A DNA stretch of 38,672 nucleotides, taken from NCBI GenBank assembly GCA_014360055.1, contig JACIYH010000002.1, positions 1-38,672 on the forward strand, read 5' to 3'. The first letter of the stretch is position 1. Every line of letters starts with the position of its first letter. This document shows, in pieces, positions 1-38,672 of this stretch. A program made the translations under genes and the position numbers. This DNA is from Bacillota bacterium (GTDB taxonomy: Bacteria > Bacillota > Sulfobacillia > JACIYH01). The notes under the pieces are model-generated. The model did no database searches, was not told the origin of the DNA, and saw only the letters and a program-made list of their open reading frames with translations.

Positions 1-74
1 GCGGGGTTAACTGTTGTCGGGGCCCGGCCGAGCCCGGGCTTCCGGCCGCTTTGCCTCTCTCCCACCTCCTGCTG

Positions 75-104
75 TCCGGGCCCCCAGCAAAGTGGGGGCC
101 CGGA
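75..104. repeat. perfect GC-rich inverted repeat (11-bp arms)
   Basis: Bases 75-85 and 94-104 are perfect reverse complements around an 8-base loop (AGCAAAGT). The hairpin has no U-tract on either side, so it is not a typical intrinsic terminator. It lies in the 218-base leader before the first gene, where a second, weaker CCCGGGG pair (134-160) is also visible. No other gene is seen in bases 1-218. It could be a replication, recombinase-binding or attenuation structure; its function is unknown. Confidence 0.6.
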
Positions 105-218
105 CCCTCCATCTTCCTCACCTCCTGGTTTCCCCGGGGCTTCTTCGATGGGGTCCCGGGGCATTCGCTCCTGCTCCCGTCCTGCGGGGGGCCTAGATTC
201 CGGAAAGGTGGTGTCCGC

Positions 219-911
219 GTGTCCGTCCTTGCTGCAGATGCTGTCTGGGTGCGCCCGCACCGCGTACCTCGGCCCTACCGGGTTTACACGTTCCCGCCCC
301 GCGACCGCGAGATCTTCGTGGAGCTGGCCGCCCTGGGCTTTGCGACCTCTTTGCAGATTCAGGAGATGTTCTGGGGCGGGTCTCACGCGGTGGGTAAGTG
401 GCGGGTGCAGCGCCTGGTGGAGTGGGGGCTTCTCTGGCGGTGGGAGTTCTCCAAGCCGTATCCTTCCGCCTACTCCTTGACGGCGCACTCCGCGCCTTTG
501 GTCGGCGCTGCGCCCCCGCCCGAGGGGCTGTTGCCGTCGGAAGTTTTGCGGGTGGTGGCGGCGACGGAGTTTTACGTGGGGCTGCGCGCCCTGGGCCGCG
601 AGTTCCGCTGGCGTCAGGGCCCGTGGGGTTTCGACCTGCACATAGCCGGGCGCGAGTACCGGGGGCTGTGTCCCCGGGCGCTGCCCGGGGAGGCTGAGGA
701 TTTCTGGATGTGGGTGAGGGCGCACGTGGGCGAGCGGCTGATGTGCGTGGCCTCTTCGGAGGAGGAGGCTGTGCGTCTTGCCCGTTCCTGTCCGGACGGC
801 CGGGTGCGGTACACGTGGGACGGCCTGCTTCACTCGGGGCCGCTTTCCCGGGCCTTCCGCCGCTGGGACGGTTCTGGGTTTGAGCCCGAGGAGGCAGTTG
901 TCTTCGCGTGA
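219..911 (+). CDS. replication-relaxation-like winged-helix protein of the mobile element
   Basis: A 230-residue protein. I chose the GTG at 219 because a GGAAAGGTGG ribosome site lies about 8 bases upstream and the codons before it look non-coding. Residues about 25-75 (FPPRDREIFVELAALGFATS, then IQEMFW and WRVQRLVEWGLLWR) look like a winged helix of the replication-relaxation type: a search for a target helix, then a wing region ending in a YSLT turn. The C-terminal half is a small mixed domain with no catalytic motif I recognise. Such proteins are common on integrative elements next to conjugation or recombination genes, which fits the recombinase 0.2 kb downstream. The family call rests on pattern only; it could be another MarR/winged-helix protein. 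Confidence 0.6.
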   Translation: MSVLAADAVWVRPHRVPRPYRVYTFPPRDREIFVELAALGFATSLQIQEMFWGGSHAVGKWRVQRLVEWGLLWRWEFSKPYPSAYSLTAHSAPLVGAAPPPEGLLPSEVLRVVAATEFYVGLRALGREFRWRQGPWGFDLHIAGREYRGLCPRALPGEAEDFWMWVRAHVGERLMCVASSEEEAVRLARSCPDGRVRYTWDGLLHSGPLSRAFRRWDGSGFEPEEAVVFA

Positions 912-965
912 ACGGAGGCGTTTGCCTGATCCTCCAGACATGGTTCGCGCTGGAAGGAGGTGGCG

Positions 966-1244
966 GTGTTGCGCAGAAGACTAGTCCTGGATGTAGAGTG
1001 CATGGGCGCTGACGACGGGCCTTTGCGCGAGGCGATACGTGTGTTGCTGCAGGCTGCGGCCGAGCGCGGGGAGGGCGGCGTACGGCGTCCGGGGGGTGGC
1101 GTTGGTGAGTTCGGAGGAGTTGAAGGAAGTCGTAGCGGTGTGCTATGCCCGGGTCTCGACGGACGAGCAGGTGGTGGGGATAGCGGAGCAGTTGCGCGAG
1201 TGCCGGGCGTTTGCGCTTTCCCGCGGGGCCACCCGCATAATTGA
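966..1244 (+). CDS. small hypothetical ORF overlapping the recombinase start
   Basis: A 92-residue reading frame with a very strong ribosome site (AAGGAGG, 954-960) five bases before GTG 966. The first 40 residues (MLRRRLVLDVECMG, then GADDGPLREAIRVLLQAAAE) look like a genuine short helical protein. The rest is Gly/Arg-rich and runs 140 bases into the recombinase in another frame, so it may be a chance extension. I recognise no family. It may be a small element protein whose translation is coupled to the recombinase; it could also mark a frameshift in this copy. Confidence 0.4.
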   Translation: MLRRRLVLDVECMGADDGPLREAIRVLLQAAAERGEGGVRRPGGGVGEFGGVEGSRSGVLCPGLDGRAGGGDSGAVARVPGVCAFPRGHPHN

Positions 1245-2781
1245 GGTGCATGATGATGGTATTCCGGGCGATGCCGTGGACCGCCCGGGGCTCAACCGGG
1301 TTCTTTCCCTGGCGAGGGCCGGAGGGGTAGATCTTTTTGTCGCCTGGGACGTGGACCGCCTGGCTCGTGATGTGGCGTTGCAGCTTGCCATTGACAGTGA
1401 GTTCGCGCGTCACGGCGTTCGGACGGAGTACGTTCACTTCGATAAGCAGGATACGCCCGAGGGGCGCCTGTTCTTTGTCATCAGGGGTGGATTTGCGGAG
1501 TTCGAGAGGGCGCTGATCACCCGCAGGATGCAGTTTGGCAAGCTGCGGGTGATGAAGGAGGGCCGGCTCGTACAGAATCCCCGAGTATTTGGCTACCGCT
1601 TTGTGAAAGGCGAGGGGACTCTTGAACCCGACCCCGACCAGCTGCCCCTGCTGCTGCGTATGTACGAGATGTGTGGCTCGGGGATGTCCGCGAGCGGCAT
1701 TGCTCGCGCGCTGAACGAGTCGGGTGTGTCCGGTCCCCGTGGCGGCCGGTGGACCAATACCACGGTGTCCCGCATACTGCGCAATCCGGTTTACTGCACT
1801 GGCGTGCTTCACATTCACCGCCATGATACTCGTGGGGTGCACAAGAACCGGTACATGCCCCTGGACCGCCGTGTGCGCCGCAAGGAGCGCCCGCGTGAGG
1901 AATGGATACCCGTCCGCGTTCCCCCTTTGGTAGATGTGGTGGTCTGGAACCGGGCGCAGGAGACTTTGGACCGCACGCGGGAGCGGCATGCCGGTACGCC
2001 GGCGACGTTCTACATGCTGTCGGGGCTGCTGCGCTGTGGACATTGTGGTTCACTGTTGCACGGCAAGCGTACGGTTGGAAGGCGCGGGGAGTACCGCTAC
2101 CACTACGTTTGCCGGCGGCGCGAGCCGGGTGTTCCCGGGGAGCCGAAATGTCCACTCCCCTACCTGCGTGCCTCTGACCTACACGAAGCCGTCTGGTCCT
2201 GCGTGCGGTCCTGGCTGGACCGTCCCGACCTTATGCTGGAGGAGGCCCAGCGGCTTGTTGCCGGTTCCGGCCGCGAGCGCCTGGAGCGCCAGCGCCGGGA
2301 GGCGGCGGAAGAGATGGCCAGGTTGTCTGGAGCCAGGCAGCGTTTGGTGGCAGCGCTTGCGCGCGGTCTGGTTTCCGTGGACGAGGTGGAGGGGGAACTC
2401 GAAAAGACCCGGAGCAGCCTGGAGCGTTTGGGGCGCCTGGTTGCGTCGCTTGACGCCCGGATTAAGGGGCTAGAGGCGCTGCGGGGTGCTGCCGAGGATC
2501 TGGCGGCATCCGCCCGCCGTTTGCTGGTCTCCGCGGGGTGCAACGAGGACCGTGTGCGTGCGCGTGTGGTGCGGGCGCTTGCCAAGGAGGCCCTGGTAAC
2601 GCTTCAGGATGACGGCACCGTACGGGTGCTTGTCAGGCTGCGCCTTCCCGAACTTGTGGCGGGTGCAGGACAGTGCTCTTCTTCTGGCGACGTGGAGAGC
2701 GGCTTTCCGGAAGGGTGTGCCGCCGGGGGCGGGCTGGATTGCCAGTTCGGTAGTCAATCAACAACTCTTATTGTCGAGTAA
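1105..2781 (+). CDS. large serine recombinase (site-specific integrase/excisionase)
   Basis: A 558-residue recombinase that would integrate and excise its element by a double-strand-break serine mechanism. The N-terminal resolvase domain (about 10-150) carries YARVSTDEQ with nucleophile Ser18 and the WDVDRLARD arginine motif. A recombinase domain follows (about 160-260; FGYRF, then MSASGIARALNESGV and RILRNPVYCTG). Next is a zinc ribbon (LRCGHCG, then CRRR and KCPL), and then a long Glu/Arg coiled coil (about 390-490) typical of large serine integrases. GTG 1105 was chosen for the GGGGGGTGG site 8 bases upstream; TTG 1102 and GTG 1096 are alternatives. The stop codon (2779-2781) lies inside what looks like chromosomal attachment sequence. 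Confidence 0.93.
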   Translation: MSSEELKEVVAVCYARVSTDEQVVGIAEQLRECRAFALSRGATRIIEVHDDGIPGDAVDRPGLNRVLSLARAGGVDLFVAWDVDRLARDVALQLAIDSEFARHGVRTEYVHFDKQDTPEGRLFFVIRGGFAEFERALITRRMQFGKLRVMKEGRLVQNPRVFGYRFVKGEGTLEPDPDQLPLLLRMYEMCGSGMSASGIARALNESGVSGPRGGRWTNTTVSRILRNPVYCTGVLHIHRHDTRGVHKNRYMPLDRRVRRKERPREEWIPVRVPPLVDVVVWNRAQETLDRTRERHAGTPATFYMLSGLLRCGHCGSLLHGKRTVGRRGEYRYHYVCRRREPGVPGEPKCPLPYLRASDLHEAVWSCVRSWLDRPDLMLEEAQRLVAGSGRERLERQRREAAEEMARLSGARQRLVAALARGLVSVDEVEGELEKTRSSLERLGRLVASLDARIKGLEALRGAAEDLAASARRLLVSAGCNEDRVRARVVRALAKEALVTLQDDGTVRVLVRLRLPELVAGAGQCSSSGDVESGFPEGCAAGGGLDCQFGSQSTTLIVE

Positions 2782-2867
2782 TGGCAGCCCACGGCGTGCG
2801 CCACGTCCTGCAAGCTCAGGCCCCGGCTCAGGCGAAGGCGGCGTAGCCGCTCTCCCATCGATTCCAA
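2754..2867 (-). pseudogene. truncated XRE-family HTH regulator, interrupted by the element
   Basis: On the minus strand a textbook ribosome site (AAAGGAGGTGAG) sits 7 bases before TTG 2867. The frame encodes 37 residues: MESM, then GERLRRLRLSRGLSLQDVA, then HAVGCHYSTI, then RVVD and a stop at 2754-2756. This is helix 1, helix 2 and the start of the recognition helix of a Cro/CI-type (XRE) domain. The usual continuation (S-x-I-E) is lost exactly after STI, at the serine-recombinase element end. The remaining 3' part is expected at the left end of the element, outside the window. If the element excises precisely, the gene would be restored. It could alternatively be a stable decayed fragment. 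Confidence 0.8.
2766..2780. other. probable attachment-site junction (attR-like)
   Basis: XRE similarity read from the right ends at the codons TCG ACA ATA (2777-2769, minus strand), and the recombinase frame reads in from the left and stops at 2781. The crossover must lie in or next to these bases. No second copy of the core is available in the window to define it exactly. Confidence 0.5.
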
Positions 2868-2927
2868 ACGCTCACCTCCTTTCACCTAATGAGTTATCTC
2901 TGGAGGAGTGAATTCCTGTCACGCAGG

Positions 2928-2937
2928 TGTATAAAAT
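2928..2937 (+). promoter_or_regulatory. candidate -10 region upstream of ireB
   Basis: TGTATAAAAT stands out in an AT-rich patch of otherwise GC-rich DNA, 125 bases before the ireB start. The best -35 match upstream (around 2908-2914, GTGAATT) is poor, so the call depends on the -10 and its TG extension. No gene is seen between 2868 and 3061. Confidence 0.4.
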
Positions 2938-3061
2938 TCGGCCATGATTCGACAAATGCGGCGGCCGAGCCCGGCCGACGGGCCACCGCCCGTGAAAGGA
3001 GTGCACGCACTGGCGGCGAAGACATAGTTGTTGCATCCTGGCAGGGGAGGGGTGGCCATCC

Positions 3062-3331
3062 GTGGCCGGAGTAGGCGATACCAGGGTATTCAGGCCCCAG
3101 GGTGACAGGCAACTCCAAGCGCGCGAGGTCCTGCTCAGGGTATACCGTGCCCTCCGCGAGAAGGGGACACACGATCCCGTGCAGCAGATGGTGGGATACT
3201 TGCTTTCGGGAGAGCCGGCCTACATCACCAGCTACCAGGATGCCCGCAACCTGGTGCGCCAGGTGGAACGGCACGAACTCCTGGAAGAACTGGTGCGGGC
3301 GTACGTGGCTGCCGCGGACAGGGAGAAGTAA
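3062..3331 (+). CDS. ireB: IreB family regulatory phosphoprotein (UPF0297, YrzL-like)
   Basis: An 89-residue member of the small cytosolic IreB/UPF0297 family. In Enterococcus, IreB is a substrate of the Ser/Thr kinase IreK that affects cephalosporin resistance. Hallmarks are LREK after a VLLRVYRA helix, then [26 protein letters not shown] and [12 protein letters not shown]. The GTG start follows GGGAGGGGTGG by about 8 bases. In many Firmicutes the order is alaS, ireB, ruvX, DUF1292, mltG; here DUF1292 and mltG lie 5.6 and 8 kb downstream with unrelated genes between. ruvX is absent from the interval and alaS is not seen upstream, where the mobile element sits. The N-terminus is slightly extended and lacks the usual Thr-Met-x-Phe start, so the phosphorylated threonines are not obvious. 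Confidence 0.9.
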
Positions 3332-3349
3332 CGGAGGACCGCGCTCGAG

Positions 3350-3814
3350 ATGGAATTGTTTGACCGGGTGCTGGCGGTGGTAACCACGGCTGCCACACCG
3401 GTGGTGGAGTTGCGGGGAGCCATACCCCTGGCGCTGGCGATGGGGCTTTCTCCCTGGCAGGCCTGGGTGTGGTCGGTGCTGGGGAACCTGTTGCCCGTTC
3501 CCCTGCTCCTCTGGGGGTTGCGTACCGGACTGGTGTGGGTGGAGCGCCAGCCCTGGCTGCACGGCCGGTTTCGGGCCTGGGGGGAACGGAGTTCGGCCCG
3601 CCTGTCGGCCAAAGTGAAACGGTGGGGGTTGCTCGGGCTGGTGCTTTTCGTGGCGGTCCCTCTGCCGGGCACGGGTGCGTGGACGGGGGCCGTAGCGGCC
3701 ACCTTGCTGGGGATACGGCCCTGGCCGGCCCTGCTGGCCATAACGGCAGGCGTGGTGGTGGCGGGTGTGGTGGTGGCAACCGCAGGCGCCGCCGCGGTGG
3801 CCATCGGGCAATAG
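3350..3814 (+). CDS. small multidrug-export family membrane protein (COG2426/PF06695)
   Basis: A 154-residue integral membrane protein with about four hydrophobic segments: 1-30 with VVELRGAIPLALAMGLSPWQ, 38-60, 88-115 and 125-152. The ELRGAIP motif near the N-terminus and the LFVAVPLPGTGAWTGA motif in the third segment are typical of the family once annotated as putative small multidrug export proteins. The true substrate of the family is unknown. The start ATG follows GGAGG. The gene begins 18 bases after ireB and is probably cotranscribed with it. Its stop codon lies in the first copy of a repeat that continues to the next gene. Confidence 0.8.
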   Translation: MELFDRVLAVVTTAATPVVELRGAIPLALAMGLSPWQAWVWSVLGNLLPVPLLLWGLRTGLVWVERQPWLHGRFRAWGERSSARLSAKVKRWGLLGLVLFVAVPLPGTGAWTGAVAATLLGIRPWPALLAITAGVVVAGVVVATAGAAAVAIGQ

Positions 3815-3941
3815 GGGAGTGGCAGGCGCCGGCGTGGCCATCGGGCAATGAGGCGGAGTGGAGGACGCGTCGGGCCATGAGGCGGATGGGTGGGCGCCGC
3901 ACCGTGGCGCGGGCAATGAGGCGGAGTGGCAGGAGGAGGCG
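3798..3941 (+). repeat. degenerate direct repeats spanning the gap before ahcY
   Basis: Four related units carry versions of CATCGGGCAATGAGGCGGAG: around 3801, 3838, 3874 and 3911. The exact 19-mer GGGCAATGAGGCGGAGTGG occurs at 3843-3861 and 3911-3929. Spacing is irregular (about 37, 29 and 39 bases), which suggests old tandem duplications. The last unit supplies the AGGAGG ribosome site of ahcY. No gene other than the flanking ones is seen here. Confidence 0.7.
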
Positions 3942-3947
3942 TCGGGA

Positions 3948-5177
3948 TTGGGTCTGGCGGAAACAGGTGAGGAGCGCATAGCCTGGGCGGCACGGCGCAT
4001 GCCGGTGCTGGCGCAGATCCGGGGGAGGTGGGAGCGGGAAAGGCCGCTGGATGGCCTGCGGGTGGGAGCCTGCCTGCACGTGACCACGGAGACGGCCAAC
4101 TTGGTGCTCACCCTCCAGGCGGGGGGAGCAGAGGTGGCCCTGTGTGCCTCCAACCCGCTCAGCACGCAGGACGACGTGGTGGCGGCCCTGGCCGGGCGGG
4201 GCATCGCCGTGCACGCCCGCCGGGGAGAGAGCCGGGAGGAGTATTACGACCACATCCGCCGCGTTTTGGATACCCGGCCCCAGATCACCATGGACGATGG
4301 GGCCGACCTGGTGGCCACCATCCACCAGGAGCGGCCGGACCTGCTTGACGAAGTTTGGGGGGGCACAGAGGAAACCACGACCGGCGTCATCAGGTTGAAG
4401 GCCCTGGCCGCGGCGGGCCGCCTGCACTACCCCATCGTGGCGGTCAATGATGCCCGCACCAAGTACCTCTTCGACAACCGGTACGGCACCGGCCAGTCCG
4501 CCCTGGACGGCATACTGAGGAGCACCAATATCCTGCTCGCCGGCAGCACGGTAGTTGTGGTTGGCTACGGCTGGTGCGGCCGGGGGGTGGCGGCCAGGGC
4601 ACGGGGCATGGGGGCGCAGGTGGTGGTGGTGGAGGTGGACCCGCTCCGGGCTCTGGAAGCTGCCATGGAGGGGTTCGCCGTCATGTCCATGGATGAGGCG
4701 GCCCCGCGGGGAGATCTTTTCATCACCGTCACAGGTAACCTGAACGCCATCGGCGGAGACCACATGCGCAGGATGAAGGACGGGGCCATACTCGCTAACG
4801 CGGGACACTTCAACGTGGAGATCGACATCGGTGCCCTGGAGGCCATGGGGAGGCGGCGCCGGGCGCGGGAGAACGTGGACGAATACACGCTCCCGGACGG
4901 GCGGCGCCTGTACCTCCTTGCGGAAGGGCGTCTGGTGAACCTGGCCGGTGCCGAGGGCCATCCGGCGGAGGTCATGGACATGAGTTTCGCCGACCAGGCC
5001 CTCACGGTGGCGTGGCTGGCCACCCGGCCCGGCCTCTCCCCGGCGGTATACCCCGTGCCTGCGGAAATAGACGAACAGGTGGCCCGCATGAAGCTCGCCG
5101 CCATGGGCATCACGCTGCAGGAATTGAGCGAGGAGCAGAAACGTTACCTCCAGCAATGGGAGGCGGGTACGGTGTGA
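3948..5177 (+). CDS. ahcY: adenosylhomocysteinase (S-adenosylhomocysteine hydrolase)
   Basis: Reversibly hydrolyses S-adenosylhomocysteine to adenosine and homocysteine, relieving product inhibition of methyltransferases; the protein is cytosolic and NAD-bound. Seen motifs are [13 protein letters not shown] (about 40), [11 protein letters not shown] (about 63), substrate/catalytic [18 protein letters not shown] (about 166), and the Rossmann glycines [11 protein letters not shown] (about 202). The C-terminal NAD-binding tail region with KRYLQQW is also present. TTG 3948 gives 409 residues, matching the roughly 400-residue bacterial/archaeal form, and has AGGAGG at 3931-3936. An upstream GTG at 3858 would add 30 residues encoded by the repeat array, which I consider untranslated. 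It heads a SAM-recycling cluster with apt and mtnP. Confidence 0.94.
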
Positions 5178-5290
5178 TGCCCGGCCAGGGTGCGCCCGGG
5201 CCGATCCGGGGGGCCGGGCCCGGAGGGGCGGGCCCGGAGCAGGCGAGTCGAGAGACACGGATCCAGGAAGCGGTCGGGGGAGGGAAGAGG

Positions 5291-5830
5291 ATGAAGGAAG
5301 AAACGGTGGATGTGACCCGTCTGGCAGCCCTGATCAGGAACGTCCCGGACTTCCCGGTGCCGGGCATACTGTTCCGCGACATCACGCCGCTGTTGCGCGA
5401 CGCCGTGGCATTCCGGCAGGCCATGGACCTGCTGGCAGCCCGGTGGAAGGACGTGCCCGTGGACCTGGTGGCCGGGGTGGAGTCCCGGGGATTCATCGTG
5501 GGTGCACCGGTGGCCGAGCGCCTGGGAGTGGGGTTCGTACCCGTGCGCAAGCCCGGAAAGTTACCCTGGACGAAGGAGCGCCAGGAGTACCAGCTGGAAT
5601 ACGGGACGGCGGCTGTGGAGATGCATGCCGATGCCGTCGAACCCGGTCAGCGGGTGCTGGTGGTGGACGATCTCCTGGCTACGGGAGGCACGGCGGATGC
5701 CGTGCGCACCCTGGTGGAAAGGGACGGCGGCCGGGTGGTGGGGTTCTGCTTCCTGATCGAACTGCTTCCTCTGCGCGGGCGGGAGAGGCTGGCGGGGTAC
5801 CCGGTGTTTTCGCTCATCAAGTTCGACTGA
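5291..5830 (+). CDS. apt: adenine phosphoribosyltransferase
   Basis: A 179-residue cytosolic enzyme that makes AMP from adenine and PRPP. The family signature is complete: IRNVPDFPVPGILFRDITPL at the N-terminus, VAGVESRGFI (about 57), RKPGKLPW (about 84) and the PRPP loop VLVVDDLLATGGTA (about 122). The ATG at 5291 follows GGGAAGAGG and matches the family's usual start; the same frame is open further upstream but is Gly/Pro-rich there and overlaps ahcY. It lies between ahcY and MTA phosphorylase, so it can salvage the adenine released by the latter. Confidence 0.95.
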   Translation: MKEETVDVTRLAALIRNVPDFPVPGILFRDITPLLRDAVAFRQAMDLLAARWKDVPVDLVAGVESRGFIVGAPVAERLGVGFVPVRKPGKLPWTKERQEYQLEYGTAAVEMHADAVEPGQRVLVVDDLLATGGTADAVRTLVERDGGRVVGFCFLIELLPLRGRERLAGYPVFSLIKFD

Positions 5831-5942
5831 GTTGCCGCCGCGACACCGGCTGGCTTGCGACGCGGTAACCGTGTGGGTTGCCCCGCGCAAGAGGGCTGTT
5901 GGCGCCGCGGTGAGGAAACCGCTTTCAGGGGAGGCATGGGCG

Positions 5943-6746
5943 GTGGCTGAAGCTGAGATCGGCGTCTTCGGTGGTTCCGGCTTTTATCAGTTCCTGGAGG
6001 GAGTGCGGGAGGTTACCGTGGATACCCCCTACGGTGCCCCCAGCGACCGGGTGGCCCTGGCGGAGGTCGCCGGGAGGAAGGTGGCCTTCCTGCCCCGGCA
6101 CGGCAGGGCTCACCAGCTTCCCCCTCACGCCATCAACTACCGGGCCAACCTGTGGGCCATGAAGGAGTTGGGCGTGACCCGCATCATCGGCCCCTGTGCC
6201 GCGGGAAGCCTGCAGCCTCACGTCCACCCGGGCGACTTCGTCCTCTGCGACCAGTTCGTCGACCGCACCACCGGTCGCAAGGACACCTACTTCGACGGCC
6301 CCGTGGTGGCGCACATCTCAACCGCGGACCCGTACTGCCCGGAGTTGCGGGAGATCGCCTGGGCTCGCATGCAGGAACTGGGCCTGCCCGGGCACCGCCA
6401 GGGGACGGTGGTGGTGATCCAGGGACCGCGCTTCTCCACCCGTGCGGAAAGTCGCTGGTTCTCCCAGTTGGGGTGGGAAGTGATCAATATGACCCAGTAC
6501 CCCGAGGTGGTGCTGGCCCGGGAGCTGGGCATGTGCTACCTGAACATATCCCTCATCACCGACTATGACGTGGGGCTGGCGGACCGCCCGGACATCAAGC
6601 CGGTGACCCACGAGGAAGTCCTGCGGGTCTTCGCGCAGAACAACGAGCGCCTGCGCACGCTGCTCGTGGACATCATCGCACACCTCCCGCCCGAGCGGGG
6701 ATGTCCCTGTGCGGAGATCTCCCGGCAGGCCCGGCTCAGTTCCTGA
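5943..6746 (+). CDS. mtnP: S-methyl-5'-thioadenosine phosphorylase
   Basis: A 267-residue purine nucleoside phosphorylase-family enzyme that phosphorolyses methylthioadenosine to adenine and methylthioribose-1-phosphate. Motifs include IGVFGGSGFYQF at the start (phosphate-binding Gly/Ser), LPRHGRAHQLPPHAINYRAN (about 47), the GPCAAGSL loop, GPRFSTRAES and NMTQYPEVVLARELGMCY (substrate methionine). YDVGL follows at about 207. GTG 5943 was chosen for the AGGGGAGG site about 9 bases upstream; the open frame before it is not conserved-looking. No mtnA/mtnK follows, so the fate of the sugar phosphate is not shown here. An inosine- or guanosine-preferring relative cannot be excluded, since the binding loop decides specificity. 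Confidence 0.9.
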   Translation: MAEAEIGVFGGSGFYQFLEGVREVTVDTPYGAPSDRVALAEVAGRKVAFLPRHGRAHQLPPHAINYRANLWAMKELGVTRIIGPCAAGSLQPHVHPGDFVLCDQFVDRTTGRKDTYFDGPVVAHISTADPYCPELREIAWARMQELGLPGHRQGTVVVIQGPRFSTRAESRWFSQLGWEVINMTQYPEVVLARELGMCYLNISLITDYDVGLADRPDIKPVTHEEVLRVFAQNNERLRTLLVDIIAHLPPERGCPCAEISRQARLSS

Positions 6747-6775
6747 CCCGCAACTCGAGGAATCCCGGCCGTACC

Positions 6776-6825
6776 CGCGGTATTTCCCCCCGTGGGGAAG
6801 GAAATCCTGCAGGTAGCCGAGAAAT
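6776..6825. repeat. intergenic hairpin with adjacent CCTGCAGG palindrome
   Basis: ATTTCC and GGAAAT (near 6780 and 6803) enclose a CCCC/GGGG hairpin, and the palindrome CCTGCAGG follows directly, then GTAGCCGAGAAATAG. There is no T-run for a terminator. The block resembles a dispersed intergenic element more than a promoter, but only one copy is in the window. Confidence 0.35.
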
Positions 6826-6866
6826 AGCTCCGAGCAGCCTTTGCCCGGCGCCAGGGAGGACCGCTC

Positions 6867-7550
6867 TTGATTCCCCTGCACGACGACATCCCGTCCCGCC
6901 GTTACCCAGTGGTTACCCGGCTGCTGGTGGCCGCTAGCGTCCTGGCGTTTGTCTACGAGTTGAGCCTGGGGACACGGGAACTGAGGGTGCTCGTGCACGT
7001 GCTGGGTGTGGTTCCCGCCCGGTATTTCCACCCGGAGCAGTTGCGGGCTTTCGGGTGGGTACTGGCCGTGCCCCTGGTGACTTCCATCTTCCTGCACGGA
7101 GGGTGGCTGCACCTTCTTTCCAACATGTTGTACCTGTGGATTTTCGGGGACAACGTGGAGGACCGGTTGGGGCACGGACGTTTTCTACTGTTCTACCTGC
7201 TGGTGGGGATGATCGGCAACGCGGCTCACATCGTGGCGAACCCCGCCTCGCAGGTGCCCGCCATCGGCGCCAGCGGGGCCATCGCGGGGGTGCTGGGTGC
7301 GTACCTGCTCAGCTTCCCGCGGGCGCGGGTGGCCACCCTCGTCCCCCTGGGCGTATTCCTCACCGTGGTGCAGGTCCCCGCCGTGCTCTTCCTGTTTGGC
7401 TGGTTCCTGCTCCAGCTAGCCAACGGGGTGGCCAGCCTGGGGGTGCCGGGTACCCAGCAGGTGGCCTGGTGGGCCCACATAGGGGGGTTTCTGAGCGGTG
7501 CGTTGCTGGTGGGGGTTTTCGCGGGCCAGAGGCGTGCGCTTTACTGGTAA
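6867..7550 (+). CDS. rhomboid family intramembrane serine protease
   Basis: A 227-residue multi-pass membrane protein. The catalytic serine lies in GASGAIAGVLGAYL (Ser about 136) and the catalytic histidine in WWAHIGGFLSGALL (about 203). HGGWLHLLSNMLYLWIFGDN (about 76) is the family's H-x(n)-N oxyanion segment. At least six hydrophobic segments are visible. It cleaves transmembrane substrates inside the membrane; its target is unknown. TTG 6867 follows GGGAGG by about 10 bases. It stands between mtnP and the FBP aldolase/phosphatase without an obvious functional link. Since pilin-like and SLH proteins are encoded nearby, a role at the envelope is possible but not shown. Confidence 0.9.
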   Translation: MIPLHDDIPSRRYPVVTRLLVAASVLAFVYELSLGTRELRVLVHVLGVVPARYFHPEQLRAFGWVLAVPLVTSIFLHGGWLHLLSNMLYLWIFGDNVEDRLGHGRFLLFYLLVGMIGNAAHIVANPASQVPAIGASGAIAGVLGAYLLSFPRARVATLVPLGVFLTVVQVPAVLFLFGWFLLQLANGVASLGVPGTQQVAWWAHIGGFLSGALLVGVFAGQRRALYW

Positions 7551-7568
7551 CAAGGGAGGGGGAGACGG

Positions 7569-8663
7569 GTGGACAGAGTGACCCTGAGCGTGATCAAGGC
7601 GGACGTGGGAGGTTTCGTGGGGCATTCCGCCGTGCACGACGCCTTAAAGGAACGGGCCCGAGAGTGCCTGGAGGCGGCCGGGAACCTGCTGGTGGATTTC
7701 CGCGTTGCTTCGGTTGGTGACGACCTCGCCCTCATCATGACCCACCAGCAGGGGCCGGATAGCCCGGCCGTGCACGAGCTGGCCTGGAACACCTTCGTGG
7801 CGTGCACGGAGGTGGCCAAGAGCCTGAAGCTCTACGGGGCGGGGCAGGATCTCCTGAGCGATGCCTTTTCGGGGAACGTGAGGGGAATGGGCCCGGGCGT
7901 GGCGGAAATGGAGATCGCCGAGCGGCCGTCGGAACCGGTGGTGGTGTTCCTGGCGGACAAGACGGAACCGGGTGCCTTCAACCTCCCCCTCTTCCGCATC
8001 TTCGCCGACCCCTTCAACACCAGCGGCCTCGTAATCGATCCCAAAATGCACGCCGGGTTCCGCTTCGAGGTCATGGATGTACGGGAGAAAGCGGTGGTCA
8101 CCTTCGAGTTGCCCGAGGAGATGTACGACCTGCTGGTGTTCCTGGGGGCGCCGGTGCGGTACTGCATAAGGCACATATACAGCAAGGAGCTGGGTGAGGT
8201 GGCGGCGGCGGTGAGCACCCAGCGGCTCAGCCTCATGGCCGGCCGCTACGTGGGCAAGGATGACCCCGTGTGCCTGGTACGGTGCCAGAGCGGCATGCCC
8301 GCCCTGGGAGAGGTGCTGGAACCCTTCGCCTGCCCTCACCTGGTGGCGGGGTGGATGCGGGGCTCCCACGTGGGGCCGCTGATGCCCTGCGCGGTGCCCC
8401 AGGCCACGCCCACGCGCTTTGACGGACCACCGCGGGTGGTGGCACTGGGATTCCAGTTGGCGGAAGGACGCCTCATCGGCCCCCAGGACCTCTTCGCCGA
8501 TCCTGCCTTCGACCGCGCCCGGCAGCAGGCCCTCGAGATCGCCGACTACATGCGGCGGCACGGGCCCTTTGAGCCGCACCGGTTGCACCTGGAGGAGATG
8601 GAGTACACCACCATGCCCCAGGTGATGAAGCGGCTGGCGGGCAGGTTCGCGCCGGTCGAGTAG
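7569..8663 (+). CDS. fbp: bifunctional fructose-1,6-bisphosphate aldolase/phosphatase (archaeal type, class V)
   Basis: A 364-residue enzyme that condenses triose phosphates and dephosphorylates the product to fructose-6-phosphate, making gluconeogenesis one-way. Family motifs are very well kept: LSVIKADVGGFVGHSAVHD (Mg ligands), GDDLALIMTH, HELAWNTF, LYGAGQDLLSDAFSGNVRGM, PGVAEMEIAERPSEP, ADKTEPGAFNLPL and FADPFNTSGLVIDPKMHAGF. AGRYVGKDDP carries the Tyr227/Lys230 pair that matches the aldolase Schiff-base site. Length fits the family (about 360-380). GTG 7569 follows GGGAGGGGGA. This enzyme is common in thermophilic archaea and deep-branching or thermophilic bacteria, which supports a thermophilic host. 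Confidence 0.95.
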   Translation: MDRVTLSVIKADVGGFVGHSAVHDALKERARECLEAAGNLLVDFRVASVGDDLALIMTHQQGPDSPAVHELAWNTFVACTEVAKSLKLYGAGQDLLSDAFSGNVRGMGPGVAEMEIAERPSEPVVVFLADKTEPGAFNLPLFRIFADPFNTSGLVIDPKMHAGFRFEVMDVREKAVVTFELPEEMYDLLVFLGAPVRYCIRHIYSKELGEVAAAVSTQRLSLMAGRYVGKDDPVCLVRCQSGMPALGEVLEPFACPHLVAGWMRGSHVGPLMPCAVPQATPTRFDGPPRVVALGFQLAEGRLIGPQDLFADPAFDRARQQALEIADYMRRHGPFEPHRLHLEEMEYTTMPQVMKRLAGRFAPVE

Positions 8664-8848
8664 GGGGGACAGGCGCGGGCGACCCGGCGGGGTCAAGGTC
8701 GAACCGGTTGCGCTGAGGTCGTACGGTCGCGTCCGGCGCGGGGCAAGGCCGCAATGGTTAAAAGGTCCCGTTGGGGGCACCCTTATAGCGAGTGCCACCC
8801 CGACCGCGGAAGGCGCACTCCGGTGGGTGCCTGGAGGGCGGGCTGACG

Positions 8849-8877
8849 TTGACATGCTTGGAGCCCTCAGGTAAAAT
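8849..8877 (+). promoter_or_regulatory. consensus sigma-A promoter for the DUF1292 gene
   Basis: TTGACA at 8849-8854 and TAAAAT at 8872-8877 are separated by exactly 17 bases. Transcription would start near 8884, 26 bases before the GTG of the DUF1292 gene and leaving its GCGAGGTGA ribosome site in the leader. This is one of the two best promoter matches in the window. The 185 bases between the FBP gene and this promoter hold no gene that I can see. Confidence 0.85.
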
Positions 8878-8909
8878 GAGCACATCTTGGGGGAGCGAGG
8901 TGATGCCCC

Positions 8910-9320
8910 GTGCCTAAGGACGAAGAGATGGATACGGTAGTACTCACCGATGAAGACGGCAAGGAGCACGAGTTCGCCATTGTGGACGTGATAGAGGTCG
9001 AGGGCAAGGACTATGCGATCCTCCTGCCCATGGGCGAGGAGGCCGACGAGGAAGAAGAGGGCGATGCGGTCATCCTGCGCATCGATACGGATGAGAAAGG
9101 CGAAGACGTGCTGGTGGACATCGAGGACGACGAAGAGTGGGAAAAGGTAGCCGAGGCCTGGGAAGCCATGGTGGACGAAGACGACCTTGACTTCGACGAG
9201 GACGAGTTCGACGACGAGGACGAGGATCTGGACGAGGACTACGAGGAAGACGAAGACCTGGAAGACTATGAGGAAGAGGAAGAAGACGAGGACGAGGAGG
9301 CGGGGCGCAAGGGCAAGTGA
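8910..9320 (+). CDS. DUF1292 family protein with a long acidic tail
   Basis: A 136-residue cytosolic protein. Residues 5-85 match the DUF1292 fold: DTVVLTDEDGKEHEFAIVDV, IEVEGKDYAILLP, then AVILRIDTDE and a WEKVAEAW helix. Function of the family is unknown; it sits in the conserved ireB-ruvX-DUF1292-mltG neighbourhood of Firmicutes. From about residue 90 to 130 the chain is almost only Asp and Glu, far longer than in ordinary members that end near residue 90-100. It has its own consensus promoter and a strong intrinsic terminator, so it is a single-gene unit here. The start is GTG 8910. Confidence 0.85.
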   Translation: MPKDEEMDTVVLTDEDGKEHEFAIVDVIEVEGKDYAILLPMGEEADEEEEGDAVILRIDTDEKGEDVLVDIEDDEEWEKVAEAWEAMVDEDDLDFDEDEFDDEDEDLDEDYEEDEDLEDYEEEEEDEDEEAGRKGK

Positions 9321-9634
9321 CCCGGCCTGGTAGACGGTGAGGGCGGCGGTTCCCCGGCGGGGGAGCCGCCGTTTTCGCACCCGGGGGGTGTGGCGGGTGA
9401 GCAGGGGGTACGTGCTCCCCTCGCGGTCTTGAAGTCTATCCTGTGCAACTCAATTCCGCCGGCTGCGGGCTTGAGGTGGACGTAGTCTCCCCCACTGATC
9501 CCGAGCAGGGCGAGCACCTGGGGGGTGAGAGTTACCAGACCGCCTGCTTCCACGGTGACCCTGGCCACCGGCCGTCCCCGCAAATCCTGCCTCGACTTGC
9601 CCATCGCCTGCCCGTATGGTGCCGGTTCGCCCAC
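9266..9634 (-). CDS. SpoVT/AbrB-like DNA-binding-fold protein with an antisense tail
   Basis: GTG 9634 follows AGGGAGG by 9 bases and encodes 122 residues. Residues about 18-65 fit a swapped-hairpin AbrB domain: GRPVARVTVEAGGLVTLTPQ, then VLALLGISGGDYVHLKP and GGIELHRID. Such proteins are dimeric transition-state or antitoxin-type regulators. After residue 70 the sequence turns Pro/Gly-rich and ends in ten serines; this part lies opposite the DUF1292 terminator and the acidic-codon tail of that gene, so it is probably a recent or non-functional extension. The two genes are convergent and overlap by 55 bases. The AbrB call is from pattern only. Confidence 0.65.
   Translation of the reverse strand: MGEPAPYGQAMGKSRQDLRGRPVARVTVEAGGLVTLTPQVLALLGISGGDYVHLKPAAGGIELHRIDFKTARGARTPCSPATPPGCENGGSPAGEPPPSPSTRPGHLPLRPASSSSSSSSSS
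9344..9375 (+). terminator. intrinsic terminator of the DUF1292 gene
   Basis: Bases 9344-9355 pair with 9360-9371 over 12 positions (one G-U) around a GGCG loop, and TTTT follows at 9372-9375. It ends the single-gene DUF1292 transcript. The minus-strand AbrB-like gene reads through the same bases. Confidence 0.88.
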
Positions 9635-9675
9635 CAGATGTTTCCTCCCTTCGCCTACCTGCCGTTACGTCCCTG

Positions 9676-9681
9676 ATTATA
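9676..9681 (-). promoter_or_regulatory. -10 element of the AbrB-like gene
   Basis: A perfect TATAAT is present on the minus strand (9681 to 9676), about 42 bases before the GTG at 9634. No good -35 hexamer is found at 16-18 bases, so the promoter may need an activator or be weak. Confidence 0.5.
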
Positions 9682-9769
9682 AGGGGGTGGTGGCGCGAAC
9701 GGTGTCGATTTCGCGCCCCGCCCGGGGAGTCGACCCCGGGCTGATACGTGTGGGAATTCTCGCTTCGGT

Positions 9770-9799
9770 CTGGCATGGAGCGGGGGGACTGCGTATTAT
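9770..9799 (+). promoter_or_regulatory. candidate promoter for the 82-residue protein
   Basis: CTGGCA (9770-9775) and TATTAT (9794-9799) are 18 bases apart. The predicted start near 9806 leaves a very short leader that keeps only part of the GGAGGAGCGGG ribosome region before ATG 9822. Confidence 0.4.
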
Positions 9800-9821
9800 G
9801 GGATAGGAGGAGCGGGAAGTC

Positions 9822-10070
9822 ATGTCCCGACGTGAAAGCAGGCGCGTTTACCTGGTGAAGCGTCGCGGAACGGCGCTGCTGGAGCGTCCTGAAGTGGTTG
9901 GGGTCGGACTGGGAGAGGACGACCGGGGCGAGGAGTGCCTGGTGGTGCTGGTGGATGGTGACTTGCCGGCGCGCGCGCGGCAGCGATGCCTCCGTCGCCT
10001 GCGGGGCGTCCCCACGGTGGTGATAGAGACCGGGGTGCTGAAGGCCCTCGGCGGTCCGGCCGACCAGTAA
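9822..10070 (+). CDS. small protein of unknown function (82 residues)
   Basis: The ATG is preceded by GGAGGAGCGGG. Residues 15-70 (GTALLERPEVVGVGLGED, then CLVVLVDGDLPARAR and VPTVVIETGVLKAL) resemble a short module seen at the N-terminus of some trypsin-like peptidases and as a free small protein in Firmicutes: a leucine-rich helix, a VVGVGxG strand, and a closing VIETG strand. No catalytic residues are present, so no activity is proposed. It lies 56 bases before sigK on the same strand and could be cotranscribed with it. Confidence 0.7.
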   Translation: MSRRESRRVYLVKRRGTALLERPEVVGVGLGEDDRGEECLVVLVDGDLPARARQRCLRRLRGVPTVVIETGVLKALGGPADQ

Positions 10071-10126
10071 CGTCGTTGCCCCCAACTGCATAAGGTGTTT
10101 CATGATGCCATGTTGGGGGTGCGCTC

Positions 10127-10831
10127 ATGGACGCTGGCGTGCTGGCGGGTATCATTGCCGCCATTTTGCGTTATATAGGCCTGTGGGGAGGGTATCTCGG
10201 GAACGGCTCGTTTCCCCGGCCCCTGTCCCCCCAGGAAGAGGCCAGGTGCGTGGAGGCCGCCCGTCGCGGTGACAGGACGGCCCGCAACAAGCTGGTCGAA
10301 CATAACCTGCGTCTGGTGGCTCACATCGTCAAGAAGTTCGAAAACGGCAGGGAAGACGTGGAAGACCTCATCGGCGTGGGCAATCTGGGCCTGATGAAGG
10401 CCATCGATACCTATGATCCCTCCCGCGGGACCAAGCTGGCCACATACGCGGCCAAGTGCGTGGAGAACGAGATCCTCATGTACCTGCGCAGCCGCAAGAA
10501 GACCAGGAAGGAGGTTTCCCTGCACGATCCCGTGGGGGTCGACCGCGAAGGGAACGAGGTGACCCTCATCGAGATGTTGAGCAGTGACGACGATGCCGTG
10601 CCCGACCAGGTGGACTGCCTGTGGCAGCACTCCCGCGTGCGCGAGTGGCTGGAGGCACTGCCCCGCAAGGAGCGGGAGGTACTGGAGCGCAGGTACGGAC
10701 TCCGTGATGGCATCAGGCGTACCCAGCGGGACATCGCTCGCGAACTGGGCATCTCCCGTTCCTACGTGAGCCGCATCGAGAAGCGGGCCATCCAGACCAT
10801 GAACTCCCTGCTGCAGGGGTTTGGCGTGTAG
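10127..10831 (+). CDS. sigK: pro-sigma-K, late mother-cell sporulation sigma factor
   Basis: A 234-residue sigma-70 family factor that, with core RNA polymerase, transcribes late mother-cell coat and germination genes. Residues 1-22 form a hydrophobic pro-sequence (AGVLAGIIAAILRYIGLWGG) followed by FPRPLSPQEE, as in pro-sigma-K, which tethers the factor until it is cleaved by SpoIVFB. Region 2 is intact: NLRLVAHIVKKFENGREDVE, DLIGVGNLGLMKAI and KLATYAAKCVENEIL. Region 4 ends in RELGISRSYVSRIEKRA. Sigma-E is the closest alternative, but LHDPVG and the N-terminus favour SigK. The gene is contiguous, without a skin-type insertion. Confidence 0.9.
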   Translation: MDAGVLAGIIAAILRYIGLWGGYLGNGSFPRPLSPQEEARCVEAARRGDRTARNKLVEHNLRLVAHIVKKFENGREDVEDLIGVGNLGLMKAIDTYDPSRGTKLATYAAKCVENEILMYLRSRKKTRKEVSLHDPVGVDREGNEVTLIEMLSSDDDAVPDQVDCLWQHSRVREWLEALPRKEREVLERRYGLRDGIRRTQRDIARELGISRSYVSRIEKRAIQTMNSLLQGFGV

Positions 10832-10837
10832 CGGTCG

Positions 10838-10846
10838 TGGTATAAT
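10838..10846 (+). promoter_or_regulatory. extended -10 promoter directly before yqeG
   Basis: TGGTATAAT (TG extension plus perfect TATAAT at 10841-10846) lies just after the sigK stop. Only nine bases separate the hexamer from ATG 10856, so transcription should start at or within a few bases of the ATG. The only -35-like hexamer (TTGGCG, 10821) is too close, as expected for an extended -10 promoter. Confidence 0.75.
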
Positions 10847-10855
10847 CGACCTGCC

Positions 10856-11395
10856 ATGCGCTTTCTCGAATGCCTCCGTCCCCGGCTGCTGGTGCCCGCC
10901 GTGTTCGACATCGACCTGGACGGGCTGTGGCGGCAGGGCATCCGCGGCCTCATCCTGGACCTGGACAACACGCTGGTGGCGTGGGGGTCGGACTTCGTGA
11001 GCGACCGCCTGATCGCCTGGGTGTCGGGGGCACGCGTGCGGGGGTTCCGGTTGTGCGTTTCCGCTAACGCCCGCGCGGGCCGGGTGAAGCAGATGGCGGG
11101 ACGGCTGGGCATCCCCGGGATCGCCAATGCGGGGAAGCCGCGGCGCCAGGCCTTCCAGCGCGCCCTCCAGATCATGGGCACGGGACCCGGAGAAACCGCC
11201 GTGGTGGGAGATCAGCTTTTCACGGACATCCTGGGCGGCAACCGGCTGGGGCTGTTCACCATCCTGGTTGTGCCCCTCACCTCCCGCGATTTCGTGTGGA
11301 CCCGTATCGTCCGACATCCGGAACGCCTGGTGCTGAGGGCACTCGGCCTCACCCGGCCCACCCGAGCTGAGGGTGCCGGAACCCACCCGGGCTAG
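10856..11395 (+). CDS. yqeG: YqeG family HAD-IIIA phosphatase
   Basis: A 179-residue cytosolic HAD-superfamily hydrolase. Motif I is LILDLDNTLVAWG (nucleophile DxD at about 35), motif II lies in LCVSANAR, and motif III/IV in AVVGDQLFTDILGGNRLG (about 118-135). The N-terminus FLECLRPRLLVPAVFDIDLD is the YqeG hallmark. In Bacillus yqeG heads the yqeH-aroE operon; here it is alone after sigK and before the convergent mltG. The true phosphatase substrate is not established. There is no ribosome site before ATG and the promoter suggests a leaderless message. The convergent mltG gene ends at 11392, so the coding regions overlap by 4 bases. Confidence 0.9.
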   Translation: MRFLECLRPRLLVPAVFDIDLDGLWRQGIRGLILDLDNTLVAWGSDFVSDRLIAWVSGARVRGFRLCVSANARAGRVKQMAGRLGIPGIANAGKPRRQAFQRALQIMGTGPGETAVVGDQLFTDILGGNRLGLFTILVVPLTSRDFVWTRIVRHPERLVLRALGLTRPTRAEGAGTHPG

Positions 11396-12456
11396 CGGCT
11401 GCGGTAGCGCCTCACCGCCTCCAGGTGCTCCCTCAGGGTGCGGGAAAAGTGGTGCGTGCCATCGCCGCGCGCCACGAAATACAGGTAATCGATGGCGGCC
11501 GGTTCCAGCACGGCGCGCAGGGAAGCTTCTCCCGGGTTGGCGATGGGTCCCGGCGGCAGCCCCGCGTAGAGATAGGTGTTGTAAGGAGAATCCACCTGCA
11601 GATCCCGGCGCAGCAGGCTTTCCCCCACCTTGCCCAGGGCGTACAGGACGGTGGGGTCGGCCTGCAGCGGCATGCCCCGCTTCAACCGGTTCCAGAACAC
11701 CCCCGCCACCAAAGGGCGTTCTTCCGGTACCCCGGTTTCCTTCTCCACGATGGAGGCCAGGGTTACCACCTCATGGACCGAGATCCCCTGCGCTGCTGCC
11801 TTGCGGGCGAGTTCCCCCTCCCACACCTGCTGGAACCTGCGCACCATCAGCGAAACCAGTTCTGGCTCGCTGGTGCCACGCGGGACCCGATAGGTATCGG
11901 GGAACAGGTATCCCTCCAGCGGGTAACGCACCCGCGCCGGATCGGGTAGCGGCGCGGGGGCCAGTTCGGCACGGGAAGCCGCCTCCAGGAACCGGTCCCG
12001 ATCCGCCAGGCCCAGGGAGGCCAGCAAGTCCGCTATCTGCTCCACGTTGAATCCCTCGGGCACCGTGAAGGGGTAGGTGACCACCTCGCCCCTTACCAGG
12101 CAGCGGATGATCTCGCGCAGGCTCATAGCGGGGGACAGGTCGTACTCGCCGGCGCGCAGGCGGGTGGAGACACCCATCCACTCCACCAGGGCCCGGAAAA
12201 CCAGAGGGTGGCGGACCAGGCCGGAGCGGCACAGGATTTCTCCGATACTTTCTACGGAGGAACCGGCCGGGATCACCACGCGCACCGTGGCACCGGAGGC
12301 GGTGTCGACGGGCCGGGAGCCCCACCACACCAGCCCGGCGGTGGCGGCGGCCAGGAAGAGGCATGCTGCCAGGATGATCACAGGGGTGAGCCCGGGACGG
12401 GTGGGGAAGCACAACTGCCTTGTAGGATGCGGGGAACCGGCTGGCGAGCTGTCCAG
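11392..12456 (-). CDS. mltG: endolytic murein transglycosylase MltG
   Basis: A YceG-family membrane enzyme that cuts nascent peptidoglycan strands and so limits glycan length. It has one N-terminal transmembrane segment (TPVIILAACLFLAAATAGLVWW) and a LysM-like region (VRVVIPAGSSVESIGEILCR, then LRAGEYDLSPAMSLREIIRC). The catalytic domain follows with LEGYLFPDTYRVP, TLASIVEKETGV (catalytic Glu), RLKRGMPLQADPTVLYALG and SPYNTYLYAGLPPGPIANPG. The start is uncertain. CTG 12456 has the only good ribosome site (GGGAGG, 8 bases upstream) and gives 354 residues; TTG 12414 would be shorter and has a poor site. The further open frame upstream is antisense to degS. It is divergent from degS and belongs to the dispersed ireB/DUF1292/mltG set. 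Confidence 0.88.
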   Translation of the reverse strand: MDSSPAGSPHPTRQLCFPTRPGLTPVIILAACLFLAAATAGLVWWGSRPVDTASGATVRVVIPAGSSVESIGEILCRSGLVRHPLVFRALVEWMGVSTRLRAGEYDLSPAMSLREIIRCLVRGEVVTYPFTVPEGFNVEQIADLLASLGLADRDRFLEAASRAELAPAPLPDPARVRYPLEGYLFPDTYRVPRGTSEPELVSLMVRRFQQVWEGELARKAAAQGISVHEVVTLASIVEKETGVPEERPLVAGVFWNRLKRGMPLQADPTVLYALGKVGESLLRRDLQVDSPYNTYLYAGLPPGPIANPGEASLRAVLEPAAIDYLYFVARGDGTHHFSRTLREHLEAVRRYRSR

Positions 12457-12625
12457 TGCAGAACCCTCCCTCTGCGGAGTTCGCTGCCACGCCCCGCGGT
12501 CCCTGCCCGCGCCCTCTGGCCGGGCACGGGCGCGGCCGCCCGGGCACCGGGGAGGGGGCGGCGGGGTGGCACGGGAGGCGGGTGCGGACGGCGGGCCCGC
12601 GTGGCAGGGGGAGAGGCGAAGGCAG

Positions 12626-13807
12626 GTGGCGACGCTGAAGGAGAGAGCGGGAGGCGTGTCGGCGCCCGCCGGCGAGGAGCCGGGGTCGCGCCAGTTGGAG
12701 GCCCTGGACCGCATCATCCAGGAGACCATCTCGGCCATCGACCGCAGCCGCGCGCAGATCTACACCATTGCCGAGTCTGCTCGGTGCGAGTACGAGAAGG
12801 TGAAGCGGAAACTGGAAGACGTGCGCAGGCGGGTGGCCGAGCAGATTCTGCTCGTCGACCAGTTGTTCCAGGAGGAGCGGGCGGCCCGAGTCGTGCTGTT
12901 GCAGGCCGACCTGCGCGCTTTCAGCGAGGAGGCGGTGCAGGCCGCCTACCAGCGCGCCGTGGACACGCGGGCGCGGCTCCTGGCGGCCCAGGAGAAGGAA
13001 CGGGAACTGCGAGCGGAGCGGGACGATCTGGAACGGACGCTGCAACGGCTGGAGCGGGCGGTGATGCGGGCGGAAGAGTTGGTGGCACAGGTGGGTGTTG
13101 TGCTGGGTTACCTGAGCGGCAACCTGCGCGACCTCACGGCCCAGGTGGAGTCCTGGCAGGAACGGTTCCGGCTGGGCCTCAGCCTGCTCAAGGCCCAGGA
13201 GGACGAGCGCAGACGGCTGGCCCGGGAGATTCACGACGGGCCCGCTCAGGCCATGGCTGCCGCGCTCCTCAGGGCGGAGGTGTGCAGCAGGTTCCTGGCG
13301 GAGGACCGCGCCAGGGCTGAGCGCGAACTGGGCGACCTCAAGGAACTGGTGGGGAACTGCCTATTCGACCTTCGTCGTATCATCTTCGACCTGAGACCCA
13401 TGACCCTGGATGAGCTTGGCCTGGTCCCCGCCGTGCGGTCGTGGCTGGAGGGGTGGCAGCAGCGCACCGGGCTGGAGGTCAGGCTGGAAGTACGTGGCAC
13501 CGAGCGCAGGTTGCCGGCGGCCGTCGAGATCGCCCTGTTCCGCGTACTCCAGGAGGCGGTCAATAACGTGTGGAAGCACTCGGGCGTAGATCGGGCAGCA
13601 GTATCCCTGCACATGGACTCGGATCGGGTGCGGCTGGTGGTGTACGACCGGGGGAAGGGGTTCGACGTGACCTCCCTACCCGGGGACACTTTTGGTCTGG
13701 CGGGAATGAGAGAAAGGGTGCAGTTCCTCGGGGGCAGGTGGTGGATCAAGTCCCGCCCGGGACGCGGGACCCAGGTGGGAGCCGAGATCCCTCTCCCTCG
13801 CGGGTAG
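12626..13807 (+). CDS. degS: DegS-like sensor histidine kinase
   Basis: A 393-residue soluble kinase without transmembrane segments. Residues about 25-190 form a long coiled coil starting with LDRIIQETISAIDRSRAQIY, the DegS sensor-region pattern. The HisKA_3 dimerisation box DERRRLAREIHDGPAQAMAA carries phospho-acceptor His203. LRRIIFDLRPMTLDELGL is the conserved X-region. The ATPase follows: N-box FRVLQEAVNNVWKHSG, G1 VYDRGKGFD and G2 TFGLAGMRERV. GTG 12626 (site GGGGGAGAGG) and GTG 12656 (site AAGGAG) are both possible. The stop is 53 bases before the cognate regulator, so the two form an operon; the signal is unknown. Confidence 0.9.
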   Translation: MATLKERAGGVSAPAGEEPGSRQLEALDRIIQETISAIDRSRAQIYTIAESARCEYEKVKRKLEDVRRRVAEQILLVDQLFQEERAARVVLLQADLRAFSEEAVQAAYQRAVDTRARLLAAQEKERELRAERDDLERTLQRLERAVMRAEELVAQVGVVLGYLSGNLRDLTAQVESWQERFRLGLSLLKAQEDERRRLAREIHDGPAQAMAAALLRAEVCSRFLAEDRARAERELGDLKELVGNCLFDLRRIIFDLRPMTLDELGLVPAVRSWLEGWQQRTGLEVRLEVRGTERRLPAAVEIALFRVLQEAVNNVWKHSGVDRAAVSLHMDSDRVRLVVYDRGKGFDVTSLPGDTFGLAGMRERVQFLGGRWWIKSRPGRGTQVGAEIPLPRG

Positions 13808-13860
13808 AAGCCCGTGCGGTCGCACCCGATGCGGGCATCGCTTGAAGGGGAGGTGCCGCC

Positions 13861-14508
13861 ATGGAAGTCGCGGTGCTGGTAGCCGACGACCACCCTCTGG
13901 TGCGCCAGGGCCTGCGGGCAGTCCTGGAACTGGAGCCATCGTTCCGGGTGGTCGCGGAGGCGTCCGACGGCAGGGATGCTGTGGAAAAGGCAGCCCAAAT
14001 GCCCTCCGGAGTGGTGGTCCTCGACATCAGCATGCCCGGCCTGAACGGCATCGAGGTGGCCCGTACCATCCGCCGGTCCCGGCCCGAACTGGGCATCGTG
14101 TTGCTCACCATCCACGACGACACTCAATACCTGGAAGAAGCCCTGCGCGCCGGGGTCAACGGGTACGTGCTGAAGGAAGCGGAACCGTCCATACTGGTGG
14201 ACGCCATACGCGCGGCAGCCCGCGGTCAGGTGTTCATACACTCACCCATGGCCCAGAAACTGGGGCAGATGGCACGGGGGCTCACCTGTCCCGGGGGGTT
14301 GTCGGCCCGCGAATGGGAGATCGTAAGACTCCTCGCGCGTGGCTACCCCGTCCCCGAGGTGGCACGCAAGCTGTTTCTCTCTCCCAAGACCGTAAAGAAC
14401 CACGTGAGTAATATTTACAGCAAGCTGGGCGTGAGCAGTCGCTCGGAGATGCTGGAACTCTGTCACCAGCGGGGGTGGCTCGACTCCCGGGGGGTCCCGG
14501 GGGAGTAG
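13861..14508 (+). CDS. degU: DegU-like NarL-family response regulator
   Basis: A 215-residue regulator. The receiver is intact: acidic pair VLVADDHPLVRQGLRAVLEL, phospho-acceptor Asp55 in VVVLDISMPGLNGIEVARTI, Thr in VLLTIHDD and Lys in GYVLKEA. The C-terminal LuxR-type HTH is LSAREWEIVRLLARGYPVPE, then VARKLFLSPKTVKNHVSNIY and SKLGVSSRSE. ATG 13861 follows GGGGAGGTG. DegU-type regulators in Firmicutes switch between motility, exoenzymes and surface behaviour. The pair stands directly upstream of the type IV pilus operon, so pilus control is a reasonable but unproven idea; orthology to Bacillus DegU specifically is not certain. Confidence 0.9.
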   Translation: MEVAVLVADDHPLVRQGLRAVLELEPSFRVVAEASDGRDAVEKAAQMPSGVVVLDISMPGLNGIEVARTIRRSRPELGIVLLTIHDDTQYLEEALRAGVNGYVLKEAEPSILVDAIRAAARGQVFIHSPMAQKLGQMARGLTCPGGLSAREWEIVRLLARGYPVPEVARKLFLSPKTVKNHVSNIYSKLGVSSRSEMLELCHQRGWLDSRGVPGE

Positions 14509-14565
14509 GTCGCCTGGTAGGGCCAAAAGGCCCAGGCCCAAAATGAGACGTGCCGACTCATGCGG

Positions 14566-14592
14566 AGCAGGCCTCGGGCCTGCTACTTTATG
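14566..14592 (+). terminator. hairpin after degU, possible terminator
   Basis: AGCAGGCC (14566-14573) and GGCCTGCT (14577-14584) form a perfect 8-bp stem with a TCG loop, followed by ACTTTATG. The T-tract is weak. A smaller GGGCC-AAAA-GGCCC hairpin lies at 14520-14533. The 272-base gap 14509-14780 otherwise holds no gene I can see, and I find no known riboswitch pattern in it. Confidence 0.55.
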
Positions 14593-14780
14593 CTCGGAAC
14601 GGTTTTAGGGAGCGGGCACGCCAAAAGCGGGGATGAGGGATCGCCCGCCCGCCCGACAAATCACCTGCGTCAACTCGGATGGCTGAAGTAGGATGCCCCG
14701 CCCCTTGGGTCCCCCCCGGCCGGGTGGGGCCCTCTTGTCGGTGAGCCCGACCACCGCAGGCCGGACCAGGTTGCCCGGGA

Positions 14781-16277
14781 GTGAGGGAGACGGTGGCCAG
14801 GACAATTCGGGTGCTGGTGGTAGAGCAGGCGGAGGCGCCGGAAGGATCCCTGCGAGCGCTGCTGGAGGGCCTGGAGGGAGTCGAGGTGGTGGGCACGGCC
14901 GCGGACGGCTCCCGGGCTGTGGAATCGGCCCGCACGGCCGCTGCGGACGTGGTGATTCTCGACCTGGGCCTCAGGTCTCCGGACGGTCCGGAGGTCGCGC
15001 GGGCGCTGCAGCAGGAGGCAGGGTCGGCGGTGGTGGCCATATCCGCGGGACCGTCACCGGAGGAGTTCCGCCGCGTGGTGCGAGCGGGGGTCAGGGACTA
15101 CCTGATCCGGCCCTTCGGCCGCGAGGATCTGCTGGAGGCCATCAGGACGGCGGCAAACGGGCACAGCAACGGCACCGGGTCCGGGTCGGTCCCGGAAGCC
15201 ACCACGGTGGTCTTCCTGAGCGCCCGGGGAGGGGTAGGGAAGACCACCCTGGCCGTCAACCTGGCCTGCTGGCTGGCGGCACGGTCCTACCGCACCGTGC
15301 TGGCGGACCTGGACCTGGAGTTCGGTACGGCGGCAGTCCTGATGGGGGTGCGCCCCCGCAGCACGGTGGTCGACCTGTGCCGTGAGGGCGGTGAGATCAC
15401 CCGCGAAGGGCTCACCGCAGTGCTCACGGCAGCGGGTCCGGGAACACCCTCCCTGCTGGCCTGTCCGCCCGAGCCACACCTCGCGGCCGAGGTGGACGGT
15501 GAGGGACGGGGGGAGCCGGGGCGTTGCTACGTTGGTGATATCATAGCCGGGTTGCGCCACCTCTGTGACTACCTGGTGGTGGATACGCAGACCTGCTTCC
15601 GGGAGGCCACCCTGGCGGCCCTTGACGGGGCTTCCGTGGTGATGCTGGTCACCACGCCCGACATCCCCGCCCTCTACCAGACCGGTCGGGTCCTGGACCT
15701 GTTGCTGGACAGGCTGGGGTACCCGGCGGAGAAAGTGCGCCTGATCGTCAACCGCTACGAGCAAGGCCGCCACCTCAGCCCGGAGGAGATCGCGCGGGGA
15801 CTCGACCATCCCGTCTCCTGCGTTATCCCGGCCGACACGGTTACGGTGTCGGAGGCGGCCGACCGGGGGGAGCCCTTCGTGCTGAGGGAGGGGCGGAGCG
15901 GGGTGCACCGTGCCATCGTGCGCCTGGGGCGGCTGCTTCTGGGAGAAGCAGGCCCGCCCGGCGAGGAGAGTGATGGGGGCACGACCCCCGAGGGAGGCGG
16001 AGAGGGGATGGCCGGCGAGGCCGCCGCCGGGCTTCCGGGCGCCGGGGAGGGGCCGGAGGCGGTGCTGGCGGGCACCCCCAGGGGTGCACGGGTGGGGCGG
16101 GCCCCCGGGGGAGGCGCTGCCTACCCCACCGGGAGCAGGCAATCCGCTGCTGCTCCCCTGTCCGCTCTCAATTACTTTCGCCGTCAGGCCCCGAGGAAGA
16201 AGCGCAGGGGTGATAAGCATGGGGTTGTATCAGAGGGTGGCCGAAAGATCGGCCCAAACCGTGACGGTGTCAGGTAG
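14781..16277 (+). CDS. CpaE/MinD-like ATPase with degenerate receiver domain, head of the type IV pilus operon
   Basis: A 498-residue protein. Residues about 8-125 fold like a response-regulator receiver (VVILDLGLRSPDGPEVARAL, then GVRDYLIRPF), but the acidic pair is Glu-Gln and the switch lysine is Arg, so it is probably a pseudo-receiver. Residues 138-390 are a MinD/ParA-type ATPase: VVFLSARGGVGKTTLAVNLA, LADLDLEFGTAAVLMG and LVVDTQTCFREATL. The signature first Lys of the deviant Walker box is Arg. The last 110 residues are Gly/Pro-rich with a basic end. CpaE/TadZ proteins help localise Tad pili; here one leads a PilB/T/C operon. Starts GTG 14781 or GTG 14793 are possible. pilB starts inside its last 59 bases. 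Confidence 0.85.
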   Translation: MRETVARTIRVLVVEQAEAPEGSLRALLEGLEGVEVVGTAADGSRAVESARTAAADVVILDLGLRSPDGPEVARALQQEAGSAVVAISAGPSPEEFRRVVRAGVRDYLIRPFGREDLLEAIRTAANGHSNGTGSGSVPEATTVVFLSARGGVGKTTLAVNLACWLAARSYRTVLADLDLEFGTAAVLMGVRPRSTVVDLCREGGEITREGLTAVLTAAGPGTPSLLACPPEPHLAAEVDGEGRGEPGRCYVGDIIAGLRHLCDYLVVDTQTCFREATLAALDGASVVMLVTTPDIPALYQTGRVLDLLLDRLGYPAEKVRLIVNRYEQGRHLSPEEIARGLDHPVSCVIPADTVTVSEAADRGEPFVLREGRSGVHRAIVRLGRLLLGEAGPPGEESDGGTTPEGGGEGMAGEAAAGLPGAGEGPEAVLAGTPRGARVGRAPGGGAAYPTGSRQSAAAPLSALNYFRRQAPRKKRRGDKHGVVSEGGRKIGPNRDGVR

Positions 16278-18270
16278 GGGCCTGAGCTTCCTCCCCGAGC
16301 CCAGAATGGTTTGGCCGCCCCGGGGAGAGACAGCCGATCGGGGGGAGAGGCACTCCGTGCCGGACCCGGGTAGCGGGGAGGTGGACGCGCACGTCCGGGA
16401 GCTTAAGGCGAGGGTGCAGACGTTCCTGGAACGCCTGAACAGCCCCGCGCCTTCCGTTCCCGCCTCGCGGCTCAGCCCGGTCCTGGCCGGAGAACTGGCG
16501 GGAGGAGGGCTCCCGGAGGAAGGCGAGGATGCCCGGGTCAAAGAGGGGGACGAGGCGTCCGCCGAGCGGATTGCCTTCCAGGTGCAGGCACGGCGCATGG
16601 GGGTCCCGTACGTGGACCTCAACGAGATCGATCCCGACGAGGACGTCCTGCGCCTCATCCCGGAGGAGCTGGCGCGCCGTTACCGGGCGGTGGCCGTTCA
16701 GCGTCAAGAAGGGGGCAAACTCCTCACGGCCATGGTAAACCCCATGGACGTGCTGGCCATCGACCACCTGCGCATGGTGGTAGGGGCGGAGATAGCACCC
16801 GCCCTGTGCACCGAGAACCAGGTCATGGAGTTGATCAATCGTGCCTACCGCCTGGACGAGGTAGTGGAGCGCACGCTCAAAGAGGTGGGCGGCATCGGCG
16901 AGGCGGAGGGCGAACGGCACGGGGCGCCCACCGCGACCGCCGAGGCAGACGCCCCCGTGGTGCGCCTGGTCAACACCATCATCACCCAGGCGGTCCGCCA
17001 GCGGGCCAGCGATATCCACCTGGACGCCGGGGAGCGGGAGATGCGGGTGAGGTTCCGTGTGGACGGCGTCCTCACCGACTTCATGAAGATCCCGCGGGCC
17101 GTCCTCGGCCCCGTGATCTCCCGCCTCAAGGTGATGGGCGGCATGGACATCGGAGAGCGGCGCCTGCCCCAGGACGGCCGCTGCTCGGTACGTATTGAAG
17201 GACGCGAGGTGGACATCCGCGTGGCCACCATCCCCACCGTCCACGGGGAGAAGGCAACGCTGCGCATCCTGGACAAGGCCACCGCCCTCTTACCCCTGGA
17301 AGATTTGGGCTTTTCGCCGGAGCAGCGCCGAACCTACGAGAGGCTGGTCACCCAGCCCTACGGGATGTTCCTGGTCACCGGTCCCACCGGCAGCGGAAAG
17401 ACCACCACCCTCTATGCCACCCTGGCCCAGTTAAACGACCCCGGCAAGCACGTGATCACCATGGAGGATCCCGTGGAGTACCACCTCAAGGGTGTCAACC
17501 AGGTCCAGGTGAACCGTAAGGCCGGCCTGGTGTTCGCCTCGGGACTGCGCTCCATCCTGCGGCTGGACCCCGACGTGGTGCTGGTGGGGGAGGTCCGGGA
17601 CAGGGAGACGGCGGAAATCGCGGTGCAGTCGGCCCTGACCGGACACCTGGTGCTGAGTACCCTGCACACCAACGATGCTCCCGGGGCCCTCACGCGGCTG
17701 GTGGAGATGGGCATCGAGCCGTTCCTGGTGGCCTCATCCGTCATCGGGGTGCTCGCCCAGCGGCTCGTGCGCCGGGTATGCCCCCACTGCGTGGAGCATT
17801 ACGAGTTGCCGGCCTCGGCGGTGAAGGGTTTCCCCGCCTACCAGCACCTGGTGGGGAAACGCCTGGCGCGGGGGCGGGGTTGCCCGCGCTGCGGGGGTAC
17901 GGGCTACCGGGGAAGGGTGGCGGTGTTCGAGCTGCTAGAGGTCACGGACGCCGTGCGCGGAGCCGTGTTGAGGAACGCCTCGGCGGATGAGATCGGGCGG
18001 ATAGCCCGCGCGGAAGGCATGACCACGCTGTTCGAGTCGGCCCTGGCCAAGGTGGAGCAGGGCGTTACCACCCTGGAGGAAGTCTTGCGGGTGGTACGGC
18101 TGGGAGGCGGAGTGAACAATGGCCATCGCGGCAGCGCAACTGCAGCAACTGTTGACCCAGGCAGTGCGGCAGGGGGCGTCGGACCTGCACCTCACCGTGG
18201 GGTGCCCCCCCGTCCTGCGCATCGACGGCGATCTCGTGTTCGTGGAAGGGTGGCAGGCGCTGCGTCCTGA
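16219..18270 (+). CDS. pilB: PilB/GspE type IV pilus assembly ATPase
   Basis: A 683-residue hexameric cytoplasmic ATPase that powers pilin polymerisation. Residues about 110-215 are the MshEN-like N-terminal domain (RMGVPYVDLNEIDPDEDVLR, then IPEELARRYRAVAV). The T2SSE core has RASDIHLDAGE, Walker A GPTGSGKTTTLYAT (about 390), ASGLRSILRLDPDVVLVGE (Walker B region), LSTLHTNDAPGALTRL, and the zinc tetracysteine CPHC (about 520) with CPRCGGTGYRGR. ATG 16219 follows AGGGGTGAT. Homologues end near TTLEEVLRVV, but here no stop follows, and the frame runs 152 bases into pilT, adding about 50 Pro/Arg-rich residues. The added tail may be real overlap or a local sequence change. Confidence 0.93.
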   Translation: MGLYQRVAERSAQTVTVSGRGLSFLPEPRMVWPPRGETADRGERHSVPDPGSGEVDAHVRELKARVQTFLERLNSPAPSVPASRLSPVLAGELAGGGLPEEGEDARVKEGDEASAERIAFQVQARRMGVPYVDLNEIDPDEDVLRLIPEELARRYRAVAVQRQEGGKLLTAMVNPMDVLAIDHLRMVVGAEIAPALCTENQVMELINRAYRLDEVVERTLKEVGGIGEAEGERHGAPTATAEADAPVVRLVNTIITQAVRQRASDIHLDAGEREMRVRFRVDGVLTDFMKIPRAVLGPVISRLKVMGGMDIGERRLPQDGRCSVRIEGREVDIRVATIPTVHGEKATLRILDKATALLPLEDLGFSPEQRRTYERLVTQPYGMFLVTGPTGSGKTTTLYATLAQLNDPGKHVITMEDPVEYHLKGVNQVQVNRKAGLVFASGLRSILRLDPDVVLVGEVRDRETAEIAVQSALTGHLVLSTLHTNDAPGALTRLVEMGIEPFLVASSVIGVLAQRLVRRVCPHCVEHYELPASAVKGFPAYQHLVGKRLARGRGCPRCGGTGYRGRVAVFELLEVTDAVRGAVLRNASADEIGRIARAEGMTTLFESALAKVEQGVTTLEEVLRVVRLGGGVNNGHRGSATAATVDPGSAAGGVGPAPHRGVPPRPAHRRRSRVRGRVAGAAS

Positions 18271-19189
18271 GGATGTCAGGAGCTTGGTGGAGGCGGCCCT
18301 CAGTGAGGAACAGTTGAGGCGCCTGGCTGAGGAGCGCGACCTGGACCTTCCCCTGGTAATGCCCGGGCTGGCCCGCTTCCGGGTGAACGCCTACCACCAG
18401 CAGGGCTGCTGCGCCCTCGCCATCCGGGTCATCCCCCGGGCCATTCCCACCATCGAAGAACTGCGCCTGCCACCGGTGGTGAGCTCGCTGGCCCTCCGTG
18501 CCCGGGGACTGGTCCTGGTCACGGGCCCGACCGGTACCGGCAAATCGACCACCCTGGCCGCCATGATTGGGCACATCAACCGGCACCGGCGGGCCCACGT
18601 GGTCACCATCGAGGACCCCATCGAGTACCAGCACACCCACGGTCGGAGCATCATCAACCAGCGGGAACTGGGGGTGGATGTGCTCAGCTTCGCGGGCGGC
18701 CTGCGCGCCGCCCTGCGGGAGGACCCGGACGTGATCATGGTGGGCGAGATGCGCGACCTGGACACCACCATCACCGCCCTCACGGCGGCGGAGACCGGGC
18801 ACCTGGTGCTGGCCTCCATGCACACCCGGGATGCGGCCTCCACCGTGGACCGCATCATCGACCAGTTCCCCCCGTACCAGCAGACCCAGGTGCGCACCAT
18901 GCTGGCGGCCACCCTGGAGGCGGTGATCGCCCAGCAACTGCTGCCCCGCACCGGGGGGCGCGGCCGGGTGGTAGCGGTCGAGGTCATGGTGGCCACGGCC
19001 GCCGTCCGCAACCTCATTCGTGAGGGCAAGACCCACATGATCCCCAACGCCATCTCCACCGGGGGTCGTTACGGCATGCAGACCATGGATCAGGCCCTGC
19101 GTGACCTGTACCACGGCGGTGAGGTGACCTACGAGGATGCGGTGTCCCGTGCCTTCAACCCCGACGAATTGAGCCGCCTCATCGCCTGA
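18119..19189 (+). CDS. pilT: PilT twitching-motility retraction ATPase
   Basis: A 356-residue hexameric ATPase that depolymerises type IV pili and drives retraction. Motifs are GASDLHLTVGCPPVLRIDGD at the N-terminus, Walker A TGPTGTGKSTTLAAMIGHIN (about 136), Asp box TIEDPIEYQHTHGRSIINQRE, Walker B EDPDVIMVGEMRDLDT and His box LASMHTRDAASTVDRIID. AVRNLIREGKTHMIPNAIST is the PilT-specific C-terminal helix region that PilB lacks. ATG 18119 follows GGGAGGCGGAG inside the pilB frame. Its presence implies dynamic pili and probably twitching or DNA uptake. Confidence 0.95.
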   Translation: MAIAAAQLQQLLTQAVRQGASDLHLTVGCPPVLRIDGDLVFVEGWQALRPEDVRSLVEAALSEEQLRRLAEERDLDLPLVMPGLARFRVNAYHQQGCCALAIRVIPRAIPTIEELRLPPVVSSLALRARGLVLVTGPTGTGKSTTLAAMIGHINRHRRAHVVTIEDPIEYQHTHGRSIINQRELGVDVLSFAGGLRAALREDPDVIMVGEMRDLDTTITALTAAETGHLVLASMHTRDAASTVDRIIDQFPPYQQTQVRTMLAATLEAVIAQQLLPRTGGRGRVVAVEVMVATAAVRNLIREGKTHMIPNAISTGGRYGMQTMDQALRDLYHGGEVTYEDAVSRAFNPDELSRLIA

Positions 19190-19310
19190 GACGGCCCCGT
19201 TCTCGTGGCGGGACCGGGCAGTGCGTCGTTCGGGCGGCGGTGCGCGGGGAGTGGGCGGCAGGCCGAGGTGTCAGGTGCACTTTAGGGTCGCGCGGAGTGG
19301 AGGTAGGCAG

Positions 19311-20522
19311 ATGGAGTTCCGGTACCGGGGCAGAGACAGGGTGGGTAACCCCGTGAGCGGGGTGCTGGAAGCTGCCAGCGAGACGCTGGCGGTGAAGCGC
19401 CTGCGCGACATGGGCTACTACATCAGTCAGTTGGAGGCGGAGCGCGAACGCTGGCAGCTGGGCGGGCTCTTCAGCCAGCAGCCCCGGGTGGGTCTCCGAG
19501 ATCTGGCTCTGTTCACGCGCCAGCTGGCGGTGGTGCTCAAGTCAGGCCTGAACCTGGCCACCGCCCTGGGAGCCCTCGAGAAGCAGACCGAGAACGCGCG
19601 CCTGAGATCCATCATAGCCACCCTGCGGGGCGACGTGGAGAGTGGCATGTCCTTCGCCAGTGCCCTCCAGCAGCACGGTTCGGTGTTCCGTCCCACCTAC
19701 GTCAACTCGGTCATGGCGGGGGAGACAGGCGGCGACCTGGACGGCGTCCTGGCCCGGCTGGCCAGTTCCCTGGAACGGGACCTGGAGTTGACCCAGAAGG
19801 TTAAGTCTGCCATGTACTACCCCATCGCGGTGGCCTGCATTGCCGTCCTGCTCATCGGTGGCATCCTGGTCTTCGTGCTGCCCACCTTCACCGCCATCTT
19901 CGCCGAGTCGGGCATGCCCCTGCCGCTGCCCACGCGCATGGTGATCGGGCTCTCGGTGGGGCTCAAAAAATACGCCCTCCTCATCCTGATCGGCCTGGCC
20001 GCCCTTGTGATCGGTGCCGGCCGGCTGCTGCGCCGACCCGATGTGCGCCGTTCGCTGGACGAACTCAAGCCGAAACTCCCGGTAGTGGGCAAGCTGGTGC
20101 GCCAGATGATCGTGGCCCGCTTCAGCCGCACCTTCGCTACCCTGCTGGGCGCGGGCGTGCCCCTCCTGGAGGCGCTACGCATTGCGGGCGAGGTGGTGGG
20201 CAACGTGGTGGTCCAGGAGGAGATCGCCACCGTGGCGGAAGGGGTCAAGCGGGGCGAGAACCTGGCCGTGCCTCTCTCCCGCATCCGGACCTTTCCTCCC
20301 CTCCTGAGCCAGATGGTGGCTATCGGCGAGGAAGCGGGCAGTGTGGAGACCATGCTCACCCGCATCGCCGACATGTACGACCTGGAGGTGGACCAGACCG
20401 TACGGGGCCTGACCTCGCTGGTGGAGCCCCTCATCATCCTGGTGCTGGGAGGTGGCATCGGGCTCATCGTGGCCTCGGTCTTCCTGCCCATGGTGAGCAT
20501 GGTCCAGGCCCTGGGGGGGTGA
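19311..20522 (+). CDS. pilC: PilC inner-membrane platform protein
   Basis: A 403-residue T2SSF-family membrane protein that links PilB and PilT to the growing fibre. It starts MEFRYRGRDRVGNPVSGVLE, the usual PilC/GspF opening. Two T2SSF repeats are visible (about 60-185: LFTRQLAVVLKSGLNLATAL; and about 265-390: FSRTFATLLGAGVPLLEALR). Transmembrane helices follow each repeat (YYPIAVACIAVLLIGGILVF, LLILIGLAALVIGAG and IILVLGGGIGLIVASVFLPM). ATG 19311 follows GGAGTGGAGG. The 121-base gap after pilT holds no gene; the next 262 bases before the pilin hold repeats and hairpins. Confidence 0.94.
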   Translation: MEFRYRGRDRVGNPVSGVLEAASETLAVKRLRDMGYYISQLEAERERWQLGGLFSQQPRVGLRDLALFTRQLAVVLKSGLNLATALGALEKQTENARLRSIIATLRGDVESGMSFASALQQHGSVFRPTYVNSVMAGETGGDLDGVLARLASSLERDLELTQKVKSAMYYPIAVACIAVLLIGGILVFVLPTFTAIFAESGMPLPLPTRMVIGLSVGLKKYALLILIGLAALVIGAGRLLRRPDVRRSLDELKPKLPVVGKLVRQMIVARFSRTFATLLGAGVPLLEALRIAGEVVGNVVVQEEIATVAEGVKRGENLAVPLSRIRTFPPLLSQMVAIGEEAGSVETMLTRIADMYDLEVDQTVRGLTSLVEPLIILVLGGGIGLIVASVFLPMVSMVQALGG

Positions 20523-20600
20523 TCACCAGGCATCTGCGACGTGCTTTTAGAAACTCGGGGACCCGGGTCCCATTCGGTCGGTGGAGGCCTACCTGCGGAC

Positions 20601-20697
20601 GCATCAACCCTCTCTCGCAGTCGGCGGCCCGGCTTCGGCGCATCAACCCGCTGTCGTAGTCGGCGGCATCCTGCGGTGTATCAACCTCTATCTCACG
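20601..20697 (+). repeat. three degenerate 38-39-bp direct repeats upstream of the major pilin
   Basis: Units begin at 20601, 20640 and 20678. The first two share GCATCAACCC, CT, TCG and AGTCGGCGGC in the same order; the third keeps GTATCAACCT and then diverges. The step is 39 then 38 bases, so the repeat is not kept in any reading frame. It lies in the 262-base non-coding gap between pilC and the pilin. Confidence 0.7.
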
Positions 20698-20736
20698 GGC
20701 CCAGGCCAGGGCCCGGTGCGGCGGGCCTGCCCGCCC
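20696..20736 (+). repeat. two strong hairpins just upstream of the major pilin
   Basis: CGGGCCC with GGGCCCG (around 20696-20717) and GGCGGGC with GCCCGCC (around 20720-20736) form adjacent stems, about 50 bases before the pilin start and leaving the GGGAGGGG ribosome site free. There is no T-run. They may stabilise a processed pilin mRNA, a common way to raise pilin levels within an operon. Confidence 0.5.
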
Positions 20737-20784
20737 GATCGAGGTTCCGGACTCACATGAATCTGTGACAGGGAGGGGAAGCCT

Positions 20785-21219
20785 GTGAAGCGTCTTCAGA
20801 AAGCTCTCAAGGGTGAAAAGGGGTTCACGCTGGTGGAGCTGATGATCGTCATAGGTATCATCATCATCCTGGCCAGCATCCTCATCGTCCAGTGGAGGGG
20901 TGCGCGCCAGCGTGCCTATGACTCCCAGGCTCTCAGCGTGTGCCGCAACGCGGCCGTGGCCGCCCAGATCTACTACAACGACCGACTGCCCCAGTCGTAC
21001 GAGCTCATGGATGAGGCGGCTCTACATGATATAGAGCCATCGCTGCCCGACGCGGCTAACAAACCTCCGTTTGACACGTATACCGTAAGGCCGCTAGGTA
21101 CGGACTTCCAGGACTTCGAGGTACTGGTCAGCCACGCGAATGGCACGTTGCTGTATAGGGCCACCAAGGATGGCATCCAGTCAGCCAAGAAGGGAGGCCC
21201 CTATCCCTGGGGACCTTAG
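20785..21219 (+). CDS. pilA: major type IV pilin (PilA-like prepilin)
   Basis: A 144-residue prepilin. The class III leader is short and basic (MKRLQKALKGEKG) and is followed by the processing site and the hydrophobic helix FTLVELMIVIGIIIILASIL with Glu5, so the mature protein begins at Phe14. The rest is a small globular head with one cysteine only. GTG 20785 follows GGGAGGGGAAG. Being first of the pilin group, having the best leader and standing between hairpins suggests it is the main fibre subunit. A prepilin peptidase must act, but none is encoded in the window. Confidence 0.9.
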   Translation: MKRLQKALKGEKGFTLVELMIVIGIIIILASILIVQWRGARQRAYDSQALSVCRNAAVAAQIYYNDRLPQSYELMDEAALHDIEPSLPDAANKPPFDTYTVRPLGTDFQDFEVLVSHANGTLLYRATKDGIQSAKKGGPYPWGP

Positions 21220-21229
21220 GCCGCCCGTC

Positions 21230-21266
21230 CGGGGGAGGGAGGGGTAGGTAACCACCTTCCTCCCCC
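21230..21266 (+). repeat. hairpin between major pilin and minor pilins
   Basis: CGGGGGAGG (from 21230) pairs with CCTCCCCCG (to 21266) with a long purine/pyrimidine loop that can extend the stem. It is followed by C-rich bases and only TT, so it would be a weak terminator or an mRNA-stabilising stem. It could lower expression of the downstream minor pilins relative to the major pilin. Confidence 0.5.
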
Positions 21267-21357
21267 GCCCCCCTTGAAGTGCTCTCGGCACGGTGGTTGG
21301 GGGGTGAGCCAGGTGAGCAAGTGCTCACGGGTTAGCCAAGGCGCGGGGGTGAGGCGG

Positions 21358-21774
21358 ATGAGCGCCAGGCCGGCGGAAAGGGTGGGGGAGCGGGGGTTTA
21401 CGCTGGTGGAGGTGCTGGTGGCCATGGGCTTGCTGGTGGTGGCGCTGGTGCCCATGGCGGCGGTGCTGTCTTCCGCCTTGCACACGGTGGGGGAATGCGG
21501 GACGGTTACCAATGCCACCACGGTGGCGGAGTCGCTGCTGGAGCGGCTGCACGTGGTGAAGTTCTCCGACCTGGACCCCGACGGGGATGGGTTCCACTGG
21601 GCGCGGCAGGTGCTGAGTGGCTACCCGCAGTTTGAGGCGGAGGTGGCGGTGGCCTCTCTGGGGGACGGGGTGGCGCAGGTGAGCGCGCGGTTGTACCGCC
21701 GGGGGGAGACGGAGCCACTGGTGGTGGTGTCCACCGTGAGGGCCCGCGAGTTGCCGCCGGAAGGGGGTTTCTGA
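21358..21774 (+). CDS. minor type IV prepilin (PilV/GspI-like)
   Basis: A 138-residue prepilin with leader MSARPAERVGERG and the mature N-terminus FTLVEVLVAMGLLVVALVPM, including Glu5. The remaining domain is small, with VTNATTVAESLLERLHVVKF, a pattern seen in PilV-type minor pilins. It likely primes assembly or sits at the tip. The ATG at 21358 has a GGGGTGAGG site that is rather close; GTG 21304 and 21313 are alternatives and would only lengthen the cleaved leader. The next gene starts 2 bases after its stop. Confidence 0.85.
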   Translation: MSARPAERVGERGFTLVEVLVAMGLLVVALVPMAAVLSSALHTVGECGTVTNATTVAESLLERLHVVKFSDLDPDGDGFHWARQVLSGYPQFEAEVAVASLGDGVAQVSARLYRRGETEPLVVVSTVRARELPPEGGF

Positions 21775-21775
21775 G

Positions 21776-22390
21776 GTGGCGCGCGCGGCGGGGGACGGTG
21801 GCAGCAAGGGCGGCCAGGGGAGGCCCGGGATCGGCGATGTCCCCCGGGAACGAGGGGGCGTCCGGCGCCGCGGGGAGCGGGGGTTCACCGTGGTGGAGGT
21901 GATGGTGGCCGTTGCCGTTCTGGCGGTGGTGGGGGTGGGCATTTACGGCCTGGTGCACGCCGCCATCAACGTGAGCCGTGTCACGGAAGGGGTCACCGAG
22001 ACCCAGGAGGGGGCCCGCTTCGGGGTGGACCGCATCGTGGAGGAGGCGCGCTGGGCGGTGGAGGTGCTGGAGGCGGCGCAGGATAGCGTGCGACTCAAGA
22101 TGTCGCGCCCCAGTCCCTACGAGCCGGGTTACTACGAGGTCGTGTTTCGCCAGGAGGGTTCGTGGGTCACGCGCCGGGTGGGCGAAGAGGCGACCCCGTT
22201 GAGCACCAATGTGGAGGACTTCCGGCTGACATACTGGGATGCCCAGGGCAACGAGTTGCCTTTCCTGGCGGATGGCCGCGTGGATGGGGCCCGGGTGCGG
22301 GGCATGTCGCTGGAGGTTACCGCTGTGAGCAAGGGGCAGTCCGTTACCTACCGGGGGGAGGTTTGGTTTCGAAACCTTGGTTCCGACTGA
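21776..22390 (+). CDS. minor type IV prepilin (PilW/GspJ-like)
   Basis: A 204-residue prepilin. The leader is long (about 35 residues, Arg/Gly-rich) and ends RRRGERG before FTVVEVMVAVAVLAVVGVGI, with Glu5 kept. The C-terminal domain shows EGARFGVDRIVEEARWAVEV, then YYEVVFRQEGSWVTRRVG and a NVEDFRLTYWDAQGNEL block, which is the common PilW/GspJ pattern. GTG 21776 overlaps the preceding stop region and follows AAGGGGG. It probably acts with the other minor pilins in priming the fibre. Confidence 0.85.
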   Translation: MARAAGDGGSKGGQGRPGIGDVPRERGGVRRRGERGFTVVEVMVAVAVLAVVGVGIYGLVHAAINVSRVTEGVTETQEGARFGVDRIVEEARWAVEVLEAAQDSVRLKMSRPSPYEPGYYEVVFRQEGSWVTRRVGEEATPLSTNVEDFRLTYWDAQGNELPFLADGRVDGARVRGMSLEVTAVSKGQSVTYRGEVWFRNLGSD

Positions 22391-22511
22391 CCGGGCGCCC
22401 CCGGGGAACCGGGTGCCGGCGGTGACACGGTGTGCAGTACGGGGTGCCGGGGTGAGGCCGTCTGGGGTAGTCGGGGGTGCGGGCTGCTGGCCTGGCGGGG
22501 GGTGCAGGCTG

Positions 22512-24359
22512 ATGCGCGGACGCGCGTGGTGGTGGCGGGACCAGGAAGGTGGAGCACTGGTGGTCGCTGTGGCGGCCCTGGCCCTGCTCTCTACCCTGGG
22601 CCTGATGCTGGTGTCGGCTGCACTGGCGGAGGCGCGCATATCCGACCAGCACATGAGGGCAGTGCAGGCTTTCGCCGCCGCCGACGGCGGCGCGTCGGAA
22701 GCGATTTCGGAACTGGACTTCCGCGTGAAGAACTTCATGCCCGCGCGCGTCTCCAAGGAGACCCAGATGCAGGATGTGTGGGCCAAGGGATACGCAGACC
22801 TGCTGGCGGACTATGCCTACCCGCCCGGGGGCACACCCTTCACCCGCGTCGACTCCCAGAGATGCAGGCTGGACCTGCACCGGGATCTGGAGACGGGAAG
22901 CTATGACGCGGTGATCGAGGTTTGGGGGATCGACCGTGGCTGGGAGGTCACGGTAGACGAGGAGTACATGTGGTTCGATTTCGGCTTCAGCATAGAGTCT
23001 ACCGGCTGGTCCGGGGACGCCAGTCGTACCGTACGTACCGAGGGCACTTTTCGACTGCACGTGTCGCGGCTGAACTTCGCCCGCTTTGCCCTCTTCACCG
23101 ACGTGCACGAGTCGCCCGGCTACGCGGGGGGAGGCACGGTTTGGTTCACCAACCGCACGGCCTTTACGGGATGGGTCCACACCAACGACCACTTCAGTAT
23201 TTACCGGAACCCCAGGTTCGTGAGGGGGCCCCTGACCCAGGCGGAAAGGAACGTGAATTTTTGGTCGGCCGGTTTGCAGGACGCCTACGAATGCCCCCCC
23301 GACAAACCCGAGTTGGTGGATGGGGCCCGGTTCTACCGTGGGGCTGAGGACGGCATCTCGAAAATGGAGATGCCCACTTCCGCGTACAGCCAGTTGCGGG
23401 CGGCGGCCGGATTGGACCTGACCATACTGGACCCGCCCACCAATCGAGAATTGCGTCAGGCCCTGGGCTTACCGGACAGTGATTCGCCCCTGAGCACCGA
23501 CATTTACCTGGCTCACCCCGAGGCCCAGAATCGCGTGACGGGTGGTGTCCTGGTGGTAGGGGACGCCTGGTATCTGCATTTCTCTGTGGACGGTGGGAAC
23601 CGCGCTGTCTACGAGTTGCGCACGCGTGCAGGTGCGGTGAAGGTCGGTTCCAGCTGGGTTCCCCGCACGGCCACCATCACGGTGGACCGTGAGAACGACC
23701 GCACCACGGTGGTGTGGAGTCCTTTCGATCCCGACAGGGATCCCGCTGAACGCGGGAAGTCCTCAGCCACCCAGGTGTTCGCTGGGGTGCCCAACGGCGT
23801 CATCTACGTGCAGGGGAAGATAGGTGACCGGGACGTGCTCACCGGAATACGGGGACAACTCGGCGAGCAAGAGCGCGTCACCGTGGTGGCCGAGCGGACT
23901 GTCTTCATTAGTGGGAACCTGCGCTACCAGAGCCCTCCCGCGGGCACGCCCGATGCTCCCAACGAGTCGGATAAGCCAAACATGCTGGGTATCTACTGCG
24001 TGGGTAGAGATGGCACTCCTGGGATAGACAACGACGTGCGCATCCACAGCCGGCTACCCGAGGGAGACCTGACGGTACACGCGGTGGTTATGACTCCGCG
24101 GGGCGTGTACATGGTGGACCGCTACTCGGAAATACCCCCCAAGGGGTTCGTCCATCACCTGGGAGGGGTGATCTCCAAGTGGTACGGGCCTTTTGGGCAG
24201 TTCAATCCCTCCACAGGGCAGGCGCTGCACGGTTACGGCCGTGATTTCCAGTTCGACTACCGGGTGGAAAGGATGGCCCCTCCGGCATTTCCTACCACCG
24301 GGCGGCTGGTTTCCTACACGGAGGGTGGTCTGAAGATATGGCGGGAGGAACTCAAGTAA
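22512..24359 (+). CDS. large PilX-like pilus-locus protein
   Basis: A 615-residue protein. The N-terminus (RDQEGGALVVAVAALALLST, then LGLMLVSAALAEARISDQ and AVQAFAAADGGASEA) is a PilX-type hydrophobic helix without Glu5. The remaining 550 residues form a large extracellular region rich in aromatic and acidic residues. They include AFTGWVHTNDHFSIYRNPRF, a VFAGVPNGVIYVQGKIGDRD strand block and VTVVAERTVFISGNLRYQSP; the latter look like a right-handed parallel-beta or DUF4900-type domain. ATG 22512 follows GGGGGGTG. Being far larger than the other minor pilins, it could be a tip adhesin. The domain call is from general pattern, and the function is not known. Confidence 0.75.
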   Translation: MRGRAWWWRDQEGGALVVAVAALALLSTLGLMLVSAALAEARISDQHMRAVQAFAAADGGASEAISELDFRVKNFMPARVSKETQMQDVWAKGYADLLADYAYPPGGTPFTRVDSQRCRLDLHRDLETGSYDAVIEVWGIDRGWEVTVDEEYMWFDFGFSIESTGWSGDASRTVRTEGTFRLHVSRLNFARFALFTDVHESPGYAGGGTVWFTNRTAFTGWVHTNDHFSIYRNPRFVRGPLTQAERNVNFWSAGLQDAYECPPDKPELVDGARFYRGAEDGISKMEMPTSAYSQLRAAAGLDLTILDPPTNRELRQALGLPDSDSPLSTDIYLAHPEAQNRVTGGVLVVGDAWYLHFSVDGGNRAVYELRTRAGAVKVGSSWVPRTATITVDRENDRTTVVWSPFDPDRDPAERGKSSATQVFAGVPNGVIYVQGKIGDRDVLTGIRGQLGEQERVTVVAERTVFISGNLRYQSPPAGTPDAPNESDKPNMLGIYCVGRDGTPGIDNDVRIHSRLPEGDLTVHAVVMTPRGVYMVDRYSEIPPKGFVHHLGGVISKWYGPFGQFNPSTGQALHGYGRDFQFDYRVERMAPPAFPTTGRLVSYTEGGLKIWREELK

Positions 24360-24838
24360 GGCCGACGTACTGCGGGCCACGGTCCAGGCCGGGCGCGTTC
24401 CGGGGGTTTTGCTCCGGGCAGGACGGGTTCAGCCTCATGGAAATGGTGGTGGTGCTGGGTATCATCGTTGTGCTGCTGGCTGTCAGCGTACCCGTTCTGG
24501 CCAGGCAAAACCAGGTACAGAGGCTGGAAGCCGCCGCGCGGCAGCTGGCCTGCGACCTACGTGAGGTGCAGCAGTTGGCGCGCACGCGGCGGGTTACCTG
24601 TCAGGTCGTGTTCGATAGCCCGGCGGGCACTTACACCGTCTTCGCCGGCGGTACACGGGTGAGGGGGCCGGTGGAGGTGCCGGTGGCGATGCAGCCCGCC
24701 TTCGCCGGTACGGACCCAGCGGTGGTGACCTTCGACCCCATGGGACGTGCCAACGAGGGCGTGGTGACCCTGACCTCGCCCGGGGGGACCCGGCAGGTGC
24801 ACGTGGGCCGGGCCGCTACCGTCTACATCACCCGCTAG
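24338..24838 (+). CDS. minor type IV prepilin (FimT/GspH-like)
   Basis: A 166-residue prepilin. A leader of about 30 residues ends CSGQDG before FSLMEMVVVLGIIVVLLAVS, with Glu5. The FimT/GspH block follows: LARQNQVQRLEAAARQLACD, then LREVQQLARTRR and VVFDSPAGTYTVFAGG, and the C-terminal VTFDPMGRANEGVVTLTSPG. The ATG overlaps the end of the preceding gene by 22 bases, so the two are translationally coupled. It closes the minor-pilin set in the usual H/I/J/X composition, although the order differs. Confidence 0.88.
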   Translation: MAGGTQVRPTYCGPRSRPGAFRGFCSGQDGFSLMEMVVVLGIIVVLLAVSVPVLARQNQVQRLEAAARQLACDLREVQQLARTRRVTCQVVFDSPAGTYTVFAGGTRVRGPVEVPVAMQPAFAGTDPAVVTFDPMGRANEGVVTLTSPGGTRQVHVGRAATVYITR

Positions 24839-24858
24839 CGGGCAAGGGGGTTGGGTGC

Positions 24859-25926
24859 ATGGGGCGCAGGATGGGTTGCATCGGGTTGGACGTGGGTTCC
24901 TTCGGGTGCAGGGCCGTCCAGCTGGCCTGGACGGGCACGGGAGTGGAGTTGGTGCAGGTGGCGTCGCTGGAGAGGCCACGGCGTGGGGATGGCAAGATCA
25001 AGCCAGCGGAACTGGCCCCTGTCATCGGCGGGTTTCTGCGCCAGAACAGGTTCCACGGCAAAGAAGTGGCCACCGCGGTGTCCCACGAGGACTCGGTGAT
25101 CCGGGTGGTGAGTATGCCCCCCATGTCCGAGGAAGAGTTGGGCCCGGCGGTGAGGTATGAGGCCGAACGTTACATCCCCTTTGCGCCCGGCGACTGTGTG
25201 ACCGACTACGCCGTCCTGGGGGAGACGAGAGCGGGGGGCGCACCCCAGTTGGAGGTGCTGCTGGTGGCGGCCCGGCGCTCGTCGGTGGAGGCCTTGCTGG
25301 AAGCCGTGCGCAAGGCCGGCTTCCGGTCGGTGGGAGTAGACGCGGAGGCGCTGGCTGCGGGCCGGGCGCTGCTCCGGAACGGGGGGGATGGAAACGGGGA
25401 GGGCGCGGGAGACGGGAGCGCGGGCAATTCCCCCCTGCGGGTGTTATGTGACATCGGTCACACCTGCACGAATATAAGCGTTTTCCGCGGCAGGAGCCTG
25501 CGCATCCACAGGTCGGTTACGGTGGCGGGGGCCACCATGCTGGATCGGGCCGCCCGCACGGTCGGCCTGGAGAGGGCGTCGCCCCAAGCCGTGTTCGCAG
25601 GGTCGGCGGGGCAGTCACGCACCACCGTAGCTCCGGCACTCACGCCAGTTTGGGAAGAGTTGGTCACGGAACTGAACCGGTCCATCGATTTCTGTCGCAG
25701 TCAGGAAGGTGAGCAGCCCGACAGGGTCCTGCTCACGGGAGGGGCGCTGCGCGTCCCCGGCCTGGTGGCCCACCTGCGCGAGCGGGTGGCGATACCGGTG
25801 GAGGTGGCCAACCCGGTGGAGGGGATGATGGCAGGTCGGTCCGTCCGCACGGGGTTCCTCACTGAGGTGGTTCCCGAACTGGCGGTTGCGGTCGGGCTGG
25901 CACTGAGGGGGTTGCCCGTGTCATGA
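24859..25926 (+). CDS. pilM: PilM actin-like cytoplasmic pilus assembly protein
   Basis: A 355-residue FtsA-like ATP-binding protein that anchors the alignment complex on the cytoplasmic side. Seen are the phosphate-1 loop GCIGLDVGSFGCRAVQLAWT, VSHEDSVIRVVSMPPMSEEE, AVRYEAERYIPFAPGD (PilM hallmark), phosphate-2 VLCDIGHTCTNISVF and adenosine loop RVLLTGGALRVPGLVAHLRE. A Gly-rich insert (about 174-190) is unusual. ATG 24859 follows AAGGGG by 9 bases. It overlaps pilN by 4 bases (ATGA), as in standard pilMNO operons. Confidence 0.93.
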   Translation: MGRRMGCIGLDVGSFGCRAVQLAWTGTGVELVQVASLERPRRGDGKIKPAELAPVIGGFLRQNRFHGKEVATAVSHEDSVIRVVSMPPMSEEELGPAVRYEAERYIPFAPGDCVTDYAVLGETRAGGAPQLEVLLVAARRSSVEALLEAVRKAGFRSVGVDAEALAAGRALLRNGGDGNGEGAGDGSAGNSPLRVLCDIGHTCTNISVFRGRSLRIHRSVTVAGATMLDRAARTVGLERASPQAVFAGSAGQSRTTVAPALTPVWEELVTELNRSIDFCRSQEGEQPDRVLLTGGALRVPGLVAHLRERVAIPVEVANPVEGMMAGRSVRTGFLTEVVPELAVAVGLALRGLPVS

Positions 25927-26468
25927 AGGACATAGACCTTACGCCACGGGAAAAGCGCGTCCAGCAGAGGGTGAGTGCCGCCCAGTTCACGCTGGTCGCC
26001 CTGCTGGTAGCGGGGCTGGTCTTCCTGGGTGCCGGGACGGGTATCTACTGGCTGCGTTACCAGGAGGTGCGGGCCGACCTGAGCAGCGTGGAAGCCCGCA
26101 TGGCATCCATGGCCGAGCAGGTGCGCGAGGCCGAGGCCCTGCAGCGGGAGATCTCAGACATAGCTTCTTACATGGCCACCATGCAGGCCCTGGTGGCCAG
26201 GCAGGTGCCCTGGGACGAGGTCCTGAGCGACGTGGCGGCGCGCATACCGCGCAACGTCTGGCTCGGCAAGGTCACCATCGAGCCCAACCTGGTCCAGGTG
26301 CTGGGGTACGCGCCCACGCACCTGGAAGCGGCCCAGGTAGTAAAGGAACTGGGGAATTCGGAATGGTTTACCGAGGTGAACCTGAGTAAGTCGGAGTTGT
26401 ACGACTTCGCCGGGCGCCAGGTGGTAAAGTTCTTGATCACGGCTTACCGGGAGCCGGCCGGGCGTTGA
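25923..26468 (+). CDS. pilN: PilN-like alignment-complex protein
   Basis: A 181-residue bitopic membrane protein. The N-terminus MKDIDLTPREKR is a short variant of the PilM-binding INLLP motif of PilN. A transmembrane helix follows (FTLVALLVAGLVFLGAGTGI), then a coiled coil (about 48-85) and a PilN ferredoxin-like fold (VPWDEVLSDVAARIPRNVWL, then VLGYAPTHLEAAQVVKELGN). It pairs with PilO to link PilM and PilC with the envelope. Its start overlaps the end of pilM. The 122-base gap to pilO holds no gene. Confidence 0.88.
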   Translation: MKDIDLTPREKRVQQRVSAAQFTLVALLVAGLVFLGAGTGIYWLRYQEVRADLSSVEARMASMAEQVREAEALQREISDIASYMATMQALVARQVPWDEVLSDVAARIPRNVWLGKVTIEPNLVQVLGYAPTHLEAAQVVKELGNSEWFTEVNLSKSELYDFAGRQVVKFLITAYREPAGR

Positions 26469-26590
26469 CGCCGACGGGACGGACGCTGCAGGCGGCGTGA
26501 CCGGGGGCGCCACGGCGGCGGAGCCTCCCGGCCCGGGCAGCCGGTGGCCACGCCTCAGCGGGCCAGGCGTAATCAAGAGGAGGAAGGGAC

Positions 26591-27259
26591 ATGAGTCGAT
26601 TCACCGGTCGCCAGAGATTCCTCTTGGGGCTTTTGGTACCCGCGCTCATAGGGGTGCTGCTTTATTACGCGGTGTTCGCACCCCTGGTTCAGAAGTACCA
26701 CGAGGCCCGTTCCGAGTTGGCCACGCGCGAGGCGCGGCTTCAGCAGATGCAGGCCACCCTGGCCCAGTTACCCGAGCTGCGATCCCGGCGCGATGAGTTG
26801 GTGGTCGCCATGGAAGAGTTGCTGCGAGCCATCCCCGCGGAAGCGGCCACCGACGAACTTCTGGCCCAAATGAGCGGGTTTGCGAGTGCCGCCCAGGCGC
26901 GGCTGCTGTCGCTGAGCGTGGGGGAGATGGCGCCACCACGGGAGGAAAAGGGCAGTCGGAACCAGTCCGGTTCTGGCACCGGATCTCCTGCCCCCGAATC
27001 GCCTCCGCCCGGGGGGGCGGCGCGCAAGGGGGTCGCCCCCCGGCCCTACCTGGAACTCCCGGTTGAGATGACCTTCGTGGGCCCGTATCCCGCCATTCAG
27101 CAGGTATTGTCCGACTTGCGTTCGTGGGGGCGCCTCGTCATCCTGAGCAGGCTGGAGATTGCCTCCGATGACCAGCCCACTCCCAGCCTGACCGCTCGTC
27201 TGCAGGGGTTTGCTTTCAGCTACGCCCGTGAAGAGGGTTCCGCAGGGGGGAATCGGTGA
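26591..27259 (+). CDS. pilO: PilO-like alignment-complex protein
   Basis: A 222-residue bitopic membrane protein. A transmembrane helix (LGLLVPALIGVLLYYAVFAP) is followed by a coiled coil (about 35-80), a Pro/Ser/Gly linker (about 115-148) and the PilO ferredoxin-like domain with LELPVEMTFVGPYPAIQQVL and GRLVILSRLEI. ATG 26591 has a strong GAGGAGGAAGG site. It forms the PilN/PilO heterodimer. Its stop overlaps the start region of the next gene (GTGATG). Confidence 0.9.
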   Translation: MSRFTGRQRFLLGLLVPALIGVLLYYAVFAPLVQKYHEARSELATREARLQQMQATLAQLPELRSRRDELVVAMEELLRAIPAEAATDELLAQMSGFASAAQARLLSLSVGEMAPPREEKGSRNQSGSGTGSPAPESPPPGGAARKGVAPRPYLELPVEMTFVGPYPAIQQVLSDLRSWGRLVILSRLEIASDDQPTPSLTARLQGFAFSYAREEGSAGGNR

Positions 27260-28071
27260 TGGCTGGCGAAGTGGCGGGCGCGATGCCCCGGGGCGGGGTG
27301 AGGGAAGGGGGCGGCGTGAGTTACGTCCGCAAGAGGCGCAGGCAGCGGGGTCTCACCTACCTGGCCGTCACCCTCCTCGTGCTGGGCCTTGCCGCCGGGG
27401 TGGCCGCCGGCTGGATGATGACCACGGGCGAGTTACCTTTTGCGGTGGACCGGGTGCCCTGGATAGGGGGGTTGTTCCGGCGGCCCGGTCCGGTTTCCGT
27501 GGAGTCCCCCGTAAGTTACCGCTTGCCCTCGGTGCCGGCGGCGGAGGAAGTGTTACCCCTGCTCGCCCAGCGGTCGGCAGCTCAACTGGCCCGGCCGGCC
27601 TCCGTGCCCGTGGGCAGGGCAAACCCCTTCCAGCCCGTGTTTGGGATTGAGGCGGGACCGCCCCCCGAGGCACCTCCGCCGCCCGAGGGTGCGCAGCCGG
27701 GTGGTGCGGGAGGAGCAGTGGCCCCGGGGGAGGCCCCGGCTTCGGCACCACTACAGGTGGGGATACGTGTGACGTCTCCCACCTGGCTGGAGGTACGTGT
27801 GGACGGGAAGCAGGTGCTGCGCACCAACGTGGCCAGGGGAAGCCAGCTGAAGTACGAGGCCAGCAAACAGGTTACCCTGCAGGAAGTGGGTCGCGAGGGG
27901 GCCATACTCCTTTCTGTCAACGGCAGGGACCTCGGGCGCGCCAGCACGCTGGTCAAGGAACTCTCCCGTCCCAAACAGGTCGAGGCGGGGGGCCACACGG
28001 TGGAGATCTCCCTGGTGCGCCGCTACCCCAGCGGTGTGCTGGTGGGCCTGACCTTCGCATTGGTCAAGTAG
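27259..28071 (+). CDS. membrane protein with a RodZ-type C-terminal domain in the pilP position
   Basis: A 270-residue protein, the last gene of the pilus operon. After a basic stretch (RKRRRQRG) comes one transmembrane helix (LAVTLLVLGLAAGVAAGWMM), a Pro/Ala/Gly-rich extracytoplasmic linker (about 60-165), and a beta-rich end. The latter contains PTWLEVRVDGKQVLRTNVAR, then GSQLKYEASKQVTLQEVG and ILLSVNGRDLG, the layout of the RodZ C-terminal (DUF4115) domain. Linker residues VGRANPFQPVFG recall the PilP region that precedes its HQ domain. In diderms this slot holds PilP, which bridges PilNO to the secretin; here no secretin exists. I infer that this protein takes over a peptidoglycan-facing role. 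GTG 27256 directly precedes the ATG. Confidence 0.7.
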   Translation: MAGEVAGAMPRGGVREGGGVSYVRKRRRQRGLTYLAVTLLVLGLAAGVAAGWMMTTGELPFAVDRVPWIGGLFRRPGPVSVESPVSYRLPSVPAAEEVLPLLAQRSAAQLARPASVPVGRANPFQPVFGIEAGPPPEAPPPPEGAQPGGAGGAVAPGEAPASAPLQVGIRVTSPTWLEVRVDGKQVLRTNVARGSQLKYEASKQVTLQEVGREGAILLSVNGRDLGRASTLVKELSRPKQVEAGGHTVEISLVRRYPSGVLVGLTFALVK

Positions 28072-28098
28072 CGCACGCATGAGGTCCCGACGTGTGAC

Positions 28099-29709
28099 TC
28101 AGTCGCTCAGGGTGAAGACCAGGTCCTCCAGGGATGAACCCTGGATGATGAGTTGCAGGGGGTGGTGCCGGCTCCTCGGGCCGGCCCGCGCTTCCAGGAG
28201 CACAGGGTAGGTACCGTCGGGGGTGCTGGGCAGGGTGCGGAAGCTTCCCGCCCAGCCTCCGCTTTCACGGGGGAGCAGCGTGAGTTGCTCGCCCCACGGT
28301 AACTGGGCCCTGACCGAGGACACGTTGGGGCTGGTGAAGGCCAGCACCCGTACCCGGGTGCCAGCGCGGGCCGGGTTGGGGTCGAGCGTGCCGGTAAGGC
28401 TGATGGGGTCGCGCAGGTAGTAGGTGAGGTCGAGCGCGCGCGTGGTGCCGGTGAACAGGGCCAGCAGCCGGACGGGCCGGGGTCCCTCCTCTCCCGCGGC
28501 CGGGGCCCGAAAGGTGGCGTACCAGTCGTTGCTCCCCACCGGTCCGGGAGGCGAGGAAGGGGTGAGTTCCAGGACGGTGCCGTCGGCCTGCGCGGTCACC
28601 CGCTGGGCTCCCCCGGTGGTGGATGCCCGGATGGTGAGGCCATCGCCCGGTGCTGCCTGTGTGGGTTCGAGGTGGCCCCACAGTCGCCTCCGTTCCAGGG
28701 TGATGGGCTTGAGGGCGGACCGCCAGGTTTCACCGCGGGAGTCCGTGATCCAGGCCCGGTAGAAGTAGGTCCCGTCGGGGAGAGCCCAGCCACCATCGTC
28801 ACGGCCGTCCCAGGACAGCGAGGGTGGCGGTTCGCCGGGGCATCCTTCCGGATAAAAAGACCGGTACCATTGGCCTTCGAGGTTACCCACGGAGAGGCTC
28901 CATTTGCGGGTTGAGCGGTTCTTCAGTGTGCGGAAAGTGAAGCCCGCCGTGTCCTCCACGCCGTCCCCGTCGGGGCTGAGACGCGGGGGCTCGGCGGTGA
29001 CGTCGATGAGGGCCGACCGCACCATGAGTGCCACGGCCTGGCACCGCCACAGGTGATCCCGGGGATGCAACCTGCCGTCGTCGTAGCCAATGACGATCCC
29101 CAGCCGGATGGCCAGGGCCATCTCGGGAGCTACCGAGGGATCCACCTGATAGCCGTCGGGGAAGCGGTCCAGGTAACGGCTCCCCTCCGCCGCCATGGCG
29201 CGGGCGAAGGGGCCCAGGCCCAGCGCCCGCAGGAGTATCGCCACCGCGTGCTGGCGTTCGATGAAGTGGTGAGGCATAAACTGCCCGTTGCCCACACCCA
29301 GGATCCACCCCCGTGCCGCCAGGGCCTCGATGTGCCCGTACGCGGGCTTATCCCCGTAGAGGCAGAAGCCCCGGGGAACGTCGGAGAAGGTTGGATACAG
29401 CCTGTCGATGGGTTGCAGCCGAAACGTCTTGGCCATGAGGAGCGCGTATTGGGCTCGGCTGATGTGGTCGTTGGGGTAGAAGCGGGCCACCGTCTCCTCC
29501 CAGTCTCCCCACGGTGTCCACCGCCAGCGGGTAAACACCCACCCGTCGGCGCATTCCTCCTCCCACATGACGCGGATCTCGCGGTAAGCCCAGAAGCGTG
29601 ATGACACGTCTTCGTACCACGGGTCGTGCGGGGTCGCTCCTGCGTGGGTGGGAATGAAGGTCAGCAGTGCTACTACCACCGCCGCCAGGAGTCCGATACC
29701 CGCTCTCAT
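28099..29709 (-). CDS. secreted SLH-domain surface protein with FlgD/Ig-like domain
   Basis: A 536-residue exported protein. The signal peptide is MRAGIGLLAAVVVALLTFIP with a likely cut after THAGA. Three S-layer-homology repeats follow (about 30-95, 100-170 and 175-240), with FYPNDHISRAQYALLMAKTF, GHIEALAARGWILGVGNGQF and ALAIRLGIVIGYDDGRLHPR. Such repeats bind pyruvylated secondary cell-wall polymers. Residues 245-345 match a gliding/FlgD-type Ig module (LSPDGDGVEDTAGFTF, SLSWDGRDDGGWALPDGTYF). Two or more further beta modules follow. ATG 29709 has GGAGG 8 bases upstream; the in-frame GTG 29718 is inside that site. It is convergent with the type IV pilus operon and divergent from the Tad operon, so it may be a wall component linked to one of them. 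Confidence 0.9.
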   Translation of the reverse strand: MRAGIGLLAAVVVALLTFIPTHAGATPHDPWYEDVSSRFWAYREIRVMWEEECADGWVFTRWRWTPWGDWEETVARFYPNDHISRAQYALLMAKTFRLQPIDRLYPTFSDVPRGFCLYGDKPAYGHIEALAARGWILGVGNGQFMPHHFIERQHAVAILLRALGLGPFARAMAAEGSRYLDRFPDGYQVDPSVAPEMALAIRLGIVIGYDDGRLHPRDHLWRCQAVALMVRSALIDVTAEPPRLSPDGDGVEDTAGFTFRTLKNRSTRKWSLSVGNLEGQWYRSFYPEGCPGEPPPSLSWDGRDDGGWALPDGTYFYRAWITDSRGETWRSALKPITLERRRLWGHLEPTQAAPGDGLTIRASTTGGAQRVTAQADGTVLELTPSSPPGPVGSNDWYATFRAPAAGEEGPRPVRLLALFTGTTRALDLTYYLRDPISLTGTLDPNPARAGTRVRVLAFTSPNVSSVRAQLPWGEQLTLLPRESGGWAGSFRTLPSTPDGTYPVLLEARAGPRSRHHPLQLIIQGSSLEDLVFTLSD

Positions 29710-29793
29710 GCTGCTCACCTCCGGTATCGCCTCGGGTCTTAGTTGCGGATGGCCTCGGGTGTTAGCTCGGAAGTGGAGCCGCCGGCCCCCCCC

Positions 29794-29822
29794 ATTCTGC
29801 CATATTTCGGGCAGCTTGACAA
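29794..29822 (-). promoter_or_regulatory. promoter of the SLH protein gene, sharing its -35 with the Tad promoter
   Basis: On the minus strand TTGTCA (29822-29817) and CAGAAT (29799-29794) are separated by 17 bases. The predicted start is near 29787, giving a 78-base leader with GGAGG in it. Its -35 hexamer overlaps the plus-strand -35 by five bases. Confidence 0.6.
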
Positions 29823-29844
29823 GTTATGGGGGATCTGGTAGTAT
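29816..29844 (+). promoter_or_regulatory. promoter of the Tad pilus operon
   Basis: TTGACA (29816-29821) and TAGTAT (29839-29844) are 17 bases apart, and TGG directly precedes the -10 as an extension. The start is predicted near 29851, giving a leader of about 240 bases before cpaB. It is one of the two best sigma-A matches in the window. Confidence 0.8.
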
Positions 29845-29911
29845 GCGGTCGAAATAGGGGAGGCGGAGTGCCCCGGGGGTGGCGGCCGCTCAGCGGGAAG
29901 GAGGTGGAAGG

Positions 29912-30022
29912 GTGCACGCAGGCCGTACGCGGCGGGGCAGGCGTCGACACGGGAGCCGCCGGCGTCTGTCCGCCTCCCCGTGCCTTCTTGCGAGGCGCAG
30001 TCGCCGTGGGGTGCAGTGGTAA
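29912..30022 (+). CDS. possible arginine-rich leader peptide upstream of cpaB
   Basis: In the 374-base gap 29719-30092 a perfect AAGGAGGTG site (29898-29906) stands five bases before GTG 29912, opening a 36-residue frame with 13 arginines (HAGRTRRGRRRHGSRRRLSA and so on) and stop TAA 30020-30022. Arg codons are frequent by chance in GC-rich DNA, so the peptide itself may have no function. The ribosome site is better than that of many real genes here. The repeated GTGGGGTGCAGT (30005 and 30033) follows. It could be a leader ORF that couples translation to downstream expression. Confidence 0.35.
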   Translation: MHAGRTRRGRRRHGSRRRLSASPCLLARRSRRGVQW

Positions 30023-30092
30023 GGCGAGTCCCGGTGGGGTGCAGTCGTGAGGGGTATCTCTTCACGAGGGGTGGCCCTGTGAAGGGAGTCCT

Positions 30093-30830
30093 GTGGCGGG
30101 AGGTGGGCGATTGGCGGGCAGGTGGCGCGTGGTAGGCAGTATCGTACTGGCGCTGGCAGCAGCCGCCACGGTGTATTTCTACCTGGAGGGTCTGGGGCGC
30201 AGGTACCCGGTGGTGGTGGCGGCTGCTGCCGTCCCGGCCGGGAAGGTGCTGGCGCCAGGTGATTTGCGGGTGGTGATGTTGCCGGGGGATGCCATTCACC
30301 CTCAGGCGGTGAGGTCCTTACAGGACGGACTGGGCCGGGTGACTTCGGCCGACCTCGTGCCGGGCGAACAGGTCCTGCAGAGCAGGACCCGGCCCCCCGA
30401 CCAGGCCGGACCCGGGGCTGACCTCCCTCCCCACTTGCGGGCGATGCTATTGCCCGTTCCCGTGGAACGGTGGGCCGGCGGTGCCCTGCGACCGGGGAGC
30501 CTGGTGGACGTGGTATTCGTGAGCGATGATCCCGAGCAACCCGACCTGGCACGGGTTCTGATCCCGGCGGTGAGGGTATTGGGGGTCCGTGATGAGCGCG
30601 GGCTGCCCTGGGCGCAGGGAAAGAACCTGCCCCTCGGGGTGCTGGTGGCCGTCACGGCCGAGGAGGCGGAGAGGCTCGCCTTTGCCCTCGAACACGGTTC
30701 CCTGTACCTCGTCCTCTGCCCCTTCGAGCCGGTGGTGGTGGCCACGTCCGGGGCGAACTGGGACAACCTCTTCTTCACCGCACGTGGTCCGTCGCTTGGG
30801 GAAAGCCCGTCAGGGGAGGGTAGCCGGTGA
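30093..30830 (+). CDS. cpaB: CpaB/RcpC-like Flp pilus assembly protein (SAF domain)
   Basis: A 245-residue exported/anchored protein. One N-terminal transmembrane helix (VVGSIVLALAAAATVYFYLE) is followed by a SAF domain (PVVVAAAAVPAGKVLAPGDL, then RVVMLPGDAIHPQAVRSL and DLVPGEQVLQSRTRPP), and then by the RcpC/CpaB C-terminal domain (GALRPGSLVDVVFVSDD, VRVLGVRDE, LGVLVAVTAEEAERLAFALE). In Tad systems CpaB helps assemble or anchor the pilus at the wall. GTG 30093 follows AAGGGAG; TTG 30111 with GGGAGGTGGG is an alternative. It is the first full gene of the Tad operon, and its stop overlaps the start of the next gene. Confidence 0.88.
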   Translation: MAGGGRLAGRWRVVGSIVLALAAAATVYFYLEGLGRRYPVVVAAAAVPAGKVLAPGDLRVVMLPGDAIHPQAVRSLQDGLGRVTSADLVPGEQVLQSRTRPPDQAGPGADLPPHLRAMLLPVPVERWAGGALRPGSLVDVVFVSDDPEQPDLARVLIPAVRVLGVRDERGLPWAQGKNLPLGVLVAVTAEEAERLAFALEHGSLYLVLCPFEPVVVATSGANWDNLFFTARGPSLGESPSGEGSR

Positions 30831-32368
30831 GCGCGAACGGGAGTGGAGTCGTGGTGGCCGGCCGGGATGCGATGCTCTCGCTGGCCCTCAAGCGCAGCGG
30901 CATCCCGCCCTCGGCAGAGGTCACCCAGGCCGAGTTGCTCTTCACTACACTTGACCGCTGCCAGCCGCGGGTGCTGGTGCTGGGCACCGACCTGGACGGC
31001 ACGTACGACCCGGGTGCCATGGTGAGCAATATCGCGTGGCTGTTCCCGCAACTGGGCGTGGTGGTGGTACGGGGGGCCGATGCACCTGACCCCGGGCAAC
31101 TGCCGCCCGGCTGGCAGGTCTTCGGTTCCCCACCCGACTACCGCCGCCTGGCGGAGACCGTCCGGCGGATGCTCTCGGCGGGCGGCGGGACCGGCCACCA
31201 TCCCGACCCACCGGCGTCCGCGTTATCCGCGCCACCGGCGGCTACGTTATCGTCGCCCCCGACGTCCCCTCCGGGTACAGGACCCGATCCCTGGCTGCCC
31301 CGGGGTGGCCCGGCGGTGCCGGGAGGTTCGACCGCGAACCCACCGTCTGCTGAGGCGCCACCTTCTTCGCCCTGGCCTGGGGCCCCGAACACGGGCTCTG
31401 CGCAATGCCCCGCCCAGGGGGCATCCGCTCGCCCCGCGGTAGCCTGGTGGGGCAGGGCTGTCACCACTCCCCGGGGCGGTCCGGGTGTTGAGGCGGCGTG
31501 GGGTCCAGCGGGGCCCGCTGTGTGGCCGGGCCTTTCCGCGCCGCAAGTGGTGACCGTATGCAGCCCCAAGGGAGGAGTGGGAAAGACCTTCGTGGCCGTG
31601 AACCTGGCGGCGGCGCTGGCGTCGCAGGGACAGGAAGTGCTGCTGCTCGACTGGGATCTGCCTTCGGCCGACGTGAGCATCCACCTCAATCTGCAGGTGG
31701 GACCGGGGGTTCTCGATCTCATCAACTCCGGCCGGGAAATGAGCCCGGAGGTGTTGCGCGAGCATCTGGTGAGGCACCCCCCTTCCGGATTGCACATCCT
31801 GAGGGGTCCTGCCCGCCCCGAGATGGCGGAATTCATCGGGCAGGAGCACCTGCGCGCCCTGCTGGCGAGCGCCAGGGCGGGCTTTCCGGTGGTGGTGATT
31901 GACACGGCACCCAGCCCCTGTGACGAGGCCCTCTGCCAGGCCCTGGAGGGTGCCACCCGCATCCTGCTGGTGGTGGTGCAGGACCCGGCCTGCCTGTACC
32001 AGGCCCGCGTCTTCCTGGACCTGGTGCCCAGGCTGGGTATACACCGGGGAACGGTGGGACTGGTGGTCAACCGCTACCGTGAGGGTGCCCCCGACGTGCG
32101 GGACATCCAGTCCTTCCTGGGGATGGCCCCGGCGGCCTTACTCCCCGACGATCCAGGTGCGGACCGGTCCGTGATGCAGGGCACCCCTTATGTCCTCCGT
32201 CACACCGGTCCGCTTGCCACCGCCCTGTTCGACCTGGCCCAGCACATCCTCCCGATGCCCGGGGGGGTAGTACGCCCCGCCGAGAAGAGAAGGGGGTGGT
32301 TCCTGCGCAGAGGTGGTGCCGCCAAACGAGACCTTGACAAGGGGGGGTTGCGGTGGGAGGGCTTCTGA
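30827..32368 (+). CDS. cpaE: CpaE/TadZ-like ATPase of the Tad pilus
   Basis: A 513-residue cytoplasmic protein. Residues about 5-105 are a receiver-like domain without the phosphorylation motifs (AELLFTTLDRCQPRVLVLGT, then MVSNIAWLFPQLGVVVV). Residues 120-240 are a long Pro/Ser/Ala linker of low complexity. Residues 243-480 form a MinD-type ATPase: VVTVCSPKGGVGKTFVAVNL with the signature Lys, LLLDWDLPSADVSIHLNLQV, VVVIDTAPSPCDEALCQAL and VNRYREG. CpaE/TadZ localises the Tad machine. GTG 30827 overlaps the cpaB stop. It is a paralogue of the ATPase that opens the type IV pilus operon, but the linker and N-terminus differ strongly. Confidence 0.88.
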   Translation: MSANGSGVVVAGRDAMLSLALKRSGIPPSAEVTQAELLFTTLDRCQPRVLVLGTDLDGTYDPGAMVSNIAWLFPQLGVVVVRGADAPDPGQLPPGWQVFGSPPDYRRLAETVRRMLSAGGGTGHHPDPPASALSAPPAATLSSPPTSPPGTGPDPWLPRGGPAVPGGSTANPPSAEAPPSSPWPGAPNTGSAQCPAQGASARPAVAWWGRAVTTPRGGPGVEAAWGPAGPAVWPGLSAPQVVTVCSPKGGVGKTFVAVNLAAALASQGQEVLLLDWDLPSADVSIHLNLQVGPGVLDLINSGREMSPEVLREHLVRHPPSGLHILRGPARPEMAEFIGQEHLRALLASARAGFPVVVIDTAPSPCDEALCQALEGATRILLVVVQDPACLYQARVFLDLVPRLGIHRGTVGLVVNRYREGAPDVRDIQSFLGMAPAALLPDDPGADRSVMQGTPYVLRHTGPLATALFDLAQHILPMPGGVVRPAEKRRGWFLRRGGAAKRDLDKGGLRWEGF

Positions 32369-33666
32369 AACGTCTGGCAGCCGTACCCCCGGCGGGGGCG
32401 CCCGCAGGCCACGCCGGAGATACACCCACGCTGGATGACCTCCTGCGGGCGCTGCAGCCCCGCCTTCTGGATGAGTACGGGCACCTGGTCAACGAAGCCC
32501 GGCGGGACCGCAGCCGGCGTGAAAAGTTGAGGTCTGTGGTGCTGCAGGTTCTCGTGCGCGACAACGTGGGCCATGCCAGATTGAGCAGGGAGGCGCTTGC
32601 GGATGAACTGACTTCCGCCATGGTGGGTTACGGGCCCCTGGAACCACTCATGGCGGACCCCGACGTCACCGAGGTGATGGTCAACGGGCCGCGGCAGGTC
32701 TATGTAGAGAGACACGGGAGAATCGAGCCCACCACTGTCACCTTCCGCGATGAAGATGACCTCATGCATCTCATCGCCCGCATGGTGGCGCCCCTGGGAC
32801 GACGGGTGGACGTTTCTTCCCCCTATGCTGACGCCAGGCTCCCCGACGGGTCCCGCATCAACGTGATCATCCCGCCGCTCAGCCTGGAGGGTCCGGTGCT
32901 CACGGTCAGGAAGTTCCCCGGGCGCCCCCTGTGCCTGAACGACCTGGTGGGCCTGGGGACCATGAGCGAGGAGATGGCGGAGTTCCTGTCCCTGTGTTTC
33001 CGCGGGCGGCTCAACGTCCTCATCAGCGGCGGGGCCGGTTCCGGCAAGACCACCACCCTGGGCGCCCTGGTCGGTTCGCTGCCGACCGCGGAGCGCATTA
33101 TCACCATCGAGGACTCCGCGGAGTTGCGCATCCAGCTGCCCCACGTGGTGCGGCTGGAGTGCCGTCCCCCCAATGCGGAGGGAAAGGGCGAGGTCACTAT
33201 GCGGCAACTGCTGCGCAACGCGCTGCGCATGCGCCCGGACCGCATCGTGGTGGGCGAGTGCCGGGGTGGGGAAGCGCTGGACATGCTGCAGGCCATGAAC
33301 ACCGGCCATCCGGGTTCTGCCTGCACGGTGCACGCCAACTCCAGTGCGGAGGCCCTGACCCGGTTGGAAAACATGGTCTTGATGGCCGACGCCAACCTTC
33401 CCCTGAGCGCGATCCGGCTACAGATCCGCACTGCTCTCGACGTGATTGTGCATCAGGCCCGGTTCCGTGACGGGCGCAGGCGGGTGGTCGAGGTGAGTTT
33501 GGTACGCAAGGAAGGAGCCCTGCTGTGCCCCGTGTTCCGGCACGCCATTGATGAAGGCGGAGTCGAGCGATTTGAACGGGTGGCCGGGGTTGCCCTGGAG
33601 TCGGCCCAGGCCGAGAGACTGATCAGGGAGGGGCTCACGGTGCCCGCCTGGGTGGCGGGCGAATAG
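32353..33666 (+). CDS. cpaF: CpaF/TadA secretion ATPase
   Basis: A 437-residue hexameric ATPase that powers Flp pilin assembly. The N-terminal domain has LTSAMVGYGPLEPLMADPDV, TEVMVNGPRQVYVERHGRIE and PYADARLPDGSRINVIIPPL. Core motifs are Walker A LISGGAGSGKTTTLGALVGS (about 225), the IITIEDSAELRIQLPHVVRL box, Walker B MRPDRIVVGECRGGEALDML and the His box AMNTGHPGSACTVHANSSAE. GTG 32353 follows a GGGGGGG site and lies inside the last 16 bases of cpaE, so the pair is coupled. The single ATPase implies assembly and retraction by one motor, as proposed for Tad pili. Confidence 0.95.
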   Translation: MGGLLKRLAAVPPAGAPAGHAGDTPTLDDLLRALQPRLLDEYGHLVNEARRDRSRREKLRSVVLQVLVRDNVGHARLSREALADELTSAMVGYGPLEPLMADPDVTEVMVNGPRQVYVERHGRIEPTTVTFRDEDDLMHLIARMVAPLGRRVDVSSPYADARLPDGSRINVIIPPLSLEGPVLTVRKFPGRPLCLNDLVGLGTMSEEMAEFLSLCFRGRLNVLISGGAGSGKTTTLGALVGSLPTAERIITIEDSAELRIQLPHVVRLECRPPNAEGKGEVTMRQLLRNALRMRPDRIVVGECRGGEALDMLQAMNTGHPGSACTVHANSSAEALTRLENMVLMADANLPLSAIRLQIRTALDVIVHQARFRDGRRRVVEVSLVRKEGALLCPVFRHAIDEGGVERFERVAGVALESAQAERLIREGLTVPAWVAGE

Positions 33667-33715
33667 GCCCCTGGCGCCACGCCGTGCAGGGGCCTGCGGG
33701 GAAGGAGCGTGGCAG

Positions 33716-34426
33716 GTGACGCTACTGGGCGTGAGTGCAGTGGTATTCCTGGCCGTGTTGGGAGCGCAGTTACTGCTGAGCACTGCTCCCGGCGGGCTGG
33801 CGGGCAGGCTGGGCCCCCCGGCTGCCACCTCGAGGATGCCGCGCCCTGGCCGCGGGTGGGCGGCCCTGCGTTCCTGGCGGGACCGGCGCGCCAGCGCGGC
33901 CCAACTCGGCCGCCTGGCGGAAGTCCTGGCGCAAACGGTGGGCGTGGGCATGAGCATCCCCGCAGCCCTGGAACATGCCGCCCGCCAGGTGTCCGGTCCC
34001 CTGAGGGGGGAGGTGGAGCGCGTACTCGGCGAGTACCACCTCGGCATCTCCCTCTCGGGCGCCCTGCGTTCCTGGAAGCAGAGGGCGGGTTCGAGGGACG
34101 TGGACCTGCTGGTGGAAACGCTGGAACTGGTTCGACAGGTGGGCGGCAGCATGTCGGCGCCACTGGCCCAGGTCGCCTCTACCCTTGACCGGCGACGGCG
34201 GGACCGCCAGGATGCCTGGGCCCAGATGGCGGAAGCCCGTCTCTCCGCTGCCGTGGTGGCGGCCGTCCCACCCCTGGTGACCTTACTGACAGCGAGGTCG
34301 GAGAGCGAGGCCTGGCAGGTGGTGACGGAAACCCCGGCCGGCCACCTGGCTCTGGTTTTTGCCGCCGTATCCTGGCTGTTGGGGGTGGCCATCACCCTCT
34401 GTCTGCTGCGGCCACCCCGCCCATGA
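33716..34426 (+). CDS. tadB: TadB-like platform protein (T2SSF domain)
   Basis: A 236-residue membrane protein. One N-terminal hydrophobic segment (VSAVVFLAVLGAQLLL) is followed by a T2SSF domain (about 65-180) with RLAEVLAQTVGVGMSIPAAL, then EYHLGISLSGALRSWKQRAG and VETLELVRQVGGSMSAPLAQ. Two C-terminal helices follow (SAAVVAAVPPLVTLLTA, LVFAAVSWLLGVAITLCLL). Length is below the usual 300 for TadB, mainly in the N-terminal membrane region. GTG 33716 follows AAGGAG. With TadC it forms the inner-membrane platform for the CpaF motor. Confidence 0.85.
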   Translation: MTLLGVSAVVFLAVLGAQLLLSTAPGGLAGRLGPPAATSRMPRPGRGWAALRSWRDRRASAAQLGRLAEVLAQTVGVGMSIPAALEHAARQVSGPLRGEVERVLGEYHLGISLSGALRSWKQRAGSRDVDLLVETLELVRQVGGSMSAPLAQVASTLDRRRRDRQDAWAQMAEARLSAAVVAAVPPLVTLLTARSESEAWQVVTETPAGHLALVFAAVSWLLGVAITLCLLRPPRP

Positions 34427-34523
34427 CTCAAATGCCCGTACCCGATCCTGCGGCTGCTTGGCTACTGGCCATTCCACGTTATAGCCGCCCCGTAAAACGT
34501 GATGCCGCCCGTACCCAGAGGGG

Positions 34524-35384
34524 ATGGGAGGTGGGATATTGTCCCTGCTCGCGGCTGTCCTGGCCGGACTGACAGTCCTGCTGTCTACCACCTGCACTTT
34601 CGCCCGCGAACCCCTCGGCCGCCTGGTCGCACTGGTACGGGAGCGCGATCAGTTGGGGCCTCTGGGGACCCTGGAGGAGAGGGTCGGGGAAGTGCTGGGT
34701 GGACTGCTGGCCCGGCTTGGTACCACCCGGCTCGACCCGAGGGGTTGGTTCGCCGGGCTTGCCTCGGCCAACCGCATGCGCCGGCGTCGGCTGGGCCGGG
34801 CGGTCCTGGCGGCCGCCGCCCCGGGCCTGGCAGCCGTGGCGACCGGGCTGATAACCGGCTCACTCCCCGCGCCGCAGGCGATCCTCGCCTTCATGCTGGC
34901 GGGGGGCTTGCTCCCCGACTGGTGGGAGGCGCGCACCCGCCGGGCGCGGGCCCGGGAACTGAACTCGTCGCTACCTCAGTTCCTGGATTTCATGGAGGTG
35001 TGCCAGCAGGCAGGCCTGAACCTGAGGGGTTCCCTCGAGAGGGCTGCGCTCGCCGTGGGTGGCAGGCTGGGGAGCGAGGTGCGCATTCTGCTGGACGCCT
35101 GTCCTCCCGCGCAACTGCTGTCAGAGCTGGCAGAGAAGTACGACGCCCAGGACTTGAAGGCACTGGGTGGAGCTCTGCGGCAGGGGGAACTGCTCGGCAT
35201 CCCCCTGGCCGATATCCTGCGCGCCCAGGCCCAGGGTCTGCGAGAAGCCGGCCGCCGGCGGATGCAGGCAGCCGCGGCCACCGCTCCCCTCAAACTGTCG
35301 CTCTGCACGGTGTGCTTCTTCCTCCCCTCGATATTGGCTCTGGTGCTGATACCTCACCTTCTCGTGTTCCTTACCAGGTGGTAG
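34524..35384 (+). CDS. tadC: TadC-like platform protein (T2SSF domain)
   Basis: A 286-residue membrane protein. It has an N-terminal helix (ILSLLAAVLAGLTVLLSTTC), a middle pair (AVLAAAAPGLAAVATGLITG, AILAFMLAGGLLPDWW), the T2SSF domain (about 145-250; LNSSLPQFLDFMEVCQQAGL, then AALAVGGRLGSEVRILLDAC and ALGGALRQGELLGIPLADIL) and a final helix (LCTVCFFLPSILALVLIPHL). It follows tadB after 97 bases in which I see no gene. ATG 34524 has a modest site; TTG 34539 behind GGGAGGTGGG is possible. Confidence 0.87.
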   Translation: MGGGILSLLAAVLAGLTVLLSTTCTFAREPLGRLVALVRERDQLGPLGTLEERVGEVLGGLLARLGTTRLDPRGWFAGLASANRMRRRRLGRAVLAAAAPGLAAVATGLITGSLPAPQAILAFMLAGGLLPDWWEARTRRARARELNSSLPQFLDFMEVCQQAGLNLRGSLERAALAVGGRLGSEVRILLDACPPAQLLSELAEKYDAQDLKALGGALRQGELLGIPLADILRAQAQGLREAGRRRMQAAAATAPLKLSLCTVCFFLPSILALVLIPHLLVFLTRW

Positions 35385-35433
35385 CGCGCCGAGGGGAGAT
35401 ACTGGTTCACCATACCCTTCAATGGAGGTGTCG

Positions 35434-35631
35434 ATGGTGGGATTCACCAACAGGATCCGGCGGATTGCCCGGCGGATTGCCGTTCACCTGTCCCCTTGTT
35501 CGGGTGCAACCACGGCCGAATATGCACTCATCCTGGCTTTGATCGTCATAGCCCTGATGGGGACGCTGGGTGAGTTGCGCGATGCCGTGGCCGGCAAGCT
35601 TCAGGAAGTGATCCAGGAGTTGACCCGGTAG
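35434..35631 (+). CDS. flp: Flp/Fap-type pilin
   Basis: A 65-residue prepilin, the structural subunit of the Tad pilus. A basic leader (RIRRIARRIAVHLSPC) ends at SGA, followed by the Flp core TTAEYALILALIVIALMGTL with the conserved Glu5-Tyr6 pair, then a short amphipathic tail. ATG 35434 has GGAGG five bases upstream; ATG 35422 lies before that site and is less likely. The leader is longer than in classical Flp pilins. Processing needs a TadV/CpaA-type peptidase, which is not in the window. Confidence 0.93.
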   Translation: MVGFTNRIRRIARRIAVHLSPCSGATTAEYALILALIVIALMGTLGELRDAVAGKLQEVIQELTR

Positions 35632-35682
35632 GCATCCGCAAGGGGCCCTCGCCCGAGATGCAGGGGCAGGAGGTTGGTCGGG

Positions 35683-36168
35683 GTGTACACTGTGCGGGTG
35701 AACTCGCCCTGGCAGCGTCTTTGCCGACCCCGGAGTGCGCCCGTCCGCGGCGGTCCTGCCGGGTGGTGGGGAGCGGCCGGTAGGGAGCGGGGGGCGGCCG
35801 CCGTGGAGTTCGCTGTGGTTGCCGGGCTCCTGGTTACCATGCTCCTGGGCATGGTGGAGTTGGGGCTGGTGCTGGATGCCCAACTGGTGGTGAGCATGGC
35901 TGCCCGGGAGGCCGCCCGGCAGGCGGCGGTGGACGGTGGAGCGTCCACCAAAGCGTACCAGCGGGCGGAAGAGACGCTCCGGTTGGGGGCACTTGACCCC
36001 GGCCTTGCCGCGGTGGAGATTTGGCCCCGCCAGGCGAGTTACGGAACCGTGGTCCACGCCCGGGTTTCCTACCCCTACACCTTCTTAACCCATGCTCTGG
36101 AGTGGGTTGGAGGTCGCGGGGTAGAACTCAAGGCGGAAGCGGTCACGCGCAGCGAGAAGGTGCGCTGA
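35683..36168 (+). CDS. tadE: TadE-like pseudopilin
   Basis: A 161-residue protein. The N-terminal basic part ends GRERGAAAVEFAVVAGLLVT, the TadE motif G-A-A-A-V-E-F with a single membrane helix continuing to MLLGMVELGLVLDAQLVVS. MAAREAARQAAVDGGAST follows, as is usual, and a small extracytoplasmic domain with one predicted beta hairpin (VHARVSYPYTFLTHALE). GTG 35683 fits the AGGAGG site at 35667-35672; TTG 35674 is too close to it. Pseudopilins of this type are processed like Flp and needed for pilus assembly. Its stop overlaps the next start (TGATG). Confidence 0.9.
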   Translation: MYTVRVNSPWQRLCRPRSAPVRGGPAGWWGAAGRERGAAAVEFAVVAGLLVTMLLGMVELGLVLDAQLVVSMAAREAARQAAVDGGASTKAYQRAEETLRLGALDPGLAAVEIWPRQASYGTVVHARVSYPYTFLTHALEWVGGRGVELKAEAVTRSEKVR

Positions 36169-36716
36169 TGCTCATCCGGCAGTTGAAGGGGGCAAATGGC
36201 GATCTGCTGGTGCCCGGGCGGGTGCGGGCGGCCAGCCTCCTGACCCGCCAGTCCGGAGCAGTACTGGTCCTGGTGGTGGCCTTTATCCCCGTACTGGTGG
36301 CAGCCCTGGCCCTGGTGATAGAGACGGGCCGGCTGTTCGTACTGGCCCGGCGGGCGCAGGCGGCTGCCGACCTGGGGGCGCTGGCGGGTGCCCAGGAAGT
36401 GGACCTGGAACGGCTGGCGGACGGTGAGAGGTATCTGGACGAGGGACGGGCTAGACTCGCGGCCGACCGGATCACCACGGACAACCTGCGCGACCTGGGT
36501 GGGGTGGTGGGGAGCAGCCACGTGCAGGTCTACGTGATCAACGTGGTGGATGGTCCCACCACCCACCCCCGCACGGGCCGGTTGATCCGGGATCCGACCG
36601 TCTCCGTGTGGGTGGAGGTGAACGTCCCCGTCCGTCTGGTCTGGTGGGCGCGCGAGGTTCGCCTTACCGCCCACGCCGACGCCAGTGTGGTGGAAAAGCC
36701 ATCATCCCGGCGTTGA
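36168..36716 (+). CDS. tadG: TadG-like pilus assembly protein (short form)
   Basis: A 182-residue protein. Residues about 28-75 (RQSGAVLVLVVAFIPVLVAA, then LALVIETGRLFVLARRAQAA and ADLGALAGAQEVD) match the TadG-like N-terminal domain: a membrane helix, an R-x-x-x-Q-x-x-A-D segment and an Ala-rich helix. The rest is a small beta domain ending VRLTAHADASVVEKP. Full TadG proteins carry a vWA domain that is absent here. ATG 36168 shares one base with the tadE stop and follows GAGAAGGTG. It closes the Tad operon; the 142-base gap after it holds no gene that I accept. Confidence 0.85.
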   Translation: MLIRQLKGANGDLLVPGRVRAASLLTRQSGAVLVLVVAFIPVLVAALALVIETGRLFVLARRAQAAADLGALAGAQEVDLERLADGERYLDEGRARLAADRITTDNLRDLGGVVGSSHVQVYVINVVDGPTTHPRTGRLIRDPTVSVWVEVNVPVRLVWWAREVRLTAHADASVVEKPSSRR

Positions 36717-36858
36717 TGCCGGGTGTCCCTGACGAGTTCCGGGGCTACGGACATGCTGGCGTGGGTTCAGGAGTGGGTGCTCAACCGCCGGCCCGGGACA
36801 CCGAAGGCGGACGGTTGATCTGGCTCGACACGGTCGGGTATCATGGAGGTGAAGCGGG

Positions 36859-37284
36859 GTGCTCGGGATGGGCGACGAGGCCGGAAAACAGGAAGCGGCA
36901 ACCGTGAGCCCTTGGGAAGTACTCCTGTGGAAGCTGGACTCCCTCGACAAGCGAGTCGAGGGTATGGACCAGCGGCTCAACCGGCGAATGGATCGGATGG
37001 ATGAGCGGTCCGACCGCCTGGAGCAGCGGGCGGACCGGCTGGAACAGCGGTTTGACCGCCTGGAGCAGCGGTTTGACCGCCTGGAGCAGCGGCTCAGCGG
37101 GGAGATATCCGGGCTGCGCGGCGAGGTCCATGCAGACATGGCTGCGCTGCGCGGATGGGCCGGGGACGAGATTGCCTCGTTGCGCCAGGAGGTGAGGGGC
37201 ACCCGCGCGAGTTTCACCGTACTTGAGCTGACCGCAGTCCTTGGCTTCGTGGCGGTTCTGGTGAGTATCTGGCTGCAGAAGTGA
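36859..37284 (+). CDS. heptad-repeat coiled-coil protein with C-terminal membrane anchor
   Basis: A 141-residue protein of no named family. Residues about 25-80 are a coiled coil built of five 7-residue repeats: DRMDERS, DRLEQRA, DRLEQRF, DRLEQRF and DRLEQRL. Another helix follows (GEISGLRGEVHADMAALRGW), and then a C-terminal transmembrane segment (VLELTAVLGFVAVLVSIWLQ), so the coil should face the cytoplasm as a tail-anchored protein. GTG 36859 follows GGAGGTGA by six bases. It resembles small DUF1640- or Bdr-like coiled-coil membrane proteins in layout only. It may not belong to the Tad operon. Confidence 0.75.
   Translation: MLGMGDEAGKQEAATVSPWEVLLWKLDSLDKRVEGMDQRLNRRMDRMDERSDRLEQRADRLEQRFDRLEQRFDRLEQRLSGEISGLRGEVHADMAALRGWAGDEIASLRQEVRGTRASFTVLELTAVLGFVAVLVSIWLQK
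37012..37095 (+). repeat. four 21-bp tandem repeats encoding heptads
   Basis: Units at 37012, 37033, 37054 and 37075 are each 21 bases and differ at one to four positions; the third and fourth share GACCGCCTGGAGCAGCGG exactly. A fifth, older unit lies at 36991. The low divergence implies recent unit duplication, so copy number may vary between strains. Confidence 0.9.
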
Positions 37285-37330
37285 CGGTCGAGTAAGCGGG
37301 CTTGTTTCAGTCCGGACCGAGTGCTGAGTT

Positions 37331-37396
37331 CTATTCGAGGAAGAGTACGGCGAGCACGGCAATGGTGAACAGCGCCAGGATGATAACCGCCCTCAC
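37331..37396 (-). CDS. 21-residue membrane peptide
   Basis: On the minus strand GTG 37396 follows AGGGAGGTGG with 8-base spacing. The frame encodes MRAVIILALFTIAVLAVLFL plus Glu, then TAG (37331-37333): a single hydrophobic helix with one Arg at the start and one Glu at the end. Positive-in topology places the N-terminus in the cytoplasm. It could be a small membrane regulator, a type I toxin-like peptide or a sporulation-type micropeptide. No family is assigned. It lies in a spacer between two plus-strand genes, after an AT-rich patch (37411-37440) that may hold its promoter. Confidence 0.6.
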   Translation of the reverse strand: MRAVIILALFTIAVLAVLFLE

Positions 37397-37532
37397 AGCT
37401 TCCACCTCCCTCTTAACACAATATGCATTAAGTTAACACCACGGCGAGAGGCCGGCGGCCGGCAGAGGACGGGCAGACTGCGGGGCAGCGGGGGTGCTTC
37501 TCAGGGTGCGCCGCTTGTGATAGAGTCCTTTC

Positions 37533-38282
37533 GTGATAAAGCGCGTGGTACTGTTCCTCGATGATGGGGACGTGATCAGCGACAACCGCAGGCGCGCCGC
37601 GCAGTGGCAGAAGCTGCTGGGCGAGTTCCTGCCGCCCGTCCTGGGTGGGTCGGCGGCTACGTGGGGGGAGGCCAACTACCTCGTCATTTCCACCTATTCG
37701 GGGACCTACCTGGAGGACCTGTTAGTCCGGGCGGGAGGAGACTTCCGGGCTTTTCGTCGGCTGGAACAGGTGGAGTGGATGCGCCGGATGTGCGAGTACG
37801 TGGGGGTTCCCGTACCGCCGGAGGAGCAGTGCCTGGAGGTGGCCGAACGGGCCTGGCGCCACGTAATCCCGAAGTTGCGTCCGGCCTTCCCGGGTGCTGT
37901 GGAGGCCATCCGCCGCCTGCGCGCCATGGGGTACGACCTGCACACCGCCTCCGGGGACCTCTCCGACCAACTGGAACTGTACCTGGCCGCTTTGGGCATT
38001 CGGGATTGTTTCGGCCGGCTCTACGGCCCGGATCTGGTGGGGGTGCTCAAGACCGGACCCGAGTTTTACCAAAGGGTCTTCGCCGATGCAGGCGTGCCGC
38101 CGGTGCAGGCAGTGGTGGTGGACGATAAACCGCAGTGCGTCGCCTGGGCTCAGGAGGTGGGGGCCCGGGGCGTGCTGGTGGGTGCGGCGGAGCGGGTGGG
38201 CGCGCCCGCACCCGCGCAGGGGCCGGTACTGTGTCTCGCTAGCCTGGCGGACCTCCCCTCCGCCATCGGTACCCTGGGGTAG
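37533..38282 (+). CDS. HAD-superfamily hydrolase
   Basis: A 249-residue cytosolic hydrolase. Motif I is IKRVVLFLDDGDVISDNRRR, a variant with four acidic/Gly residues in a row that matches a HAD subgroup opening FLDDGxV-x-x-DN and followed by QWQKLLGEFLPPVLGG. Motif II is in LHTASGDLSDQLELYL, the motif III Lys in GVLKTGPEFYQ, and motif IV is AVVVDDKPQCVAWAQEVGA. The cap is the all-helical region about 20-110. Substrate is unknown. GTG 37533 has no ribosome site upstream, so the message may be leaderless or the start may differ. The next gene begins 187 bases later; that gap holds only a small CCCACC/GGTGGG hairpin (38321-38333). Confidence 0.85.
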   Translation: MIKRVVLFLDDGDVISDNRRRAAQWQKLLGEFLPPVLGGSAATWGEANYLVISTYSGTYLEDLLVRAGGDFRAFRRLEQVEWMRRMCEYVGVPVPPEEQCLEVAERAWRHVIPKLRPAFPGAVEAIRRLRAMGYDLHTASGDLSDQLELYLAALGIRDCFGRLYGPDLVGVLKTGPEFYQRVFADAGVPPVQAVVVDDKPQCVAWAQEVGARGVLVGAAERVGAPAPAQGPVLCLASLADLPSAIGTLG

Positions 38283-38469
38283 GGGGCCCGCGCGACGGTC
38301 TTCCTCGACGCCCATCGCCCACCACGGTGGGAGATCGCCTGCTGGGCACGGATGTGGTAGGCTAGGCGGGGGGCGCCTGTGGTCTCTTGCGGGCCCGGCC
38401 GCTCCATGATGGACGTGTTCGCCTGCGGGGCTGACGCGGTGGCAGGCGGCACTCTCGGGGGGAACAGGT

Positions 38470-38672
38470 TTGATCAAGACGGACGGGCTGTGCAAGCGCT
38501 ACGGGACGCTGACGGCCGTGGATGGTCTCAACCTGGAGGTGGGGCCGGGGGAACTGTTCGGGTTCCTGGGGCCAAACGGGGCGGGGAAGACCACCACCAT
38601 CCGCATGTTGACCGGGCTTCTGCGGCCCACGGCGGGGCGGGTATTCATCGGAGGGTACGATGTCCAGAGGGA
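38470..38672 (+). CDS. ABC transporter ATP-binding protein, N-terminal part (runs off the window)
   Basis: The first 67 residues are visible: [40 protein letters not shown] with Walker [11 protein letters not shown], then [20 protein letters not shown]. This is the typical start of the ABC-2/CcmA-like exporter ATPases of the DRA family, and a permease gene usually follows. TTG 38470 follows GGGGGGAAC by about 6 bases. Substrate cannot be told from this part. Confidence 0.9.

Follow-up and report, generated by a model that had tools for sequence, protein, structure and literature searches.

The window analysed here covers contig C54 (140,627 bp) from its first base to base 38,672; the genome is assembled in 141 contigs (G000; estimated completeness 99.8%). 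The right-hand part of an integrated element occupies positions 1 to 2777 and carries two genes on the plus strand. The first (219..911) encodes a 230-aa protein that had no match above noise in Pfam, PHROG and NCBIfam and is winged-helix-like by eye only. The second (1105..2781, GTG start assigned by eye) encodes a large serine recombinase of 558 aa in the integrated state. Its domains are those of this family: a resolvase catalytic N-terminus (PF00239, Resolvase; 9.3e-30), PF07508 (Recombinase; 2.5e-19) and a zinc beta-ribbon (PF13408, Zn_ribbon_recom; 1.3e-12). It is the sole PF07508 match in the genome. On the minus strand, a 37-codon fragment of an XRE regulator gene runs from a TTG at 2867 to a stop at 2754 and encodes a helix-turn-helix (Pfam HTH_31, E 5.5e-7). 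It consists of 33 native codons, followed by RVVD and a stop from element DNA, and is preceded by the Shine-Dalgarno sequence AAAGGAGGTG (2873..2882, minus strand). Divergent from this 5′ half lies ireB (3062..3331, plus strand; PF06135, 5e-30), the host gene at the right junction.

For comparison we used two genomes of the same genus, G001 and G002, in which the element is absent from the XRE site. Both harbour an intact XRE gene of 125 aa, likewise divergent from ireB, and the Shine-Dalgarno sequence is kept in both save one base in G002. Protein identity to these relatives ends after GCHYST(I/V), where the fragment reads GCHYSTI followed by RVVD and the stop, and G002 reads ...GCHYSTISAYERG... 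instead. DNA homology ends at window position 2772 (G001) or 2767 (G002), with matches only rightwards of about 2770. The initial annotation had let the plus-strand recombinase frame end at 2781, had placed the start of a minus-strand gene with a perfect ribosome site at 2867 and had seen XRE similarity lost after STI; these readings agree with the frame list, with the Shine-Dalgarno sequence before the TTG and with the alignment to the intact relatives, respectively. Its view of the 37-residue ORF as an interrupted gene is supported by the 125-aa gene found in place of this ORF in G001 and G002. The adjacency of XRE and ireB was found in this genus only, and a search for named relatives via the XRE protein returned one distant match only. 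Because the adjacency was seen in this genus only, a sporulation role cannot be transferred from known genes. The XRE-ireB intergenic region (window 2885-3060) is conserved across the three species. It contains TTGTCGAA and TATACA in promoter-like spacing toward XRE, less clear in G002, as well as acatagttgttgcatcc, which is invariant upstream of ireB in the three species.

The XRE 3′ half absent from the window lies on contig C24 of this genome (G000:C24:10958-11242), where it is 87% identical to G002 and adjoins the other end of the element. The two junctions, attL on C24 and attR in the window, have an identical 8-bp core, ATTGTCGA, located at 2770..2777 in attR, and a 17-bp att pattern covering the core matches C24:10952-10968 on the minus strand. 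When the flanks were joined at the core, an open frame of 131 codons resulted that is in frame across the join (...GCHYSTISAYERGTRNPSQ... / ...GCHYSTISAYERG...) and corresponds to the full regulator. Further out on C24, beyond several kb of other DNA, the DNA neighbouring XRE in G002, with the gene located next to XRE there, returns at 87% identity, which indicates that both flanks derive from the same locus. These results show that the XRE gene was split by integration after codon 33. The computed join further shows that recombination of attL with attR across the core would give back the 125-aa regulator with no scar. It had been proposed that the XRE gene is the attachment gene and that its 3′ part should be sought at the far end of the element; the two halves indeed lie at both ends in the same orientation. 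The accompanying prediction that precise excision would rebuild an in-frame regulator next to ireB holds at the sequence level.

Several further observations were made around the junctions. The DNA left of the XRE 3′ half (L025:11600-18900) is accessory DNA with a multicopper-oxidase-like gene that does not adjoin XRE in G002, and synteny with G002 returns beyond it. The frame of the XRE 3′ half at the left junction extends back without a stop to a GTG inside the element (L025:10751-11245, plus strand, 164 codons), from which a hybrid protein ending in the XRE C-terminal part could be translated. Dyad symmetry of the att sites did not convincingly exceed that of shuffled sequences for any centre in the core (best p 0.07, uncorrected). 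Circularisation would place the arms of an 8-bp inverted repeat, GGATTGCC / GGCAATCC, on either side of the core, 50 bases apart (window 2736-2743 and L025 ~10928-10935). GGATTGC in the host XRE arm resembles this repeat; the whole pattern may be due to chance.

The window does not reach the left end of the element, because contig C54 ends at window position 1 and the element continues beyond it. Its left-hand part is the reverse complement of G000:C24:1 to ~10959, which brings the visible element to at least 13.7 kb, to which an unassembled gap at window position 1 would add. Read in window orientation, this C24 part encodes an inositol-monophosphatase-family protein, an S-layer-homology (SLH) protein, a secreted-looking protein of 414 aa, a protein of 1,352 aa bearing fibronectin-III and PA14 domains, one of 426 aa that weakly matches WD40, and a protein with a NERD domain. 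The C24 genes are followed by the gap, the 230-aa gene and the recombinase, all of them co-directional. No phage capsid, tail or packaging genes and no conjugation genes were found in the visible 13.7 kb, although the gap may contain such genes. The match of one SLH-domain protein to a phage tail family covers its SLH stretch.

Two halves of a coding gene thus flank the element and rejoin in frame over a short identical core. This anatomy places it among the gene-intervening serine-recombinase elements. Its nearest counterpart is gin in gerE of Bacillus cereus ATCC10987, which is 28.6 kb long and has three serine recombinases and a 9-bp core (PMC5595907). Like gin, it is a serine-recombinase element with no phage genes seen that splits a gene for a small DNA-binding regulator, has the gene halves at its flanks and would restore the gene without a scar on excision. 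The core is 8 bp here versus 9 bp in gin. Sporulation-specific excision of gin is proven and needs GirX (PMC5595907), whereas the element described here has one recombinase found so far and no known directionality factor, and its excision is a prediction. The skin element in sigK and the SP-beta prophage in spsM are prophages or prophage-like, and their excision is developmentally timed (PMC5025042, PMC4191935). They too are large serine recombinase elements that interrupt a coding gene which is rebuilt by precise excision. In contrast to these, the target here is an XRE gene without an assigned role, and no phage gene was seen in the visible part of the element. Few elements split a host gene and are able to restore it, and the best known of these target genes for sporulation; with a regulator gene next to ireB, the range of targets becomes wider.

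Homologues of the recombinase occur in 76 of 154 genomes of the class, with an identity of about 40% at most over a full-length match. No close relatives were confirmed in viral contigs or the genome collection, and phage matches had less than 36% identity among the matches listed. The homologous recombinases end near the same conserved point as the integrated form, indicating that the 558-aa enzyme is of normal length. As it has all conserved domains, it is probably active when integrated, unlike the archaeal suicidal integrases.

The recombinase frame contains no stop before the core and ends across it with the codons GTC GAG TAA. As the frame crosses the att core, the stop codon is provided by host DNA. 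That the att site also cuts the recombinase gene had escaped the initial annotation. In the excised circle, which here is a computed join from one copy in an unfinished assembly, the frame would run 134 more codons into the left end of the element (L025:10555-10959, minus strand), yielding a fusion protein of about 691 aa. On either side of the core the frame stays open, which shows that attP, as reconstructed, would lie within the recombinase reading frame. A search with the 134-codon tail against the 154 class genomes gave many weak hits (top E 8e-5), and among the better ones at least nine, the top hit included, match the N-termini of full-length XerC/XerD-type proteins, where the SAM-like core-binding domain of these enzymes lies. 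We built a SAM profile from six XerC/XerD-type domains. The tail scored 26.2 bits, whereas the remaining 6,086 frames reached 10.9 at most; as the profile was made from hits to the tail, the score itself is partly circular and the comparison with the other frames is its useful part. The next-best frame, at 10.9 bits, carries a tyrosine-recombinase motif. The SAM-like stretch was not recognised in Pfam and NCBIfam.

We consider it likely that a large serine recombinase element split the XRE gene, that its attP lies inside the recombinase frame and that the recombinase tail is trimmed on integration. According to this explanation, the recombinase at 1105-2781 mobilised an element at least 13.7 kb in length, and recombination between its attP and a site inside the chromosomal XRE gene divergent from ireB split the gene after codon 33. 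In the circle form, the recombinase would have an extra C-terminal Xer-type SAM-like domain, and integration would swap this tail for the end of one codon and a stop from the host. Recombination of attL with attR would reverse this and restore the regulator scarlessly. Excision would probably need a directionality factor from the element. To our knowledge, directionality factors share no common sequence by which they could be found. As to the tail, one may speculate that it favours integration from the circle, or that it is dropped so that integration is not reversed.

The main alternative is a plain large serine recombinase element in a regulator gene, in which the SAM-like stretch is a fossil, left from a tyrosine recombinase gene that was caught at the left end of the element and in frame with the serine recombinase by chance. 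This is a serious contender, to which we give somewhat less than an even chance. The chance of lying in frame is one in three, and the SAM-like domain has no catalytic part. Moreover, the end of the recombinase before the core (2644-2769, 42 codons) does not score as coding. The arrangement was found in no relative, as no SAM-like domain was detected at the other end of the elements of homologous recombinases in up to 40 kb examined. The codon usage of the tail, on the other hand, is still that of an expressed gene: it scores +0.134 in this frame versus -0.17 or lower in the other five and lies above every wrong-frame control, and this holds for the whole stretch, the first 30 codons included. 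The domain, which begins 12-15 codons from the core, is also complete from its first helix. It lacks its own start codon, as there is no ATG, GTG or TTG before codon 44 and a TAG lies just upstream in attL. With no own start codon and a stop in attL before the domain, the simplest reading is that it would be made only as a recombinase tail, from the circle.

Other elements of the genus also bear on this alternative. A second serine-recombinase element of about 18.5 kb was observed in G001 (G001:C6, ~68.2 to 86.7 kb; L102:3110-3150, L028:3060-3130), where it splits a P-loop ATPase gene that is intact in G002. In this element, too, the recombinase frame runs over the right junction into the host sequence, but the frame beyond the junction is not coding-like, and read-through alone may therefore be chance. 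In a third element of the genus, the recombinase stops inside the element. Read-through is thus not rare in this GC-rich genus and is no proof by itself; the present case differs by the real domain beyond the junction. The ends of the second element, in G001, carry an 18-bp inverted repeat, TGTATCGACGTTTGTAAC, and the two parts of the ATPase gene share an imperfectly duplicated overlap of about 12 bp, an unusual feature for a serine recombinase.

Returning to the trimmed recombinase, we place the fused form at about even odds, because the tail is missed by Pfam and NCBIfam and the 42 codons before the core are not coding-like. A self-editing bacterial serine integrase, whose circle would make the SAM-like fusion and whose integration would trim it and split the regulator, with both states switching together, is an idea that we rate just short of that. 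Suicidal integrases of the SSV type are archaeal tyrosine recombinases that are cut in two and inactivated by integration, and integrases that split their own gene have been described in a review as exclusive to archaea (PMC8371274). As in these, attP would be located inside the integrase gene and integration would change the gene. Unlike them, the present enzyme is a bacterial serine recombinase and keeps all known domains, so that only an appended domain would be lost. In mycobacteriophage BPs, which shows integration-dependent immunity, attP lies in the repressor gene and the integrated form is C-terminally shorter (PMC4557955). Both cases would have attP in a coding gene of the element and a shorter C-terminus upon integration, but the shortened protein is the phage repressor in BPs and the recombinase here. 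We found no report of an integration-trimmed serine integrase in searches of an open-access library. Should attP truly lie within the gene of the recombinase, a different integrase would be produced from the circle than from the integrated form, and the reading frame of the element itself could determine directionality. Self-trimming also offers a testable lead on integrases with built-in one-way behaviour.

We also considered whether the element still moves. Along the branch of G000, the XRE 3′ half has 15 nonsynonymous to 20 synonymous changes compared to 7 to 40 for the other two branches combined (p = 0.006; approximate counts from pairwise distances of three sequences), and no comparable nonsynonymous excess was found for ireB on this branch. 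On these counts, constraint on the XRE 3′ half is relaxed in this branch, an argument against its being restored often; the excess change fits an XRE gene that was mostly out of use for part of the branch. In addition, only attL and attR were found in the assembly, with no copies of attB or attP. Both observations would fit a stranded insertion, in which the element is fixed, XRE is a two-piece pseudogene and nothing moves. We regard this as a sizeable possibility, but less likely than not: the recombinase frame is open with all its domains, neither XRE half has a frameshift or stop, and the core is still identical at both ends.

The initial annotation had suggested that the element is a possible genetic switch. 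Restoration of the gene in frame was supported at the level of the two junctions, but the switch itself is not favoured. In such a system, excision within the growth or sporulation programme of the host would turn the XRE regulator on, as with skin in sigK. Spo0A is present in the host genome, the restoration would be scarless, and known elements of this kind interrupt sporulation genes, including the regulator gene gerE (PMC5595907). The relaxed constraint and the lack of attB and attP in the assembly speak against it, as does the XRE gene itself, which has no known sporulation role and was found beside ireB in this genus only. A developmental switch of the skin kind is thus possible but not favoured, and we consider it unlikely.

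Tandem elements at one site, with the C24 end and the window recombinase belonging to different elements, are very unlikely: there is an unassembled gap at window position 1, and neither an overlap between the ends of C24 and C54 nor a third contig linking both was found, but this nearly complete genome has a single PF07508 recombinase and the assembly has two att sites, where a tandem pair would have three. Near the contig end, at window 74-105, we observed a perfect 13-bp inverted repeat with a 6-base loop (GTCCGGGCCCCCA / TGGGGGCCCGGAC), which is a possible cause of the assembly break.
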